Part shown: positions 1 through 64,000 of the stretch, piece after piece | Position numbering within the stretch: position 1 is the stretch's first letter | Layout: the number at the start of each line of letters is the position of its first letter | DNA from: Bacteroidota bacterium | GTDB taxonomy: Bacteria > Bacteroidota > Bacteroidia > B-17B0 > Aurantibacillaceae | Length of the DNA stretch: 64,000 nucleotides | Direction of reading: 5' to 3' | NCBI GenBank assembly: GCA_021156365.1 | Contig: JAJNDK010000002.1 | Span: 248,001-312,000 of the forward strand | Program-made: the position numbers and the translations under genes | The notes under the pieces: generated by a model | Told to the model about the DNA's origin: nothing | The model's database searches: none | The model's input: the letters and a program-made list of their open reading frames with translations, nothing else

Positions 1-2
1 TT

Positions 3-2672
3 GATGCAAGTAATTTCAATTACGCTATTTCGTTCAGCGACAACAGCGGTTTGTTCGAAACGGATGAAAAAGGCGGAAGAGCTTCCAACACACTGATCAA
101 TACAAAAGATTTTTTGCAGGGTACCGAGCACAACGATTTTGACAGGGCCTATGGATACAACCGCAAAGGTGAGATCTTTTTTGCAGGGAATAAATTCGGC
201 TCGGCACGTTCTATGTTCTTCCTCTCCGAAAAATTCTTTGCCACCTCCGATTCGATGAATTCCCTCGCCTATGCACAATTGCAAAACAACAAGGCCCTGC
301 TCTTTCAATCAACCGCACGCTACACCAAAGCCGTAGAATGTATTGATAAAGCGCTAAGCCTGCGCGAGCAATTAGCTCCGGGAAGTGAAGTACTGGCTGT
401 ATCGGAAAATAACAAAGCTGTTCTGTTGAAAGACATGGGAAAATATGCAGAAGCAGAAGTATGGATCGATAAGGCCATTGCACTTAACAAAGCGGTGTCG
501 GGAGAAAAAAGCCTGGGCTATGCACTTTCCCTGAACAATAAAGCCATGTTGTACCAGGTTACCGGTCGTCTCGATAAAGCAGAAGCATTGATGGTGCAGG
601 CTGCCGGTATTGCGAAAGAACTTTTGAGTGAAAAATCCTCTAACTATATTAAGCTCACCATCAATCTTGCTTCCATCTACCGCGATATGAAAAAGTACGG
701 AGAAGCAGAAAAGATCTATTTAACCGCCATCGAGATCAAGCAAAAAAAATTAGGTGCCGGCCATCCCGATTATGCACATTTAAAAAGAGGACTTGCCGAT
801 CTGTATTGGGAAATGGGGAAAACAGACCTGGTAGAAAAAAACCTGGTAAGCGCGCTGGATATTTATATCCGGAAATTCGGCGATAAAAACCCTGCCACTA
901 CTGCTACACGTGCCGACCTGGCTACTTTTCACCGCGTAACAGGAAATAAAACCAAAGCCCTCGATTTTATGACGCAGGTCGTGAATGCCGATAAAGAGAT
1001 CTATGGAGAAAACCACCCGGAATATGTAAAACAACTGGAAAACCTTGCGATCGCACAATGGGTGAACCAGAAAGCTGCCGATGCTTCCTCCAATTACAAA
1101 ACCGTACTGGAAAAAACCTCGCAATACATTGATGAGTATTTTTCCACTTTAGGTGAAACGGAAAAAACAAAGTTCTGGGACAAGACCGTTCCCCGCTTCA
1201 ACCGCTTTAATTCTTTCGCCATTAGTAATGCTGCAAGCGATCGCTCTTTGCTACAGGCTATGCTGAATAACCAGCTGCACAATAAAGCCCTCCTTCTCAA
1301 TTCTTCTTCCAAAGTACGTAATCAGATCCTCAATAGCGGAAATGCCGCATTGATAGGGGATTACAACAACTGGCTGGGCACCAAGGAAGAATTAGGCCGT
1401 GCGTACACCATGACCAAAGAGCAGCTGAATGAAGAAAAAATAAACATCGACTCACTGGAAAATAAATCGAATGAGCTGGAGAAAAAATTATCGCAGCAAT
1501 CAGCCATGTTCGGAGAAGGAAATACAAAGGAAAAGATCAGCTACGGGCAAATAGCAGCTAAGCTAAAGGCAGATGAAGCAGCGGTGGAGATCATCCAGGT
1601 GCAGAAATTCGACAACATCTTTACAAAAGAGATCCAGTATGTAGCTATTGTTTTGAGCAGCGACGGGAACCTGGACCTGGTTACTTTTGATAACGGATCG
1701 AAAATGGAAAGCGAGTCGATCACCAATTACCGCGAATCCATCAAGAACCTGAAAACCGACAATACCAGTTACGGGATCTTCTGGGAACCAATAGAAGCAA
1801 AACTGGCCGGCAAAAAGAAGATCTATGTTTCACTGGACGGAGTGTATAACCAGATCAGCCTGCTCACCCTGAAAGATCCGAAGGCCAATAAATTCCTGAT
1901 CGAAAAAGAAAACATTGTAGTGGTGGGCAACACTAAAGACATCCTCAAATTAAAATCCGGTGCCCCCACTACCCGTTCCAAGACTGCATTCCTGCTGGGC
2001 TACCCGAACTACGGCAGCAATGATATTATTGCTTCGCTCCCGGGCACCAAAACAGAGGTGGAAAACATTACGAAGATCCTGAAGACTGCAGGATATACGA
2101 ATACTGTGGTGATGCAAAACGATGCCAGCGAAGAAGCTGTGAAAGCAACACATGCAGAGGTGGTACATATTGCCACACACGGTTTCTTTTTATCCGACCT
2201 CAGCGAGGTGGAAGGTGATAAAGTGTTGGGCGTGGAAACATCCAGCGCAAAGAAAAATCCCCTGCTCCGGTCGGGGTTGATGCTGGCCAATTGCGAAAAA
2301 GTATTTGATGAGACCGGCGAAAAAGCGACAGCTAATAACGGGATCCTTACTGCTTACGAAGCAATGAATTTATCACTGGAGAAAACAGACCTAGTGGTAA
2401 TGAGTGCCTGCGAAACCGGGCTGGGTGATATTAAATCAGGTGAAGGTGTGTATGGACTACAGCGCTCATTCCTTGTAGCCGGCGCGAAATCGGTGATCAT
2501 GAGTCTCTGGGAAGTGAGTGATGATGCAACGATGGAGCTGATGACCGCCTTCTACAAGAACTATGCTACCAGCGGAAACAAGCAGGAAGCGTTTTTAACT
2601 GCACAAAAACAGATCAAAATAAAATTCAAAGAACCTTTTTTCTGGGGCGCTTTTGTCCTGATCGGGAACTAG
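3..2672 (+). CDS. TPR-repeat CHAT-domain protease (5' end missing)
   Basis: The reading frame is open to the left edge of the window, so the true start is outside and the visible TTG near base 51 is only an internal codon. Counting from that TTG, residues about 1-340 are tetratricopeptide repeats (kinesin-light-chain-like spacing, for example GHPDYAHLKRGLADLY), followed by a linker with coiled-coil character near 455-485. Residues about 510-873 form a CHAT domain, the caspase-like peptidase fold. The predicted catalytic dyad is present: His in HIATHGFF (residue 710) and Cys in MSACETGLG (residue 787). It therefore looks like an active cysteine protease, or a scaffold with an intact dyad. In this family the TPR part binds partners or senses a signal. 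The next gene starts three bases after the stop, so the two are probably co-translated. Whether an N-terminal signal peptide exists cannot be seen. Confidence 0.9.
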   Translation, partial: DASNFNYAISFSDNSGLFETDEKGGRASNTLINTKDFLQGTEHNDFDRAYGYNRKGEIFFAGNKFGSARSMFFLSEKFFATSDSMNSLAYAQLQNNKALLFQSTARYTKAVECIDKALSLREQLAPGSEVLAVSENNKAVLLKDMGKYAEAEVWIDKAIALNKAVSGEKSLGYALSLNNKAMLYQVTGRLDKAEALMVQAAGIAKELLSEKSSNYIKLTINLASIYRDMKKYGEAEKIYLTAIEIKQKKLGAGHPDYAHLKRGLADLYWEMGKTDLVEKNLVSALDIYIRKFGDKNPATTATRADLATFHRVTGNKTKALDFMTQVVNADKEIYGENHPEYVKQLENLAIAQWVNQKAADASSNYKTVLEKTSQYIDEYFSTLGETEKTKFWDKTVPRFNRFNSFAISNAASDRSLLQAMLNNQLHNKALLLNSSSKVRNQILNSGNAALIGDYNNWLGTKEELGRAYTMTKEQLNEEKINIDSLENKSNELEKKLSQQSAMFGEGNTKEKISYGQIAAKLKADEAAVEIIQVQKFDNIFTKEIQYVAIVLSSDGNLDLVTFDNGSKMESESITNYRESIKNLKTDNTSYGIFWEPIEAKLAGKKKIYVSLDGVYNQISLLTLKDPKANKFLIEKENIVVVGNTKDILKLKSGAPTTRSKTAFLLGYPNYGSNDIIASLPGTKTEVENITKILKTAGYTNTVVMQNDASEEAVKATHAEVVHIATHGFFLSDLSEVEGDKVLGVETSSAKKNPLLRSGLMLANCEKVFDETGEKATANNGILTAYEAMNLSLEKTDLVVMSACETGLGDIKSGEGVYGLQRSFLVAGAKSVIMSLWEVSDDATMELMTAFYKNYATSGNKQEAFLTAQKQIKIKFKEPFFWGAFVLIGN

Positions 2673-2675
2673 ATT

Positions 2676-4196
2676 ATGAGTGATCCGAATACATATCACC
2701 GCCGTGATTTCATCAAACTGCTTGCTGCGGGAAGTACCGGCTTTTTCATCGCATCCTGCGGGCCGGACACCGAAGAAAAGCAGGTGACACAAATTCCGGA
2801 AAAAAAAGATACAGTACCCGCAACTGTTCCGGTCGAAGAAAAAAAGATCAGCGAAAATGTAAAGTACTATCGAAAGGAAGATCCCGAATACGAAACCCTG
2901 CGTCATGGGCACAACAAGCGTTTTAATAAATTTCCTGCAGTAATAGCAGTATGCCTCAATACAGAAGGAGTTTCAGAAGCCGTCCGGTATGCGAAAGAAA
3001 ACAAGCTGCCTGTTGCCATCAAAAGCGGCGGACACAGCCTCGAAGGTTTCTCCGTGAATGATGACGGAATGGTCATTAATTTATCAAAGCTCAAATCGAT
3101 CAGCCTATCCGAAGAAGATAATACGGTGAAGCTTGGTCCTGCCTGCACACTTTCCGAACTTTATGCAGATCTGATCCCGAAAGGCAGGATGATCCCTGGT
3201 GGTTCCTGCGGAGGAGTCGCCATTGGAGGGCTTTCATTAGGCGGTGGCTACGGAATGTTTTCCCGGAAAATGGGACTCACCTGCGATAACCTGCTTGAAT
3301 TTACCATGGTAGATGGCAATGGAAATACGGTGAGCTCGAAAGATGATCCCGAATTGTTATGGGCCTGCAAAGGTGGTGGCAGTGGTAATTTCGGAGTGAT
3401 CACCGAAATGAAATTCAAAACACATCCGGCACCCGCCACATTGACCGGCCACCGTTTCCGGAAATTCAAAACAGATACAACAACCGTGATGAACATCATG
3501 GAAAAATGGTTTACACTAACAGCCGATCTCCCTCCCTCTTGTTTTTCCGTATTCGTATTGAATGGCAAAACGGCTTTTATCCTGCTTACCAATTTTGAAG
3601 AAGAAACGGAGGCCGTAAAAAAAATCATCGCCGAGCTGACTGCCCTGACAGATAAAACGAGCTTAGGAAAACCACAGGTATTGGACTCCGCCGTGCAAAC
3701 CTTCTATGGTGTGCAAACACCCGTATTCGCAAAAAACTCTTCCGTAGGCCTGTATAAAAACTATGATGAAGTGAAACATATCCTCCGTCCAATTCTTGAA
3801 AAGATCTCTTCCACTTCGGGGATGCTCTTGTCGATTGGTACCTTAGGCGGAGCCATTGACAATGAAGAATTTAAAAAGGCCTCTGTATTTGCGCATCGTG
3901 GTTACACTTATCTCACTGAGCTGCAAACCTATTGGAAAAAAGAAGAACAGGGCGAACAGATGATCAAATCGTACCAGGAGGTCCGCGATATGTTCCAGGA
4001 CAATGGCGTATGGCGTGAGTATATCAATTACCCGGATATCGGGTTTCGCAATTGGGAAAAAGCCTACTATGGAAAAAATTACGAAAAGCTGCAGGAAATA
4101 AAAAAGAGATACGATCTCAAAAACACCATTCAGCATGCACAAAGCATCCGGACCGGATTGGAAGAAACGGGTGGAGAAGACGGTGTTCCGGCTTAA
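2676..4196 (+). CDS. Secreted FAD-linked oxidoreductase, berberine-bridge-enzyme type
   Basis: 506 residues. The N-terminus has a twin-arginine-like stretch (HRRDFIKLLAAG) and a lipobox-like FIASC, so export as a Tat or Sec lipoprotein is likely. Residues about 75-250 are an FAD_binding_4 (PCMH) domain; the C-terminal 45 residues are a BBE segment (YINYPDIG, then YYGKNYEKLQEIKKRYD). His120 in SGGHS and Cys178 in GGSCGGVAIGG match the two attachment residues of bicovalently bound FAD in BBE/GOOX enzymes. Family members oxidise sugars, alcohols or aromatic substrates with oxygen or another acceptor; the substrate here is unknown. It starts three bases behind the CHAT protease stop codon, and a cysteine desulfurase follows 43 bases later. 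Confidence 0.88.
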   Translation: MSDPNTYHRRDFIKLLAAGSTGFFIASCGPDTEEKQVTQIPEKKDTVPATVPVEEKKISENVKYYRKEDPEYETLRHGHNKRFNKFPAVIAVCLNTEGVSEAVRYAKENKLPVAIKSGGHSLEGFSVNDDGMVINLSKLKSISLSEEDNTVKLGPACTLSELYADLIPKGRMIPGGSCGGVAIGGLSLGGGYGMFSRKMGLTCDNLLEFTMVDGNGNTVSSKDDPELLWACKGGGSGNFGVITEMKFKTHPAPATLTGHRFRKFKTDTTTVMNIMEKWFTLTADLPPSCFSVFVLNGKTAFILLTNFEEETEAVKKIIAELTALTDKTSLGKPQVLDSAVQTFYGVQTPVFAKNSSVGLYKNYDEVKHILRPILEKISSTSGMLLSIGTLGGAIDNEEFKKASVFAHRGYTYLTELQTYWKKEEQGEQMIKSYQEVRDMFQDNGVWREYINYPDIGFRNWEKAYYGKNYEKLQEIKKRYDLKNTIQHAQSIRTGLEETGGEDGVPA

Positions 4197-4239
4197 CGTC
4201 AAACCTGAATGAATACACTATGAATTGATACAATAAAAA

Positions 4240-5391
4240 ATGAGCGAGCCTGTTTACCTGGATTATAATGCCACTACACCCATCGACGAGCGGGTACTGG
4301 AACACATGCTGCCTTTTCTGAAAAATAATTTCGGGAATGCTGCCAGCTCCACACATCAGCATGGATGGATAGCGAAACAGGCAGTAGACGATGCACGCAG
4401 GCAGGTGGCCTCGCTGATCGGGGCCGAAGAATCAGAAATTATTTTTACTTCGGGATCCACGGAAGCGATAAATCTATCCATTAAAGGTGTTTACGAGATC
4501 TATAAGAACAAAGGCAATCATATCGTAACGGTAAAAACGGAGCACAAAGCGGTATTGGATACCTGCGAATACCTTGCGAAAAAAGGAGCGGAGATAACGT
4601 ACCTGGATGTAGATGCAGAAGGCCTCATCGATCTGCAGCAACTGGAAAGCTGTATAACTGACAAAACGATAGTAGTAGCGGTGATGTATGCCAACAATGA
4701 AACCGGCGTCATCCAACCTATTGAGGAGATCGCGCAAATAGTACATGCAAAGAACAGCATTTTCTTTTGCGATGCTACACAGGCTATTGGTAAAGCAGAT
4801 GTGGATGTACTGGAATCCGGTATTGATCTGCTCTGTTTATCTGCACATAAATTATACGGACCAAAAGGTGTTGGAGCCTTGTATGTCCGCCGGAAAAATC
4901 CGCGCGTAACGTTAAGCCCTTTGATCCATGGAGGCGGTCACGAAAAAGGCCTGCGTTCCGGAACACTGAATGTACCCGGTATTGTAGCATTGGGCAAAGC
5001 CTGCGAACTGGCAAAAAAAGAAACCTGGGATAACAATACGAACATTTCCAAACTGCGTGCTTATCTCGAACACCAGTTGCTTGATATCCCCGGCATGCGG
5101 ATCAATGGCAGCACCCGCTCCCGTTTATACAATACAAGTAATATTTGTTTCTCCGGTCTCCCGATAGCTATCGGGACTGCTGCCAAACTCATCGCTGAAT
5201 GGAGCCGTCATTTTTCGGTTGCCTCGGGTTCTGCCTGCACTTCCGCAATCCCCGAGCCTTCACACGTGCTGCAGGCAATGGGTTTGAGTGAAGCCGACAG
5301 TTATGCTTCCGTACGTTTCAGCTTCGGTAAATACAATACACAGGAAGAAACGGAGCAGGTAGTGAAGATCATTAAAGGCACTTTGTTATAA
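4240..5391 (+). CDS. Cysteine desulfurase, IscS/NifS family (copy 1)
   Basis: 383 residues, PLP-dependent class V aminotransferase fold. It removes sulfur from L-cysteine and passes it on as persulfide for iron-sulfur clusters or tRNA thiolation. The PLP lysine is Lys204 in SAHKLYGPKG, and the persulfide cysteine is Cys333 in SGSACTS. Normal family length. The stretch between ICF and the active-site cysteine contains PIAIG, encoded exactly by the palindrome at 5160-5175, and this loop is three residues longer than in the second desulfurase of this window. No iscU, iscA or suf genes are nearby. It may serve the upstream flavoenzyme only by operon position; no direct link is evident. Confidence 0.93.
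   Translation: MSEPVYLDYNATTPIDERVLEHMLPFLKNNFGNAASSTHQHGWIAKQAVDDARRQVASLIGAEESEIIFTSGSTEAINLSIKGVYEIYKNKGNHIVTVKTEHKAVLDTCEYLAKKGAEITYLDVDAEGLIDLQQLESCITDKTIVVAVMYANNETGVIQPIEEIAQIVHAKNSIFFCDATQAIGKADVDVLESGIDLLCLSAHKLYGPKGVGALYVRRKNPRVTLSPLIHGGGHEKGLRSGTLNVPGIVALGKACELAKKETWDNNTNISKLRAYLEHQLLDIPGMRINGSTRSRLYNTSNICFSGLPIAIGTAAKLIAEWSRHFSVASGSACTSAIPEPSHVLQAMGLSEADSYASVRFSFGKYNTQEETEQVVKIIKGTLL
5160..5175. repeat. 16-bp palindrome inside a coding region (copy A)
   Basis: CCCGATAGCTATCGGG, a perfect palindrome. The same core occurs at 9462-9479 and 54270-54285, both intergenic. Here it lies in frame in the cysteine desulfurase gene and encodes PIAIG just before the active-site loop. Confidence 0.9.
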
Positions 5392-5413
5392 ATACAAATT
5401 CCAGATCTCTCTT

Positions 5414-5421
5414 TAATTTTG
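5414..5421 (+). promoter_or_regulatory. Predicted -7 promoter box of the M43 protease gene
   Basis: TAATTTTG fits the TAnnTTTG box used by the primary sigma factor of Bacteroidota. It ends 24 bases before the ATG at 5446. No clear -33 TTTG is found at the usual 19-21 base spacing. The box argues against a TTG start at 5419, which would fall inside it. Confidence 0.5.
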
Positions 5422-5445
5422 TATCTTTATAGTAAACCATTCCGC

Positions 5446-7497
5446 ATGAAATACATTCTACTCCTTATCGTTTTTATACCGGGCTTATTCCTGAATGCGC
5501 AGCACGATCAACACTGTGGTACCGATCAGATCATGGATGCACACTATCGCAAGCATCCGGAGCTGAAACAAAAACAGCTGCAACAAATGCAGACAATGGT
5601 CTCGAGAATAAAGAATAAGCAGGAGATAAACGCCGCTTCCTATACGATCCCTATCGTATTTCATATCCTGCACTTAGGCGGACCGGAAAATATTTCCGAT
5701 GCGCAGGTAATAGATGGTTTGCGGATATTGAACAGGGATTTTGCCAAACAAAACCCGGATACTATTGAAATCATTCCTTCTTTCAAACCTCTTGCAGATT
5801 CGATGCAGATCCAGTTCGCATTGCCGACCATCGATCCAAACGGGAATTGCACGAACGGTATCATCCATCATTACGATGCGGCTACTGACTGGTCCGACTC
5901 CGAGTTCCCGAACTACACCTGGGATCCCACCAGATACCTGAATGTATACATTGTACGTAGTATTACACTCAGCAGTGGCTTCGGTGCGGCAGGTTACACC
6001 TATTTTCCGGGTACCTGGCCCGACGGTGATCCTATGGATGCCATCTTTATGCTCAACAATTATTTCGGGACCTTTGGCACGGGTAATGCATTTACTTCGC
6101 GCGTGCTTACCCATGAGGTAGGACACTGGCTGGGGTTGTATCATGTGTTCGGGTGGAATCCGGCAGCATTAGATTGCAACAATGACGATTTTATTTTCGA
6201 TACACCTACCACGCCTGGCTATGTAAGCTGCCCTGATGCAAACGATCCGGCTTCCTACCAGATCTGTACACCCGGAGTAGATGAAAACTTTCAGAACTAT
6301 ATGGATTATTCCTACTGTGTGCGCATGTTCACGCAGGAACAGGGAGCCGCGATGCGGGCCTGTTTGCAAAGTTCCGTTAGTGCACGTGATAACCTATCCT
6401 CAGCTGCCAACCTGGTCTCTACGGGGGTGATCACTCCCCAAACCTGTGCACCTGAAGCCGATTTTTTTGCAAGCCGTTACATCGTATGTACAGGAACCCC
6501 GGTAACATTTTATGATGCTTCACAAAACGGAACACCTACTTCCTATACCTGGACACTGAGCGGAGCCACTCCTTCAGTTTCCAATTCAGCTGCACCAACT
6601 GTGATGTACGCTACTCCCGGTGTGTATTCTGTTACCTATGTTTCAGCCAATTCAACGGGAACCTCCGCGCCTATCACTAAGTCATCGCTTATCACGGTGA
6701 CAGGCAATACCGCTATGTACCAGTCTCTCTGGGGGGACGGTTTTGAATCCAATTCATTCAATACGGAATGGCGGGAATACAGCTCGAGCGGTGGATCCCA
6801 CTGGACAGTCACCACAGATGGATTCTTTTCCGGAACACATTCCGCTGTGATCCCATATCCATCCAATACAAGGAATATGCGTACGGCCATGGAAACTCCT
6901 TCTATTAATATGAATTTCTATTCTCATCCACACCTCAACTATATGTATGCAGGACAGGAAACCAGCATGGATCACGTGAATTCGCTGCGGGTATATATAA
7001 CAACTGATTGCGGGGATACATGGGCCATGATCGACAGCCTCGGCGGAATGGATCTGGCTACGGCCGGGATAGGCCCGCAGGGATATCTGGCAGTTGAACA
7101 AACCGAATGGGTTCACCGCAGCATCGATATTACTTCTTTCTCCTTTTTTTCTCACGCCTATTTTAAATTTCTTTATACACGCGATACTATCTCTGCTGCG
7201 AATAATTTTTATATCGATCATATAAATATGACAGATCCCTTAAGTTTAAAAGAAACCGCGGGATTTTCTTTTTCCGTGTATCCAAATCCAACAGGTGGAG
7301 AAATCAGTATTACTATAAACGGTGCGGTGCAGCAGGTATATATTACCGATGTGCTGGGAAGAACAATTGAAAAACAGGATGTGAACGCCAGAGGACAAAA
7401 ACTTTATATGCTCGGAAATAAACCGGAGCCAGGTATTTATTTTGTGCATGCACAATCCGGACCCCGGGAATTCGTAAAGAAAATCATTATAAAATAA
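5446..7497 (+). CDS. Secreted M43 (pappalysin-like) metalloprotease with T9SS sorting domain
   Basis: 683 residues from the ATG at 5446, which begins a clear signal peptide (KYILLLIVFIPGLFLNAQ). A pappalysin-type zinc protease domain spans about 60-330, with the extended zinc motif HEVGHWLGLYH (His223, Glu224, His227, His233) and a YMDYS Met-turn. Residues about 340-425 are a PKD domain, about 430-590 a MAM/jelly-roll-like module, and the last 80 residues a type A T9SS sorting domain (FSVYPNPTGGE, later GIYFVHAQS and basic end KKIIIK). It is expected to be exported by Sec, then passed through T9SS to the surface or medium to degrade proteins. A small secreted protein gene follows after four bases. 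Confidence 0.93.
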   Translation: MKYILLLIVFIPGLFLNAQHDQHCGTDQIMDAHYRKHPELKQKQLQQMQTMVSRIKNKQEINAASYTIPIVFHILHLGGPENISDAQVIDGLRILNRDFAKQNPDTIEIIPSFKPLADSMQIQFALPTIDPNGNCTNGIIHHYDAATDWSDSEFPNYTWDPTRYLNVYIVRSITLSSGFGAAGYTYFPGTWPDGDPMDAIFMLNNYFGTFGTGNAFTSRVLTHEVGHWLGLYHVFGWNPAALDCNNDDFIFDTPTTPGYVSCPDANDPASYQICTPGVDENFQNYMDYSYCVRMFTQEQGAAMRACLQSSVSARDNLSSAANLVSTGVITPQTCAPEADFFASRYIVCTGTPVTFYDASQNGTPTSYTWTLSGATPSVSNSAAPTVMYATPGVYSVTYVSANSTGTSAPITKSSLITVTGNTAMYQSLWGDGFESNSFNTEWREYSSSGGSHWTVTTDGFFSGTHSAVIPYPSNTRNMRTAMETPSINMNFYSHPHLNYMYAGQETSMDHVNSLRVYITTDCGDTWAMIDSLGGMDLATAGIGPQGYLAVEQTEWVHRSIDITSFSFFSHAYFKFLYTRDTISAANNFYIDHINMTDPLSLKETAGFSFSVYPNPTGGEISITINGAVQQVYITDVLGRTIEKQDVNARGQKLYMLGNKPEPGIYFVHAQSGPREFVKKIIIK

Positions 7498-7501
7498 CAC
7501 G

Positions 7502-8134
7502 ATGCGCTTTTTTATTATACTCCTGCTTTTGTCCGGTATCAGCAGCTTCGCTCAGAAAAAAACAAAGGCCGTAGTCAGCGATGCTTCTATGCTCACCAAT
7601 AAAGATACTTTTGAGTACTTTACGATCGCCGATACAAATTACAGTGCATACAGACTTCCTACGGTTCTTAACAAGCCGCAAACCTGGAAAAAGAGAGACG
7701 CGGAACGAATGGGGCCATTGGGTAATTCCTATCTTGTGACCTATACGGATACATTAAACCTGGAAAAAGTGCTGCAGATACTTGACGGGGAAAAGGAATT
7801 CTACCAGATCTGTGCTGCCAAAAGCTGGTGCAACAATCATTATAAAGAAGTGTTTCCTTACCTCGTGGCGAGATTAACGAGCAAACAAAAAATCGGTCTG
7901 GATAATTCAGCAGATCTTATCATTTGGGAACGGATAAACACGGGCGACATGAAATTCTACGGGCATGGAGGCAGCCTGGATTATGATCTGTTCACCACAG
8001 CAGGAAGGGTTTCCTGGATACTGAATGATCTGACGGGGGAAAAGTTTGCCATCGTGAAAGCCGGCACTATCCGGAAAGAGGCAATGAACTATAAATTGTT
8101 CTGGAAAGAATACCTGGATAAATTAAAGACCTGA
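7502..8134 (+). CDS. Secreted protein of unknown function
   Basis: 210 residues with a signal peptide (RFFIILLLLSGISSFAQ, cleavage near residue 18). No lipobox, no T9SS sorting domain and no further membrane segment. I do not recognise the mature part; it contains two cysteines in a CAAKSWC arrangement and a run resembling one helical repeat (KEVFPYLVARL). It starts four bases after the M43 protease stop codon and very likely shares its transcript, so a periplasmic or outer-membrane role linked to that protease is possible, but this is inference. It converges with the desulfurase gene on the other strand 12 bases later. Confidence 0.75.
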   Translation: MRFFIILLLLSGISSFAQKKTKAVVSDASMLTNKDTFEYFTIADTNYSAYRLPTVLNKPQTWKKRDAERMGPLGNSYLVTYTDTLNLEKVLQILDGEKEFYQICAAKSWCNNHYKEVFPYLVARLTSKQKIGLDNSADLIIWERINTGDMKFYGHGGSLDYDLFTTAGRVSWILNDLTGEKFAIVKAGTIRKEAMNYKLFWKEYLDKLKT

Positions 8135-8146
8135 TTTTACACTATA

Positions 8147-9286
8147 TCAGGCAGTCACTTTAACTGCAAACAGCTCAGCTAATTTTTTTACAACAAAGTC
8201 GACCTCCTCTTTGGTATTGAATTTAGAGAAAGAAAAACGAACCGAAGGTCGTTCCATGTCGATACCCAAACCTTTTAGTACATGCGAGCCCTGGTTACTG
8301 CCCGATGAGCAGGCACTTCCACCGGAGGCTGCTACGCCTGCAATGTCGAGGCTGAACAATAACATTTCCGCATTCTCTGTTTTCGGGAAACAACAATTCA
8401 GTACGGTGTACAAGCTATGTGCATCATCTTCTCCGTTTATCTCTGTTCCGGGGATCAGGCTTTGGATCTGTTCACGCATATAGGTTTTTAGTCCACGGAT
8501 ATGCTTCTGGTGTTCTTCCATTTCACGAAAACAGATCTCTAATGCTTTGGAAAGGCCAACGATGCCAGCAATGTTCTCCGTTCCGCCACGCATGTTACGC
8601 TCCTGCGCACCACCATGAATGAAAGGATTTATTTTGATCGCATGATTGATATATAAAAACCCTACACCTTTCGGCCCGTGGAATTTATGTGCCGCGCAGG
8701 TCACCAGGTGCACTTTCATATCCGGCAGGTTCATGTTGTAATGTCCCATTGTTTGCACTGTATCGCTGTGGAAGATCGCATTGTGTTTTTCGCAGAGCTC
8801 TCCTACTTTTTTCACCGGCAGCAAGGTCCCGATCTCATTATTGGCATGCATCAGGGAAACGAATGAACGCTCGTTGTTTTTCAAAAGCTCTTCGAGATGC
8901 GCCAGGTCTACATTCCCTTTTTTATCGATATTTACCCAGCTCAGTTTTATCTTTCCTTCTTTTTCCATCACCTGCAGGGTATGCTCCACTGCATGATGCT
9001 CGATCCTGGAAGTGATCGCATGTTTGATATTATGTGTGGAAATGCTCTGAACGATCGCCATGTTGTCCGCCTCTGTTCCACCACTCGTAAAAAAGATCTC
9101 TGCAGGTGTTACACCTAACAACTTTGCTACATTTTTACGCGCCGTTTCAATAGCCGAGCGGGTTCTTCTTCCAAACGCATGAATGGAAGACGGATTTCCG
9201 AATTCTTCCTTGAAATACGGCAGCATAGCTTCAAATACTTCGTCGTCGAGTTTGGTAGTAGCAGCGTTGTCTAAATATACTTTCAT
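8147..9286 (-). CDS. Cysteine desulfurase, NifS/IscS family (copy 2)
   Basis: 379 residues. PLP lysine Lys201 in CAAHKFHGPKG; sulfur-carrying Cys326 in GGSACSSGS; N-terminal YLDNAATT typical of the IscS/NifS group. It has the same fold and reaction as the gene at 4240-5391 but is clearly divergent in sequence, so the two are paralogues and not a recent duplication. It is monocistronic on the minus strand, with its own -7 box at 9348-9355. The stop codon faces the end of the secreted-protein gene. No scaffold or Suf genes are adjacent. Confidence 0.93.
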   Translation of the reverse strand: MKVYLDNAATTKLDDEVFEAMLPYFKEEFGNPSSIHAFGRRTRSAIETARKNVAKLLGVTPAEIFFTSGGTEADNMAIVQSISTHNIKHAITSRIEHHAVEHTLQVMEKEGKIKLSWVNIDKKGNVDLAHLEELLKNNERSFVSLMHANNEIGTLLPVKKVGELCEKHNAIFHSDTVQTMGHYNMNLPDMKVHLVTCAAHKFHGPKGVGFLYINHAIKINPFIHGGAQERNMRGGTENIAGIVGLSKALEICFREMEEHQKHIRGLKTYMREQIQSLIPGTEINGEDDAHSLYTVLNCCFPKTENAEMLLFSLDIAGVAASGGSACSSGSNQGSHVLKGLGIDMERPSVRFSFSKFNTKEEVDFVVKKLAELFAVKVTA

Positions 9287-9347
9287 GTAGATGGTGTAAT
9301 AAAATTAATGCTTTGATCTGTAAATTTGTGCAGAACAAAAGACTCTG

Positions 9348-9355
9348 CAAAGTTA
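9348..9355 (-). promoter_or_regulatory. Predicted -7 box for cysteine desulfurase copy 2
   Basis: On the minus strand this reads TAACTTTG, matching TAnnTTTG, 61 bases before the ATG at 9286. A TTG lies about 18 bases further upstream and could be the -33 element. Confidence 0.5.
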
Positions 9356-9461
9356 AGAAAATCATATAATTAGCAACGGAAAAAAAGCGTTAAATATGCC
9401 TTATTTACAGCGATTTAGAATGCAGGAAGTAGTCAGAAATAAGATCAGGATATTTTTACAG

Positions 9462-9479
9462 CCCCGATAGCTATCGGGG
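9462..9479. repeat. 18-bp palindrome, intergenic (copy B)
   Basis: CCCCGATAGCTATCGGGG, a perfect palindrome one base pair longer at each side than copy A. It lies between the starts and ends of two minus-strand genes. There is no T-tract after it, so it is not a standard terminator. Confidence 0.9.
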
Positions 9480-9593
9480 GCGGATACCGCAGATATAGAG
9501 CGATTGGTAATTAACGTAGATATGAGAAAATTTAAAGTTAAATTATCTGAGCAATCTGTGAAATCTGTGTCTGTGTTTTCCTACAGCTGTCCT

Positions 9594-12083
9594 CTAGAAC
9601 GACATCTGGAAGCCTGCACGGATCCCGAAGGGGCTTTTTACCTGCTCTTTGTAGGTGAGACGCCAGAAAGCATCCACACGGAAGAACCGGAATATATTCT
9701 CAATCCCCGCACTTACTTCCTGGTAAGGTCTTACATTGAGCGTATGAAGCGTTCCGGGGAAATTCAGCTCACGCTGATTCTTATCGCTTACACTGCCGAA
9801 CAGTATTTTATACGTAACTACTTCCCGCCATTTCAGACGTTTCAGCAAGGGGATCTTATTGAAGAACAAACCTTCAAAGTGATGGAACATCCAGAAGGAG
9901 GCATACTGATCGCTGGCAAACTCATAATAGTTCATCATGTTGTAGGACATGAAATCATAAATATAGGTTTGGTTACCACCATGCAGCTCCATCAACGGAT
10001 AAGGCACCGTTCCCCAGATCTTTCCTCCTTCAATGGTATAATCGGTATATCCTAACAATTGCCCGAAACGGATACGGTCATTTAGATTGAGCACCACCTT
10101 GTGGTAATCGTATTGCCCTTCATAAATCTGCTTCAACGATTTGATATAAGTCAGCTGCAGGATCGGATACTTCGTTCCCAAACTGGTGCGTGTGAAATCA
10201 CCGCTGATGTATTTTTCATCAAAAGCAAAACGGGTGGAGAAACGGATCTCGCTGGTACGGATAAAAGGAACCAGCGCCGTATCTCCTTCCGCATCCGTAT
10301 AATCATATTGAAAACCACCTACAGGCGTAAGTTTCCTGTTCACAAATGTAACCCTGTTGGCAAAACCCTGGAACCATTCATGATCGTACCACAGCTGTGT
10401 TTGTTCCACGCGCGTAAGGCTATTGAGCGGTGTCCGTCGGAAGAAGGAAGCGAAGAAATTGTCCTGCGAAAATCCATTCTGGCTCTGCCCGAGGATCTCA
10501 AGATCGCTTTTGTAATTCATCCCGATCAACTGCCGATACGGTTTTTTGGATAAAAAAGTCTTGAAGCCTGCCGAGTATTTCCATTTTTCATCCCGTGTTC
10601 CGTAAGCTACATAGCCGCTCAATTCATACCAACGGCTGAACTTACTTGACGTACGCCCGCCAAAACGGAATCGCGGCCCTTCCAGCTGGTTATAGCTCAT
10701 CAGGTTAAAATAAGGCCCGATCTCGAAATTACCAAAGGTCTTGTATCCGGCCACTAATACACTGATCACATCCACCCAGGTTTTATAGATCGGCAGGCTC
10801 TGAATGGTATCGATCATTTTATAGATCTTTTGCTCATTGGCAGTGAGCGAATCGTGGCGCATCTGGTTCCAGTATTCGTCCGTTCGCTTGGTTGCACTGT
10901 CCTGCACAGTTATATTATCCCCGAAGGTAAAATACTCCGGCGGTTTGGGGCGGTTAACAATAATATTCTTGTACGAGGTGGTTTTCCTGCCGTAGATTCC
11001 TACTCCTTCTTTCTTGCTGAGACCGATATCCGGTTTGAAATCGATCACGAGCCTGTCTTTACTTAGCATCCAGGTACTGTCGATATTGTAAAACTCCTGT
11101 ATAATGCTGGCAGCCGTAATGAAATTGATGTTGGCATCATCAGGGATGCTCATCTCCAGCCGTTTGATCCCAAAGGTAGTATCTGCTATCCAGAGGTTCC
11201 CACTGAACAACAGCTCCTGCTTCCGGCGCGGTTTGAAACGGATATGGTAGCACCATTTACCATCGATGTACAAACTGTCTTCAAGATAAAATTTATAATT
11301 AAAAATAGCATTATCGCAGATCGGTGATTTAAAATTTTTTCCGAAAACAATGATATCGTTGTCATAAATATTCACGTTCTGATACATATCACCCATCACC
11401 TGCGATACGCTGGCATTCTCAAATCCCGTAATCTTACTGGCTTTGATGACTTCCTTCTTTAGCTTGGGATCATCGCGGAACGAGAACTCCGAGAGGGTTT
11501 CCACCATAAACAAAGGCAGGAAAGGTTTTTCGGAAGAGTTGGAGCTGTCTACATTATTAAAAATGAACTTAACCGGCTTGAATGCTTTTTTGTCTTTCAG
11601 GTTCTTAGGGATATTGTTCAGGTCAAACTCCAGCTTGTTATACACTTCGTATTCATAGCCGGATAATTTTCGTTTGTTGTTCTGATCTTTGTGAGCGATC
11701 GCCGCGCGGATATACTTGTGGGCTGGATTTTCGCCCGGATTGATCACTACCTCTGTCAATGAAACACCTTCCTCGAAAAGCTCCATCGGTACATTAATGG
11801 TTTGCGTCACTCCTCTTTTTACAGGTGCGGAGAATTTCTTATACCCAACGTAAGAAGCAATAATGGAATCACCTTTCTGAGCAGTATTGATCTGGTAATT
11901 ACCGTCGAAATCGGAAGTAGCTCCGGAAGTGGTTCCTTTCAACACCACATTCACAAAAGGAAGTGGTTCTTTGGTCTTTGCGTCGAATACCTTTCCACTG
12001 ATAACGGTTTGCTGGGCGATAGAATTATTCACACCAGCGGCAAGCAGTAGTAGTATCAAAAACGCTCTGTTCATCCTTTGCAT
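9594..12083 (-). CDS. DUF5686 outer-membrane protein with CarboxypepD_reg-like domain
   Basis: 829 residues from ATG at 12083 (MQRMNRAFLILLLLAAG, signal peptide ending near SIAQQ); a start at 12074 is equally possible. A longer frame to 12212 would overlap the upstream gene and put 40 residues before the signal peptide, so I reject it. Residues about 25-110 are a carboxypeptidase-regulatory-like beta-sandwich (SGKVFDAKTKEPLPFVNVVL, DFDGNYQI), as in TonB-linked proteins. The rest matches the DUF5686 family, whose C-terminal half is rich in amphipathic strands and ends in aromatic GFQMSF, as expected of an outer-membrane barrel. There is no TonB plug. The function of the family is not known to me. 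It lies 16 bases downstream of the AhpD-like gene and probably shares its transcript. Confidence 0.85.
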   Translation of the reverse strand: MQRMNRAFLILLLLAAGVNNSIAQQTVISGKVFDAKTKEPLPFVNVVLKGTTSGATSDFDGNYQINTAQKGDSIIASYVGYKKFSAPVKRGVTQTINVPMELFEEGVSLTEVVINPGENPAHKYIRAAIAHKDQNNKRKLSGYEYEVYNKLEFDLNNIPKNLKDKKAFKPVKFIFNNVDSSNSSEKPFLPLFMVETLSEFSFRDDPKLKKEVIKASKITGFENASVSQVMGDMYQNVNIYDNDIIVFGKNFKSPICDNAIFNYKFYLEDSLYIDGKWCYHIRFKPRRKQELLFSGNLWIADTTFGIKRLEMSIPDDANINFITAASIIQEFYNIDSTWMLSKDRLVIDFKPDIGLSKKEGVGIYGRKTTSYKNIIVNRPKPPEYFTFGDNITVQDSATKRTDEYWNQMRHDSLTANEQKIYKMIDTIQSLPIYKTWVDVISVLVAGYKTFGNFEIGPYFNLMSYNQLEGPRFRFGGRTSSKFSRWYELSGYVAYGTRDEKWKYSAGFKTFLSKKPYRQLIGMNYKSDLEILGQSQNGFSQDNFFASFFRRTPLNSLTRVEQTQLWYDHEWFQGFANRVTFVNRKLTPVGGFQYDYTDAEGDTALVPFIRTSEIRFSTRFAFDEKYISGDFTRTSLGTKYPILQLTYIKSLKQIYEGQYDYHKVVLNLNDRIRFGQLLGYTDYTIEGGKIWGTVPYPLMELHGGNQTYIYDFMSYNMMNYYEFASDQYASFWMFHHFEGLFFNKIPLLKRLKWREVVTYKILFGSVSDKNQRELNFPGTLHTLNVRPYQEVSAGIENIFRFFRVDAFWRLTYKEQVKSPFGIRAGFQMSF

Positions 12084-12099
12084 AGCGGCAATGAAGATA

Positions 12100-12459
12100 C
12101 TAATTTTTTGGAACATCCGTTTGTTGTAATGCCTCCCAGTATTCAGCGCCTCTGCGGGTATGAGGGATAACGATGGTGCCCCCCACAATATTGGCAACCG
12201 CAAATACTTCATATACTTCTGCTGTTGTCACTCCCTGTTCGTGGCACTTTCCGAGATGATATTTTATGCAGTCGTCGCAGCGCAAAACCATGCTGGCAAC
12301 CAGGCCTAATAATTCCTTGGTTTTAACAGATAAAGCCCCTTCCGCATACGTATTGGTATCCAGGTTAAAGAGACGTTTGATCACGAGGTTGTCTTTACTC
12401 AAAATCAGCTCGTTCATTTCGGAACGGTAATCATTGAATTCTTTTACTTTTTCGTTCAT
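12100..12459 (-). CDS. Carboxymuconolactone decarboxylase (AhpD-like) family protein
   Basis: 119 residues, an all-helical AhpD-like fold. The motif RCDDCIKYHLGKC supplies the CxxC pair (Cys61, Cys64) and His68, with Glu49 upstream, which is the peroxidase/disulfide-reductase site of AhpD-type members rather than the decarboxylase site. It likely acts in the cytoplasm as a thiol-based peroxidase or reductase. The normal partner AhpC is not in the window. First gene of a probable two-gene unit with the DUF5686 gene. Confidence 0.88.
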   Translation of the reverse strand: MNEKVKEFNDYRSEMNELILSKDNLVIKRLFNLDTNTYAEGALSVKTKELLGLVASMVLRCDDCIKYHLGKCHEQGVTTAEVYEVFAVANIVGGTIVIPHTRRGAEYWEALQQTDVPKN

Positions 12460-12623
12460 AAGCCTTAGTGCTATTGCAGCCGGCTAATTTACTGATTAAA
12501 TAACAGGTATTTTTTCAAAAGACTATTAAGCCTGAAAAAACACGGCTGCTCCTCTGTTTTTTGACCGGGGGAATAGGTTATTCTCACGAATTCTGAGGTG
12601 TATGATCGTTTTTTAGTTGTTTT

Positions 12624-13706
12624 TTGTTAAAAATTGATTGTATTATTGAGCCCAAATCGGCCAAAGTGTTAAAAAACAATAGTATACTAAAAGTAGCTAT
12701 ACATATCATTGCATGTGTTTCCTTTATTGTTTTCCCTTACCTCTTCTGGCACGGGCCGTTCCATGATGATAAAAACCTTCTGAGCAATCCATTTCTCCGG
12801 AAAGACATGTTGAGCTACCTGTTCCTTATTGTCTTTTTCTATATCAATTACTACCTGCTAATACCGAAATTTTATTTTACAAAAAAACACATAAGCTTCT
12901 GGCTTATTATGCTTTTTGGTTTCATCGTTGTCTCCGTCCTTCCGCCTTTATTTGCGCTGGACATATTATCGGAGCATATGCCCGGTCCACCCGGTGAAAA
13001 AGGACCACCACCCATGTCCTTCATTTTGTTTCACCAGGTTGAGCATAATTTCCTTCGTTTTGTTGCAGTGTTTGTTCTATCCCTGTTGCTACGGGTTAAC
13101 GACCAATGGAAAAGAGCGCAGAAAGAAAAAATAAGTGCCGAGCTTTCATACCTGCGGGCGCAGATCAATCCGCATTTCTTATTCAATACGCTCAATAGTA
13201 TCTACTCCATGGCTATTGACAATTCTGAAAATACGGCAACAGCGGTTGTAAAATTATCCGCCATGATGCGCTATGCCATTACCGAAGCACATAAAGACAC
13301 GGTTCCCCTGGAAAAAGAGATCAATTATATTGCGGATTACATCGACCTTCAGAATTACCGGCTGGGACACACCGTAAAGTTAAGTCATCGGGTCTCGGGT
13401 GATCCGGTCGGAAAAAAAATCGCTCCCCTGATCCTCATTTCCATTGTGGAGAATGCATTCAAATACGGAGTGAACCCGGAAGAAAATTCTTCCATCATGG
13501 TAGACCTTACCGTCCACGAGTATTTTTTAGTGTTCCTTGTACGAAATAACAAAGTGCGCACAAATGTGAAGGAAGATGAAAAAAGTGGCGTTGGAATAGA
13601 AAACACCAAAAACCAATTGAACATGATCTATCCCGGTAAATATAAATTTGAGATCCAGGAAAATCCCAGGGAATTCTCCGTATTATTAACCCTTCAACTG
13701 ACATGA
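12624..13706 (+). CDS. LytS-type sensor histidine kinase
   Basis: About 360 residues if started at the TTG at 12624; a GTG at 12666 is an alternative (346 residues). No in-frame ATG precedes the first membrane helix, so a non-ATG start is needed. Four membrane helices lie at about 23-43, 61-80, 90-112 and 142-157 (TTG numbering). A His_kinase (PF06580) domain follows with the phosphorylated histidine in QINPHFLFN (His184) and a HATPase_c region (VENAFKYGV, then GVGIENTKNQL). There is no periplasmic sensor domain, so sensing is likely within the membrane. The stop codon overlaps the start of the LytTR regulator by four bases, which identifies the pair. Confidence 0.9.
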   Translation: MLKIDCIIEPKSAKVLKNNSILKVAIHIIACVSFIVFPYLFWHGPFHDDKNLLSNPFLRKDMLSYLFLIVFFYINYYLLIPKFYFTKKHISFWLIMLFGFIVVSVLPPLFALDILSEHMPGPPGEKGPPPMSFILFHQVEHNFLRFVAVFVLSLLLRVNDQWKRAQKEKISAELSYLRAQINPHFLFNTLNSIYSMAIDNSENTATAVVKLSAMMRYAITEAHKDTVPLEKEINYIADYIDLQNYRLGHTVKLSHRVSGDPVGKKIAPLILISIVENAFKYGVNPEENSSIMVDLTVHEYFLVFLVRNNKVRTNVKEDEKSGVGIENTKNQLNMIYPGKYKFEIQENPREFSVLLTLQLT

Positions 13707-14398
13707 TAAACGCAATAGCCATAGACGATGAACCGCCTGCATTAGCTGTTATTGAGAACTTTTGCGGGAAGCTTGATTTTTTGCAATTGCAGAAAACATT
13801 TACCAAACCGAACGAAGCATTGAAATACATGCGTAAATTTCCCGTGGACCTTTTGTTCCTGGATATACAAATGCCTTCGCTTACGGGCATCGAGTTTTAC
13901 AAATCCATCCAGCAGGACAGCACAATGGTCATTTTCACAACTGCCCACAGTGAATATGCCGTAGAAGGATTTAACCTGAAAGCGGTTGATTTCCTCCTGA
14001 AACCATACACCTTTGAGCGCTTCCTGCAGGCAGTGAACAGGGCACGCGATTTTTCGACCAGCCTGAATCCTGCTGAAAATACCAGTGCACAATATCTTTT
14101 TGTACGGGCCGATTACAGTCTTATCAAGATCACCATTGCAGACATCCTGTATATCGAAGGACTTGACGATTACCTGAAGATCTATATCCAGAACCAAAAA
14201 ACCATTGTCACCCGCATGACAATGAAATCCATACTGGGCAAATTACCGGCAGCCGAATTTGTGCGCGTACACCGCTCCTTCATTATTCCTTTCAAACGAA
14301 TAGAAAATGTTAAGAATAAATCTATAACACTGGAAGGGAAAGAGATACCGATCGGGAATAGTTATGAGGAAGATTTCCATAAATTGTTCAGGAAGTGA
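13703..14398 (+). CDS. LytTR-family response regulator
   Basis: 231 residues. Receiver domain at 1-115 with acidic pair Asp8-Asp9, phosphoacceptor Asp54 in LFLDIQMP, and Lys in FLLKPY. LytTR DNA-binding domain at about 132-230 (ILYIEGLDDYLKIY, then VRVHRSFIIPFKRIE). It overlaps the kinase gene by four bases (ATGA), so translation is coupled. It is expected to bind direct repeats upstream of its targets; none can be named from this window. Confidence 0.94.
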   Translation: MINAIAIDDEPPALAVIENFCGKLDFLQLQKTFTKPNEALKYMRKFPVDLLFLDIQMPSLTGIEFYKSIQQDSTMVIFTTAHSEYAVEGFNLKAVDFLLKPYTFERFLQAVNRARDFSTSLNPAENTSAQYLFVRADYSLIKITIADILYIEGLDDYLKIYIQNQKTIVTRMTMKSILGKLPAAEFVRVHRSFIIPFKRIENVKNKSITLEGKEIPIGNSYEEDFHKLFRK

Positions 14399-14479
14399 GA
14401 GAGGAGCCTTCGTCCCGAAGCGCCGTTTTACCCTTTTATTAAAAAACCTTTAAATTTCCCTGATCTGGAAGCCTTTTCG

Positions 14480-14487
14480 TATCTTTG
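14480..14487 (+). promoter_or_regulatory. Predicted -7 box for mfd
   Basis: TATCTTTG fits TAnnTTTG and ends 27 bases before the GTG at 14515. The box covers the TTG at 14485, which rules that codon out as the translation start. Confidence 0.6.
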
Positions 14488-14514
14488 CGGCGTTCGAAAA
14501 AAACGGTTCCTTTC

Positions 14515-17500
14515 GTGTCAGTAGTTTTAGAAAAGATCCGTTTCAGCGATAAGATCCCCGCTGTTTCAGATCAGAAAAAATATTTTTTGGATGGTATAAA
14601 AGGCTCCGCACTCTCCTTTTATTCGGGATCCTTATTTTCTAAAATTTCCAAAAGCCAGCTGATCATCTGCAACGACCGTGAGCAGGCTATCTATACATAC
14701 AACGATCTTCAGTCCATTGTAGACGAAAGCAAGGTATTCTATTTTCCGGCTTCTTACAAAAAACCCTATGAAGAAGAGCGCACTGCCAATGCCAACATCC
14801 AGGAGCGTTCGGAGATCCTGAACCATATTTCCAAAACACAATCACCTTATATTGTTGTAAGCTTCCCGGAAGCCTTGTTTGAGAAAGTTGTTACCCAACA
14901 AATGCTTCAGAAGAACACCTTCGAGGTAAAAGTTGGTGAAAAACTATCTATTGAATTCATTTCCGAATTTTTGCAATCCTTCGATTTCGAGCTGCAGGAT
15001 TTTGTGTATGAACCGGGACAGTTTGCCATTCGCGGTGGTATCATCGACGTGTTTTCCTTTGCCAGCGACTTCCCGCATCGTATAGAGCTATTCGGCGATG
15101 AAGTGGAATCGATCCGGACTTTCGATTCGGAAAGCCAGCTTTCGGAAAAAAAATACGATCGCATCCAGATCGTTCCCAACCTGAATAGTGGAGCCGTACG
15201 TGAAGAAAAACAAAGCTTCGCTCAGTACATGGGTGAGAACAATATCGTTTTCCTGGAAGATGGCGCTTCGCTGGAAGCCAAGCTGGACCTGCTGTATGAA
15301 AAAGCAGAACAAACCTGGCTTTCCCTGCAAAGTACGGTGCAGAAAGAACCGGCAGATCTGTATGTGACAGGAGCCGAATTGCTGTATGCATTGGAAAAAA
15401 ACACCTGGTTCGAATTCGGGAACAATGTACTTTACAAAGAGAACATTCTTACGTTCCAGCAAAGCCCGCAGCCGGTATTCAATAAGAACTTCGATATGTT
15501 GCTGGCCAGCCTGCTGGAGAATAAACAAAAAGGCTTTACCAATTATTTGTTCACCGATTCGCAAAAGCAGGCAGAACGCTTGCAGCAGATATTTGATGAC
15601 ATCCGCAAAGAAAAACACCTGCCCGAAAAACTGATGGAACCGGTATTCTTGGGGATCCACGAAGGTTTTGTGGATTTTGAGCACCGGATCGCTTTATATA
15701 CCGATCACCAGATCTTCGAACGATATCATAAATTCCGCACGAAGAATGCAGGCCACAAAAAAGGCGAAGCGCTTACCCTGAAAGAATTATATGGTTTAAA
15801 TCCCGGAGATTTTGTCGTGCATATTGATCATGGGATCGGCCGGTATGCCGGCCTGGAAAAGATCGATGTGAACGGCAAGCCCCAGGAGGCAGTAAAACTC
15901 ATTTACAAAGACAATGATGTATTGTATGTAAGTATTCACTCCCTGCACCGGATCGCCAAATACACCGGCAAGGAAGGGCAGGCACCGCGTATCGACAAGA
16001 TCGGTTCCACGGTATGGCAAACACTTAAACAAAAAACAAAACGCCGGGTAAAAGAGCTTGCTTTCGACCTGATCAAATTATACGCAAAACGCAAAACACT
16101 GAAAGGGTTTGCTTTTCAGAAAGACACCTATTTACAACACGAGTTGGAAGCATCTTTCATTTATGAAGATACGCCCGATCAGCTGAAAGCCACCAACGAT
16201 GTAAAAAGAGACATGGAAAAGATCAATCCCATGGACCGCCTGGTGTGTGGAGACGTTGGTTTTGGAAAAACGGAAGTAGCAATCCGTGCTGCCTTCAAAG
16301 CAGTAAATGACAGTAAGCAGGTAGCTGTTCTGGTTCCCACCACCATCCTCGCATTGCAGCATTACAAAACATTCAGTGATCGTTTAAAAGATTTTCCCTG
16401 CAATGTAGAATATATCAATCGTTTCAAGACAGCCAAAGAACAAAAAGCAATTTTCGAAAAGCTGGCAAAAGGCGAGATCGATATCCTGATCGGCACACAT
16501 CGCATTGCAGGGAAGGAAGTAAAATTCAAAGACCTTGGCCTGCTGATCATCGATGAAGAACAAAAATTCGGGGTAGCAGTGAAAGAAAAGCTGAAGACCC
16601 TGAAGATGAATGTGGATACGTTAACTCTTACCGCAACCCCTATTCCGCGTACACTGCAATTCTCCCTTTTGGGCGCCCGTGATCTTTCTGTTATTTCCAC
16701 ACCTCCACCGAATCGTTATCCGGTGCAAACGGAGCTACATTCTTTCGATGAGGAATTTATCCGTGATGCGATCACCTTTGAGATCAAACGTGGCGGGCAG
16801 GTATTCTTTATTCACAACCAGGTACAGAGCATACAGGACGCTGCCGGTATCATCCAACGCCTAGTGCCCGAAGCAAAGATCTGTATCGGACACGGGCAAA
16901 TGGATGGTGATAAGCTGGAAGACGTGATGATGAATTTCATTGAGGGACACTACGATGTTCTGATTGCAACTACGATCATTGAATCGGGGCTCGACATTCC
17001 GAATGCCAATACAATTCTGATCAACAATGCACAGAATTTCGGACTGAGCGATCTGCACCAGATGCGCGGCCGGGTAGGAAGAAGTAATAAAAAATCGTTT
17101 TGTTACCTCATCACTCCTTCCCTGCTCACACTGACCAATGATGCACGTAAACGTTTAAAAGCCATCACCGAATTCTCCGACCTGGGAAGTGGTTTCCAGA
17201 TCTCCATGCGGGACCTGGACATCCGTGGGGCGGGCGATCTGTTGGGTGGCGAGCAAAGCGGCTTTATCAATGATATGGGTTTCGAGACCTATATGAAAAT
17301 ACTCAGCGAGGCTATTGATGAATTGAAAGAGGAAGACTGGTACAAAGAACAGGGTATTGAAGAAGGGGATGATAAGAAACATTCGCTGGCCACATTCTCC
17401 AAAACATTTGTGAAGGAAACGCAGATCGATACGGACTTCGAATTACTGATCCCCGATTATTATATCAGTAATATTACCGAGCGTCTGAACATCTACCGCG

Positions 17501-17889
17501 AACTGGATGATCTGAGCCGCGAGTTGGACCTTATAAAATTCGAAGAGAACCTGCGTGATCGTTTCGGGCCACTGCCAAAACAGGTGAACGAGCTGGTCTC
17601 TGCTATGCGGATGCGCTGGCAGGCCATGTATATTGGATTTGAAAAGCTCATCCTGAAGAATGGAAAAATGATCGGTTATTTCCTGAGCAAGCCGGATTCG
17701 GAATATTACAATTCAGCTATGTTCAAAGCTGTGCTGAACTATGCACAAAAACACCCGACTTCCTGTTTCCTGAAAGAACAAAATAATAAGTTCTATATTA
17801 GCATTGCCAATGTGAAATCGGTACAGGATGTGATCGGCATTTTTAATTACATGCAGGACCTGGAGAAAAAACTCATTGCAAAAGAGTAA
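14515..17889 (+). CDS. mfd: Transcription-repair coupling factor Mfd
   Basis: 1124 residues from the GTG at 14515, chosen because the -7 box at 14480-14487 lies over the longer TTG start. Mfd pushes RNA polymerase stalled at DNA lesions off the template and recruits UvrA. Order of domains: UvrB-like N-terminal region (about 1-400), CarD-like RNA-polymerase interaction domain around LNPGDFVVHIDHGIGRYAG, the RecG-like superfamily 2 translocase with Walker A GDVGFGKT (579-586), DEEQ box (IIDEEQKFG), motif III TATPIPRTL and motif VI (QMRGRVGRS), and a C-terminal TRCF domain (FELLIPDYYISNITERLNIY). All helicase motifs are intact. A histidine kinase gene follows with one base overlap. Confidence 0.97.
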   Translation: MSVVLEKIRFSDKIPAVSDQKKYFLDGIKGSALSFYSGSLFSKISKSQLIICNDREQAIYTYNDLQSIVDESKVFYFPASYKKPYEEERTANANIQERSEILNHISKTQSPYIVVSFPEALFEKVVTQQMLQKNTFEVKVGEKLSIEFISEFLQSFDFELQDFVYEPGQFAIRGGIIDVFSFASDFPHRIELFGDEVESIRTFDSESQLSEKKYDRIQIVPNLNSGAVREEKQSFAQYMGENNIVFLEDGASLEAKLDLLYEKAEQTWLSLQSTVQKEPADLYVTGAELLYALEKNTWFEFGNNVLYKENILTFQQSPQPVFNKNFDMLLASLLENKQKGFTNYLFTDSQKQAERLQQIFDDIRKEKHLPEKLMEPVFLGIHEGFVDFEHRIALYTDHQIFERYHKFRTKNAGHKKGEALTLKELYGLNPGDFVVHIDHGIGRYAGLEKIDVNGKPQEAVKLIYKDNDVLYVSIHSLHRIAKYTGKEGQAPRIDKIGSTVWQTLKQKTKRRVKELAFDLIKLYAKRKTLKGFAFQKDTYLQHELEASFIYEDTPDQLKATNDVKRDMEKINPMDRLVCGDVGFGKTEVAIRAAFKAVNDSKQVAVLVPTTILALQHYKTFSDRLKDFPCNVEYINRFKTAKEQKAIFEKLAKGEIDILIGTHRIAGKEVKFKDLGLLIIDEEQKFGVAVKEKLKTLKMNVDTLTLTATPIPRTLQFSLLGARDLSVISTPPPNRYPVQTELHSFDEEFIRDAITFEIKRGGQVFFIHNQVQSIQDAAGIIQRLVPEAKICIGHGQMDGDKLEDVMMNFIEGHYDVLIATTIIESGLDIPNANTILINNAQNFGLSDLHQMRGRVGRSNKKSFCYLITPSLLTLTNDARKRLKAITEFSDLGSGFQISMRDLDIRGAGDLLGGEQSGFINDMGFETYMKILSEAIDELKEEDWYKEQGIEEGDDKKHSLATFSKTFVKETQIDTDFELLIPDYYISNITERLNIYRELDDLSRELDLIKFEENLRDRFGPLPKQVNELVSAMRMRWQAMYIGFEKLILKNGKMIGYFLSKPDSEYYNSAMFKAVLNYAQKHPTSCFLKEQNNKFYISIANVKSVQDVIGIFNYMQDLEKKLIAKE

Positions 17890-18866
17890 TGGCGAAAAAA
17901 AAGCTGAACAGCAATACACTTTTTTATGTGGTGGTAGCATACGTACTGATCCAGTTTGTATGGTGGGAAGTGCTGTTGGTTCAGCAAACACGCGAGATAC
18001 ACCGTGAGAAAGAAACGATCGTCGCACTTGGAGCCACCTCCGGTAAACAATTGCAGGAAGAGCTGGCCACCCTCACCAAAAAAGAAAACAAGCGGATCTA
18101 CATGATCCTAGGGGAAGGCACCATTTTTCTCATCGTTATTACTATTGCCATCATCCGTGTATATAAAGCGCACAAGCGTGAAAAGGAAATTGCCCTACAA
18201 CAAAAGAATTTTCTTCTTTCTGTTTCCCACGAGTTGAAAACTCCTTTGGCAACGAGCAAGCTAAGCCTGCAAACATTACTGTCGAGACAATTGAGCCAGG
18301 AGATCCAGCAGGAGATCATCTCCAGCACCCTGTATGAGAATGAACGCCTGACACAATTGATCGAAAACATCCTGATCTCCACCCGTCTTGACGATACTGA
18401 GAATGCAAACACATTGCTGATCAACAAAGAAAACATTAATATTTCGGAGCTAAGCAGGGAAGTGATGAAAAAGGCTTTTACCTCCGCTCAGCAAAGCAGA
18501 CTCAGCGCATCGATCGAAGACGGGGTATTTCTTGTTACTGACAAAGCCGTTTTCCCTTCCATCATCATCAACCTCGTGGAGAATGCACTTAAGTATTCTC
18601 CTGCAGATGCAACCGTGGAGTTCAAATTATCCAAACAATCCAATAGTGTTCTGTTGCAGGTTGCAGACAAAGGCATCGGCATTTCCGCTTCCGACAAGCA
18701 GAAGATCTTCGATAAATTTTTCCGGGCAGGCAATGAGGAAACCCGCAACAACAAAGGAACAGGGCTTGGTCTGTTTATTGTGAAAAAGATAGTGGAAATG
18801 CACAACGGAAAAATCAGTGCAAAAGATAATAGCCCGAAAGGAACCTTATTTGAAGTGATGATCTGA
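17889..18866 (+). CDS. Membrane sensor histidine kinase without adjacent regulator
   Basis: 325 residues. Two membrane helices at about 11-31 and 73-91 enclose a short 40-residue loop, too small for a common sensor domain. HisKA follows with the phosphorylated His114 in SVSHELKTPL, then HATPase_c with N box VENALKYSP, G1 DKGIGIS, F box KFFRA and G2 GTGLGLFIVKKIV. All catalytic boxes are intact. The start codon shares one base with the mfd stop (TAATG), so it is translationally coupled to mfd. No response regulator gene is next to it; the partner must be elsewhere. Confidence 0.93.
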   Translation: MAKKKLNSNTLFYVVVAYVLIQFVWWEVLLVQQTREIHREKETIVALGATSGKQLQEELATLTKKENKRIYMILGEGTIFLIVITIAIIRVYKAHKREKEIALQQKNFLLSVSHELKTPLATSKLSLQTLLSRQLSQEIQQEIISSTLYENERLTQLIENILISTRLDDTENANTLLINKENINISELSREVMKKAFTSAQQSRLSASIEDGVFLVTDKAVFPSIIINLVENALKYSPADATVEFKLSKQSNSVLLQVADKGIGISASDKQKIFDKFFRAGNEETRNNKGTGLGLFIVKKIVEMHNGKISAKDNSPKGTLFEVMI

Positions 18867-18889
18867 GTTTGTATTCTGAGAGATCTTAC

Positions 18890-18919
18890 AGCCCTTGTTG
18901 GTCGCGACCAACAAGGGCT
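18890..18919. repeat. Perfect 30-bp palindrome between convergent genes
   Basis: Fifteen bases (AGCCCTTGTTGGTCG) followed directly by their reverse complement with no loop. It ends on the last base of the transporter stop codon. It could form a hairpin in RNA from both sides and stop transcription of both convergent genes, but no T-tract follows on either strand. The perfect symmetry without a loop also fits a protein-binding site or dispersed palindrome. Confidence 0.85.
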
Positions 18920-20172
18920 TAGTGATTTACATTTTCCACTTCTTTCGGATCGTGCTTATGTTTGAAGAGGAAGAAAAACAAAAGTGCGATTCCTGCCGAA
19001 TAAGCCGCAAACGTGAGCCAGATCGGTTGCCAGTCAAACGTTTTATCCGGTTTCAGGAAAAAGGCTTCAATAATAATACCGCTCAGATAGCTTCCCATCA
19101 GGGCACCAAAACCATTTACCATCATCATGAACAATCCCTGTGCACTCGAACGGATCTTCGGGCTTGTTTGTGTTTCCACAAAAAGGGATCCCGAGATATT
19201 AAAAAAATCGAAAGCCATTCCATACACGATGCAGGACAAAACGATCATCCACAATCCTTCTGCAGGATTCCCGTACGCAAGCAAGCCGAAACGCAGTACC
19301 CAGGCCAGCATACTGATAAACATCACATGCTTGATCCCGAATTTCCGCAGGAAGAATGGTATCGCGAGGATAAACAAGGTCTCGGAGATCTGGGAGATGG
19401 ACATGATGATCGTTGAATACTTCACCACAAAGAGATTCGCATACTGAGGCACCTCCTTAAAATTATCCACGTAACGGTCGCCGTACATATTGGTCAGCTG
19501 AAGTGCCGCCCCCAGCAACATAGCGAAGAGAAAGAACATCGCCATTTTTGGGTTTTTGAATAATTTGAATGCATTCAAACCAAAGGTCTCGGAGAAGCTT
19601 TTTTCTTCACGGGTTTTGTTCGGCAAACATTTCGGTAGTGTGAAGGAATAGATCCCCAACAGGAAAGAAGCGGCAGCTGAAATATAAAACTGCATCTCGT
19701 TCGATTTGCTTCCGGTAAGGTTGGTGGTCCACATCGCCGCAATAAATCCAATGGTTCCCCATACGCGTATTGGCGGAAACACTTTGATCACATCGAGGTT
19801 TTGCGATTTTAAGGTGTTATAGGCAATCGAATTGGACAAGGAAATAGTGGGCATATAAAACAGCATAGCTACCAGCATACACCAGAAAAATGTATTCGGA
19901 TCGTGGATCTGCGGAATGTAGCAGATAGCAGCCCCGGACAAAATATGAAGGATCCCGAAGAGCTTTTCGGCATTTATCCAGCGGTCGGCAATGATCCCTG
20001 TAAGCGTAGGCATAGCGATCGCAGAGATGCCCAGTGTCATAAATATCTTTCCGAACTGCGAGGGATCTCCGATGTTATTCCCGAACCAGTAATTGGCGAT
20101 AGTAATGAGCCAGGCGCCCCAGATAAAGAATTCAAGGAAATTCATCGCGATCAGGCGCAGCTTCAGGTTCAT
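18919..20172 (-). CDS. Nucleoside:proton symporter, NupG/XapB-type MFS transporter
   Basis: 417 residues with about 12 membrane helices. The N-terminus MNLKLRLIAMNFLEFFIWG and TGIIADRWINAEK between helices 2 and 3 match the nucleoside:H+ symporter family (NupG, XapB) of the major facilitator superfamily. It imports nucleosides across the inner membrane. It is a single-gene unit on the minus strand. The C-terminus ends in a charged, His-rich tail (FKHKHDPKEVENVNH). Substrate choice among nucleosides cannot be read from sequence. Confidence 0.87.
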   Translation of the reverse strand: MNLKLRLIAMNFLEFFIWGAWLITIANYWFGNNIGDPSQFGKIFMTLGISAIAMPTLTGIIADRWINAEKLFGILHILSGAAICYIPQIHDPNTFFWCMLVAMLFYMPTISLSNSIAYNTLKSQNLDVIKVFPPIRVWGTIGFIAAMWTTNLTGSKSNEMQFYISAAASFLLGIYSFTLPKCLPNKTREEKSFSETFGLNAFKLFKNPKMAMFFLFAMLLGAALQLTNMYGDRYVDNFKEVPQYANLFVVKYSTIIMSISQISETLFILAIPFFLRKFGIKHVMFISMLAWVLRFGLLAYGNPAEGLWMIVLSCIVYGMAFDFFNISGSLFVETQTSPKIRSSAQGLFMMMVNGFGALMGSYLSGIIIEAFFLKPDKTFDWQPIWLTFAAYSAGIALLFFFLFKHKHDPKEVENVNH

Positions 20173-20255
20173 AGGCTTAGTGTTGGTACTTTAATTAATT
20201 CTTTACTTTGTGTAAATGTAAAAAAATCAATTGATAGTTGGAAGTGGATTTACCA

Positions 20256-20588
20256 TCAATCTTCGATGTCCAGGTGGAAGCGGTGCAGAAAGCGATGAAA
20301 CACAGGACTGAATAACAGCGCCACACTTGTTAAAAAGGCAACACCGCTATAAATGGCATAAACAGATGCGAATATCTTCGCGCTATCCGTCGGGGCTGCG
20401 TCTATAGGCCCCATTCCGGTCAGGATCATGGATGCATTCAATAGTGCATCTACCAAGCCCAGTTTATAAAAATACATATAGCCGGCTACCCCTATCAGCA
20501 GGGAAAAAAGAATAAAGATCAAAGAAATAAAAGCATTTTTTAGTACACGTTTCCTGTATACTTCTACGGGAGCTAATCGTTTCTTCAT
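20256..20588 (-). CDS. Small two-helix membrane protein with P-loop-like segment
   Basis: 110 residues. A membrane helix at about 18-42 (NAFISLIFILFSLLIGVAGYMYF) and one at about 74-96 enclose a segment DALLNASMILTGMGP that looks like the pore helix and filter of a 2-TM channel, although the potassium filter TVGYG is replaced by TGMGP. The basic start and end (SPVFHRFLHRFHLDIED) face the cytoplasm. I recall such proteins as conserved hypotheticals in Bacteroidota, unconfirmed. A terminator separates it from mscL, so it may have its own transcript. The channel role is inference from topology only. Confidence 0.7.
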   Translation of the reverse strand: MKKRLAPVEVYRKRVLKNAFISLIFILFSLLIGVAGYMYFYKLGLVDALLNASMILTGMGPIDAAPTDSAKIFASVYAIYSGVAFLTSVALLFSPVFHRFLHRFHLDIED

Positions 20589-20607
20589 TGTCAGTTTTTT
20601 ATAAACT

Positions 20608-20639
20608 AAAAAATCCCTCCGGTGAAAGAGGGATTTTTT
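20608..20639 (-). terminator. Rho-independent terminator behind mscL
   Basis: Twelve-base stem AAAAAATCCCTC with loop CGGTGAAA and its exact complement. Reading on the minus strand the stem ends in a run of six T. The A and T runs on both sides make it usable from both strands. It stops transcripts from the ompA-like/mscL pair. Confidence 0.85.
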
Positions 20640-20640
20640 A

Positions 20641-21072
20641 TTATTTTTTCAATGCATCGCGGATCTCGGTCAGCAACACTTCCGTTTTACTTGGTTCAGG
20701 AGGTGGAGGCGGTACCTCTTCCTGCTTTTTCTTCATCCTGTTCATGGCCTTTACCAGGAGGAACATCACAAACGCGACCAGGATAAAGTCGATACAGGCT
20801 GTTACAAAAGCTCCCCACTCAAAAGCGATTTCCGGAACTGCAGCGATCACCTTGCCTGCTGCATCCTTCGATTCGGGTATACCTTCTTTTACGATCCATT
20901 TCTTTTTTGCGAGATTGACCCCGCCCATCAATATACCAACAATAGGCGCAAACATTTTTTCCACAAAGACCGAAACTACTTTACTGAAAGCAGCTCCCAT
21001 TACAAATGCAATGGCCATGTCCACGAGGTTTCCCTTGCTGGCAAAATCTTTAAACTCTTTAATGAATCCCAT
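20641..21072 (-). CDS. mscL: Large-conductance mechanosensitive channel MscL
   Basis: 143 residues, family length. MscL opens under membrane tension and releases solutes after osmotic downshock. N-terminal MGFIKEFKDFASKGNLVDMAIAF is the amphipathic helix plus the start of the first membrane helix (residues about 15-45, with VMGAAF glycine/alanine gate). The periplasmic loop is about 50-85. The second helix is at about 86-110, followed by the RMKKKQEE charged cluster and a PPPPPE-containing cytoplasmic bundle (VLLTEIRDALKK). It lies 19 bases behind the OmpA-like lipoprotein gene. Confidence 0.97.
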   Translation of the reverse strand: MGFIKEFKDFASKGNLVDMAIAFVMGAAFSKVVSVFVEKMFAPIVGILMGGVNLAKKKWIVKEGIPESKDAAGKVIAAVPEIAFEWGAFVTACIDFILVAFVMFLLVKAMNRMKKKQEEVPPPPPEPSKTEVLLTEIRDALKK

Positions 21073-21091
21073 GCCTTATTGTGGTTGAAAA

Positions 21092-22105
21092 TTAATTATT
21101 CTCCAATACTTTGAACAGCTCATCCAGCTTAGGCGTCAGGATGATCTCCGTTCTCCTGTTTTTCTTTCTTGCTTCCGGTGTTTTGGCCGGATCGATAGGA
21201 AAAAATTCGCCTCTTCCTGAAGAAGTAATACGTTTCGGGTCCATCTTTGGCGCTCCCTGCAAAAGGATCTTGGTAACGGAAGTTGCGCGCATTACGCTCA
21301 GGTCCCAGTTATCCTTGATGTCTCCATTACCTTTCATCGGTACATCATCTGTATGTCCTTCCACCATTACGTTGATATCTGGATTTTGCTCCAATACTTT
21401 CGCTACATTCTTTAACGCTTCTGCTCCTTTTGGTTCTACTGCGGTTTTACCACTGGCGAACAAAAGGCTTTCATCCAGGGAAACATATACCTTTCCGTTC
21501 TTCTGGGTAATAGTAAGGCCTTTGTTCTCAAAATTAAACAGGGCATCCTGCAGTTTCTTTTTCAGATCGGCCGTTGCCTGATCTTTCTTCTTTAAGACAT
21601 CTTCCAGCTCGTTTACACGTGCTTCCCGCTGCTTCAACTGTGCCGACAATGCATCGAGGTCTGCCTTCTGCTTGTTAAGTTGTACTTCAAGGGCTTTCAA
21701 TTCATCCTCTTTTTTCAGTAAAGTTGCCTGTGTAGTCTGCAGATCGCCGCTCAGTTTTGCATTGTCCTTCTCGCTATTGTTGAACAGTTTGGTATACTTA
21801 TCCATCAGCTGCTCATTCAATGTGTTCAGCTTATCATATTTCGTCGTCAGGTTCCGGTAATTGGAGCCGATAATAGATGTATCTCTCCGTAAACCTTCAA
21901 TTTCCTTTACATCCTTTGCCAGTGTTTCATTCAGGCCTTTCAGCTTTTCTTCCATTTGCTGGACATTTGGCTTCAATGCTGCCAGTTCATCCTTACAGGC
22001 TTTTTCCCTTGAGAGGGCTTCATCGTATTTTTTTTCCGGTATACAGGAAGTAAAAACGGCAAGTGCTGCCGCCATGGATAGTAAGAAATTGTTTTTTGTG
22101 GCCAT
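21092..22105 (-). CDS. OmpA-family lipoprotein with long coiled coil
   Basis: 337 residues from ATG at 22105; a longer frame adds 13 residues before the signal peptide and is less likely. Signal peptide with lipobox AVFTSC, lipidated Cys21. A coiled coil at about 30-215 is rich in Lys, Glu, Leu and Gln. A C-terminal OmpA/MotB peptidoglycan-binding domain spans about 220-325 (LDESLLFASGKTAVEP, MVEGHTDDVP, NWDLSVMRATSV, RKKNRRTEI). It probably anchors the outer membrane to the cell wall across the periplasm. It sits immediately upstream of mscL, so both may respond to envelope stress. Confidence 0.92.
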   Translation of the reverse strand: MATKNNFLLSMAAALAVFTSCIPEKKYDEALSREKACKDELAALKPNVQQMEEKLKGLNETLAKDVKEIEGLRRDTSIIGSNYRNLTTKYDKLNTLNEQLMDKYTKLFNNSEKDNAKLSGDLQTTQATLLKKEDELKALEVQLNKQKADLDALSAQLKQREARVNELEDVLKKKDQATADLKKKLQDALFNFENKGLTITQKNGKVYVSLDESLLFASGKTAVEPKGAEALKNVAKVLEQNPDINVMVEGHTDDVPMKGNGDIKDNWDLSVMRATSVTKILLQGAPKMDPKRITSSGRGEFFPIDPAKTPEARKKNRRTEIILTPKLDELFKVLENN

Positions 22106-22219
22106 ATTTATATTTTTAGTGGGTGCTACGTAAAACTGTGCCAAAATAATCTCTTAACATTGTTTTGCGTAACCTTTTCCTTATGTAAAAGTATAAAAAT
22201 AGTAATAAATCGGTATTTT

Positions 22220-22930
22220 ATGGGAAAATTAAGTGAAAACTGGCTCACGGAAAGCCATATCGATTTCGAATTAAAAAAATACACCCTGCTGGCTTACCTG
22301 CAGGAAGTAAAAGAACAATACCGCTCCAATAAATTATATCCTTCACTCGCTGAGCTTATAGAGCATTACAAAAACCTGCTCACCATTAAACAAAGCACTG
22401 AAAAAGTAAAAGATAACTTCGCAAAAGATCTCAGTGGTTTTGATATAACAGCATGGAAAGCCAAATACTCCGGAAGTTTCGAAGAAGACGAAGCGATATT
22501 GGTAGTGCAGGAGATCATCAATTACTCATTACCGCTGTTCGCCGAAAACATTCATGAAGGAAGATCGATCTATGACCTGGTGGAAGAGCATTTGAAAATA
22601 GAAGCCGTGGGCATCTCCCCGGTAAAAACCAATGAAGGCTATTTGTTGTTGCATTGCAAGGAAGAAAAAAACATCCATGCCTATCAGTATGCAGTTTCCC
22701 TGTATGAAAGTGCGGAAGAAAAATACCGTAGCATCAGTACGCATTACATATCGGATTATTCCTGTTCGATTTCCCGCACCTTCGAATCCATTAAGAGCGA
22801 CCTCATTTCCAAAAACAGGGATATTCCCAATCCTGCTGTTTATGCAGTGAATTGCAATCTGAGTATTCCTCTTCAGGAAACATTTTTGCCTGTTGCCAAA
22901 CGGTACTTTGTCGGGAAGATGGGATTTTGA
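22220..22930 (+). CDS. Conserved-looking protein of unknown function
   Basis: 236 residues from ATG at 22220 (MGKLSENWLTESHIDFE). A longer frame begins at 22160 but adds 20 residues of poor composition (CVTFSLCKSIKIVI), so I do not use it. The protein is soluble, mixed alpha/beta in appearance, without signal peptide, membrane helix or motif I can name. Acidic helices occur in the first 100 residues. It diverges from the OmpA-like gene on the minus strand. No function assigned. Confidence 0.75.
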   Translation: MGKLSENWLTESHIDFELKKYTLLAYLQEVKEQYRSNKLYPSLAELIEHYKNLLTIKQSTEKVKDNFAKDLSGFDITAWKAKYSGSFEEDEAILVVQEIINYSLPLFAENIHEGRSIYDLVEEHLKIEAVGISPVKTNEGYLLLHCKEEKNIHAYQYAVSLYESAEEKYRSISTHYISDYSCSISRTFESIKSDLISKNRDIPNPAVYAVNCNLSIPLQETFLPVAKRYFVGKMGF

Positions 22931-22963
22931 TGAATTGAAAAAGGCTGTTTCCTATAGATGCAA

Positions 22964-23255
22964 TTATGGTCTTTTTTCGGGATCCTGAGCACAATTAAAC
23001 ACAGCACTAACATAGATGGTTTTTAACTTCTCATCCACAAAATAGATGATTTGGTAGAATGGAAATTGATTTATGGTGATTGCTCTTAAATGTTTATACC
23101 TGATTTGATAAAAAGGATTTGAACTTAAAGACTCAATATATTCGACAAGTGCATCGTAAAATTTTTCGCAAGCCAATTTGCTTAGAATCATAATAATCAA
23201 CAGCATTTTGCATATCCAATACCGCTTGTGGTTCAATCACAATCTTATAGAGCAT
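22964..23255 (-). pseudogene. ParE/RelE-type toxin, frameshifted
   Basis: The ATG at 23255 starts two bases after the antitoxin gene and reads MLYKIVIEPQAVLDMQNAV up to IGLRK. It then runs out of frame at a run of five A (T5 at 23162-23166 on the plus strand) and meets a stop in frame at ...CRIY. Removing one A restores LRKFYDALVEYIES and continues to a normal ParE-like end (VFNCAQDPEKRP) at 22964, about 96 residues in all. It would be an mRNA interferase or gyrase-poison toxin. The frame shift would abolish it, unless it is a sequencing error or is read by slippage. The 90-residue frame alone lacks the true N-terminus. Confidence 0.85.
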
Positions 23256-23257
23256 TG

Positions 23258-23476
23258 TTACTTATACTTCAGATTCTTTTTTACGTCTTCCCAGGAAAGA
23301 TAATCTTCAGGTTTGGTTTCTAATCTTTGATCCAACATTTTTTGTTGCTCATTGCTGAGATAATTATTCTCCTCCGTAGTTTCCTCTATTTTTATATGAT
23401 CAAGCGATTTAAGATATTGGATAAGCGGCAATATCTTAGCTATGGAGTGATTCTGAATATCTAACGTAAGGCGCAT
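23258..23476 (-). CDS. Antitoxin of a type II toxin-antitoxin pair
   Basis: 72 residues. The C-terminal half (LSNEQQKMLDQRLE, then PEDYLSWEDVKKNL) matches the small addiction-module antitoxins (PF09720-like) that pair with ParE/RelE toxins. The N-terminal half likely forms a strand-helix dimer. It has its own -7 box at 23496-23503. The toxin start follows after two bases, the usual arrangement, but the toxin frame is broken, so the antitoxin may be a remnant or may neutralise toxins encoded elsewhere. Confidence 0.85.
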   Translation of the reverse strand: MRLTLDIQNHSIAKILPLIQYLKSLDHIKIEETTEENNYLSNEQQKMLDQRLETKPEDYLSWEDVKKNLKYK

Positions 23477-23495
23477 GATTCAAGTGATTATAGCA

Positions 23496-23503
23496 CAAAA
23501 TTA
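23496..23503 (-). promoter_or_regulatory. Predicted -7 box of the toxin-antitoxin operon
   Basis: TAATTTTG on the minus strand, 19 bases before the antitoxin ATG at 23476. The leader would be short. Antitoxins of this class usually repress their own promoter; no clear operator is visible. Confidence 0.45.
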
Positions 23504-23570
23504 CGAAAAAAAAGCTGAAAACAGAAAAACAAGCCGCCAGTCATATTAAAGCTTTATTTGAACGGGCCCC

Positions 23571-24089
23571 TCATCTGACCAGCTCCCAGCAAACGATCCC
23601 GATACTCACCGACACATTCAGCGAATGTTTGGAGCCAAACTGCGGGATCTCGATGACCAGATCACTTGAGTCGATCACCTCCTGCTCCACTCCATACACT
23701 TCGTTGCCAAACACAAGTGCATATTTTTTCTCGGGATATTTTTTCAGCTCATGTAGCATCACCGAACGCTCTGCCTGCTCCACCGAACAGATCGTATAGC
23801 CCTGTTGTTTCAGCTCAGCAATACATTCGACGGTACTTTTAAAATGTTTCCAGCTGACCGTATCAGTGGCTCCCAGGGCTGTTTTATGAATTTCAGGGTT
23901 CGGGGGAGTGCCCGTAACGCCGCACAGATAAACAGCCTCCAGTAAAAAGGCATCAGCTGTCCGGAATGCAGATCCCACATTATTCAGGCTTCGGATATTA
24001 TCCAGTACAATGATAAGCGGGTTTTTAGATGCCTGCTTAAATTCCTCCACTGTTTTACGTTGTAACGCTTCGTTCGCTAATTTTTTCAT
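23571..24089 (-). CDS. SPOUT RNA 2'-O-methyltransferase, TrmH/SpoU family
   Basis: 172 residues, a minimal SPOUT domain. Motif 1 is NIRSLNNVGSAFRTADA, motif 2 LVFGNEVYGV, motif 3 IPQFGSKHSLNVSVSIGI; together they form the trefoil knot that binds S-adenosylmethionine. Family members methylate the 2'-hydroxyl of tRNA or rRNA nucleosides. It is shorter than TrmH and lacks an extra RNA-binding N-terminal domain, so the target is uncertain. Single gene on the minus strand, between the toxin-antitoxin locus and the large secreted protein. Confidence 0.92.
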   Translation of the reverse strand: MKKLANEALQRKTVEEFKQASKNPLIIVLDNIRSLNNVGSAFRTADAFLLEAVYLCGVTGTPPNPEIHKTALGATDTVSWKHFKSTVECIAELKQQGYTICSVEQAERSVMLHELKKYPEKKYALVFGNEVYGVEQEVIDSSDLVIEIPQFGSKHSLNVSVSIGIVCWELVR

Positions 24090-24232
24090 TTACTGAAAAG
24101 GCTCTTTCCTATTGTTAACTTATTTCCTGAATTAAAATTTAATTTAAGAGCCATTGATTTACATCCTAAGACAACCCCTTATGTGTTCTTATATGCCGTA
24201 TATGGTTCAAAAGATTTGTCTGATTATCTCAC

Positions 24233-27200
24233 TTACAATTTTCCTGCAAGAACGCAGGTCAGCTTGTGTTTCTCGGTTTTGCCCGATGTGCTGAAGGTCT
24301 CAAAATAGATAATATAAATTCCCATCGGGGCTTTCTCATTTTGTGCATTGATCCCATTCCAGCTATAGCTTCCCCTCGCTGCCAGGTTCTCATTCTTCAC
24401 GAGATACTTTACAAATACTCCACGACTGTCATACACAGTAACATTGCCCGCCAGGCCCGGTTCGGAAACCGTATAATTGATCGTTACCACATCGTTGTAG
24501 CCATCATTGTCAGGAGAAAATACTTCAGGGCTCACTGAGAAGCTTCCCGTGGATTGTGATTGCAGATATTGTGAATTGCGGTAAGCTGGTGTTCCGAAAC
24601 CTGCATTGGCAGCAGCAGAATTCCAGTTCGTAACATCCGAAGAAGGACGTTCAAAATCGATCCGCTCCAACGAAACACCTTTTACATCATTAAGAAGTGC
24701 AAAATGCTGATCATCCGTATAACTTACTTTATCAATCTCTATACCCGCAGCATCTGCAATCACTACTACATCCGCATCCGTGTTCATTGAAGGCAGATCG
24801 TCCATATCAAGGAACCATTTAGGGTTCTGCGTAATGTACTGCGATCTCACTGCAGCTCCATTCTCGGATAACAAAACATATTCCTGCGGGAACAATAAAT
24901 ATCCGTCTGCAGCAATGCGCACACTGTCGTCGATAATGGTACTTGTGGTACTGCCTTCTCCAATATATACATCATGCAGGTCGATGATCTTATCCGACTT
25001 GTTGTATAGTTCCACATAATCCACTCCATCTGTCTTAGGATTGAACAATAGCTCGTTGATCACTACATCGCCTGCCAGCGGTGGCTGCGGTAATCCGAAG
25101 CGCGCCGTATTTTCTGTGCTTATGGCATTTCCTGCACAATCATATACGGTATTGGAAACCGTAAGTATATAGATCGTATTGGTAAGTAAAGGGCTGGCCA
25201 ATACGATCACACATTTTTTATAGTCCTGTGGCTGCGGATACACAACTACCGGCGTTCCAATACCATTACTCACCGCATAAGCATTCACAGAAAGCAAGGA
25301 AGTATATTGCATGGACTCACTGAACACAGCTATAATTGTATCTATTCCCTGTACATTTACACGTAACAACTGCGGAGCTAAATTATCGGGATTGGATGCA
25401 TGAATGGAATTGACACTGCCGGGTGTTCCTCCTGCCGGGTTTACAGAAGCACGCCAGTTAGCACTTCCTGCGCAGGGATTGGCCGGATCGATCTGCTCGA
25501 GGCTCCAGCCTCCGTCTTTTTTAATATCATTGCCATACCACGAATCATAATAGTGCACATACGAAATAACCGTTCCGGTCTTATCACGCAAAATCACATC
25601 TTCATCACTTACATTCAGCTCGGTGGCAGACAATGCCTCCACCACGACCATCGGAATGTTTGCATAACCCTCGTTAATAAAGCTGTTCAGAGCCGCATCA
25701 TCGATCAACACCAAAAAGCTATCGGGTTGGATCACTGCATCCGGTAATAAAATATCGTTATTGCCCACTGTTAGTGTCCAGTCCTTCAACGAAACAGAAT
25801 AGCTGCTGCGGTTGTATAATTCTATGTATTCTCCCAATGGCAATGCAACCTGCGGGTCGGGATCGGCAAACAATTCGTTGATCACTACATCATAGGGCTT
25901 GGCCACATAATAGCTGAAACCAACAGATGCAGGTGATGCCGCATTGCCGGAGCAATCTGCAAGGCCTGTAAGTGTCAATGTATAATTCGTTTGGTTTTGC
26001 AACGGCGCATTCAATACAAGATCAATGCATTTACTGCTGCCCGCTGAAACAGTGGCTGATACCGGAGCTCCGATACCTGCAGAAACGTTGTAATGCGAAA
26101 CAGTGGAGATAAGATCGGCACTGATCGCTTCATTAAAACAAAGCGTGATATGCACCGAATCGCTTACCGATACCTGTAATGGCTGTGGCCCGCTTACATC
26201 CGGTGTAACATTGTATACTGAATTCTGTGCACCCGGCGTTCCTCCGTTCAGGCTGTTGGTGCCCTGCCAGTTAGCGGCTATTTCACAATTGCTGTTCAAT
26301 GTCGGATTGATCAGCTCAAGGCTCCAGCCTCCGGCTTTTTTTGTACTGTTCAGATACCAGTCGTCAGTGTAATGCAATGAATCCACAAAATTACCTGCTC
26401 CATCCTGGATAAATACACCATCGCCTGTTGTATTAAAAGAAGGGAATGTGGCAAGTCCGAGTTTGTTGCTGATGCCTGTGAACAAATTAGTATCTGCTGC
26501 TTTGGCGAGTACCACATAGGCACCCGGTACCAGCAGGTAATTGCCCGTAACCACTGAAGAGCTCACGGGATCACTTATTTGCCAGTTGTTCAGGTTAAAA
26601 TACTTTGTGCTTTTATTATACAGCTCCAGGTATTGTTTGGCTGGTACTGCATTCGGAACAGGATTCACATCGATCATCAGCTCCGTTACGATCACATCAT
26701 TATAAGCCGGGTTGGATAATTGATAATAGGTAAATGCTGCGCTCCCCGGGTTCACTATATTCCCGCTACAGTCAGCAAGAGCGTTAAATGAAATGGTATA
26801 TGTCGTCTGTGCTGCAAAAGGCGTTGCAAAACTCAATGTGATGCAACTTTGTGCAGTGCTTACAACAAGTGATACAGGATTACCAATACCATTATTCAGA
26901 GAGTAATTAGATACATTGTTCGCCAGCGACGTACTGATCGCTTCCGAAAAACAAAGCTCTACCGTAACCGAATCAACAACTGCCACCGAAGAGAATTGCG
27001 GAGACGTTACATCCGGCACTGTTGAGTATACGGAATTTTGTATACCCGGAGTTCCGCCGTTTGTATTCGTGCTGGCTGTCCAGTTGCTTTGGTCAAGGCA
27101 ATTTTGATTGAGTGAAGGATTGATCAGCTCAAGGCTCCAGCCGCCATCATCCTTTACCGCATCATTGTACCAGGCCGTAGAATAACGAATGGAATCCAGC

Positions 27201-29302
27201 GCATTGGCCGCATTATCGTATAGATAAACGGGATCGCCTGTAAGATTATACGAAGGGAAAGTGGCAGTTCCCACTTTATTGGAAAGGCCTGCAAACAAAA
27301 CAGTATCGGTGTTTTTTGCGATCAGCAGGTAGGTATTGGGTGCAAAAATATAATTGGAAAAAATAGTGGAAGTGGATGCTGCATCGGCAAAGGTCCATCC
27401 GTTTACATTAAAGTACTTCGTGCTTTTGTTATACACCTCGAGGTATTGTTTGGCAGGAACACCCACTGGCGCCGGAGTCACATCCACCATGATCTCTGTA
27501 AGGATCACATCGCCATATACGGGCGTTTCGATCTGCACATATGTAAAAGTACCTGAGCCCGGGTTTACAACATTCCCGCTACAGTCAGCCAGCGAAGAAA
27601 AAGTAAGTGTATAGGCGGTAAGGCTTGTAAACGGTGTCGTATACGTTAAGGTGGCACAGGTGAGACCGGCGTTGACTGCCACCGAAGAAGGATTTCCCAA
27701 ACCATTGCTGGCGCTGTAGTTAGCAGCATTGGTAAGCAAAGTGGAATTCACTGCTTCTGAAAAACATACCTGCAAGGTGACCGAATCCAGTACAACAATG
27801 GATTGGAACTGAGGAGCCGTTACATCCGGAGCTGTACTATACACCGAATTCTGAACACCCGGAGTACCTCCGTTTGTATTCGTTGTTGCTGTCCAGTTAC
27901 TCTGTGCAATACAATTAGCGCTCAACGAAGGATTGATCAGCTCAAGGCTCCAGCCGCCATCATCTTTCACCACATCATTGTACCAGGCTATTGCGTAATG
28001 GATCGAATCAATAATGGCAGCGGTATTGTCACGCAGAAAAACAGGATCACCGGTAGCATTATATGTTGGGAATGTTGTTGTCCCGATCTTATTACTGATG
28101 CCCGTAAACAAAACCGTATCAGAGCTTTTTGCGATAAGCACGTAGGAATTGGGAGCGAGTGTATAGTTTGTAGTAACCGTTGTGGTGGAAACTGCGTCGC
28201 TGAACTGCCAACCGTTGAGATTGAAATAATTTGCACTCCGGTTGTAGAGCTCGAGGTATTGCCTCGCAGGAACACCGGCCGGAACCGGGTTTACATCCAC
28301 CATCAGCTCGTTGATAATAACATCCTTGTAAGTTGGTGTGGAAAAATTCAGGTACGTAAAATTAGCAGTACCACCGGAAATCGGATTCGTAGCAATATCC
28401 TGCACTCCGTTCACGGTAATGGTGTTTTGCAATCCGTTTGTAAATGCAGTACCAAAGGTAAGATGTACCAGCTTAAAATTACTTCCATCCAATACGGCTG
28501 CGGAAGGAATTCCTACACCATTGTTCACAGAATAATTTGCGGCGGTTTGAGCGCTTATTATATCCACGTCCTCGTTGAAAAGAACATCCAGCTGCGTAGA
28601 AGAAACAGGTGTTGCAGAAACAAGGACAGGAGGTGTAACGTCCGTAATAACAGGCCCCGCATAAAAATCGTCAAAAAAATGTTTCTGAAAAAAAGTAGCG
28701 GTCGATTGCCTGATAAGCACTCCAAAAAAAGCGGAAGTGGTAAAAGTAGCATCCGTTACCGTGCCCTCGCTTACATAAACGCTACCTGTTCCGCTCATAT
28801 CCCTTTCGAGGGCAAACAGATTGGCAGCAGTACGCGTTACCTTTATTTTTATCAGGTTGTTGGAAGAGCTGGCAACAATTCCATCCACGCCGTCAATGAT
28901 CTTGGAAGCTGTACCCGCCACATTTTTATACAAACAAATTTCGTCCAGTGTATTCCCTATCCGTACAAAATATCCGTTCAATGCAGCCGTTGTAAGATTG
29001 GCATTATCTGCCGTTAAATAGATGTCTGCGTAATTGGTCCCGGAAGTAGCGAATTTGAGGTTCACAAAAAACTCCCATTGGCAATTGGATGCAGTGGCAG
29101 AAGGTGTACTGATGTAAAAGGTGGAAGAAGCCGTTGTATTATTCGACTGCAGCTGCCCGGTTGCAACAACAAAATCGCCTGCTGCTGAAGGTGTCCAGAC
29201 AGGATTGGCCGTGTAATCGTTATCTGAAAAATTATCCGTGAACTGAGCAAAGCACCACTGAGCAGTGGCAAGCAGAAATATCACTAACAGTCGTATCTTC
29301 AT
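24233..29302 (-). CDS. Giant secreted protein: five Ig-like/lamin-tail modules, T9SS type B tail
   Basis: 1689 residues from ATG at 29302, where a signal peptide begins (MKIRLLVIFLLATAQWCFAQ). Residues about 20-220 form a lectin/laminin-G-like domain. Then five repeats follow, each an Ig-like domain (for example APQFQSIVVLDSVTLQVCFSEA) plus a lamin-tail domain (for example DVIINELMVDVNPVP, FNLNGWQFSDA, WSLELINPSL). The first three lamin-tail units are very alike even at base level; the last two are diverged. The C-terminal 90 residues are a gliding-motility-type (CHU_C) T9SS type B sorting domain (SPDNDGYNDVV). It is a predicted surface adhesin or structural protein. Long frames on the opposite strand are shadows of the repeats. 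Confidence 0.93.
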   Translation of the reverse strand: MKIRLLVIFLLATAQWCFAQFTDNFSDNDYTANPVWTPSAAGDFVVATGQLQSNNTTASSTFYISTPSATASNCQWEFFVNLKFATSGTNYADIYLTADNANLTTAALNGYFVRIGNTLDEICLYKNVAGTASKIIDGVDGIVASSSNNLIKIKVTRTAANLFALERDMSGTGSVYVSEGTVTDATFTTSAFFGVLIRQSTATFFQKHFFDDFYAGPVITDVTPPVLVSATPVSSTQLDVLFNEDVDIISAQTAANYSVNNGVGIPSAAVLDGSNFKLVHLTFGTAFTNGLQNTITVNGVQDIATNPISGGTANFTYLNFSTPTYKDVIINELMVDVNPVPAGVPARQYLELYNRSANYFNLNGWQFSDAVSTTTVTTNYTLAPNSYVLIAKSSDTVLFTGISNKIGTTTFPTYNATGDPVFLRDNTAAIIDSIHYAIAWYNDVVKDDGGWSLELINPSLSANCIAQSNWTATTNTNGGTPGVQNSVYSTAPDVTAPQFQSIVVLDSVTLQVCFSEAVNSTLLTNAANYSASNGLGNPSSVAVNAGLTCATLTYTTPFTSLTAYTLTFSSLADCSGNVVNPGSGTFTYVQIETPVYGDVILTEIMVDVTPAPVGVPAKQYLEVYNKSTKYFNVNGWTFADAASTSTIFSNYIFAPNTYLLIAKNTDTVLFAGLSNKVGTATFPSYNLTGDPVYLYDNAANALDSIRYSTAWYNDAVKDDGGWSLELINPSLNQNCLDQSNWTASTNTNGGTPGIQNSVYSTVPDVTSPQFSSVAVVDSVTVELCFSEAISTSLANNVSNYSLNNGIGNPVSLVVSTAQSCITLSFATPFAAQTTYTISFNALADCSGNIVNPGSAAFTYYQLSNPAYNDVIVTELMIDVNPVPNAVPAKQYLELYNKSTKYFNLNNWQISDPVSSSVVTGNYLLVPGAYVVLAKAADTNLFTGISNKLGLATFPSFNTTGDGVFIQDGAGNFVDSLHYTDDWYLNSTKKAGGWSLELINPTLNSNCEIAANWQGTNSLNGGTPGAQNSVYNVTPDVSGPQPLQVSVSDSVHITLCFNEAISADLISTVSHYNVSAGIGAPVSATVSAGSSKCIDLVLNAPLQNQTNYTLTLTGLADCSGNAASPASVGFSYYVAKPYDVVINELFADPDPQVALPLGEYIELYNRSSYSVSLKDWTLTVGNNDILLPDAVIQPDSFLVLIDDAALNSFINEGYANIPMVVVEALSATELNVSDEDVILRDKTGTVISYVHYYDSWYGNDIKKDGGWSLEQIDPANPCAGSANWRASVNPAGGTPGSVNSIHASNPDNLAPQLLRVNVQGIDTIIAVFSESMQYTSLLSVNAYAVSNGIGTPVVVYPQPQDYKKCVIVLASPLLTNTIYILTVSNTVYDCAGNAISTENTARFGLPQPPLAGDVVINELLFNPKTDGVDYVELYNKSDKIIDLHDVYIGEGSTTSTIIDDSVRIAADGYLLFPQEYVLLSENGAAVRSQYITQNPKWFLDMDDLPSMNTDADVVVIADAAGIEIDKVSYTDDQHFALLNDVKGVSLERIDFERPSSDVTNWNSAAANAGFGTPAYRNSQYLQSQSTGSFSVSPEVFSPDNDGYNDVVTINYTVSEPGLAGNVTVYDSRGVFVKYLVKNENLAARGSYSWNGINAQNEKAPMGIYIIYFETFSTSGKTEKHKLTCVLAGKL

Positions 29303-29386
29303 AGCAGACATGGGAAAATAGTCGTTTAAAAGTAAGAAATAAACCCTTCCCCGCCAAATCTATGATTTAATGAAAACGTTAAGGAA

Positions 29387-29905
29387 TTATTCGTGTACAA
29401 AGAGGCTTTTCAGCTCCACTGCTTCATCCGGTTTCATTCGACCGGCAAGGATCAGTGCAAGCTGTTTTCTTCTCAATGCGCCATCGTATCTTTTTTGTTC
29501 TTCCTCTGTTTCCGGCACCAGTTCAGGCACAGGCAGCGGAGAGCCATTTTGATCGATCGCCACAAAGGTATAGATCGCCTCATTGCATTTCGTACGAACA
29601 CCCGTTACCTGGTCTTCCACGAACACATCGATGAACACTTCCATACTGGTATTGAATGCCCTCGAAACTTTGGCTTCCAGCGTCACAATACTGTTGTTCT
29701 TGATCGGGTATTTGAAAGACACATTGTTCACCGTCGCGGTAACGCATACCCTGCGGCAGTGACGTTGTGCAGAGATCGCACCTGTTATATCCATCCATTG
29801 CAGCAGACGGCCCCCGAAAAGATTACCGATATGATTGGTATCATTGGGCAGTACATGCTCTGTATTGATGGTCAGGGATTCTTTTGCAAATTTTGATTTC
29901 GGCAT
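29387..29905 (-). CDS. Acyl-CoA thioesterase, hotdog fold
   Basis: 172 residues. The sequence PNDTNHIGNLFGGRLLQWMD, with conserved Asn-Leu-Phe-Gly-Gly, is typical of the YciA/BACH type acyl-CoA hydrolases, which release free fatty acid and CoA in the cytoplasm. One hotdog domain of about 125 residues is followed by a charged tail that may help hexamer formation. Chain-length preference cannot be read. It is divergent from the hemJ-like gene, with about 130 bases between the two starts. Confidence 0.92.
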   Translation of the reverse strand: MPKSKFAKESLTINTEHVLPNDTNHIGNLFGGRLLQWMDITGAISAQRHCRRVCVTATVNNVSFKYPIKNNSIVTLEAKVSRAFNTSMEVFIDVFVEDQVTGVRTKCNEAIYTFVAIDQNGSPLPVPELVPETEEEQKRYDGALRRKQLALILAGRMKPDEAVELKSLFVHE

Positions 29906-29989
29906 ACGAGTGATTTTATTGGCTACGAATGTACAAAATTTGTTGCGTGCCCGGTGTTTTTATCCGCTAAGCCGTTCTGTATCTTTTCG

Positions 29990-29997
29990 TACTTTTG
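29990..29997 (+). promoter_or_regulatory. Predicted -7 box for hemJ
   Basis: TACTTTTG, 37 bases before the ATG at 30035. No convincing -33 element at the usual distance. Confidence 0.5.
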
Positions 29998-30034
29998 GCA
30001 TCAAATTAACATGTGTAACTAACACATTCTTCCT

Positions 30035-30640
30035 ATGAACTTAGATTATATAAAAGCGCTGCACATTGTATTTGTAGTCACCTGGTTTGCCGGGCTTTTC
30101 TACATTGTCCGGTTGTTCATCTATCAGGCCGAAGCAATGAAAGAAGAAGAGCCGAAAAAAAGCATCCTGGTAAACCAGTTCCGGATCATGCAAAAACGGC
30201 TTTGGTATGGGATCACCTGGCCATCCGCCATCCTTGCCAGCACCTTCGGGATCTGGATGTATGTGTCCAATTTTGATTTTTACCTCACCCAGGCCTGGAT
30301 GATGCTGAAACTGGTGTTTGTAGGGCTTTTGTGGGTATACCAGTTCCAGTGCCAGCTCATTTTTTCACAGCAGCGAAATGATATCTATAAATTTTCTTCC
30401 ATAAAGCTGCGGCTTTTTAATGAAGTCGCCACTATTCTGTTATTTGCCATTGTTTTCCTGGTGGTGGTAAAAACCTCCGGCAGTCTCGTATGGACCATGC
30501 TTGGTTTGGTTATCCTTACCGGTCTGCTTTTGCTGGGTATTTTTATCTATAAAAAACAAAGAGAAAAGAAAGCAGAAATACAGCCACCAGCACCGCCTGT
30601 AACACCCGAACAGCAGGCAGAAGAACCCCCTAAAATGTGA
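30035..30640 (+). CDS. hemJ: Protoporphyrinogen IX oxidase, HemJ type
   Basis: 201 residues with about five membrane helices. N-terminal YIKALHIVFVVTWFAGLFY with His10, and RLFIYQAEA, are the hallmark of HemJ (UPF0093), which oxidises protoporphyrinogen IX to protoporphyrin IX in the inner membrane, the penultimate step of haem synthesis. A proline/glutamate-rich cytoplasmic tail (QPPAPPVTPEQQAEEPPKM) extends beyond the usual family end. No other haem genes are adjacent. The related CopD family is an alternative, less likely because of the N-terminal motif. Confidence 0.85.
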   Translation: MNLDYIKALHIVFVVTWFAGLFYIVRLFIYQAEAMKEEEPKKSILVNQFRIMQKRLWYGITWPSAILASTFGIWMYVSNFDFYLTQAWMMLKLVFVGLLWVYQFQCQLIFSQQRNDIYKFSSIKLRLFNEVATILLFAIVFLVVVKTSGSLVWTMLGLVILTGLLLLGIFIYKKQREKKAEIQPPAPPVTPEQQAEEPPKM

Positions 30641-30703
30641 AAATTAACGCTAATCCTGTTAAAATCGACCTTTGTCGAAACTTTTGGCATTTGGTGGCCG
30701 GAA

Positions 30704-30734
30704 TTTGTAAGTTTACTATAATTAAATAGCTTTG
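30704..30734 (+). promoter_or_regulatory. Promoter of the double-ATPase ABC gene
   Basis: A -33 element TTTG at 30704-30707, a 19-base spacer and -7 box TAGCTTTG at 30727-30734 fit the Bacteroidota promoter layout well. The leader is about 75 bases and ends in AAGGAG at 30807-30812, two bases from the ATG, a strong Shine-Dalgarno sequence that is unusual for this phylum. Confidence 0.7.
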
Positions 30735-30814
30735 TGTGGCTTGTTGGATGCGGCGATTATTTGTTTGAAGCAGAACTACCTGACATCAGAAAGCTAAATT
30801 TATTTTAAGGAGAA

Positions 30815-32662
30815 ATGGAGCAGTCGAGAGAAGTTTTATTAGAGGTAAAAAACCTCGTAACTGAATTTAAGACGGACAGTGAAACCGTGAAAGCGGTCAA
30901 CAATATTTCGTTCACGCTTCACCGCGGCGAAACCATTGGTATCGTTGGCGAATCAGGCTCGGGTAAATCGGTGACTTCTTTATCTGTTATGAAGCTCATT
31001 CCCAATCCTCCGGGGCGTATCTCCTCCGGTGAGATCATATATCATTCGCGCACAAACGGGCCTGTTGACCTTGTGAAGGCCACCAATAAAGAAATGCGCT
31101 CCTATCGCGGAAATGAGATCGCAATGATCTTCCAGGAGCCTATGACCTCTCTCAACCCGGTGTACACATGCGGCGACCAGGTAATGGAAGCGATCATGCT
31201 GCACCAGAATGTAAGCAAAAAAGAAGCAAGGCTAAGAGCATTGGAATTATTCAAAAAAGTTCAGCTCCCACGCCCGGATGATATACTCGATACTTATCCT
31301 CACCAGATCTCAGGCGGGCAGAAACAACGAGTAATGATCGCTATGGCCATGAGCTGTAATCCGAGCATCCTCATTGCCGACGAGCCAACCACAGCACTTG
31401 ATGTAACCGTTCAGAAAACCATCCTCGACCTGATGCTGGAACTGCAGCGGGAAAATGATATGGGCATTATGTTCATCACACATGACCTTGGCGTTATTGC
31501 AGAGCTTGCTGATAAGGTCGTGGTGATGTACAAAGGAAAAATTGTTGAACAAGGTTCCGTGTACGATATTTTCAGTAATCCGCAGCATCCTTATACAAAA
31601 GGGCTGTTGGCCTGCCGCCCTCCATTGAACAAACGTCTTCATTACCTGCCGACCGTAACTAATTTTATGGAGCTGAACGCGGATGGCGAGATCATTGAAA
31701 AACAACAGTCCATCCAGGATATCATCAAAAGTGCGGAAGTAACCAAAGAAGAACGTGAGCTTCAGCACAAGGCGCTATATAGCCGTGACAAGATCCTGGA
31801 GCTCTCCAATATCAAGACCTATTTTCCGATCAACAAAAGTATGTTTGGCAAAGCAAAGGATTTTGTAAAAGCAGTGGACGATGTCTCCTTTGACGTATAT
31901 CAGGGAGAAACACTTGGATTGGTTGGAGAATCGGGCTGCGGAAAAACAACCCTGGGACGTACGATACTCCGTTTGGTGGAACCGACCGCAGGGATCATCA
32001 AATTCAAAGGCCGGGACATTACCAATCTCAATCCGAAAGACCTGCGCTCCATGCGTAAGGACATCCAGATCATTTTCCAGGATCCGTATTCTTCATTGAA
32101 CCCACGTATCACGATCGGTGATGCGATCATGGAGCCGATGAAAGTGCATGGCATATTACAGAACGATTCACAACGCAAAGAGAAAGTGATGGAATTGCTG
32201 AAACGGGTGAACATGACGGAGCAGCAGTTTTACCGCTATCCACATGAGTTCTCAGGCGGGCAACGTCAGCGTATTGGTATTGCACGGGCCCTGGCGCTTC
32301 AGCCACAATTCATTATTTGTGATGAGTCGGTTTCTGCACTGGACGTGTCGGTGCAGGCACAGGTACTCAACCTGCTGAACGAATTGAAAAAAGAATTCCA
32401 GTTCACGTATATTTTTATTTCGCATGATCTTTCCGTAGTAAAATTCATGAGCGACCGGATCGTCGTAATGAACAAGCAAGGCAGGATCGAAGAAATGGGC
32501 GACGCAGATGAGATCTGTAACAACCCGCAAAGCGATTACACCCGCAAGCTGATCAGCTCCATCCCTAAAGGAGAGCTGAACGATATAACAGCCAGCATCG
32601 AAAGCAAAAAACAATTTATGCTTTCAGGCAATGTGAATCTGCAAAGGGCAATGGAAGTGTAA
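30815..32662 (+). CDS. Oligopeptide-type ABC transporter ATPase, two ATPase domains fused
   Basis: 615 residues joining the equivalents of OppD and OppF (DppD and DppF). Domain 1: Walker A GESGSGKS (45-52), signature ISGGQKQR, Walker B ADEPT. Domain 2: Walker A GESGCGKT (371-378), signature FSGGQRQR, Walker B CDESVSAL. Each domain carries the oligopeptide-type C-terminal extension ([13 protein letters not shown]). It hydrolyses ATP to drive peptide or similar solute uptake. Permease and binding-protein genes are not adjacent and must lie elsewhere. Its stop is 11 bases from the stop of the convergent polX gene. Confidence 0.95.
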
Positions 32663-32673
32663 TACCTACGGTG

Positions 32674-34278
32674 TTATTTCTTTTTGAACCACTCTTCAAT
32701 ATCTTTCAACGACAATACATTCAGGCAATACTCTTTCGTCAGCATTCCTTTGCGTGCCACGCAGGTTCCGTAATACATATCGTAGAAACCGCTTTTCGCA
32801 TGTGCATCCGGGTTGATGGAGACCATTACTTTTTTCTCCATGCAATATGGGATCCAGCGCCAGTCAATGTCCAGGCGATACGGATGCGCATTCAGCTCGA
32901 TCGCCACACCGTTTGCTGCACAGGCATCTATCACTTTTTTATGATCGATAGGATAGCCGGGACGGGCCAGTAAAAGGCGGCCGGTAGGATGTCCCAGTAT
33001 TTTTGTGTAAGGATTTTCAATGGCTTTGATCACGCGTGTGGTAGCTCTTTCTTCATCCATCTTAAAACCCTGGTGAATGGAAGCTACTACAAAATCAAAG
33101 GTCTTTAAAACATCTTCTGTATAGTCGAGGCTTCCGTCGGACAGGATATCCGATTCAATGCCTTTCAGGATCTTAAAAGGACCTGATTGTGCATTCAGCA
33201 GGTCGATCTCTTTTTGTTGTTCAAAGATCCGGTCAGGTTTCAAACCGCCCGCATATACAGCCGTCTGCGAGTGATCGCAAATACCGAAATACTCATAGCC
33301 AAGTGCCTTGCACTCTTCTGCCATTTCCCGTAGTGTATGTACACCGTCGCTATAGGTAGAGTGGTTGTGCAAACTTCCACGCAGGTCGGTAAATTCGATC
33401 AGCTTTCCGATCTCCTGTTGTTCTGCCAGCTCTACTTCATTCAATCCCTCACGTAATTCAGGGACAATGTATTGCAGCTGCAGATCATCATACACTTCTT
33501 CTTCACTGCTCTGCTCCTGCTCACCCAGATCAAGCAAGCCTGCTTTTTCGATGTGCTCCTGTGTAGAGGAAGTAAGCACGAGATTGTAATAAAAATTTTC
33601 CGGCGGGCTGCTGTGGATCACAAAAGGATAGGGAACTGTTTTCACCAGCTTATTCAATTCGTCAGCCAGATCTTCTTCTACAAGAATATCAATGGTATCG
33701 ATGATCTCCGATTTCCTGTGCAAGGCTCCCGTAAAGGAGATCAATGCATCCGGGTGTGTGGCTTTCACTTTTTTCAACAGCTCATTGCCGATCAGCTCAG
33801 CGTAAGCATAATGGTATTTGTGTTGATTGCTTAGCTTGAATTCCACCGATTTTTTCACTTCGTCCTGTGTTTTCGATCCGAACCCTTTCAGGGTGATCAG
33901 GCGGTTCTCGTTACACGCATACAGCAATTCGCCGATGGACTCAATGCTCAGCTCTTTCCATAACAGGGATACTTTTTTCGGTCCGAGGCCTTTTACTTCC
34001 AATACTTCTTTTAATCCGACCGGTGTTTTGGCTTTTAATGTTTCCAGCTCTTTGGTAGTTCCTGTTTGCTGCAGCTCGATGATCTTGGCAGCAATGCTCT
34101 TCCCTACTCCTTCCATGGCTTCCAGCTCTTCGAGGCTTTTGTTGCTCAGGTCGGCGTGTATCTTCGACAGGCGGTACGAAGCGGAGGCAAGGGCTTTTAC
34201 TTTGAACGGATTTTCGCCGTGCAGTTCCATCAGCTTGGCAGTAAATTCGATTGCGTCTGCTATTTCTTCTGTGGTCAT
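32674..34278 (-). CDS. polX: PolX-family protein: helix-hairpin-helix, degenerate polymerase, PHP domain
   Basis: 534 residues. N-terminal 8-kDa/HhH part (EAMEGVGKSIAAKI, LEVKGLGPKKVSLL), then the polymerase palm/fingers region at about 150-250, then a C-terminal PHP phosphoesterase domain at 300-520. The PHP metal ligands are in place: HNHSTYSD (His304, His306), CDHS (His336), GIESD (Glu375), SIHQG (His402), GHP (His430), PDAH (Asp491, His493). The polymerase palm motif that normally reads GDIDIL is DTIDILV here, so one of the paired aspartates is Thr195; the later DLR strand with the third carboxylate is not recognisable. It probably keeps 3'-exonuclease or AP-endonuclease function but may lack synthesis. 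It follows ispD, overlapping it by four bases. Confidence 0.87.
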   Translation of the reverse strand: MTTEEIADAIEFTAKLMELHGENPFKVKALASASYRLSKIHADLSNKSLEELEAMEGVGKSIAAKIIELQQTGTTKELETLKAKTPVGLKEVLEVKGLGPKKVSLLWKELSIESIGELLYACNENRLITLKGFGSKTQDEVKKSVEFKLSNQHKYHYAYAELIGNELLKKVKATHPDALISFTGALHRKSEIIDTIDILVEEDLADELNKLVKTVPYPFVIHSSPPENFYYNLVLTSSTQEHIEKAGLLDLGEQEQSSEEEVYDDLQLQYIVPELREGLNEVELAEQQEIGKLIEFTDLRGSLHNHSTYSDGVHTLREMAEECKALGYEYFGICDHSQTAVYAGGLKPDRIFEQQKEIDLLNAQSGPFKILKGIESDILSDGSLDYTEDVLKTFDFVVASIHQGFKMDEERATTRVIKAIENPYTKILGHPTGRLLLARPGYPIDHKKVIDACAANGVAIELNAHPYRLDIDWRWIPYCMEKKVMVSINPDAHAKSGFYDMYYGTCVARKGMLTKEYCLNVLSLKDIEEWFKKK

Positions 34279-34949
34279 TCTTTATTTTTTAATAAGACTT
34301 CTGCCAGCAGGAGATCGGCCGGAACAGTGATCTTTATATTTTCGGTATTCCCTTCGGTAAGGTGTATCGTATATCCTGCTTTTTCCAGCACACTTGCATC
34401 ATCGGTAAACAAAGGCGAATACTCCTGCAAAAATGCCTCTTTCAGAAGGGCTGTGGTAAAACACTGCGGCGTTTGTACAATACGGAATGCGGAACGATCC
34501 TGGGCTTCATTCCTTTCTCCTTCCACTTTCCGGAGCGATTCATTCAGGCCGATCACCGGAATGGCATTGCCTTTTTCCAATGCAGTGCGATAACAACGGG
34601 CAATGGTTTCTTTGCTCACCAAAGGGCGGGCAGCATCATGCACGCCAACAAGAGAAGACATATTTTCAATAACATTCAATCCGTTCTTCACGGAGTGGAA
34701 ACGTGTGGCTCCGCCTTCTACCACTTCTATGGTATTGGGGTATTGATGTTTCGACAGAAGCTCCTTTGTGTAATTCAAAAAATCCCTCGGACAACAAATA
34801 ATGATCCGTATGTCCGGGTTGTAGGAAAGAAAGCGATCAATGGTATGCAGCAGGATCGCCTTATCGTGAAGTGGCAGAAATTGTTTGGGCAGATCGCTTT
34901 GCATGCGTGAACCGCTTCCTCCCGCTACTATGATGATATATTCCTGCAT
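34275..34949 (-). CDS. ispD: 2-C-methyl-D-erythritol 4-phosphate cytidylyltransferase
   Basis: 224 residues. IspD joins CTP and MEP to CDP-ME in the non-mevalonate isoprenoid pathway, in the cytoplasm. The nucleotide-binding start IIVAGGSGSRMQSDLPKQFL and the later VHDAARPLVS and QTPQCF stretches are typical. Its stop overlaps the polX start by four bases (ATGA), so the two genes form an operon, an arrangement without an obvious functional reason. Confidence 0.95.
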   Translation of the reverse strand: MQEYIIIVAGGSGSRMQSDLPKQFLPLHDKAILLHTIDRFLSYNPDIRIIICCPRDFLNYTKELLSKHQYPNTIEVVEGGATRFHSVKNGLNVIENMSSLVGVHDAARPLVSKETIARCYRTALEKGNAIPVIGLNESLRKVEGERNEAQDRSAFRIVQTPQCFTTALLKEAFLQEYSPLFTDDASVLEKAGYTIHLTEGNTENIKITVPADLLLAEVLLKNKE

Positions 34950-35014
34950 AAACAGGCATAAATATACGATCCAAATTCGGTTCGGCTAAATTTATTTATC
35001 GGGAAAAATTCCGG

Positions 35015-35500
35015 TTAAAGGCACTCTAAAACAACGCGGCCCTTTTTCTCAGTGATGGTTTCTTTTGTTGAATCCGATGTACATTTGATTGTGAGAATAA
35101 AAAGATTCATTTTATTTCCATCCTTTGCAATATCGGCAGCTTTACCTGCAAGTACTATATTTTTCAGGTACTTTTCAATGGCTGCATGTAAGCTGCGCTC
35201 CCCTGCATTTTTAAAATTGGTCTGCCCCTTTTTATATTCGATTGTCTTGTGATAATTGTCCAGATAATTGACTGCTCCACCCGTTGTGTTATCACCGGTT
35301 TGCTTGAAAAAACCGATAAGATCCATGTTGGTGAAATAGAAAATATCAGTTTCCATTTCAAACGAAATTTTATGATTATCTGTTTTTGCCTGCAGTTTAA
35401 TAGGTTTTTGTGGTTTTTTCTGAGCATCAATGGTAGTAGTGGCGATCAGGATAAAAAACGCGAACATACTTTTTAGCAGAATGGATCCGGTATTTTTCAT
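35015..35500 (-). CDS. Secreted protein of unknown function
   Basis: 161 residues with a signal peptide (KSMFAFFILIATTTIDAQ, cleavage near residue 27). The mature part is lysine-rich, with two cysteines (TIKCTSD and the C-terminal VVLECL), which could form one disulfide. No domain recognised. It lies 65 bases upstream of ispD on the same strand; whether it is co-transcribed is unclear. Confidence 0.65.
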   Translation of the reverse strand: MKNTGSILLKSMFAFFILIATTTIDAQKKPQKPIKLQAKTDNHKISFEMETDIFYFTNMDLIGFFKQTGDNTTGGAVNYLDNYHKTIEYKKGQTNFKNAGERSLHAAIEKYLKNIVLAGKAADIAKDGNKMNLFILTIKCTSDSTKETITEKKGRVVLECL

Positions 35501-35695
35501 TCAACAAAAGAACGGATAAACATTTAACAAATCGCGTAATGACTTTTATCTGGTCCTTTTTATTTCGTAAGTGGTCACAATTGACGAATAAGTGGTAAAA
35601 CAGGAAATCAGCCTTTCGGAAACCAAATAATCCTTTAAATAATCCCTTCCGTTTGCTTTCTTTTTTCTATTTTTACTAAATCAATTTAGAAAATT

Positions 35696-37630
35696 ATGAA
35701 AAAACTCTCCGTATTTATTTTGTCGTTGTTTGCCTGCCTTACTATGAGTGCAAATCCCGGTGATACTATTCACGTTGTTACACACAATAATGTAACAGTA
35801 GTTACAAATCCCGGTATGGGAACTAATTCTTATTTCGCCTGGGGACAGTTCCCGCAGAATATTTCGGTCCGTAAGGTGTACGTGACCATGAAGTATCGCT
35901 GCCCGAGCGGTATGGCCTGTGGCGAATGGGATTACCTGGACTACCTGAAGATCCGCAGGAGAGGCGGTGTTGACAGCGCTGATAAAAACATAGAAGCGGT
36001 ACGTTTCATTACTCCGTATGGAAATAGCTTCGGAGCTACTTTTTCATTCGACTGGCACATGGATATTACAGACTATGCCACATTCCTTCATGATTCGGTA
36101 GAGATCGAATACATTCACACCGGATACGAAACCAATGTGGGCAGAGGTTGGGCAGTTACACTCGACTTCAGCATAATAGAAGGAACACCGGATGCTGATT
36201 TTTCCTCTTTCACACAGCTCATCGATGGTTCGTATTCATTTGGTAATCCTGCTGATCCGATCGAAAATCATTTGACTCCCCTGAGCTTTACCACCACAAA
36301 TGATCAGGTATTTTCTAAATTCCGCATCCTGCATACAGGACATGGCAGTGATAACAATTATTGCTCTGAGTTCTGCGACAAATGGAGAAGAGTGTACATC
36401 GATGGAAACCTCGAACATCAGCGCAACCGCTGGAGAACCTGTGGCGGGAATGCACTTTACCCACAAGGCGGAACCTGGGTATATGACCGTGGCAACTGGT
36501 GTCCCGGCAATGTAGTGTACCCTGATTTCGTTCAGAAATTTCTGCCACCTGCCACCGCGCACACCGTAGATATCGATATGCAAACGTACACAGGTTCGGG
36601 CAGTTATGGCAATGAAGTGATCAATACCCAGTTGTTCCAATTCAAAGCACCGAACCACGCAAATGATGTCGGTATCGAAGAGCTGATCCGTCCTTCCAAA
36701 ATAAAAGAATACATCCGCTACAATCCGGTGTGTAAAGACCCGGAGCTGCAAATAAAAAATCATGGCTCCAACACTGTTACATCTGTCGAGTTCAAATACG
36801 GTTTTGAAGGCACTACCCTGCAAACTCACGTATGGAATGGCTCTCTGGCTTTTGGAGATACTGCTACACTTAGCTTGCCCGGCCTGAGCTGGACCAACAC
36901 CACAAATCCTAAATTCATCAGTTATATCAGTATGGTAAACAACGCCACGGACGAATACCGTTATGACGATACGGCAAGGTCCGGTGTTATCCTTCCAATG
37001 CAATATGATACTGCTTTCGTTATTTTCTTCGCTACCAATAACACCCCGTATGAAAACATGTATACGGTGACAGATGCAAATGGAAATATCGTGCTGAGCC
37101 GTGATGGTAACAACTGTACACCCAATACTGTTTATAAAGACACCCTTCGGGTAAGCCCGGGCTGCTATAAATTCAAAATAACAGATGCCGGAGGAGATGG
37201 TTTATCATGGTGGGCCAATACCTCGCAGGGCAATGGGATTCTTCGTTTCAAAAAGATCGGTACTCCGGCAGCGGTGTTCATTAAAACAGTAGGGGCCGAT
37301 TTCGGAAGTTTCTATGAAGAACACATGGTGCTGCGTATCCCGACAACAGTGGGCGTAGAAGAAAGCACAACTATGGTAGATGAAATGATAGTGTACCCAA
37401 ACCCTTCGGAAGGAAAATTCTTCGCAGAGATCAATGCGCTTGCAAAACCAGGTCATGAGATCATTACCGTAAGTGATATCCTCGGTAAAGAAATTTACCG
37501 GAGCACGATAAACTCTTCCGTGCAGAACCTTGTAACCATTGACCTCTCAGCATTTGACAATGGAGCTTATTTTGTTAAATACAATTCAGGAGGAAAAGAA
37601 ACCGTGAAAAAAATCGTGATAAGCAAATAA
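35696..37630 (+). CDS. Secreted PNGase F-like glycopeptidase with T9SS sorting domain
   Basis: 644 residues. Signal peptide KKLSVFILSLFACLTMSA. The two jelly-roll domains of peptide-N-glycosidase F are visible: the N-domain with CGEWDYLDYLKI, whose Asp79 sits where the family has its catalytic aspartate, and the C-domain with HTGHGSDN followed by CSEFC, whose Glu225 matches a second conserved acid. PNGase F cleaves the amide bond between asparagine and N-linked glycans. A further beta-sandwich region (about 350-550) and a type A T9SS sorting domain (VYPNPSEGKFFAE, end KKIVISK) follow. It is predicted to be released or surface-bound and to strip glycans from eukaryotic glycoproteins. Activity is not proven by sequence alone. 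Confidence 0.85.
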   Translation: MKKLSVFILSLFACLTMSANPGDTIHVVTHNNVTVVTNPGMGTNSYFAWGQFPQNISVRKVYVTMKYRCPSGMACGEWDYLDYLKIRRRGGVDSADKNIEAVRFITPYGNSFGATFSFDWHMDITDYATFLHDSVEIEYIHTGYETNVGRGWAVTLDFSIIEGTPDADFSSFTQLIDGSYSFGNPADPIENHLTPLSFTTTNDQVFSKFRILHTGHGSDNNYCSEFCDKWRRVYIDGNLEHQRNRWRTCGGNALYPQGGTWVYDRGNWCPGNVVYPDFVQKFLPPATAHTVDIDMQTYTGSGSYGNEVINTQLFQFKAPNHANDVGIEELIRPSKIKEYIRYNPVCKDPELQIKNHGSNTVTSVEFKYGFEGTTLQTHVWNGSLAFGDTATLSLPGLSWTNTTNPKFISYISMVNNATDEYRYDDTARSGVILPMQYDTAFVIFFATNNTPYENMYTVTDANGNIVLSRDGNNCTPNTVYKDTLRVSPGCYKFKITDAGGDGLSWWANTSQGNGILRFKKIGTPAAVFIKTVGADFGSFYEEHMVLRIPTTVGVEESTTMVDEMIVYPNPSEGKFFAEINALAKPGHEIITVSDILGKEIYRSTINSSVQNLVTIDLSAFDNGAYFVKYNSGGKETVKKIVISK

Positions 37631-37646
37631 GCAATCGCATTATATC

Positions 37647-37682
37647 AAAAGCGCCCTGGCAGATTCTCGTCAGGGCGCTTTT
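37647..37682. terminator. Bidirectional terminator between PNGase F-like and GH3 genes
   Basis: Twelve-base stem AAAAGCGCCCTG with a 12-base loop and its exact complement, followed by T on the plus strand and by T on the minus strand. It serves both convergent genes. Confidence 0.88.
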
Positions 37683-39194
37683 TTATTTCAGGAGACCAAG
37701 GATCTCATTTACATATTTCCGCTCATTGAACAGGCGCGGAACTTTGTGTTGTCCTCCTAACTTATTCTTGCTTCTCATCCATTGCATAAAGGTGCCGGAG
37801 GGCAGCGCTTTTACGATTGGCAGTTTCAAAATATAATTATTGAAACGTTTGGCTTCATAATCCGAGTTCACCTGTTGCAATGCCTTATCCAGAACATCTG
37901 TAAAGTATTCAAGATTGTTCGGTTCCTTCTCAAATTCGATCAGCCACTCATGAGCTCCACTCGTTTCTGTCATAAAAACAGGAGCTGCCGTGTAATCCGT
38001 GATCTGTGCATGTGTTTTCCCGCAGGCAATGCGCAAAGCCTGTTCAGCATTGTGGATCATCAGCTCTTCTCCGAACACATTGATGTTATGCTTGGTACGC
38101 CCCACTATCACAAAACGGTAGGGATTTATGCCGGTGAACTTAATGGTGTCTCCTAACTGGTATCTCCACAAACCTGCCGTAGTGGTAATAACCATGGAAT
38201 ACACTACCCCGATAGTGATCTCTGACAGGTTATACACACGCGGATTTTCTTTTTCAATATCCTCAACGGGAATAAATTCGTAATAGATACCGTAATCCAG
38301 CATCAGTAATAATTCCTTTACCTCTTTCTGATCCTGGATCCCAAAAAATCCTTCAGACGCATTGTATAGCTCAAGGTAAGAGATCTGCTCATTGTCCAGC
38401 AAAGACCTGAACTGTTCGGCATACGGAGTAAAGCTTACGCCACCGTGAAAATACACTTCAAGGTTGGGCCATACTTCTCTGATCGAAGCTACTTTTTTTT
38501 CCTTCAGGATCTCGCGCAGCAATACCAGCATCCAGCTCGGCACTCCTGCAAGGCTTGTTACATTGGCATTTTTTGTGGTGTCCACCAACTGCTTCAGCTT
38601 CTCTTCCCAATTGCTCATCAGCGCAATATTGATGTCCGGCGCCCTGAAATATTCGGCCCAGATCGGCAGGTTCTGTATCACGATAGCACTCACATCGCCA
38701 TGATACGATTCGTGGTCCCCGAAATAATCGGTTTGATGGCTGCCACCGAGCGCAAGATTTTTTCCGGTGAATAAATTCGTTTCCGGGTTGTTCACACAAT
38801 GGATGGTGACCATATCCCTTCCGCCATTGTAGTGGCATCCATCCAGGCTTTCGGGGCTTACCGGGATAAACTTGCTTTTATCAGAAGTAGTGCCACTCGA
38901 TTTGGCAAACCACTTTATTTCTTCGTTCCATAACAGTCCCTGCTCGCCCCGGCGTATCCGTTCGATATAGGGTTTTAATGTTTCATAATCCTGTAAGGGG
39001 ATATTCCTTTTAAACTGCTCGTAGTTCCCGATACCGGAAAAATCATATTTTTTCCCGAATTCCGTTTCAGCACCGTTTTTTAGTAGACGCCGTAACCATT
39101 CTTCCTGCACATCATGCGGATACTTCATGAACAGGTCGATCTGGTGCATACGCTTTTTCATCAGCCAGGCGGCTATGGAATTTATGATCGGCAT
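37683..39194 (-). CDS. GH3-family acyl-adenylate/amido synthetase
   Basis: 503 residues, GH3 superfamily (named from plant auxin-responsive enzymes), part of the ANL adenylating fold. The phosphate loop is SSGTTSDKSKFIP; ELYNASEGFFG and LWRYQLGDTIKF are the second and third ATP/AMP motifs. Such proteins adenylate a carboxylic acid and conjugate it to an amino acid; bacterial substrates are unknown. It lies six bases behind tadA and is probably transcribed with it. Confidence 0.9.
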   Translation of the reverse strand: MPIINSIAAWLMKKRMHQIDLFMKYPHDVQEEWLRRLLKNGAETEFGKKYDFSGIGNYEQFKRNIPLQDYETLKPYIERIRRGEQGLLWNEEIKWFAKSSGTTSDKSKFIPVSPESLDGCHYNGGRDMVTIHCVNNPETNLFTGKNLALGGSHQTDYFGDHESYHGDVSAIVIQNLPIWAEYFRAPDINIALMSNWEEKLKQLVDTTKNANVTSLAGVPSWMLVLLREILKEKKVASIREVWPNLEVYFHGGVSFTPYAEQFRSLLDNEQISYLELYNASEGFFGIQDQKEVKELLLMLDYGIYYEFIPVEDIEKENPRVYNLSEITIGVVYSMVITTTAGLWRYQLGDTIKFTGINPYRFVIVGRTKHNINVFGEELMIHNAEQALRIACGKTHAQITDYTAAPVFMTETSGAHEWLIEFEKEPNNLEYFTDVLDKALQQVNSDYEAKRFNNYILKLPIVKALPSGTFMQWMRSKNKLGGQHKVPRLFNERKYVNEILGLLK

Positions 39195-39200
39195 GTCCTG

Positions 39201-39644
39201 TTAATTTCGTTTGTTTTTAAAAAATGTCTTCATCAGTTCCGAGCACTCATTTTCCAGGATGCCTGTTACGATCGTTGTTTTGGGATGCAACATAGGGCTT
39301 CCGTTTTTGGAAAAGCCCCTCTTTTCATCACTGGCTCCGTATACTATTCTCGAGATCTGGCTCCAGTACAAGGCGCCTGCACACATCGGGCAGGGCTCTA
39401 TCGTAACATAAAGTATACAATCGCTTAAATATTTACCGCCAATATGGTTAGCAGCAGCCGTAATAGCCTGCATTTCAGCATGTGCAGTCACATCGATCAG
39501 CAATTCCGTGAGGTTGTGAGCCCTTGCAATTACCCTGTTTTCGCTCACGATCACCGCTCCCACCGGAACTTCATCCAGGTCGAAGGCTTTTTTTGCTTCC
39601 TTTAAAGCTTCCTTCATAAAATATTCATCCGAAAATGGCTCCAT
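39201..39644 (-). CDS. tadA: tRNA-specific adenosine deaminase TadA
   Basis: 147 residues from ATG at 39644. The longer frame to 39797 would place 51 extra residues across the divergent promoter region and is rejected. TadA deaminates the wobble adenosine of tRNA-Arg(ACG) to inosine. Zinc and catalytic residues: His55 and Glu57 in TAHAEMQAI, Cys85 and Cys88 in PCPMCAGAL. A -7 box lies only five bases upstream, so the mRNA may be leaderless. The GH3 gene follows. Confidence 0.96.
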   Translation of the reverse strand: MEPFSDEYFMKEALKEAKKAFDLDEVPVGAVIVSENRVIARAHNLTELLIDVTAHAEMQAITAAANHIGGKYLSDCILYVTIEPCPMCAGALYWSQISRIVYGASDEKRGFSKNGSPMLHPKTTIVTGILENECSELMKTFFKNKRN

Positions 39645-39649
39645 TCTCA

Positions 39650-39657
39650 CAAAAATA
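39650..39657 (-). promoter_or_regulatory. Predicted -7 box for tadA-GH3
   Basis: TATTTTTG on the minus strand, with only five bases between box and ATG at 39644. It lies 32 bases from the divergent box at 39690. Confidence 0.5.
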
Positions 39658-39689
39658 AGATAAAGCCCTAACAAATTCAGGTTTTCGGT

Positions 39690-39697
39690 TAATTTTG
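39690..39697 (+). promoter_or_regulatory. Predicted -7 box for the AsmA-like gene
   Basis: TAATTTTG, eight bases before the ATG at 39706. The box covers the possible GTG start at 39697, which supports the ATG. Confidence 0.5.
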
Positions 39698-39705
39698 TGT
39701 CGGAG

Positions 39706-42700
39706 ATGGAAAAAGCAAAGAAACCCCTTTGGAAGAAAATACTAAACGTATTTTTATGGATCACCCTGGTGCCGGTGGTTTTGCTTGTTGTTATCATTGG
39801 CCTGCTCTACTATAACCAGGGCGCACTTGTTCAGCAGGGCTTGTCAATGGCGAATGAAAGCTTTAAAGGAAAGCTGACCGTCAAAGAAAGCGATATTTTT
39901 CCCTTCCGTAACTTCCCGAACATGTCCATTGATTTGCAGCACGTGCGCATCTATGAAGACAAGCTATCGGATTCCAAGCCTATTGTAGACATCGATCACC
40001 TTTTTGTTGATTTTGATGCAATGAAGATCCTGAAGGGGAAGTACCGCATCAATACGATAGAAGCCAATGGCGGAAGTTTATACATTGTGCAGGACACTAC
40101 AGGTAATTTCAATATCACCAAAGCTTTCGAATCTACAGGAGCTGAAGTTGCCCCGGAGGATACTTCTGCTTTTAAGCTGAACCTGAAAAAGATCAAACTT
40201 AAGAACATTAAAATTACCAAGATCAACGAAAGTAATAAGATCAAAATAAACGGGAAGTTTGATGAAGTAAATGCCTCTTTCCGGATAGGCACCAAAAGTG
40301 TTACTGCTTCTGTGGATGGCAAGTTCGTGCTGACGGTGATCAAAGACAAGGACACTACGTTTGTGCGCGATAAAAACTTTGACATCAATGCATCCATCCG
40401 CTATTCCAACAAATACGAGATGCTTACCATCAACAAATCAGTGATCAAGCTGGAAGATGTGCCTTTTGGGATGGAGGGCAGGATCCTGATGAAGGATGAT
40501 GTGTATATGGATATGAAATTCAACGGTGAAAAATCCGATTTCAATCTGTTGTTTGCTTTCCTGCCTGCTGATCTTGCAAAATACATGAAACGTTACCAGA
40601 GTAAAGGCCTGCTTTATTTTGATGCGACCATAAAAGGCATGGTATCCCGCGGGCAGCAGCCGCAGATCCTTGCTGATTTTGGCTGCAAGAACGGCTTTTT
40701 CAAAAACTCGAATTACAACCGTAAGCTGGAAAGTCTTGCCTTTACCGGTTATTTTACCAACGGTGCCAAGCGGAACATCACTACTTTCGAAGTCGGGCTA
40801 TTGGATGTATTCGCCTTGCCCGAGCAGGGAGATGTGCATGGGAACATCGTTGTGCGGAATTTTGAGGACCCTACGGTAAACATGGATGTGAGCACGGATT
40901 TTGACCTTCAATACCTCGCGCAGTTCCTCCAGTTGCCCGAGCTGAAAGACATGAGTGGTCAGGTAAAGCTCAAGGTCCATTATGATGAGCTGGTGGACAT
41001 TGCCATGCCTAAAACCACATTTGCAAAACTGAAACAGGGTGTGGATAGTGAATTAAAGATCAAAAATCTTGCCTTCAAATTGCCGAAGTATCCGCATATG
41101 ATCAAAAACCTGAACCTTTCTGCGGAAATGAAGAAAAAAGCATTGAACATCGAATACTGCACCGCTAATGTAGGCAGCTCCGATATTTCACTGAAAGGTA
41201 CCATCAGCAATCTTCCCGACCTGCTGCACCTTACCAAAAAACAGGTGGATGTTGTCATTTCTCTTGCTTCTAAAAACCTCAACCTGAAAGAGCTGACCAC
41301 TTTCGATACTACAAAAATGCAGCCTATTGATGAACAGCTAACGAACTTCAATACAACTATCCGGATCCATACATCGGCGAAACGTATTCTCGACACCACT
41401 ACAAAAATCCCGTTAGGGGATTTTGCAATCAATAATTTCAATGTGAAACTGCAGCACTACAAACACCCGCTCACAAATTTCAATATTGTTGTGTATGTTG
41501 ACAGCAACAAAGTCACGCTGCAGCAATTCAGCGGGCAGGTAAACAAAACCGATCTGAACCTGACCGGCTCCTTCAAAAACTACGCGATCTGGTTCAATGA
41601 TGTAACGAAAGGAACATCGGAGCTTGAATACAAACTGGTATCCGGTACGATGGGCCTGCGGAATCTTTTCAAATACAAAGGCGTTAATTACGTTCCGGAA
41701 GATCTGCAGCGTGAACGCATAAAAGGCCTGACACTTGAAGGCAATGCAAAGATCACCTACGACAAGGAGTTCAAATCGATGGAAATAAAACTGGTGAATG
41801 CGGAAGGACAATTGCGTATGCATCCCCTGAAGCTGGAACAGATCAATGGAGAGATCAAATATAGCGACAACCGGATCCGCCTCAAGAAATTAACCGGTAA
41901 AATGGGCGACAATGATTTCAGCATCAGCCTCGCTTATTTCCTTGGTAATATAGAGGAAGCCAAGAAAGACAATCGTTTCACACTCCGGTCGAAACATTTG
42001 AACCTGAATGAGATTCTGAATTTCAACGAGGTGAAACGCAGCAGAAGAGACAGCTTAAAAATGGCCGATGCTACGCAGCACGATTCGGTATTCAATGTAT
42101 TCAGCCTGCCATTCAGCAATATGAAGATCAAACTGGAGATCGGTGAACTGATCTATAAAGAGCTGGAGATAAAAAAGATAAAAGCCCGCATGCGCATGCA
42201 GAAAAATCATATGTTCATTATCGATACACTTGGAATGGATATTGCAGACGGACACATCGATATGGACAGCTCATTCTTCGATGGAAGCAACAAGGAGAAG
42301 ATCTTTTTTAAACCGAGAGTGGTTTTCAAAAAAGTAGACCTGAGCAAATTATTTCTGAAATTCGATAATTTCGGACAAACCTACCTGGTCAGTGATAATA
42401 TCACCGGTATTCTAACGGGTAAGCTCACGGGCAAGATCCGCATGCATGCCGATATGATCCCTATCATTGAAACATCGAGGATAAAATTGAAAAGCATTGT
42501 CACCAATGGCTCTCTCAACAACTACGGTCCGATGAGCCTGCTGGCAGATTATTTCAAAGACAAGAACCTGAAATATGTGCGCTTTGATACCCTCGTGAAT
42601 ACCTTCTCCCTGAAAAAAGGCGTGTTGGAGATCCCGAACATGCGCATCAATTCTTCCCTTGGTTTTATCGAGTTTGAAGGAAAACAAGCCATTACCACCG

Positions 42701-42912
42701 AAAAAATGGAAATGGATTACCAGGTGAAGGTCCCGATGAAAATGGTGACCGATGTGGGTTTCAAATACCTTTTCAACCGCAAGAAAGAAGAAGTCGATTC
42801 CATGCAGGTCGACGATATTATTGTACGTGATGAAAATAAAAAGATGAAATTCATCAACGTAAATATCAAAGGAAATACGGACGACTTCAAGATCAGTCTT
42901 AAAAAGAAGTAA
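39706..42912 (+). CDS. AsmA-like (TamB/AsmA superfamily) lipid-transfer-type protein
   Basis: 1068 residues from ATG at 39706. A cytoplasmic basic start (EKAKKPLWKKI) and one membrane helix (about 15-38, FLWITLVPVVLLVVIIGLLYY) anchor it in the inner membrane. The periplasmic part has an AsmA N-terminal domain (SFKGKLTVKESDIFPFRNFP, IRINTIEANGG-like) and a long series of beta strands ending in an AsmA-type C-terminal region (MRINSSLGFIEFEGKQ). Family members form a grooved beta-taco bridge that carries phospholipids to the outer membrane. Partner genes are not adjacent. Confidence 0.88.
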   Translation: MEKAKKPLWKKILNVFLWITLVPVVLLVVIIGLLYYNQGALVQQGLSMANESFKGKLTVKESDIFPFRNFPNMSIDLQHVRIYEDKLSDSKPIVDIDHLFVDFDAMKILKGKYRINTIEANGGSLYIVQDTTGNFNITKAFESTGAEVAPEDTSAFKLNLKKIKLKNIKITKINESNKIKINGKFDEVNASFRIGTKSVTASVDGKFVLTVIKDKDTTFVRDKNFDINASIRYSNKYEMLTINKSVIKLEDVPFGMEGRILMKDDVYMDMKFNGEKSDFNLLFAFLPADLAKYMKRYQSKGLLYFDATIKGMVSRGQQPQILADFGCKNGFFKNSNYNRKLESLAFTGYFTNGAKRNITTFEVGLLDVFALPEQGDVHGNIVVRNFEDPTVNMDVSTDFDLQYLAQFLQLPELKDMSGQVKLKVHYDELVDIAMPKTTFAKLKQGVDSELKIKNLAFKLPKYPHMIKNLNLSAEMKKKALNIEYCTANVGSSDISLKGTISNLPDLLHLTKKQVDVVISLASKNLNLKELTTFDTTKMQPIDEQLTNFNTTIRIHTSAKRILDTTTKIPLGDFAINNFNVKLQHYKHPLTNFNIVVYVDSNKVTLQQFSGQVNKTDLNLTGSFKNYAIWFNDVTKGTSELEYKLVSGTMGLRNLFKYKGVNYVPEDLQRERIKGLTLEGNAKITYDKEFKSMEIKLVNAEGQLRMHPLKLEQINGEIKYSDNRIRLKKLTGKMGDNDFSISLAYFLGNIEEAKKDNRFTLRSKHLNLNEILNFNEVKRSRRDSLKMADATQHDSVFNVFSLPFSNMKIKLEIGELIYKELEIKKIKARMRMQKNHMFIIDTLGMDIADGHIDMDSSFFDGSNKEKIFFKPRVVFKKVDLSKLFLKFDNFGQTYLVSDNITGILTGKLTGKIRMHADMIPIIETSRIKLKSIVTNGSLNNYGPMSLLADYFKDKNLKYVRFDTLVNTFSLKKGVLEIPNMRINSSLGFIEFEGKQAITTEKMEMDYQVKVPMKMVTDVGFKYLFNRKKEEVDSMQVDDIIVRDENKKMKFINVNIKGNTDDFKISLKKK

Positions 42913-43034
42913 TTCTCTTTGCTTCTTACTCATTGAAATTCAGTAAGATATAGAATTTTCCATGTTTTCCATGTGGAATCGAAAGCTCCTGCACATCTAA
43001 ATACTAAAGATCGATACAACAAACACACTATATC

Positions 43035-46000
43035 ATGCAGACATCTACAATCAAAACAACTCTAAAGATCAGCGCAGTAACAGTTATTGCGGGAGCTTTG
43101 TTAGCCTGGGCCACTCCATCACGTTATTTTCAACAGGCATTGGAGAATGAGTTCATTAAAGGCCTGAAGAAAAAAGTAAACGCCTATAATGAAGAATTCC
43201 CTGAAGACAGGATATATCTCCAACTGGACAAACCCATGTACGAGCCGGGTGAAACGATCTGGTTTTCCGCTCACGTGCTCAATTCGAAAAATATGCTCGC
43301 TTCGGACAAAAGCGATATCCTGCATGTGGAATTCATCAGTCCGAAAGGAACGATCGAAAGAACCGTTAAGCTTATTACGAAGAATGGCAAAACCTTTGGT
43401 GATTTCGAGCTGGGCAAAGAAGCATTAGGAGGCATGTACAAAGTGCGGGCGTATACCAACTGGATGAAGAACGGAGGTCCGGAGAATGTATTTGAAAAAG
43501 AGATACAGGTGCAGGATGTTGTATTGCCTGCATTAAAAATGAAGCTGAATTTCGAGAAAAAAGCATTCGGTGCCGGCGATGAAGTGATCGCTAAATTAGT
43601 GCTGAATACCAATGAGAACAAAGCGCTGGCCGATCATAAAATAAAGATCGTCGCCAATATCAACGGACAGAAGATCATTGAAAAAACGGATGTCACAGAC
43701 GAAGAAGGGATACAGTTCATCAAGTTCAATTTGCCCAAAGAGCTGGCAAGCAATGATGGTTTGCTGAATATAATGATCGACTACAATGGCAGTACCGAAA
43801 GCATCTCCCGTTCCATACCGATCGTATTGAACAAAATAGACCTTGCACTTTTGCCGGAAGGCGGCGACCTTGTAGCCGGTCTTCAAAGTAATGTAGCGAT
43901 CAAAGCGATGAACGAATTTGGCAAACCTGCCGATGTGGAAGGGATCGTATTAAACTCAAAAGGCACACAGGTCAGCTCCTTTTCCAGCTACCACGATGGA
44001 ATGGGCGCATTTAGCTTTACACCGCTTGCCAGCGAAAATTATACGGTAAAGATCACGAAACCCGAAGGAATCATTGAAGTGTACAAAATGCCGGAAGCTT
44101 TGGTAAGAGGATATGTACTGAATACCGACAACAGCAAACCGGGCGAGATCAAAACCATTATCCGTACTACAGAAACCGAACAATTATCACTGATCGCACA
44201 GGTACGTGGCCAGATCTATTATTCAACAGCTATAGATGCGAAGAAAGGTGTGAACGAATTGGTGTTTTCTACCGAAACATTTCCTGCCGGTGTTGTACAA
44301 ATTACTTTATTTGATGCAAAAGGTATAGAACGCGCAGAGCGATTGGCTTTCGCGAACAGCTCCAAACAATTGCAGGTATCCATCGAAACAGATAAAAACA
44401 ACTACCTGCCCCGCGAAAAAGTAAAAATGACTGTAAGTGTGAAAGACGAAAAAGGCATGCCGGCACCGGCCAACCTTTCACTTGCCGTAGTGAATGATCA
44501 GTTCCTTTCTTTTGCAGATGATAAGTCCGGAAACATCGTGTCGCAGTTGTTATTACAACAAGACCTGAATGCAAAAGTAGAAGAGCCTGCTTTTTATTTC
44601 GACAAAAAAGAAGAGAAAGCAGAAAAAGCGCTGGATTACTTACTGATGACATCCGGCTGGAGACGTTTTACCTGGGATCAGATCCGGACCGAAGAAAAAC
44701 CGGTTCTCACCTACAAAAATGAAAAAGCACTGGTGGAAGGCATAGTATTGGATGCCACTACTTCGAAACCGATCGCAAAAGCAAAAGTAAAAGTAGGTTC
44801 TGTAGGAGAAGAAGTGGAAACAGATGCAAACGGAAAATTCAGTTTCAAAAAAATAATGCTCACTTCGGCTGTAACGCTTAATTATACTGCCGTAGGATAC
44901 GCGCAGCAATCAGTACCCGTGTATGAATATAAACAGGACATGCAGGTATATATGTATAAACCCGTTGTATATCCCACGTATACCTATGCAACCGGAACTG
45001 CCGTTAATAAGCCCGCAACAAAAGGTAAGAACAGAGCAAAAGCAGATAAAGTAGCAGAGAATGAGGTGCCTGAAGATGCCATGGGCGCTATGGATATTGA
45101 ATTGGAAGAAGTAGCCATCGTCGAAAAGAAAGAGCGTGTAGTTATGGAAATGAAGAAAGTGGAAGCGGGGAAAAAGAATAAGAAGGAACCGGTTGCACAA
45201 AAAGACCTGAATCAGGTACTACTGGAGCCGGCAATTGCAAATGGAACCCCTGTCCAGTTAAATGCAAATATTGCTGCAGGGCAGGCTTTTCAATGGCATG
45301 TGGCGAACGGAGGACTTGCAGCCGGTGAAGTAATGCCACAACAGGCTGTTGCCTATACAAGAGGTCGCGAGTTTTATGCGCCCAAATATACAGGTGATGA
45401 AAATGTGGAAACACGGACTGATTTCAGAAATACGGTTTATTGGAATGCAAATGTCGCTGTCGATCACACCGGGAAGAAAACAATGGAATTTTACATGTCG
45501 GACGATGTTTCTTCTTTCCGTGCAACTGCCGAAGGTATCAGTGCTGAAGGAACGATCGGTCGTGGTGATAAAACATTTTTCACACAGCTGCCTTTTGCCA
45601 TGAATACCAAAATTCCGGTGGAAGTAGCAACGGAAGATCTCGTATCTATTCCTTTAACATTGACCAACAATACTGATAAGCCATTAGGCGGAAAACTAAG
45701 CGTGCTTGCTCCTGAGGCATTGCAAGCCGTGCAGCCAACACCGGAAATCCAGACCATCATGCCCGGAAAAGCAAAAACCATTTTCCTCGACTACAGAGTA
45801 TCGGACAAAGTGGGCACTGGCGACTTCACAATTACATTCAAAGCATGTGGCCTTGGCGATGCCTTCACACAAAAGATCCGTGTGATGTCGAAGGGTTTCC
45901 CTGCAGCAGTTTCTTTCTCTGCACAGGAAATAGAACAGGAATACAATTTCTCTGTACGCAATGTTGTGCGTGGCTCTATGAAAGCAACGGTTACGGCATT

Positions 46001-47486
46001 CCCGAATGTAGTATCGGACCTCATGAAAGGTGTGGAAGGCATCCTGCGCGAACCTTATGGCTGCTTCGAGCAAACATCCATGAGCTCGTATCCAAATGCC
46101 ATGGTGCTGGATTACCTGAAATCTTCGGGCAGCAATGATGAAAAAACGATCTCCCGTGCCAATGAATTATTAGGGAAAGGGTATAAACGCCTGATCACCT
46201 TCGAAACAAAAGACAAAGGCTACGAATGGTTCGGTTCCAATCCCGGACACGAAGCATTGAGTGCTTATGGCCTGATGCAGTTCAACGACATGAAAAGTGT
46301 AGGTGCAGATGTGGACCAGACGATGGTAGATCGTACAGCTGAATGGCTGATGAGCCGTAAAGACGGAAAAGGTGGCTTCCTGCAGAATTCCAAAGCGCTT
46401 GATAATTTCGGAAGAGCCAGCAAAGAAGTAACGGATGCATACATTGTATACTCATTATCAGAAGCCGGGTACACCACTATTAAAAAAGAATTTGATGCTG
46501 CTTACGACCATGCGATCAGTTCGAAAGATCCGTACCAGCTTGCTTTGGTAACCAACGCTGCATACAATTTAAAAGAGACAAAGAAAGCCGGTGATGCACT
46601 GAATGCACTGTTGAAAATGCAGTCGAAAGACGGAAGCTGGTTAAGTCCCGGACACTCGATCACCTATTCACAGGGGCAATCACTAATTATCGAAACAACT
46701 TCCCTTGCCACCATGGCCTTAATAAAAGAATCAGCGAAAAACGGACCGGCCATTTCCAGATCAGTTGAATACCTCATCGCTTCACGTAACGGATCGGGAA
46801 CTTTCGGGAACACACAGGGAACCGTATTGGCACTGAAAGCGCTTACCGAATATGCAAAAGACAGTAAAAAAACCACTGAGGACGGGACGATCATTGTTTC
46901 GATCGATGGAAAAAAAGTAATGGAAAAAAGTTACAAAGCAGGCGATAAGGGAGCTATCCTTTTCGACAGCCTGGAGCGCTTTATCAAGGAAGAAGGGAAA
47001 CATACACTGAAGGTGAAATACGTGGGCGTGAAAACACCACTTCCATACACGGTTGCTGTGAACTGGAATACTGCTTTGCCGGAAAGCAATCCGGCTTGTG
47101 TGGTAGATCTGAAAACTTCACTGGCAAGCAAAACAGCCGTGGTTGGAGAGACCGTACGTTTATCTTCCATTGTCACCAATAAAAAGAACGAAGGGATCCC
47201 AACGGCGATGGTGATCATCGGAATTCCGGCGGGCTTTACCGTACAGCCATGGCAATTAAAAGAGCTGCAGGAGAAAAAAGCATTTGACTATTATGAGATC
47301 AAAGGAAATAACATTGCTGTTTACTACCGTTGTATGGCACCGAATGCAGTGAAAGAGATCAATCTCGACCTGAAGGCCGAAATGCCGGGCGAATACGATG
47401 CCCCCGCTTCTTCTGCTTACCTGTATTATACCAACGAGCTGAAAACATGGAGTGGTGTGGATAAAATAACCATCAAAAAATCGTAA
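43035..47486 (+). CDS. Alpha-2-macroglobulin family protein with thioester motif
   Basis: 1483 residues. It starts with a signal sequence or anchor (ISAVTVIAGALLAWA). Macroglobulin domains include MG2 (IYLQLDKPMYEPGETIWFSA). A CarboxypepD_reg-like domain is inserted near 570-630 (VEGIVLDATTSKPIAKAKVK), followed by an A2M domain (TKIPVEVATEDLVS region) and the thioester loop PYGCFEQTSMS with Cys1010 and Gln1013, the pair that forms the covalent trap. An alpha-6/6 toroid domain surrounds it (GGFLQNSKALDNFG and KDGSWLS). A2M proteins trap proteases that attack the envelope. The PBP1C partner usual in Proteobacteria is absent. A downstream hairpin and a small secreted protein follow. Confidence 0.92.
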   Translation: MQTSTIKTTLKISAVTVIAGALLAWATPSRYFQQALENEFIKGLKKKVNAYNEEFPEDRIYLQLDKPMYEPGETIWFSAHVLNSKNMLASDKSDILHVEFISPKGTIERTVKLITKNGKTFGDFELGKEALGGMYKVRAYTNWMKNGGPENVFEKEIQVQDVVLPALKMKLNFEKKAFGAGDEVIAKLVLNTNENKALADHKIKIVANINGQKIIEKTDVTDEEGIQFIKFNLPKELASNDGLLNIMIDYNGSTESISRSIPIVLNKIDLALLPEGGDLVAGLQSNVAIKAMNEFGKPADVEGIVLNSKGTQVSSFSSYHDGMGAFSFTPLASENYTVKITKPEGIIEVYKMPEALVRGYVLNTDNSKPGEIKTIIRTTETEQLSLIAQVRGQIYYSTAIDAKKGVNELVFSTETFPAGVVQITLFDAKGIERAERLAFANSSKQLQVSIETDKNNYLPREKVKMTVSVKDEKGMPAPANLSLAVVNDQFLSFADDKSGNIVSQLLLQQDLNAKVEEPAFYFDKKEEKAEKALDYLLMTSGWRRFTWDQIRTEEKPVLTYKNEKALVEGIVLDATTSKPIAKAKVKVGSVGEEVETDANGKFSFKKIMLTSAVTLNYTAVGYAQQSVPVYEYKQDMQVYMYKPVVYPTYTYATGTAVNKPATKGKNRAKADKVAENEVPEDAMGAMDIELEEVAIVEKKERVVMEMKKVEAGKKNKKEPVAQKDLNQVLLEPAIANGTPVQLNANIAAGQAFQWHVANGGLAAGEVMPQQAVAYTRGREFYAPKYTGDENVETRTDFRNTVYWNANVAVDHTGKKTMEFYMSDDVSSFRATAEGISAEGTIGRGDKTFFTQLPFAMNTKIPVEVATEDLVSIPLTLTNNTDKPLGGKLSVLAPEALQAVQPTPEIQTIMPGKAKTIFLDYRVSDKVGTGDFTITFKACGLGDAFTQKIRVMSKGFPAAVSFSAQEIEQEYNFSVRNVVRGSMKATVTAFPNVVSDLMKGVEGILREPYGCFEQTSMSSYPNAMVLDYLKSSGSNDEKTISRANELLGKGYKRLITFETKDKGYEWFGSNPGHEALSAYGLMQFNDMKSVGADVDQTMVDRTAEWLMSRKDGKGGFLQNSKALDNFGRASKEVTDAYIVYSLSEAGYTTIKKEFDAAYDHAISSKDPYQLALVTNAAYNLKETKKAGDALNALLKMQSKDGSWLSPGHSITYSQGQSLIIETTSLATMALIKESAKNGPAISRSVEYLIASRNGSGTFGNTQGTVLALKALTEYAKDSKKTTEDGTIIVSIDGKKVMEKSYKAGDKGAILFDSLERFIKEEGKHTLKVKYVGVKTPLPYTVAVNWNTALPESNPACVVDLKTSLASKTAVVGETVRLSSIVTNKKNEGIPTAMVIIGIPAGFTVQPWQLKELQEKKAFDYYEIKGNNIAVYYRCMAPNAVKEINLDLKAEMPGEYDAPASSAYLYYTNELKTWSGVDKITIKKS

Positions 47487-47494
47487 AACTTGGC

Positions 47495-47522
47495 ACGGCG
47501 TTGGTATTGCTATCAACGCCGT
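47495..47522 (+). terminator. Hairpin behind the macroglobulin gene
   Basis: Nine-base stem ACGGCGTTG, loop of ten bases, exact complement, followed by only three T. A weak rho-independent terminator candidate. Confidence 0.55.
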
Positions 47523-47563
47523 TTCACATCAAATGGTAGCAAGCCGTTTAAAAACAAAAGAAC

Positions 47564-47998
47564 ATGAGAGCTTTTCTTTACATAACAGCACTGATCCTCA
47601 CCGGTTTTTCAGCATTTGCAGCAGGTGGTGATACGACAAAAGTGAAATACGACATCAATGATCCGCGGAATCCGGATTGTCCCTGCCACAAATATCAGCA
47701 GATGGCCGATGAAGAGTATAAACAGCAACTGACCAATAAAGTGATCACAAATGCATCGGAAGATCTATCCAGACAGATCATCCAGACAAAAAACGAAACA
47801 GCTTCAGCACTCACTGCTCTGGCAGCAGAAAATGTTACCGCCAAATCAAAAAAAGACGCTACTAAATTAACAGGCACCAAAAAGATCAACAGAAGTGTTT
47901 TTGCCAAACGTTCGGCTTCGCAGCATAAGAGTGCTCATCCGAAAAAAAGAAAGGTACGTTTCGGGAGAAAAGATAACTCGCGTTGTTCGCGCTGGTGA
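47564..47998 (+). CDS. Small secreted basic protein of unknown function
   Basis: 144 residues, signal peptide RAFLYITALILTGFSAFA (cleavage near residue 20). The mature part has CPCHKYQQM near the new N-terminus, a helical middle and a strongly basic tail (HPKKRKVRFGRK). The tail could bind acidic surfaces such as peptidoglycan, LPS or nucleic acid. No known domain. It lies 77 bases behind the macroglobulin gene, with a weak hairpin between, so it may be co-transcribed in part. Confidence 0.65.
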   Translation: MRAFLYITALILTGFSAFAAGGDTTKVKYDINDPRNPDCPCHKYQQMADEEYKQQLTNKVITNASEDLSRQIIQTKNETASALTALAAENVTAKSKKDATKLTGTKKINRSVFAKRSASQHKSAHPKKRKVRFGRKDNSRCSRW

Positions 47999-48050
47999 TC
48001 TTAATCAAGGCTTTATGGGTAGGTGTATCTGTTCATTTTATATAAAAATA

Positions 48051-48079
48051 AACCCTTCAGACATAACATCCGAAGGGTT
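48051..48079 (-). terminator. Hairpin with T-rich flank on the minus strand
   Basis: Stem AACCCTTC/GAAGGGTT with a 13-base loop. On the minus strand it is followed by TATTTTTAT. No minus-strand gene precedes it, so it may act on the plus strand only as an mRNA 3' end, or be a small repeat. Confidence 0.4.
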
Positions 48080-48217
48080 CTAAACAAACACTGAATTATA
48101 GAATGAAATAATCTACCCTATTATTCCATTAAACACCCATTACGCATACTTACGACAAGAAAAAGCTGCCGGATTCCGGAACGGAAAATTTTTAATCCAT
48201 AAAATGAGGGTTTTTGT

Positions 48218-48225
48218 TAATTTTG
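48218..48225 (+). promoter_or_regulatory. Predicted -7 box for the SDR reductase gene
   Basis: TAATTTTG, 21 bases before the ATG at 48247. The longer frame starting at 48214 would begin before the box and is rejected for that reason. Confidence 0.5.
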
Positions 48226-48246
48226 CTGGATAAGCACCATTTATTT

Positions 48247-49179
48247 ATGCAAAAAATACTGATCACAGGCGCCAACGGATTATTGGGCCAGAAACTCGTG
48301 TATAAATTAAAAAACGATCCGGAGGTTCAGCTAATAGCCACGGCGCGTGGCGAAAACCGCCTGCTCGATCAGGAAGGATACGAATATGCTCAACTGGACA
48401 TTTCCGATATGAACCAGGTGAAAGAAGTCCTGGGCGATTACAAGCCTGATGTGGTTATTCACACAGCCGCCATGACTAATGTGGATGCCTGTGAGCTGCA
48501 ACAGGAAGAATGTAAACAAATGAATGTAAGAGCCGTTCAGTACATTGCCTTCGCGTTGGAGCAGGCCATGGACAAAACCCCGGGCTATCACCCGCACCTC
48601 GTGCATCTTTCCACCGATTTTATTTTTGACGGCACCAAAGGCCCGCTTACGGAAGAAGAAGAGCCGAATCCCCTGAGCTATTATGCCAAATCGAAGCTGG
48701 AAGCCGAATACATTGTGATGGGCTGCAGGTTTAGCTGGGCCATCGCCCGTACCGTATTGGTGTATGGAGTGGTGGATAATGCGAGCCGCAGCAATATTGT
48801 ACTCTGGGCAAAAAGCAGCCTTGAGCAGAAAAAAAACATCAATGTGGTAAACGATCAGTTCCGCACACCCACCCTGGCTGAAGACCTGGCAGATGGTTGC
48901 ATCCTGATCGCTAAGAAAAAAGCAACAGGTATTTATAATATTTCCGGTCCCGATTTTATGCATATCCTCGAGCTGGTTACCCGTGTTGCTGATTTCTGGA
49001 AACTTGACAAATCACTGATCACACCAAGCACGAGCGAAGGCATTCAGCAACCTGCCAAACGTCCGCCTGTAACAGGATTCATTATAGACAAAGCCCGAAA
49101 AGACCTTGGTTACACTCCACATAATTTCGAAGAAGGACTGGCCCTCGTAGACAAACAGCTGAAAGCCGCGGGAAAATGA
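48247..49179 (+). CDS. Extended SDR, dTDP-4-dehydrorhamnose-reductase-like (RmlD type)
   Basis: 310 residues from ATG at 48247. N-terminal Rossmann motif GANGLLGQ, HTAAMTNVDACE, STDFIFDG and catalytic YYAKSKLEAE (Tyr-x-x-x-Lys) are those of RmlD-like NAD(P)H reductases of sugar-nucleotide synthesis. No rmlA, rmlB or rmlC genes are next to it, so rhamnose synthesis is not shown; the enzyme could reduce another keto sugar or a different carbonyl. The following gene is a GT-C-like membrane protein, which would fit a surface-glycan setting. Confidence 0.85.
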   Translation: MQKILITGANGLLGQKLVYKLKNDPEVQLIATARGENRLLDQEGYEYAQLDISDMNQVKEVLGDYKPDVVIHTAAMTNVDACELQQEECKQMNVRAVQYIAFALEQAMDKTPGYHPHLVHLSTDFIFDGTKGPLTEEEEPNPLSYYAKSKLEAEYIVMGCRFSWAIARTVLVYGVVDNASRSNIVLWAKSSLEQKKNINVVNDQFRTPTLAEDLADGCILIAKKKATGIYNISGPDFMHILELVTRVADFWKLDKSLITPSTSEGIQQPAKRPPVTGFIIDKARKDLGYTPHNFEEGLALVDKQLKAAGK

Positions 49180-49231
49180 TGAGTATTCACATAACGCGAT
49201 TATTTCATTAATATCACTTCATTTATCATCT

Positions 49232-50599
49232 ATGAATTTCTTAAAAAACATCTTCGTTTTTTTATACAGAAAACCAAGTATTGTTTTTTTTATTTTCCTG
49301 TTTTTTATAACTATAGACAGGGGTAACCGCTGGAAAGACTGGGACGAAAGGCAGGGGCCGTTTTTCTCCGATGTTCAGGAATACTATGCCTACCTGCCTT
49401 ATCATATGTTGGGAAATACCGATCCCGGTCTGATCAGAGATATCCGATGGAACAAAAGAAGCATCGGGATGGCGGTTATGTACAGTCCTTTCTTTGCGGC
49501 AGGCCACCTTGCTGCCAAAATAAGGGGAGAGACGACGGATGGTTTTTCCGGATCCTACCAGGAATTCGTTCATTTGGGAACATTGTTCTATTTTTTTATG
49601 GCATTATGGATCTGCCGTAAAACCCTGCTGAAGTATTTTAGCGAAACGGTTGTCTGTATCTGCCTCGTGATATTGGTTTTTGCAACCAACCTGTTTTATT
49701 ATGCATACGGCTGGGGCGAAATGCCTCATGTCTACCTGTTCTTCCTCTATGCACTGTTTATACATTATAGTTTAAAGTGGATAGAAAAACCACAGGGGAA
49801 AAATTTATTCATCTCCGCATTCATTCTTGGAATGATCACCCTGATACGGCCGCCTGATATCCTGATCGGATGCTTTCCCTTGCTTTTCAATGTGAACAGC
49901 CTTGCGTCCTTTATTGATCGGATCAGGCTGATCGTTGGAAAAATCTCCCGTTTTTGCCTGGCCGTATTCCTGTTTTTTATCCCCATTATCTGCCAGTTGC
50001 TTTATCTGAAAATTACCCAGGGAAAATGGGTGGTTGCAAATTATCACGGGGAAGGATTTTTCTTTAGTGATCCACAGATCGTGAATTTCCTGTTCAGCTA
50101 CCGGAAAGGATGGCTGATCTATACCCCTGTAATGATCTTTTCGCTGATCGGAATGATCTTGTCCTTTAAATACAGGAAAGATTTTTTCCTGGTTGTGATC
50201 ATTTATTTTTCACTAACTGTTTATGTATTGAGCTGCTGGTGGGACTGGGCCTTTGGTGGTTCCTTCGGATGCAGGGCGCTGGTACAGTCTTATGCATTAT
50301 TGGTTTTTCCGCTGGCGGTCTTTATCGATTTTTTCTGGAGCAGGATCGCAAGAGGCCCCTTTTTAAAATATGGAATAAGAATAGTATTGATCGGTCTTAT
50401 CTGGCTCTTTGTGGATCTAAACATGTTGCAATCGGGTCAGTTCAGGTACAACCTCCTAAGCTCGGGTGGAATGAATAAACAAGCTTATTGGTATATGTTC
50501 AGAGATGAGAATGTAACGAAAGCAGAGCTGGACAGTATGTCAAAACTGGTCACACCACTTGATTTTAAGCGCATGATAAAAGGTGACAGGGACCAGTAA
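49232..50599 (+). CDS. Polytopic membrane protein, possible GT-C type glycosyltransferase
   Basis: 455 residues with about 10 membrane helices. The first periplasmic loop carries acidic residues (WKDWDERQGPFFSDVQEYYAYLP), as in GT-C enzymes that use polyprenyl-linked sugars, and the WWDWAFGGSFG stretch before a late helix is reminiscent of that fold. No clear family match by eye, so the role is tentative. The acidic C-terminal tail (MIKGDRDQ) is cytoplasmic or periplasmic depending on helix count. It lies 52 bases behind the SDR gene. Confidence 0.75.
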   Translation: MNFLKNIFVFLYRKPSIVFFIFLFFITIDRGNRWKDWDERQGPFFSDVQEYYAYLPYHMLGNTDPGLIRDIRWNKRSIGMAVMYSPFFAAGHLAAKIRGETTDGFSGSYQEFVHLGTLFYFFMALWICRKTLLKYFSETVVCICLVILVFATNLFYYAYGWGEMPHVYLFFLYALFIHYSLKWIEKPQGKNLFISAFILGMITLIRPPDILIGCFPLLFNVNSLASFIDRIRLIVGKISRFCLAVFLFFIPIICQLLYLKITQGKWVVANYHGEGFFFSDPQIVNFLFSYRKGWLIYTPVMIFSLIGMILSFKYRKDFFLVVIIYFSLTVYVLSCWWDWAFGGSFGCRALVQSYALLVFPLAVFIDFFWSRIARGPFLKYGIRIVLIGLIWLFVDLNMLQSGQFRYNLLSSGGMNKQAYWYMFRDENVTKAELDSMSKLVTPLDFKRMIKGDRDQ

Positions 50600-50751
50600 A
50601 CAGGTTGCGGAAGAAAACCGGAGCTATGGATCTGCGGGCCTTAAAAAAGTATCCGGCACAAAAAACTGCCTTTACAGGAAGAGTAAAAATGGCTTTCCTG
50701 TTAAAACAGAGCGATAAAAAGCTAAATATTAACTGTTTTCGGGGCAATTTC

Positions 50752-50781
50752 TTTGCAAAATTCATTTTTTTCGTATCTTTG
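50752..50781 (+). promoter_or_regulatory. Promoter of yceD-rpmF
   Basis: TTTG at 50752-50755, an 18-base spacer and TATCTTTG at 50774-50781 give a near-consensus promoter. The -7 box is 20 bases before ATG 50802. Confidence 0.7.
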
Positions 50782-50801
50782 CATCCCTTTTTGAAGAAGT
50801 G

Positions 50802-51338
50802 ATGAAGCCAAACAAAGCGATAATACAGTTTGGAGGACTCGGGACGGGGACTCATCAGTTTGAGTTTGAGGTAACGGATAAGTTCTTTGAAAACCTCGAA
50901 TACTCGGAGATCAAAACGGCGAATGTGCTGGCACAGATTGAGCTGGTGAAGCAGAATACGGTGATGAGCCTGAACATTAACATCTCAGGAACGGTAGCTC
51001 TTCCCTGCGATCGTTGCATGGCTGATTTTAACCTGCCGATCGAAAACAGTGAATCGCTTTATCTGAAGCACGGCGATCCTTCTGAAAGCAACGATACGAT
51101 AATCGTTCTTCCGCAGGGTGAAACATCTGTAGACCTCACAACAGAGATCTATGAGCTGATAGCCGTATCGATACCGATGCGCCGCATGCCGGACGAACTC
51201 GGAGTTACAGATCATGTCTGCGACCCCGAAGTGCTGAAACGAATTAATAATATGTCGGTTGAGGAAAAACCGGACGAAAAAAAGGCCGGCACTGATGTGT
51301 GGGACGAACTGAAAAAAATAAAATTTAATAACAATTAA
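50802..51338 (+). CDS. yceD: DUF177 (YceD-family) protein upstream of L32
   Basis: 178 residues from ATG at 50802 (GTG at 50799 adds one residue). The motifs PCDRCMADFNLPI and CDPEVLKRINN are the two conserved Cys-containing parts of DUF177. YceD is found before rpmF in most bacteria and has been linked to 23S rRNA maturation. It stands 12 bases before rpmF, in one transcript with it. Confidence 0.9.
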   Translation: MKPNKAIIQFGGLGTGTHQFEFEVTDKFFENLEYSEIKTANVLAQIELVKQNTVMSLNINISGTVALPCDRCMADFNLPIENSESLYLKHGDPSESNDTIIVLPQGETSVDLTTEIYELIAVSIPMRRMPDELGVTDHVCDPEVLKRINNMSVEEKPDEKKAGTDVWDELKKIKFNNN

Positions 51339-51350
51339 AACTAAATAATC

Positions 51351-51539
51351 ATGCCTAATCCAAAACGACGCCATTCAAAGCAACGTACTGCAACAAGAAG
51401 AGCTAATTACAAAGCCACTGCTGCTACTCTTTCTGTTGATTCTTCTACAGGTGAGGCGCATTTAATGCACCGTGCTCATTGGTTTGAAGGAAAACTTTAC
51501 TACAAAGGAAAAGTAGTAATGGAAAAAGCGGTAAAATAA
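51351..51539 (+). CDS. rpmF: 50S ribosomal protein L32 (zinc-free form)
   Basis: 62 residues. MPNPKRRHSKQRTATRR is the conserved basic N-terminus. The zinc knuckle of four cysteines found in many L32 proteins is absent: the protein has no cysteine, and the second half reads TGEAHLMHRAHWFEGKLYYKGK. It is a structural protein of the large subunit. Two terminators follow directly. Confidence 0.97.
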   Translation: MPNPKRRHSKQRTATRRANYKATAATLSVDSSTGEAHLMHRAHWFEGKLYYKGKVVMEKAVK

Positions 51540-51557
51540 TAAATCGTACTTTTTAGC

Positions 51558-51584
51558 AAAAACAGGTTGAAAAACCTGTTTTTT
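51558..51584 (+). terminator. First terminator behind rpmF
   Basis: Stem AAAAACAGGTT with loop GAAA and exact complement ending in a run of six T. A strong rho-independent terminator. Confidence 0.9.
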
Positions 51585-51619
51585 GCGTTAAAAATGGTCT
51601 GTTTTTCTAATTTTTCCCC

Positions 51620-51648
51620 AAAAAATGATGAAAAAGTCATCATTTTTT
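51620..51648 (+). terminator. Second terminator behind rpmF
   Basis: Twelve-base stem AAAAAATGATGA, loop AAAAG, exact complement ending in six T. Together with the first hairpin it isolates rpmF from plsX; the stem is A/T-rich and weaker. Confidence 0.75.
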
Positions 51649-51779
51649 AATAGGATAATTCTAAAAAAATTAGTTCATTAGCCCTCTCAAAAGTTAGGAC
51701 TAAGGTAATTGTTAAAAATAGATTAGAGATCGGGCGTTGTAAGCCGGGTTAATCGTGGAAAAACAAAAAATATTTGCCT

Positions 51780-52718
51780 GTGAAAATTGGATTTGATATA
51801 ATGGGGGGCGATCATGCACCAAACAACGAATTAGAAGGAGCCATCCTGGCTCTTGAGGTTCTTCCACCCACCGTAAAGATAGTATTGATCGGCGACTGTG
51901 ATGCAGCCAAAGCATTCCTGACCGAAAAGAAAATAGACAGCAATAAATTTGAGTTTGTCCATACCACGGAAGTGATCGATATGGGCGAACATCCTACCAA
52001 GGCTTTATCCCAGAAACCTAATTCGAGTATTGCCATCGGTTTCAAAATGCTGAAAGAACAAAAGCTAAATGCCTTTTGTAGTGCCGGGAACACCGGTGCC
52101 ATGCTGGTAGGCAGCATGTTCTCCATAAAAACAGTTCCGGGCGTTATCCGTCCTTGTATTGCCACAGTGCTCCCAAAGCTGAGCGGAGGCTATGGCCTTA
52201 TACTCGATGTGGGTACGAATGCCGATTGCAAGCCGGATGTATTATACCAGTTCGCTATCCTCGGCTCGCTGTATTCCGAGTTTGTACTCAAGATCGAAAA
52301 CCCTAAAGTAGGTTTACTGAACCTGGGCGAAGAGCCGGAAAAAGGAAACCTTGTGGCGCAAGCCACACACGGGCTGATGAAAGACACCAAAGATTTTAAT
52401 TTCGTTGGGAACGTGGAAGGAAGAGATCTCTTCAATGACAAAGCAGATGTGATCGTATGCGAAGGTTTTGTAGGAAATATTGTGCTGAAAATGGCCGAAT
52501 CCTTTTACAGGATGATCATGAAACGTGGTCGTTCCGATGAATATTTCGACCGCTTCAATTACGAGATCTACGGGGCTACGCCGATCCTTGGTGTAAATGG
52601 AACGGTAATGATCGCTCACGGCATCTCGAGCCCGACGGCTTTTAAAAACATGTTGCTTCGTGCAAAGGAAATTGCAGAAGCAAGTCTGCCGGAAAAAATC
52701 AATAAAGTATTTAACTAA
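51780..52718 (+). CDS. plsX: Phosphate acyltransferase PlsX
   Basis: 312 residues from the GTG at 51780, which gives the usual N-terminus MKIGFDIMGGDHAP; a TTG two codons earlier is possible. PlsX makes acyl-phosphate from acyl-ACP for phospholipid synthesis, at the membrane surface. AFCSAGNTGAM, LPKLSGGYGLILDVGTNADC and the C-terminal VCEGFVGNIVLKM are conserved. fabH starts four bases after its stop. Separation from rpmF by two terminators is unusual, so it needs its own promoter within 51650-51779, which I could not identify. Confidence 0.96.
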   Translation: MKIGFDIMGGDHAPNNELEGAILALEVLPPTVKIVLIGDCDAAKAFLTEKKIDSNKFEFVHTTEVIDMGEHPTKALSQKPNSSIAIGFKMLKEQKLNAFCSAGNTGAMLVGSMFSIKTVPGVIRPCIATVLPKLSGGYGLILDVGTNADCKPDVLYQFAILGSLYSEFVLKIENPKVGLLNLGEEPEKGNLVAQATHGLMKDTKDFNFVGNVEGRDLFNDKADVIVCEGFVGNIVLKMAESFYRMIMKRGRSDEYFDRFNYEIYGATPILGVNGTVMIAHGISSPTAFKNMLLRAKEIAEASLPEKINKVFN

Positions 52719-52722
52719 ACCT

Positions 52723-53706
52723 ATGATAAAAGCCGCCATAACAGCAGTTGGGGGATATGTTCCTGATTATGTCCTTACAAACGAAGAGTTGTCCACCATG
52801 GTTGATACCAACGATGAGTGGATCACTTCGCGTACAGGGATCAAGGAACGCCGTATCCTGAAAGGCGAAGGAAAAGGCTTATCAGACCTCGTTATTCCTG
52901 CCATCGAGCAGATCCTGAAGAAAAAGAACATGAAGGCCGAAGAGATCGACATGATCATTGTAGGCACTATTACCGGCGATTATACCTTTCCGTCCACGGC
53001 CAATGTGATCTGTGATAAGATCGGTGCAAAGAACGCCTGGGGCTATGACCTGTCTGCAGCCTGCTCGGGTTTTATCTACGGCCTTGCCACAGGTGCGCAG
53101 TTCATCGAAACGGGCCGTTGCAAAAAAGTGATCGTAGTGGGTGGCGATAAAATGAGCAGCATTATCAATTATAACGACCGCGCTACCTGTATCATATTTG
53201 GCGACGGTGCGGGAGCCGTGCTGCTGGAACCGAATAACGAAGGCATGGGCGTGCAGGATTTTATCCTGAAATCAGACGGTGCCGGAAGAAATTATCTCTA
53301 CATGCCTGCTGGTGGCTCGCTGGAACCACCTACACATGCAAGCGTGGATGCCAACAAACATTTTGTTCACCAGGAAGGCCAGGCTGTTTACAAATTTGCC
53401 GTAACAGGCATGGCCGATGTAAGCGCCGACATCATGGAGCGCAACAAGCTGAAAGGAGAAGACATTACCTGGCTGGTTCCGCATCAGGCCAACAAACGAA
53501 TCATTGATGCCACTGCCCAGCGTGTAGGCGTACCGGAAGAGAAGATCATGATGAATATCGAACGTTATGGAAACACAACCGGAGGAACGATCCCACTTTT
53601 ATTATGGGATTATGAAAAACAATTAAAGAAAGGCGATAACCTGATCATCTCTGCATTCGGAGGCGGGTTCACCTGGGGAAGCATATGGCTCAAATGGGCC
53701 TACTAA
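52723..53706 (+). CDS. fabH: 3-oxoacyl-ACP synthase III
   Basis: 327 residues from ATG at 52723; a longer frame overlaps plsX and is rejected. FabH starts fatty-acid synthesis by condensing acyl-CoA with malonyl-ACP. The catalytic triad is complete: Cys114 in LSAACSGF, His254 in VPHQANKR, Asn284 in ERYGNTTGG. It follows plsX by four bases and precedes accB, so precursor supply and initiation share one locus. Confidence 0.97.
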   Translation: MIKAAITAVGGYVPDYVLTNEELSTMVDTNDEWITSRTGIKERRILKGEGKGLSDLVIPAIEQILKKKNMKAEEIDMIIVGTITGDYTFPSTANVICDKIGAKNAWGYDLSAACSGFIYGLATGAQFIETGRCKKVIVVGGDKMSSIINYNDRATCIIFGDGAGAVLLEPNNEGMGVQDFILKSDGAGRNYLYMPAGGSLEPPTHASVDANKHFVHQEGQAVYKFAVTGMADVSADIMERNKLKGEDITWLVPHQANKRIIDATAQRVGVPEEKIMMNIERYGNTTGGTIPLLLWDYEKQLKKGDNLIISAFGGGFTWGSIWLKWAY

Positions 53707-53772
53707 CATAGAAAAAAACAAACACAGAACAATACACAAACAACAATTCGTAATCAACTAACAACACACAAC

Positions 53773-54264
53773 ATGAAGTTAAACGAAATCCAAGACCTGA
53801 TCAAATTTGTTTCTAAATCAGGCGTTAGCGAGGTTGAACTGGAGACAAAAGAGATCAAGATTGTCATCAAAACAACTAACAAAAATTCTTCACAGATAGT
53901 GTATCAGGCAGCGCCAGTAGCAGCTCCGCAGGTAATGGCAGCTCCGCAACAGGGTGTATCAGCTCCTCAAACAACACCCGCAACACCTGAATCAAAAGCT
54001 CCTGCAGGCAACGACGAAAGCAAATACCTCATTATCAAATCCCCTATGATCGGTACCTTCTACCGTTCGGCAGGACCGGATAAACCTATGTTTGTGAATA
54101 TCGGTGATGAGATCACTTCCGGAAAAACAGTTTGTATCATCGAGGCGATGAAATTATTCAATGAGATCGAAAGCGAGATCAAAGGCAAGATCGTAAAAGT
54201 ATTGGTGAACGACGCTACTCCTGTTGAGTACGATCAGCCATTGTTTTTAGTAGATCCTTCTTAA
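53773..54264 (+). CDS. accB: Biotin carboxyl carrier protein of acetyl-CoA carboxylase
   Basis: 163 residues. Conserved N-terminus MKLNEIQDLIKFV, an Ala/Pro-rich hinge at about 45-80, and a C-terminal biotinyl domain with Lys127 in EAMKLFNEI as the biotin site. AccB carries carboxybiotin between AccC and the carboxyltransferase AccAD. accC follows after a 111-base gap containing a palindrome and a stem-loop. Confidence 0.97.
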   Translation: MKLNEIQDLIKFVSKSGVSEVELETKEIKIVIKTTNKNSSQIVYQAAPVAAPQVMAAPQQGVSAPQTTPATPESKAPAGNDESKYLIIKSPMIGTFYRSAGPDKPMFVNIGDEITSGKTVCIIEAMKLFNEIESEIKGKIVKVLVNDATPVEYDQPLFLVDPS

Positions 54265-54269
54265 TTTGT

Positions 54270-54285
54270 CCCGATAGCTATCGGG
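54270..54285. repeat. 16-bp palindrome between accB and accC (copy C)
   Basis: CCCGATAGCTATCGGG, same as copy A, five bases after the accB stop codon. Confidence 0.9.
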
Positions 54286-54332
54286 GTTGAAGATGTGTTA
54301 ATTTGATGATGAATTAATGCAGGCTTCAACCC
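54284..54332 (+). repeat. Two-stage stem-loop between accB and accC
   Basis: Outer arms GGGTTGAAG (54284-54292) and CTTCAACCC (54324-54332) enclose a second pair TTAATT (54298-54303) and AATTAA (54312-54317). It overlaps the end of palindrome copy C. It could stabilise the accB 3' end or lower accC expression. The accC ATG at 54376 is preceded by AAGGA without spacer. Confidence 0.6.
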
Positions 54333-54375
54333 ATTATCGAATCTTCAAATTGTTTAATTTTCAAATTAATAAGGA

Positions 54376-55731
54376 ATGTTTAAAAAAATATTAATAGCCA
54401 ATCGTGGCGAAATTGCATTACGTGTTATTCGTACCTGCAAGGAAATGGGGATCAAAACCGTTGCGGTTTATTCCACTGCCGACAAAGAATCGCTGCATGT
54501 GAAGTTTGCAGATGAAGCAGTGTGTATCGGCCCCCCTCCAAGCAAGGACTCGTACCTGAACATGGCAAATATCATTGCGGCAGCCGAGATCACCAATGCG
54601 GATGCAATCCATCCGGGTTATGGTTTTCTTTCGGAGAATGCGAAATTCTCGAATATCTGCCGCGACCATAAAATAAAATTCATTGGCGCTTCTCCCGAAA
54701 TGATCAACCAGATGGGAGATAAAAGCAATGCCAAAGCTACCATGATCAAAGCCGGTGTGCCTTGTGTACCTGGTTCTGAGGGCTTACTGGAAAATGTAGA
54801 ACAGGCTATCCGGGAAGCAAAAGAAGTTGGATATCCTGTCATCATTAAGGCTACTGCAGGCGGTGGCGGACGTGGAATGCGGATCATCTGGAAAGAAGAA
54901 GAGCTTGCTCCCAATTTCGAATCGGCCAGCAAGGAAGCAGAAGCAGCTTTCGGTAACGGAGCGATGTATATGGAAAAATACATCGAGGAACCACGTCATA
55001 TCGAAATACAAGTAGTAGGCGACCAGTACGGAAAAGCATGCCATCTGAGCGAACGTGATTGCTCCATCCAGCGCCGTCATCAGAAATTAGTAGAAGAAAC
55101 GCCTTCTCCGTTCATGACACCTGAACTGCGTGATGCAATGGGCGAAGCTGCGATCAAAGCTGCTTTATCCATTAATTACGAAGGTGTGGGCACTGTTGAG
55201 TTCCTTGTGGATAAGCATCGTAATTTCTATTTCATGGAAATGAATACACGTATCCAGGTAGAACATCCGATCACGGAAGAAGTGATCGATTATGACCTGA
55301 TCCGTGAGCAGATCCTGGTAGCAGCTGGTGTTCCGATCTCCGGAAAAAACTATTACCCTCAATTGCATGCGATCGAATGCCGTATCAATGCGGAAAATCC
55401 CTTCATGAATTTTGTGCCTTCACCGGGCAAGATCACTACCCTGCATACACCGGGTGGCCATGGGGTACGCGTAGACAGCCATGTTTACAGCGGATACACC
55501 ATTCCACCGAACTACGACAGTATGATCGGAAAACTGATCACCGTAGCACAAACGCGTGAGGAAGCGATCGCAAAAATGCAGCGTGCCCTCAGCGAATATG
55601 TGATCGAAGGAATCAAAACAACCATTCCATTCCATTTGCGCCTGATGCAGAACGAAGATTTCAGGAAAGGAAATTATACGACCAAATTCCTGGAGACATT
55701 TGATCTGAAAGAAGATAAAAAACCCGAATAA
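54376..55731 (+). CDS. accC: Biotin carboxylase subunit of acetyl-CoA carboxylase
   Basis: 451 residues, family length. It carboxylates biotin on AccB with ATP and bicarbonate. N-terminal [20 protein letters not shown]-grasp glycine loop [24 protein letters not shown], metal-binding [15 protein letters not shown] and the C-terminal [11 protein letters not shown] are all present. A strong terminator closes the plsX-fabH-accBC cluster behind it; accA and accD are elsewhere. Confidence 0.98.
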
Positions 55732-55735
55732 AAAG

Positions 55736-55769
55736 AAAGCCCCCTGACGATCCTGTCAGGGGGCTTTTT
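55736..55769 (+). terminator. Terminator behind accC
   Basis: Thirteen-base stem AAAGCCCCCTGAC, loop GATCCT, exact complement with five T. A strong rho-independent terminator. Confidence 0.93.
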
Positions 55770-55784
55770 GTTTCTTGCTATTCT

Positions 55785-55792
55785 TATATTTG
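55785..55792 (+). promoter_or_regulatory. Predicted -7 box for the acetyltransferase-like gene
   Basis: TATATTTG, 44 bases before the GTG at 55837. It lies just behind the accC terminator and makes any start before 55795 impossible for this transcript. Confidence 0.5.
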
Positions 55793-55836
55793 TACGTACT
55801 AAAACACTTATATATTCCGTTAAGGAAACAGAAATC

Positions 55837-56787
55837 GTGCAGATACAGCCAATAGATCCCAGGAGCCCGGAATACCTTCAATTTGTTGAGAGGTCGGCCT
55901 CCGTTTACAATCAACCAGCCTGGATCAGCCTGTACGGATCTCTGTGTAAAATAATGGCAGTGTATAACACTGAAAAATTAGTTGCCGTTTTTAATACCTA
56001 TGTTTTCAAAAAATCCATTCTTCGTTTCTTCATCCCCCCACCCTTCTCTCCCGATTGTGCATTATACATCGCAAAAGGTATCGATGAGAAACGGGTGAAA
56101 GCACTGGTAGAAGAATGGCTGCAAAAAGAATCGAAAAAATCCTACGCACAGTTTCAATTCAGTTTGTCGTATAAACAGCAGCATTTATTTGAACAGAGCA
56201 AACCTTCAGGACTCAACCGGAAACTTCGCCATACTTACGTCCTTGACCTTACGAAAGCAGAAGATGTTCAATCCCTGTACGCACCCAAAAGAAGACAGCA
56301 GATCCGCCGCGCTCTGAAAGACGGATTACAGGTGAAGCAGTTAGATGACTTAGGTATTCTTTTTCGTTTGGTTTGCCAGACTTTTGCCCGGCAGGGAAAA
56401 ACAATAGATGAGAAGATGATCAAAAAGGTCCTGTTTGATTATGGATCTCCCGAACAGAAAAACAGCTTTGCTTTTGGCGCCTTCTCCGGTGACGAATGTA
56501 TCCTCGCTTATTTCTGCATTTACCATGGAAAAGAAGCATTCTACCTGTTAGGTGGCTATGATGAGGCCAACAAACACATCGGTGCAGGTCCGCTTGCCAT
56601 GAATGCCTGTATCGAACATGCAAAAAAGACAGGCGTTGAGGTATTTGATTTTGAAGGCTCCATGGAACCTTCTATTGAAAAATACTTTAAGCAATTCGGC
56701 GGTGAGAAAAAACAATACCTTTCTTTTGAAAGAAAAAATGTGCTCGGAAAAGCAGCTACGGGGATCCGGAAAATGCTGAAAGGATAA
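55837..56787 (+). CDS. GNAT-fold acyltransferase, FemAB/Acetyltransf_6-like
   Basis: 316 residues from the GTG at 55837 (MQIQPIDPRSPEYLQF). The longer frame starts inside the terminator T-run and is rejected. Two GNAT-like halves can be seen; the second shows YAPKRRQQIRRALKDG, then AYFCIYHGKEAFYLLGGYDE and FDFEGSMEPSIEKYFKQFGG, a pattern of FemAB-like and BioF2-like (PF13480) proteins. Such enzymes transfer acyl or aminoacyl groups in cell-wall or glycan synthesis. The substrate is unknown. It converges with the DsbD-alpha-like gene with no spacing. Confidence 0.8.
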   Translation: MQIQPIDPRSPEYLQFVERSASVYNQPAWISLYGSLCKIMAVYNTEKLVAVFNTYVFKKSILRFFIPPPFSPDCALYIAKGIDEKRVKALVEEWLQKESKKSYAQFQFSLSYKQQHLFEQSKPSGLNRKLRHTYVLDLTKAEDVQSLYAPKRRQQIRRALKDGLQVKQLDDLGILFRLVCQTFARQGKTIDEKMIKKVLFDYGSPEQKNSFAFGAFSGDECILAYFCIYHGKEAFYLLGGYDEANKHIGAGPLAMNACIEHAKKTGVEVFDFEGSMEPSIEKYFKQFGGEKKQYLSFERKNVLGKAATGIRKMLKG

Positions 56788-57258
56788 TTACTTAGCCGGA
56801 ACGTTTACTGTAAATTTGATGGTCTTTGGAGGCAGGCAGGTGTTGTCATTGCAGGCCATAAATTCCAGCTCAGCCGAAACGACGAAAGCAGCCTGATTTT
56901 TCCGTTTTATTCTTTGCCTGAAAACGGCTAGTTTGGAAAAACTGATCACATCCGTACCGAACACCTCGGAATATACCTTTTCTGCAGTGGGCTCCTGCGT
57001 TTTCCCTACAGGTTCATAATCACCGGTGCCGGTAAACATAAAAGAGGTAGCAATAGGGCCGTCGGAAGACTGGTTTTGCGAATAGATATGCCATTTATCA
57101 TCGATGCCTGCTTTGATCACAATGTATCCCTCCGTTTCAGAGATGCGCTCATAGCTGTACTCCCATTTCACCGGATTGGCCGGAACCTGGGCAAAAGAAA
57201 ATACCGGAGCAAAAACTCCCAGTACAAACAGTAAAAAAGAAATAAAAAAGTGTTTCAT
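56788..57258 (-). CDS. Periplasmic DsbD-alpha-like (disulfide corrector) protein
   Basis: 156 residues: signal peptide (KHFFISFLLFVLGVFAPVFSFAQ) and one immunoglobulin-like domain of the DsbD N-terminal type, with DDKWHIYSQN and a cysteine pair in ACNDNTCLPP that resembles the redox-active pair of DsbD-alpha. There is no membrane domain and no thioredoxin domain, so it must receive electrons from a separate CcdA/DsbD-beta protein. Last gene of a run tilS, membrane protein, 95-residue protein, this gene. Confidence 0.85.
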   Translation of the reverse strand: MKHFFISFLLFVLGVFAPVFSFAQVPANPVKWEYSYERISETEGYIVIKAGIDDKWHIYSQNQSSDGPIATSFMFTGTGDYEPVGKTQEPTAEKVYSEVFGTDVISFSKLAVFRQRIKRKNQAAFVVSAELEFMACNDNTCLPPKTIKFTVNVPAK

Positions 57259-57286
57259 AGATCAACGGTCCACAAAAACCAAGCCG

Positions 57287-57574
57287 TTAAAATTTAATTC
57301 GTGTAATTCTGTGGATCGGGATAACAAGTCCTTGCTTTAGGATAACTCTTTTGTCGGTGAGCCCCCAAACGGTAGTATCTACTACTTTTGGCGAAGTATC
57401 ATCTTCAAAATAGATCTTGATCTTGCTGTGTTCAAGATTTCCAAGGGACATAGCCATTTGAAGATCGGCATTGCGTTGTGCTTTTTCTTCTTTGGTGGTG
57501 AGAACGTCTACTTCCGGGAAATGTAAACCGGCAACGGCCTCTTTTTCTATTAACTGGTACTGTGTTGCTTCCAT
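57287..57574 (-). CDS. Small conserved-looking protein of unknown function
   Basis: 95 residues from ATG at 57574 (MEATQYQLIEKEAVAGLHFP); the longer frame to 57634 adds 20 residues without start signals and is rejected. Soluble, no signal peptide, mixed alpha/beta. The C-terminal part (KIKIYFEDDTSPKVVDTTVWG, then KRVILKQGLVIPIHRITRI) looks like a small beta barrel. No function known to me. It lies 64 bases behind the PH-like membrane protein gene. Confidence 0.75.
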   Translation of the reverse strand: MEATQYQLIEKEAVAGLHFPEVDVLTTKEEKAQRNADLQMAMSLGNLEHSKIKIYFEDDTSPKVVDTTVWGLTDKRVILKQGLVIPIHRITRIKF

Positions 57575-57638
57575 GGCGGGGGTGTGATTAGGATTAGAAA
57601 TACTTATACTCCTAAAAATACCGCTTTGTTTCAAAAAA

Positions 57639-58184
57639 TCAGGTAAAATTATTCAAAATCTTGTTAATCGATTTAGCCAGTTCTCCAGCGCGTTGAGAGC
57701 CAATCCGGTACACCAATCCGTCTTTATCCCGGAGCTCTACAAATTCGTCACCGGAGGTAAAAAACTTGATAATTCCACGGTTGTGGAGGTTATAGACCGG
57801 CCTGCGCAGGCTGTTTTTCTTGTAGCGCATTTTTTTTACCGTGTGGATGTTCCGGAGATCGATCTTCACTTTGCGGGCATTCCAAAATCCGTCCAGCACA
57901 ATATACGTGTCGTACACCTGGGTTTTGATATGCAATACCTGTACAAGAAGCGCAGAGAACAACAGGATCAGGATCCCCATGATAAAAAACAACTGTCCTG
58001 ACTTCGGAATACCGCTTACCGGATAGGGCGCGATAAAGATCCCTGAAATTTCGATCGGCTTTGGATTCTCGCTCCAATAATAGCCCACAAAGCAGAAAAG
58101 AGCCAATACCATGCGGATCATAATAGAGACTTTGTTGTGTCCGAGGAATTGTTTTTCTTCAAATATGGGTGCGCTCTCCTCCAT
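57639..58184 (-). CDS. Two-helix membrane protein with PH-like domain
   Basis: 181 residues. Two membrane helices at about 20-40 and 60-85, then a cytoplasmic region of about 95 residues (YDTYIVLDGFWNARKVKIDL, IKFFTSGDEFVELRDKDGLVYRIGS) with the strand pattern of bacterial PH domains. It starts directly at the end of tilS and is therefore co-transcribed. Function unknown; a membrane-associated regulatory role is only a guess. Confidence 0.7.
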   Translation of the reverse strand: MEESAPIFEEKQFLGHNKVSIMIRMVLALFCFVGYYWSENPKPIEISGIFIAPYPVSGIPKSGQLFFIMGILILLFSALLVQVLHIKTQVYDTYIVLDGFWNARKVKIDLRNIHTVKKMRYKKNSLRRPVYNLHNRGIIKFFTSGDEFVELRDKDGLVYRIGSQRAGELAKSINKILNNFT

Positions 58185-59507
58185 TTATACCTGCCAGTTT
58201 AGGATAAGTGTTTGCGTGGTGTTTTCATCCACTTTAAAACGCTCGTCTACTCTTTTTCCCAGCACCCATACAATTTCAGTGCCGGAACGAAGGATCCATT
58301 GTTGCTGCTTTTCAAAAATGTTCATTTTTTGCGCAATGAAAAAGTCGCTGAGCTTCTTAGAACCCTTCATTCCGAGTGGCTGAAAAGAATCTCCTTCTTT
58401 CCATCTTGTTAATCGTAAAGGAAAATCAAGCTTTTTTGCATCGACGCATGCCGTATAGACACCGTCCAAAACCACCGCTCCATCCTGCCGGTGAATAGCA
58501 AGGCTGATCGGATCGTTTATACTGCTTGTTGTTTCAGGTATTTCAAAAAAAGAGTCCGCATCCTGACCGGAAGCCGGGCGAATAATGATCCGGTCCCTGT
58601 CGAGAAGCAGTGTATGAGAAAAAGAATGAAATTGTTTTCCGGGCTGAAAGGTGTCTATGGATTCATTGAGCTGGCGAACCACATCCCCGTTAAAGCCAAA
58701 AGACCTCAGCACCTCGTGCAATAGCAATTCCCTGTATTCCAGGTGACGGATCTTTTTCAATTCGATACTTGTTTCATCTTTTTCAGTGTGAACGCATTCC
58801 CGTAACTTTCCTTCCATTGCCTCCGACAAAAGTGTATGGCTCTGCAGAAGTATATCCATTTCCCGTTTCATTGTTTCTTCAAGGGAAGGGTTAATCTCTT
58901 TGAGCAAGGGCAGCAGTTGTTTCCTTAGTTTATTACGAAGGTATTTTTCTTCTGTATTACTGCTGTCTTCCCGGTACGGAATGGCATTTTCGGAAATGTA
59001 AGCATCTATTTGTTCGCGTGAAGCAAAAAGCAAGGGGCGTACCACCGCATTCGATTTTTCAGGGATTCCTTTTAATCCATTGAGTCCTGAGCCCCGCAGC
59101 AGATTGATAAAAAATGTTTCGATCGCATCATTGGCATGGTGCGCTGTGAGAATATATGTAAAACCATTTTTTGCAAGCAGGTCATTGAACCATTGATAGC
59201 GGAGTTCCCGGGCGGCCATCTGAATAGAGCAATTCGTTTTTTCAGCATACTCCTTTGTCGGGAAACGGGTACTGATTACTTCAATATTTTTTTTCAGGAA
59301 ATACTCTTTCACAAAAGCGTCATCCCCCTCAGCTTCCTCTCCCCGCAAACCAAAATTGCAATGCGCAACGGAAAATGTATAGCCAGCTTCGATCAGCATA
59401 TGAGCAAGTGCCATGCTGTCTTTTCCTCCACTCACTCCCAGCAACAGCCGGTCTGTTTTTGCAAACAGCTTCTTTCTTTCGATATGCTGCAGGAATTCGT
59501 TTTTCAC
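58185..59507 (-). CDS. tilS: tRNA(Ile)-lysidine synthase
   Basis: 440 residues from the GTG at 59507; the frame up to 59534 adds nine residues across a -7-like TACCTTTA and is less likely. TilS modifies C34 of tRNA-Ile(CAU) to lysidine, which is essential for reading AUA. The PP-loop is GVSGGKDSMAL (Ser26-Ser31 region); LRGEEAEGDDAF and AHHANDAIET complete the ATP site, and the C-terminal domain follows (KLSDFFIAQKM). It heads a four-gene minus-strand run. Confidence 0.95.
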   Translation of the reverse strand: MKNEFLQHIERKKLFAKTDRLLLGVSGGKDSMALAHMLIEAGYTFSVAHCNFGLRGEEAEGDDAFVKEYFLKKNIEVISTRFPTKEYAEKTNCSIQMAARELRYQWFNDLLAKNGFTYILTAHHANDAIETFFINLLRGSGLNGLKGIPEKSNAVVRPLLFASREQIDAYISENAIPYREDSSNTEEKYLRNKLRKQLLPLLKEINPSLEETMKREMDILLQSHTLLSEAMEGKLRECVHTEKDETSIELKKIRHLEYRELLLHEVLRSFGFNGDVVRQLNESIDTFQPGKQFHSFSHTLLLDRDRIIIRPASGQDADSFFEIPETTSSINDPISLAIHRQDGAVVLDGVYTACVDAKKLDFPLRLTRWKEGDSFQPLGMKGSKKLSDFFIAQKMNIFEKQQQWILRSGTEIVWVLGKRVDERFKVDENTTQTLILNWQV

Positions 59508-59567
59508 GATATAAAGGTAGCTTATTGAAAGCAAATCACAACTTAACCGCTAATCCAGACGTTATCC

Positions 59568-59740
59568 TATATTCAACCCCTTCAGGGTTGTGGTTTTCTA
59601 CAACCCTTTTATTTATTCATATTCAAGCCCTTCAGGCTTGGATTAATGGAGGTATAAATTTAGCCGAACCCCGAATGGGGTTCAATATGAATAAAAAGAT
59701 AAAAACCATACTTTCCCAACCCTGAAGGGGTTGAATATAA
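59568..59740. repeat. Nested inverted repeat with four hairpins
   Basis: The outer arms 59568-59590 and 59718-59740 are exact 23-base reverse complements. Within them four short hairpins lie in series: CAACCC/GGGTTG at 59574-59590, CAAGCC/GGCTTG at 59624-59640, GAACCCC/GGGGTTC at 59666-59683 and CAACCC/GGGTTG at 59718-59734. The second and third also form an inverted pair with their flanks (TATTCATATT and its near complement). It occupies nearly the whole gap between tilS and pgk. No transposase is present; it resembles a REP- or MITE-like element. Confidence 0.85.
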
Positions 59741-59760
59741 AAAGGATCAGCAATCCTGGC

Positions 59761-60954
59761 TTACGCTTCAATGGCTTTTACACCCGGCAGCGTACCCTGC
59801 TCTATATATTCGAGTAGTGCACCACCACCTGTGCTTACATAGCTTACTTTGTCAGCGAGCTTGTATTTATTGATAGCAGCCACAGAATCCCCGCCTCCTA
59901 TCAGTGAAAAAGCTCCTTTCGATGTAGCATCCACGATACTGTCGGCAGCAGCTTTGGTGCCTGCTTCGAAACTGCTCATTTCAAAAACTCCCATCGGTCC
60001 GTTCCATAAAATGGTTTTGGATGCAGCGATCACTTCGTTGTATTTTTTGATGGTATCTTTCCCGATATCCAATCCCATCCAGCCATCCGGAATGGCATTG
60101 ATGGCGCACTCTTTTTTGCTGGCATCATTGGCAAAATTATCGGCGATCACAGCATCCGTTGGGATATACAGGTTCACTCCTTTTGCCTTCGCTTTTTCCA
60201 GTAACGATTTTGCAATTTCCAGGCGATCGTCTTCACACAGTGATTTCCCGATCTGCCCGCCTGTCGCCTTCACAAATGTAAACGCCATACCGCCGCCAAT
60301 AATGATATTATCCGCTTTGCTCAGCAATTGTTCGATAATCAGGATCTTGTCAGAAACCTTAGCTCCGCCTATGATGGCCGTAAAAGGCTTTTCACTCTGA
60401 TGAAGCACTTTATTGATGCTCGCCACTTCACCTGCCATCACATAACCCAGGCATTTGTGCTGTGCATCAAAATACTGTGCAATGATCGTGGTGGAGGCAT
60501 GTGCACGGTGGGCGGTACCAAAAGCGTCATTCACATAAAAATTTCCGTGTTTCGCCAGCTTCTGTGCAAAAGCCGGATCTCCCTTTTCTTCTTCTTTATA
60601 AAACCGAAGATTCTCCAGTAAGAGGACCTCTCCTGCCTTCAAGCCAGCCGACAATTGAAATGCTTCCTCCGAAACACAATCGCTTACAAATTTAATTTCT
60701 TTGCCCGTCAATGCCGAAAGATCTTTTACAATATGCTTCAGGGAGTACTTTTCAGTAGGCCCGTCTTTTGGCCTGCCCAAGTGCGACATCAGTACAAGGC
60801 TTCCACCATCCCCCAGTATTTTTTTGATAGTCGGCAGGGCAGCTTTGACGCGTGTGGCATCCGTTACCTCGAATTGTTCGTTCAGCGGAACATTAAAATC
60901 AACACGCATCACTACGCGTGTATTGGCAAAATTAAAATTGTCGATTGTTTTCAT
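59761..60954 (-). CDS. pgk: Phosphoglycerate kinase
   Basis: 397 residues from ATG at 60954. It converts 1,3-bisphosphoglycerate and ADP to 3-phosphoglycerate and ATP in glycolysis. [48 protein letters not shown] and the C-terminal [12 protein letters not shown] and [10 protein letters not shown] are conserved. A -7 box only six bases upstream predicts a leaderless mRNA. No other glycolytic gene is adjacent. Confidence 0.98.
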
Positions 60955-60960
60955 GGGGTG

Positions 60961-60968
60961 CAAAATTA
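60961..60968 (-). promoter_or_regulatory. Predicted -7 box for pgk
   Basis: TAATTTTG on the minus strand, six bases before the ATG at 60954 and directly behind the stop of the upstream gene. Confidence 0.5.
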
Positions 60969-61580
60969 CTATTTTTCTACTTTCGAGCGCCGGTGCGTGA
61001 TCATATAAATGGAAGGATTTCTGCTAACATCTGTCAGTACCAGCGACTCTTCTTTTCTGCGGAAGGAAACAATTTCCCTGTATTTCTTCTTTGTATAGGT
61101 GTTGATTATTTCAAAATACACCGTTAGCTCATCGTTTTGGTTTTCCTTCCTATCAATAAATGAAACGATATAAGCATTTTTGAAGGTGAGATCACTTTCC
61201 TTACGGATATTTTTCTTTATTCCGCGTAAGCGGGCTTTGGCATGGGCGCTCAAAAAGGGAAGCTGGTCCTGTTTGGATGCATTCAGGAACAATTGTGCTT
61301 TTACATAACATTCCTGCGACAATGCAAGCACCTTATCGTAGTTCCAGAAAGCGTCTTTGCCTTCGCTCCATTTCATCCTGTTCCGTATAAGCTTTTTTAT
61401 GAAGGAATATTTCAGCAAAACAAACAGGCCCCAGAGACAGAGCAAGGATCCAATACAGATCATGACGATAAGGATCGCCTGCCGTTGACCTTCGGTAAGT
61501 TTGGATCCTGCGGCACTATGGAAACCACCGCCAATTCCGATCAAAAAAACAGAAGAGATATGTAGCAACGAAAAGAGCAT
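60969..61580 (-). CDS. Membrane protein with Tim44-like domain
   Basis: 203 residues. An N-terminal hydrophobic segment ([15 protein letters not shown]) may be a signal sequence, a second membrane helix lies at about 36-60, and the soluble part ([19 protein letters not shown] to MITHRR) has the helix-sheet pattern of Tim44-like domains. Such proteins sit on the inner membrane; their role in bacteria is mostly unknown. It follows dut by six bases. Confidence 0.7.
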
Positions 61581-61586
61581 ACTTAT

Positions 61587-62021
61587 TTAGTGCTTTCCTG
61601 TACTTCCGAAACCTCCTGCATTCCGTTCCGATTCTTCCAGTGAATCCGTCAGGAGCCAGGTGATTGTTTCATGTTTCGCGATCACCATTTGTGCGATCCG
61701 TTCGCCGTCGTTTATAATGAAAGTTGCATCGGACAGGTTTACCAGCAGTACTTTTATTTCTCCCCGGTAATCTGCATCGATAGTGCCCGGAGAGTTGAGC
61801 ACCGTAATACCGTTCTTAAATGCAAGTCCGCTTCGTGGGCGGATCTGTGCTTCGTAACCGGCCGGCAGCTCCATGAACAAACCTGTCGGGATCAGCTTAC
61901 GTTCGAGGGGTTTCAGCTCGATTGCTTCGGAAATATTTGCACGAAGATCCATACCCGCAGCCAATGCTGTAGCATAGGAAGGTGTTTCGTGTTTGCTTGT
62001 ATTAACCAGTTTTACCTGCAT
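61587..62021 (-). CDS. dut: dUTP diphosphatase
   Basis: 144 residues, trimeric dUTPase family length. It hydrolyses dUTP to dUMP and keeps uracil out of DNA. The five motifs are present: [34 protein letters not shown] and the C-terminal arm [10 protein letters not shown]. Its start overlaps the flippase gene end by 20 bases, so translation may be coupled. Confidence 0.97.
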
Positions 62022-63510
62022 TTGTCTTAAGTTTATTGCGTACTAAATTGGGAAGTTCGAATTTGTAAAAAATAAAACAATACACCAGGAAAAGGATATT
62101 GTTCAACACCAGTTCTGCTGCCGGATTCAGACGGTCTTTGTACAGGAGTGAAATGAAATACAGGAATACGGCAATAGCAAAGAAGAACAGCATGTTCCGT
62201 ACATTGTATTTAACGGGGTAATATTTTTTTCCGAGATAATACGAAAGCACCATCATGATCCCGTATGAAAAGAAAGTAGCCCAGGCCGAAGCAGTGTAAC
62301 TGAATTTCGGGATAAAAATAAAATTGATGCCAAGTGTAACCACCGCGCCGATAATGGTGATGAAAGCTCCGTACCGCGTTTGTCCGGTGAGCTTGTACCA
62401 GATCGACAAATTAAAATAAACGCCTAAGAATAAATTGGCCAGCAGCAGGATCGGCACCACATGTACACCAACACGATACGGCTCGCTCACAAAGTTCTGT
62501 ACCCAGCTCATATTCATCATCGTTCCTAAGAAGATCATAGAACAGCCGATCACAAAATATTTGAGAATAAGTGCATTTGTTTTTTTCGAATCGGCCTGTT
62601 GTTCGTTCCCGAAAAAGAACGGCTCTGCTGCATATCGAAAAGCTTGAATAAAAATAGTCATCAGGATCGCGATCTTGTAGCAGGCGCCATAGATACCGAT
62701 CTGCTCAAGTCCTTCTCCTTTGGGCAACAAATAGTCCAGAATGATACGGTCAAAAGTCTCATTTACCATACCGGCAAGACCCACGATCAAAAGCGGCAGG
62801 GCATACTTTATCATTTTTCTCCACAACTCTTTATCGAAGCGATAGGGAAAACCGGTGAATTCTTTTGCAAGCAATAAGAGGGCAACAAGGTTAGCGACCA
62901 GGTTGGCCAGGAAGGCGTAACCAATCCCGATCTCCGGATTGTAAAGAGTAGCGGTGAAAGAAGATACTCCGGTCAGGATGCTTTCGTCGTAAGCATTTTT
63001 GCAGATCACAAAATAAAATACATTCAGGGAAACATTCACCACCACATTCACTATTTTAATAAACGCAAAACGTTTGGCCTGCTGATTGAGACGAAGGCGG
63101 GCAAAAGGAATAGCCATTAAGGCATCCGTTGCAATAATGAGTATGGACCAAACAATATAATTCAAATGGTCCTCAAAATCGGTAAGCGCCGCCAACTTCG
63201 GTGAGAAGACTAATAGCAGCAGCGAAAGAGAAGCAGTACTGACCAGGATGGAAATAAGACCGGTGCTGTAAACAGCATTCTTATTCTCAGATTTGCTTGC
63301 AAAATTGAAAAAGGCCGTTTCCATTCCATATGTGAAAATGATATTGATGAAAGAGATATAGGCGTACATCTTGGTATTGATACCGAAGTCAACAGGTTTC
63401 TGGAAAATATAAGTTAAGAGCGGTGTGAGCAGGTAATTCAAAAAACGTGGAAGTATGGTACTGAGACCATAGATGGCTGTTTGTCCGGCTAATTTTTTTA
63501 ATGCACTCAC
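62002..63510 (-). CDS. Polysaccharide flippase, Wzx/MOP family
   Basis: 502 residues with about 13-14 membrane helices. The N-terminus [22 protein letters not shown] with [11 protein letters not shown] is typical of the polysaccharide-biosynthesis (Wzx-like) branch of the MOP superfamily, which flips lipid-linked glycans across the inner membrane. No glycosyltransferase cluster is next to it, so its glycan cannot be named. It is upstream of dut on the same transcript. Confidence 0.9.
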
Positions 63511-63612
63511 TTATTGAAATAGAGCCTGAAAGTACGAAGATTTGAAGGATTGGGAAAATGGATTTACGAACAGTTTTGTTGAAAAAGCTTAAAAGAGAAG
63601 GTACTCCTGCCA

Positions 63613-64000
63613 CTATTCATCTCCTGAGAGATGCAGGAAGGCCCAATCGAGCAAAACAAGATCTTTGGCATTAAGCTGGTCCCCTGTCGTTTCCTGGCTT
63701 CTTAGCCCATATACCCCCACAACGTGGCGCTGCCCGTTTTCTATAGGTTCCATCTTGTCTTTGGTGCGGATATAGATGCTGTGATAAAACTTCCCTTGTA
63801 GTACAAGCGGGAATTTCAGTTCGCAGACAAACCAGCCCGTATAGTCGCCGATCTTCAGTCGCCGGGTGATAGTGGTACTGAGCGGCAGTGCCGGAAGCAG
63901 CTTATGTGTATGGCGGCCATAGGGAGCAAGGCGGATCCCGCGGCCAGGCAGTGCGGAATAGCGATGGTTGATGCCTGCAAAGAACACACGCGGATCCACA
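63613..64000 (-). CDS. C-terminal part of a gene of unknown function
   Basis: The frame is open to the right edge of the window, so only the last about 128 codons are visible. The visible part (for example GDYTGWFVCELKFPLVLQGK and QETTGDQLNAKDLVLLDWAF) is beta-rich and shows no motif I recognise. The stop lies about 100 bases upstream of the flippase start, on the same strand. Confidence 0.6.
   Translation of the reverse strand, partial: VDPRVFFAGINHRYSALPGRGIRLAPYGRHTHKLLPALPLSTTITRRLKIGDYTGWFVCELKFPLVLQGKFYHSIYIRTKDKMEPIENGQRHVVGVYGLRSQETTGDQLNAKDLVLLDWAFLHLSGDE

Follow-up and report, generated by a model that had tools for sequence, protein, structure and literature searches.

Palindromic DNA occurring between genes, within RNA genes and as in-frame fusions in genes of conserved proteins is known from the Rickettsia palindromic elements (RPE; PMC2229807, PMC10969869). 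REP elements are short, high-copy hairpins with a patchy occurrence, which are mostly extragenic, with some located within open reading frames (PMC3733652). CGTC repeats were reported from Bacteroidetes (PMC3733652), and REPs are also covered in PMC6006769; the repeats that go with RAYT/TnpA-REP transposases are GTAG- or CGTC-tagged. MITEs have a length of 70 to 300 bp (PMC3733652). The palindrome described here, found in a 64,000-nucleotide stretch of a Bacteroidota genome (hereafter the window), is nearest in kind to RPE and REPs. Over-represented short chromosomal palindromes also include the HIP1 octamer of cyanobacteria and the parS or Noc sites. These are, to our knowledge, not known as insertions.

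Like RPE and the Wolbachia palindromic repeats, the palindrome of the window is dispersed and is found between genes, in frame in conserved genes (16 of 45 copies are located in ORFs) and in RNA genes. RPE are 105 to 146 bp (about 150 bp) long, and the conserved peptide they encode has tens of residues, whereas the present unit comprises 18 bp and five residues. The hosts of RPE are Alphaproteobacteria, whereas here they belong to class Bacteroidia, and, unlike in RPE, both a replacement of approximately 3 bp and a symmetric target are legible. The short, high-copy and patchily distributed hairpin is shared with REPs. These are, however, 20 to 40 bp in size and carry a one-sided tetranucleotide tag, while the 18-bp unit is perfectly palindromic and untagged; moreover, it is well represented in genes and was not accompanied by a cognate Y1 gene beside its copies in most genomes examined. 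MITEs (RUP, Correia/NEMIS, ERIC) are likewise small non-autonomous inverted-repeat elements, but commonly have target duplications, whereas the present unit lacks both an element body and a fixed duplication and goes along with a loss of about 3 bp. With HIP1, parS and Noc sites the unit shares over-representation as a short palindrome, but not the length changes of +15 bp observed here. The features of the window are as follows.

4240 to 5391, plus strand: cysteine desulfurase (IscS/NifS type, Aminotran_5, class-V aminotransferase), with the insertion about 20 residues ahead of the catalytic Cys
5159 to 5176, no strand: 18-bp palindrome TCCCGATAGCTATCGGGA in the desulfurase gene, in frame, read as L-PIAIG-T
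8147 to 9286, minus strand: paralogous cysteine desulfurase without the insertion, 39% identical to the desulfurase above (match at G000:C16:256180-257280, G000 being the genome of the window)
9462 to 9479, no strand: 18-bp palindrome CCCCGATAGCTATCGGGG, the C-16mer-G variant, intergenic
53773 to 54264, plus strand: accB-like gene (biotin carboxyl carrier protein), upstream of the 54270 copy, translation read by eye
54269 to 54286, no strand: T-16mer-G copy in the accB-accC spacer
54376 to 55731, plus strand: accC-like gene (biotin carboxylase), downstream of the 54270 copy, translation read by eye
55736 to 55769, no strand: palindrome-free member (empty type) of the CCTGAC-GATC-CTGTCAGG terminator family, related to terminators elsewhere in the genome that contain the palindrome

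The 16-mer CCCGATAGCTATCGGG was found three times in the window (5160-5175, 9463-9478 and 54270-54285), where an earlier note on this DNA had placed it; the third copy starts 5 bp past the end of accB, ahead of accC. No other occurrence with one or two mismatches was detected in the window, and none in its shuffles. The recurrence had been claimed to be far beyond chance, which is borne out by the whole genome (5.3 Mb): 83 perfect copies are present (115 with at most one mismatch), compared to 0.0002 expected from base composition, and the reversed 16-mer, used as a control pattern, was not found at all. Chance recurrence is ruled out by the shuffles, this expectation and the control, and the great excess, which the earlier note had proposed as a check, favours insertion.

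As the note had read it, the copy at 5160 encodes PIAIG in frame inside the desulfurase, the closest solved-structure relatives of which are IscS proteins. The loop between the conserved phenylalanine and the cysteine indeed comprises 30 residues compared to 27 in the paralogue, but the excess of three residues is not the size of the insertion: it arose because the comparator was the 39% identical paralogue, and compared to orthologues the loop is five residues longer. PIAIG was absent from all homologues covering the site when more than 100 desulfurases were aligned, including the same-genus orthologue (encoded on G002:C26, 77% identical), which is 5 residues shorter. There, GGT CAG TCT TCT GCT stands in place of GGT CTC CCG ATA GCT ATC GGG ACT GCT GCC in the window, a net difference of +15 bp. 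The genome-wide enrichment and the PIAIG-free homologues thus support the suggestion of a short repeat inserted into a coding region. Spread by gene conversion, also suggested, is not supported, since no flanks are common to the copies outside the 18-mer and the edges are sharp; a gene conversion carrying its flanks along is ruled out by the unrelated surroundings of the copies.

The repeat unit is an 18-bp palindrome, usually T-CCCGATAGCTATCGGG-A, with a variable outer pair and no coding capacity of its own. The 16-mer first noted is thus real, but the full unit of 18 bp, which usually swaps out 3 bp (net +15) and is therefore neutral to the reading frame, had been missed. Counts in 2.0 Mb of G002, a genome of the same genus, were 42 for the 12-bp core, 41 for the 14-mer, 38 for the 16-mer and 36 for the 18-mer, the latter with T...A (31) or C...G (5) as the outer pair. 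With so small a drop from the core to the full unit (42 to 36), the element has sharp edges, and complementarity outside the 18 bp drops below expectation. The next commonest 16-bp palindrome in these 2.0 Mb (2 copies compared to 38) is itself a variant of the element, changed in one pair, and unrelated 16-bp palindromes, among those listed, occur once each. As a single strand, the 18-mer folds into a 7-bp stem with a 4-nt AGCT loop. Two of its reading frames are open (PIAIG and PDSYR), while the third contains TAG. Among the copies examined, 82 matched the full 18-mer, 23 had one mismatch and 27 had two or three. In G043, the arms are kept and the loops differ (AGCT, AGAT, AGCC, AGCA, AACT and others), a contrast which is partly built in because the search fixed the arms; G017 likewise has loop variants. 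Neither the 16-mer nor the 14-mer core occurred in the open literature searched, and no paper there matched a search for dispersed palindromic repeats in Flavobacterium. A second, rarer repeated hairpin, GTTGGTG-N4-CACCAAC, was present in 10 copies in the 2.0 Mb of G002 and in 3 copies in 412 kb of the genome of the window.

Two further filled and empty coding sites show the same arithmetic. In G002, the charged linker of HtpG contains PDSYR, which is absent from the orthologue of G000 (88% identical) and from other aligned relatives (net +15), and a HI0933-like protein also has a filled and an empty site differing by +15. Since coding sites tolerate multiples of three alone, non-coding empty sites were examined as well. 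For every copy, the two flanks, allowed to lie 0 to 12 bp apart, were matched against approximately 3.5 Mb (the genome of the window, G002, other genera and viral contigs). At a threshold of at least 25 of 30 matches, the gap was exactly 3 in 13 of the 35 best empty sites, many of the empty sites being paralogous repeats rather than strict orthologues; the genus pair, at 70 to 80% DNA identity, is too diverged for most intergenic comparisons. At 23 of 28, a gap of 3 was found at 17 sites compared to approximately 2.3 expected per gap class (P ~5e-10; expectation from 168 random positions, 30 of which found some match), although several of the 17 reach only 23/28, where random positions match too, so that some will be chance. 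The best single case is non-coding (L040), with flanks 28/28 identical within one locus and ATT replaced by T-16mer-A. Further clear empty sites have the triplets AAC (L393, 27/28), AAT (L412, 28/28) and ACT (L400, 27/28), the last of them with A...T as the outer pair of the copy.

Other losses were observed in few independent families: 4 bp were replaced in the CCTGAC-GATC terminators, and 5 to 6 bp (GGGTTA and relatives) in G-rich repeats of viral contigs. Judged from these alignments, replacement of 3 bp (net +15, five codons) is the main rule and the most frequent outcome, and other outcomes exist. Since 3 bp are also replaced at non-coding sites, frame preservation is built in and not selected alone; frame selection as the sole cause of the +15 is ruled out by the same sites. 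The G-rich repeat, CTCACCCCTAACCCCTCTCC...GGAGAGGGG, is found in viral contigs (L404, L405, L418, L421 and L431) in many copies; in some of these copies TAACCC is replaced by the palindrome. A useful empty site was not obtained from the phage records close to two viral contigs.

The replaced triplets, in a hand-compiled list of 19 from the empty-site comparisons, read A-N-T in 14 cases (background 10%, P 8e-11). Counted outward on the 200 sides of 100 copies, position +1 is A in 172, +2 is A in just 6 and +4 is G in 92. Taken together, the preferred target is about CNV-ANT-BNG, symmetric about its central base, a bias of the sort that a dimeric cutting enzyme would leave. A constant target duplication was not found at the copies. 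An apparent 3-bp duplication in terminator copies turned out to be an artefact of the terminator loop, and a few copies have flanking direct repeats of 5 to 10 bp, a weak and inconstant excess unsupported by the empty sites.

The 16 copies in ORFs were counted on contigs totalling 2.37 Mb, 89% of which is covered by ORFs, so that copies in genes are approximately 2.5-fold depleted, with genes far from spared. All 16 are in frame, nine as PDSYR and seven as PIAIG. Pfam-confirmed carriers are the desulfurase, HtpG, the HI0933-like flavoprotein and Thg1-like, FtsK, lysine-decarboxylase/LOG-type and OmpA-type proteins; an H1-like lysine-rich protein, identified by reading of its sequence, is also a carrier. 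One ORF of 615 residues in G002 (G002:C40:864-1374) harbors three copies in its charged tail of low complexity, all of them read as PDSYR. Terminator loops contain five of the copies examined. A tRNA gene array of the genome of the window (C1:288500-291500; L005, L016) contains three perfect palindromes inside tRNA-like sequences, and copies were found in a D-arm and a T-arm sequence beside intact-looking versions. In the same array, several genes are intact and several odd or interrupted. Dispersed intergenic repeats, GCGGATTTCGCAGAT / AATCTGCGTGAAATC, present at 9480-9570 of the window and at many other loci (e.g. L043, L053 and L047), are frequent hosts of the palindrome.

The sites in the desulfurase, HtpG and the HI0933-like protein are each filled in one of G000 and G002 and empty in the other. 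The accB-accC spacer is the sole comparable spacer with a copy in both genomes; the positions differ, and the copy in G002 has one mismatch. Since the comparable sites are not common to both and the copies are mostly identical or nearly so, the pattern is consistent with continuing activity of the element after the split, assuming neutral decay. One copy was found in G001, a draft genome of the same genus that is 66% complete. Copies were found in 18 of 60 relatives and in 30 of 395 genomes of a phylum-wide sample, every one of the latter from class Bacteroidia, with none in the other classes sampled. Within the class the spread is patchy: G017 and G011, assigned to one genus, have 83 and 0 copies, respectively. 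The copies are not an assembly artefact, because contiguous genomes (e.g. G159 and G372) have them. In viral contigs, 42 stretches with the palindrome were found. Just upstream of one such copy, a reverse-transcriptase-like sequence (L429:10162-10654) is located, with DNA approximately 66% identical to crAss-like phage genes. No master copy common to the species was found when the flanks of the loci examined were compared.

Taken as a whole, these observations show a dispersed 18-bp palindromic insertion element, most often with a net effect of +15 bp, which is likely to be inserted at staggered breaks by a trans-acting function. A trans-acting enzyme would cut CNV-ANT-BNG-like sites symmetrically with a stagger of 3 nt, three bases would be lost at the break, and the 18-mer would be put in without target duplication. 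Persistence of the element would be explained by a net length divisible by three and by peptides that may be tolerated in loops and linkers. The 18-mer itself would be either moved as DNA from donors or synthesised from an internal template; neither a donor locus nor a writing enzyme was found in the genomes and neighbourhoods examined. An ordinary transposase is disfavoured by the unit itself, 18 bp being very short for binding as two ends.

A REP-type element moved by a Y1/HUH tyrosine transposase (RAYT, TnpA-REP) is a possible, though not a probable, explanation. The hairpin with its 7-bp stem and 4-nt loop suits the REP type, and a Y1_Tnp match was detected in 13 of 14 genomes with at least five copies compared to 24 of 42 with none (Fisher P 0.02). 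However, a GTAG or CGTC tag at one end is absent and the flanks are symmetric (100 copies). The Y1 neighbourhoods examined in G000, G002, G017, G030 and G026 contain other hairpins and no copy of the palindrome; in G000, the reading frame of the single match that resembles a canonical Y1 is truncated, and the Y1-like matches of approximately 200 residues in G000 are also present in zero-copy genomes. G031, which is merely 73% complete, has 15 copies and no Y1 match. In G043, hairpins with the same CCCGAT arm adjoin two Y1 genes, and one Y1 ORF has a copy inside. With a weak association only, and copies not beside the Y1 genes in the five genomes examined, RAYT is disfavoured as the driver. The copy inside the Y1 transposase reading frame of G043 (L365:1057-1072) apparently breaks the frame. 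Y1/RAYT-like genes flanked by hairpin families of their own (e.g. GTCCC-N4-GGGAC and CCCCCGATGCACATCGGGGG) were seen at L355, L364, L367 and L361 in G002, G043 and G030, and are likely Bacteroidia REP systems.

We consider it unlikely that the palindrome is a mark of break repair, in which an internally templated polymerase extends the two ends of a staggered break by the same self-complementary tail, and the tails anneal and are sealed, so that the 18 bp replace about 3 bp with no mobile donor. This process, itself pure inference, would account for a sequence kept invariant with no donor, the perfect palindromy, the missing target duplication, the loss of about 3 (sometimes 4 to 6) bp, the symmetric target bias, the unconserved flanks and the copies in viral contigs. 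The loop variants in G017 and G043 would, however, require several templates or later mutation, and we know of no bacterial break-repair system leaving such an 18-bp palindrome.

It is very unlikely that the palindrome is the footprint left on excision by an insertion sequence whose terminal repeats are 9 bp long, TCCCGATAG...CTATCGGGA. Formally, the 18-mer equals two such ends head to head, and 3-bp staggered targets are common among insertion sequences; a normal excision footprint, however, retains target duplications and would give more than +15. In 2.4 Mb, 29 of 108 half-sites lacked an intact 12-bp core, which can be read as decayed copies or as near the chance number, and among the half-sites listed for these 2.4 Mb, none were seen to enclose a longer element as a pair. 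A non-mobile protein-binding site or terminator motif selected from point mutations, like Noc or parS sites, is highly improbable: tens of dispersed, gene-depleted palindromes of 16 to 18 bp (16/45 compared to 89% ORF coverage), five of them in terminator loops, would suit it, but not the +15 bp length change at site after site versus homologues, coding and non-coding, the copies inside tRNA-like sequences, low-complexity linkers and conserved proteins, or the fast turnover between congeners.

As an 18-bp palindromic insertion element, the 18-mer is among the smallest insertion units known to us. The +15 arithmetic explains in a simple way how conserved genes can be entered by a selfish sequence: most events are five-residue in-frame insertions, so that the element acts as a natural pentapeptide-scanning mutagen. 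The phenomenon of in-frame palindromes in Rickettsia is extended to another phylum and to viral contigs, with target and exact replacement legible, and the spread of transposase-less palindromes becomes directly testable. It is doubtful, but conceivable, that an undescribed class of minimal element is at work, in which a self-complementary 18-bp sequence is written de novo, frame-neutrally, by an enzyme that contains its own template, rather than from donors, at symmetric staggered breaks of the type CNV-ANT-BNG with 3 bp lost, and which is active across Bacteroidia and their phages. Templated addition of the 18-mer, if true, would be a new kind of process.

Follow-up and report, generated by a model that had tools for sequence, protein, structure and literature searches.

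Four hairpins between tilS and pgk belong to a dispersed hairpin-doublet family tied to one clade of TnpA transposases

The gap between tilS and pgk in the window (the whole stretch of 64,000 nucleotides analysed here) holds four hairpins in the order A, B, B', A'. These are one copy of a repeat family that is dispersed in the source genome, whose members are built of hairpin doublets and are tied to one clade of TnpA proteins, and which probably owes its spread to a small transposase acting on single-strand DNA. The features are listed below in window coordinates, which are those of contig C16 minus 248000; R1 denotes a covariance model of the half-element.

58185 to 59534, minus strand: tilS (tRNA lysidine synthetase), an open reading frame above the cut-off of TIGR02432
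59569 to 59640, plus strand: left doublet, consisting of tag ATATT and hairpin A, a spacer, then tag TTATTCATATT (59613-59623) and hairpin B
59574 to 59590, plus strand: hairpin A, CAACCC-CTTCA-GGGTTG
59624 to 59640, plus strand: hairpin B, CAAGCC-CTTCA-GGCTTG
59666 to 59739, minus strand: right doublet, B' then A', with the tag to the right of each hairpin, i.e. reversed; R1 match of 85.2 bits on the minus strand
59666 to 59683, minus strand: hairpin B', GAACCCC-GAAT-GGGGTTC
59717 to 59733, minus strand: hairpin A', CAACCC-TGAAG-GGGTTG
59739 to 59757, minus strand: short terminator-like hairpin and T-run that follow the stop codon of pgk closely and border the element, read by eye
59761 to 60963, minus strand: pgk (phosphoglycerate kinase), an open reading frame matching the kinase part of NF010569, below the cut-off of that bifunctional model

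The first-pass annotation had placed four hairpins here, with outer arms that are exact 23-base complements, and both statements were borne out. The arms at 59568-59590 and 59717-59739, of 23 nt each, are 100% complementary, and the four hairpins have stems of 6-7 bp and loops of 4-5 nt. The predicted RNA fold of 59540-59770 has an energy of -86.7 kcal/mol against -47.5 +/- 4.3 for shuffled sequences (z -9.2), and none of 200 shuffles folded as well; the shared hairpin motif is matched three times in the window, where 0.08 matches are expected. The inner hairpins had likewise been taken for an inverted pair, but B and B' are an inverted repeat in part only: tag and half-stem (59612-59630 against 59677-59695) are 89% complementary, while the stems, CAAGCC-type in B and GAACCC-type in B', are complementary at 8 of 12 positions. 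It was also observed that within 59584-59607 part of hairpin A can pair instead with CTACAACCC in the spacer; on the plus strand a T-rich sequence comes after this alternative stem, and the neighbouring genes lie on the minus strand.

A search of the whole genome with the hairpin pattern gave 13 motif matches, and none with the reversed control. Model R1 gave 23 matches at 11 loci, of which eight had supplied the model and three were new, with an inverted pair at each locus, although two of the partners are weak; the left doublet of the window is the best match in the genome at 89 bits, R1 having been built partly from the window copy. The locus on contig C1 has three hairpins, the third of which looks as if B' and A' had been fused. 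Longest-ORF calling places all 11 loci between genes, which are convergent at six of them, co-directional at five and divergent at none. The element is thus a short palindromic sequence with many dispersed intergenic copies, as REPs are, although 11 loci is well below the '>100 copies/genome' that is called usual for REPs in the accessible part of PMC2817692.

In both congeners pgk (88% and 84% tblastn identity) and tilS are likewise adjacent, tilS being present in all 25 genomes searched, and the element is missing from the gap in both. The gap measures about 226 bp in the source genome, about 143 bp in G002 and less than 60 bp in G001 (where the start codon is uncertain). The element is neither unique nor in a gap of equal length in relatives, the case that the first-pass annotation had named as a refutation. 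Similarly, the gap before bioD holds an element in the source genome, and in G002 it has none, with a CCCGATAGCTATCGGG palindrome in its place. The lysA-murF site did not serve for such a comparison, as the neighbouring gene was missing from the stretch of the congener. The congener gaps do not align base by base, and the boundary of an insertion therefore cannot be read from them. The perfect palindrome CCCGATAGCTATCGGG, of which the window has three copies, at 5160, 9463 and 54270, is another dispersed family.

The arrangement of the hairpins is defined by an AT-rich tag on one side of each: ATATT precedes A and TTATTCATATT precedes B, and the same is mirrored after B' and A'. Read by their tags the hairpins run forward, forward, reverse, reverse, that is, as two direct doublets facing each other. 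Nine elements of this genome had all four hairpins measured; in these, the two centres of a doublet lie 47-54 bp apart (18 doublets), and the distance between the two doublets is 39-88 bp. In an alignment of 15 halves the pairwise identity is 97% for hairpin A, 92% for the tag of B, 77% for hairpin B and 31% for the spacer, whose similarity is at the level of shuffled sequence (11 of 50 shuffles were as high). Given this high identity in the hairpins, the 47-54 bp spacing and the random spacer, hairpins and spacing are kept in this genome while the sequence of the spacer is free. Within the alignment of halves 97.8% of cells are locally paired, and 13 cells in which both sides have changed, all of them in hairpin B, are compensatory. 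The same alignment has no GTAG tag at A or B, nor is there a GT[AG]G tag at the hairpin foot as in REPs.

Long-range pairing between the arms was considered as the selected structure and rejected, the inner arms pairing better locally. For the outer arms long-range pairs and local stems are each formed at 106 of 108 positions, so hairpin A cannot decide between the two, whereas the inner arms pair at 71 of 108 positions over the long range and at 99 of 108 locally, which indicates that local hairpins are what is kept. In one 16-base hairpin the stem pairs at six of six positions.

The doublet also occurs by itself outside the source genome. G020, of a different genus in the same family, has six R1 matches, which are halves on six contigs, and the five that were examined were all lone doublets by inspection. 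G021 has a full four-hairpin element as well as a lone doublet among the three dispersed places that were read. A REPIN consists of two inverted REPs, and here inversion is found at the level of the doublet, while lone direct doublets exist. At two loci, L136 and L137, regular hairpin arrays with steps of about 47-52 bp lie upstream of tnpA, in L136 with repeated spacers, and these arrays suggest tandem growth of the hairpin unit.

The source genome has three genes matching Pfam Y1_Tnp, one of which lies directly upstream of a four-hairpin copy. The start and the main part of this tnpA are in different frames, so that the gene is frame-broken in the assembly. The other two Y1_Tnp genes are class-2 RAYTs above the NCBIfam RAYT cut-off (L015 1180-1782, on G000:C7, and L016 1456-2034, on G000:C10, with YIHNNP and YIHQNP respectively, a subclass 2.6-like motif), and they are flanked by unrelated palindromes, GCGCGGATTTGTAATCCGCGC and a GCAGGATTTGCAATCCTGC type. 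These RAYT-flanking palindromes share a GGATTNNNAATCC core, which is absent from the window.

The relatives of the broken gene form a clade of proteins of 147-148 aa that start with MSTYTQI or nearly so and carry motifs of the types DHIH, WQ and YVKNQEEHH. With DH[IV]H, WQ, YxxxQxxHH, a length of about 148 aa and low copy number, they agree with TnpA(Y1) subclass 1.2, as judged by motifs, and for the copy in the source genome by those of its C-terminal part only. Both this motif set and its occurrence in Bacteroidota are given in the accessible part of the 2018 survey PMC6006769, which there tabulates 'no' for REP in subclass 1.2 and describes the subclass as 'generally without typical terminal IS200 secondary structure features'.

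The protein from G021 scores 65.7 bits with the IS200/IS605 TnpA model NF033573, above its cut-off of 55, and 26.8 bits with the RAYT model NF047646, below its cut-off of 80; the YVKNQEEHH motif of the clade is likewise not of the YxxNP type found in RAYTs. At E <= 0.001 in alignment A3, the IS200 model matches all eight clade members and the RAYT model four of the eight (best E 8.9e-07). A profile search of the PDB gave eight matches, all named transposases, the best being ISHp608, and to E 10 it did not include the TnpA-REP structure 4er8, which the fold search did find: the predicted fold (pLDDT 89.9), of the HuH type, is nearest to ISDra2 and IS608 TnpA (Z about 14), followed by the E. coli-type TnpA-REP 4er8 (Z 10.5). 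Judged by its sequence, the associated enzyme is an IS200-branch TnpA with the subclass 1.2 motif and no classical RAYT. The loci do not have the layout of an IS200/IS605 insertion sequence, in which tnpA is enclosed by one-strand ends; in the clade loci that were read by eye, the flanking hairpin pairs are mutually inverted by their tags. The tnpA clade also occurs in records titled as Ignavibacteria-type, Balneola, Cloacimonadota and Spirochaetota MAGs (L194, L217, L220, L235, L241, L248), which is either wide spread or binning errors.

The association of hairpins with this clade was assessed in named genomes, which gave 431 relatives; the best 80 of these (L182-L261), all full length, were kept. 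A hairpin lies within 45 bp of the tnpA stop codon in 60 of 79 loci, against 8 of 144 control stretches, and 45 of 79 have a second one beyond it, at a distance of about 50 or 68 bp, against 2 of 144 (Fisher p < 1e-20 for the downstream counts). Within the same 45-bp limit upstream, a hairpin precedes the start in 43 of 78 loci and a pair in 34; with a limit of 60 bp these become 56 and 43 of 78. Six of the 80 were seed genes already seen with hairpins, and with these excluded a stop-side hairpin is found in 54 of 73 loci; pairs occur behind the gene in 39 of 73 and before it in 30 of 72, against 2 of 134 controls. The remaining 19 of 79 relatives have no hairpin within 45 bp of the stop. At both positions that immediately precede hairpin A, the base is T in 55 of 60 tnpA loci. 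The 50-bp doublet is the minority form behind tnpA (14 of 79; 9 of 73 without the seeds), and the 68-bp form, which in most cases includes a middle hairpin at about +40, is commoner (31 of 79), so that the spacing ruler is not universal.

A wider set, drawn from the family and from a few genomes at class level, comprised 73 tnpA loci of the subclass 1.2 type, after four loci fetched with R1 had been dropped. Doublets of similar stems spaced 44-66 bp apart occur in the 400-bp flanks of only 17 of the 73, a count that may be favoured by the choice of several of the genomes for their R1 matches; 16 were among the 60 higher-scoring loci and one, the locus of the source genome itself, among the 13 lower-scoring ones. 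Flanks 900-1300 bp away gave 0 of 73, and ten shuffles of each locus gave none. At the level of whole genomes (the clade taken as rows of at least 198 bits, the next row scoring 173, and the source genome left out), R1 matches were found in 6 of 7 family genomes with the tnpA clade and in 14 of 79 without it (Fisher p 0.0005). Some genomes go against this link: R1 finds nothing in G072, which does have the gene clade, 14 genomes have R1 matches and no clade, and G004 has eight matches and no Y1_Tnp hit. Distances between TnpA proteins and between hairpin sequences correlate weakly over 61 loci (r 0.21, Mantel p 0.006, shared ancestry uncorrected). Taken together, these counts tie a dispersed hairpin-doublet family to one TnpA clade.

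We think it likely that the hairpins are a REP-like non-autonomous element whose unit is the doublet and that a subclass 1.2 TnpA processes in single-stranded form, a biochemistry that we infer. The proposed unit is a direct doublet of A then B, with an ATATT-type tag 5' of each and centres about 50 bp apart, and two such doublets in inverted orientation would make up the four-hairpin element. The transposase would bind the hairpins in single-stranded DNA, and the tag would guide the cut made at the foot of the hairpin; A and B would act as left and right ends as in IS200/IS605, where on one strand each hairpin has its guide on the 5' side, and such processing could have spread the doublet. 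This one-strand geometry of A and B is closer to the ends of IS200/IS605 elements than to a REPIN with its inverted pair, as far as these are described in the accessible parts of PMC6006769, PMC3116915 and PMC8266576. In outline, then, the earlier suggestion of a composite REP mobilised by a Y1 transposase was sound: the search for further copies and for such a gene returned 11 dispersed loci, one of them abutting a Y1_Tnp gene, and a congener gap without these hairpins. What finds no support is the qualifier 'RAYT-type': the G021 enzyme scores above the IS200/IS605 TnpA cut-off and below that for RAYTs, and the RAYT genes of the source genome have other palindromes.

The copies in the source genome are probably immobile now, because the only clade transposase gene found there is frame-broken, unless that frame break is an assembly error. 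Against our preferred reading stands the fact that hairpin A is 97% identical between copies despite the broken gene; decay alone would not give such identity, which calls for a function in the host or for a break that happened very recently. The conservation may reflect a recent break, an assembly error, or use by the host at transcript ends. Also against it are the minority place of the 50-bp form behind tnpA, the 19 relatives with no hairpin near the stop, the low share of doublets in the wider set, the genomes in which R1 matches and gene clade do not go together, the weak correlation of TnpA and hairpin sequences, and the lack of a readable insertion boundary in the congeners. A host element at transcript ends, in which the hairpins shield pgk mRNA at its 3' end or aid termination and are conserved for that reason, is nevertheless an unlikely account of the family as a whole. 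It would explain why each of the 11 intergenic loci has at least one gene ending towards it, with none divergent (a chance of about 0.04 if a quarter of gaps were divergent), and it gains from the strong RNA fold, from the conservation of the hairpins beside a broken transposase gene, and from the other hairpins that can be seen by eye in the same gap of the congeners. However, pgk already has a short terminator-like hairpin ahead of the element (by eye), hairpin pairs of the same kind stand on both sides of transposase genes in other genera while the congener gaps lack them, and a fixed doublet spacing would not be expected of a terminator. The role in pgk mRNA stability that had been entertained at first is possible at the mRNA 3' end, as a secondary one.

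An ordinary REPIN that owes its spread to either of the genome's two class-2 RAYTs seems more improbable still. Both genes do score above the NCBIfam RAYT cut-off, and REPINs too, in the accessible part of PMC3116915, are dispersed between genes, with ends that are conserved and a spacer that is less so; but the palindromes at the RAYT genes are different ones, a four-hairpin copy abuts the IS200-branch gene instead, A and B have no GTAG tag, and the doublet is direct, not inverted. A recombination site was also among the first suggestions. The ordered hairpins with their inverted symmetry would suit a site for site-specific recombination, attC-like or similar, but this reading found no support: the whole window has no Rfam match at the gathering score, and the copies are scattered among unlinked genes. 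We regard it as the least credible of these readings.

A bolder version of the reading that we prefer has two parts: that the direct doublet is the smallest form of a mobile unit moving as single-strand DNA, an IS200-like element of about 75 nt with left- and right-end hairpins in which a molecular ruler replaces the body, and that subclass 1.2 TnpAs are a second, independent REP-making line, derived from the IS200 and not the RAYT branch and spread through Bacteroidota and some other phyla. We hold the two together to be conceivable but somewhat short of an even chance, since the 50-bp form is a minority within the clade.

A search of the literature, conducted mostly outside subscription journals, found no paper that assigns REP-like hairpins to subclass 1.2 TnpA or describes the doublet layout, and by term search neither RAYT nor transposase appears in the text of a 2025 REP survey (PMC12306157). 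As far as that literature shows, the unit of two hairpins at fixed spacing, and its link to a TnpA group tabulated as being without REPs, are new. Subclass 1.2 had no DNA partner in the survey that named it, and one of its clades now has a recurrent partner that can be put to the test, as a defined two-hairpin substrate on which to study how such enzymes choose their ends. This points to more than one origin of REP-like repeats from HuH single-strand transposases, and it may account for some of the ordered hairpin clusters in the intergenic DNA of Bacteroidota.

The element resembles the REP/REPIN (BIME) and RAYT systems, as described in the accessible parts of PMC2817692 and PMC3116915, in its short, tagged, intergenic and dispersed hairpins, in the inverted flanks around a Y1 transposase gene, and in a spacer that is less conserved than the hairpins. 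It differs from them in that its unit is a direct doublet with hairpins about 50 bp apart, two of which are inverted, in its tags (ATATT and TTATTCATATT, not GTAG), in a transposase of the IS200 branch and not of class 2, and in having 11 loci only.

In IS200/IS605 elements both guides lie on one strand. With these elements (IS608, ISDra2) the present system shares the TnpA family, fold and catalytic motifs, and also the presence of two hairpins with a guide just 5' of each hairpin foot, as set out in the accessible part of PMC6006769. Unlike them, it has its gene outside a left-end/right-end pair, with inverted doublets as flanks, and in the source genome a single broken copy of that gene. 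PATEs are gene-less, non-autonomous elements derived from IS200/IS605 that keep the hairpin ends, and the element in the window is like them in this general description. The transposase itself is like TnpA(Y1) subclass 1.2, as characterised in the accessible part of PMC6006769, in DHIH, WQ, YxxxQxxHH, a length of 148 aa and its occurrence in Bacteroidota; what sets it apart from the surveyed members of that subclass is that hairpins flank most genes of this one clade.
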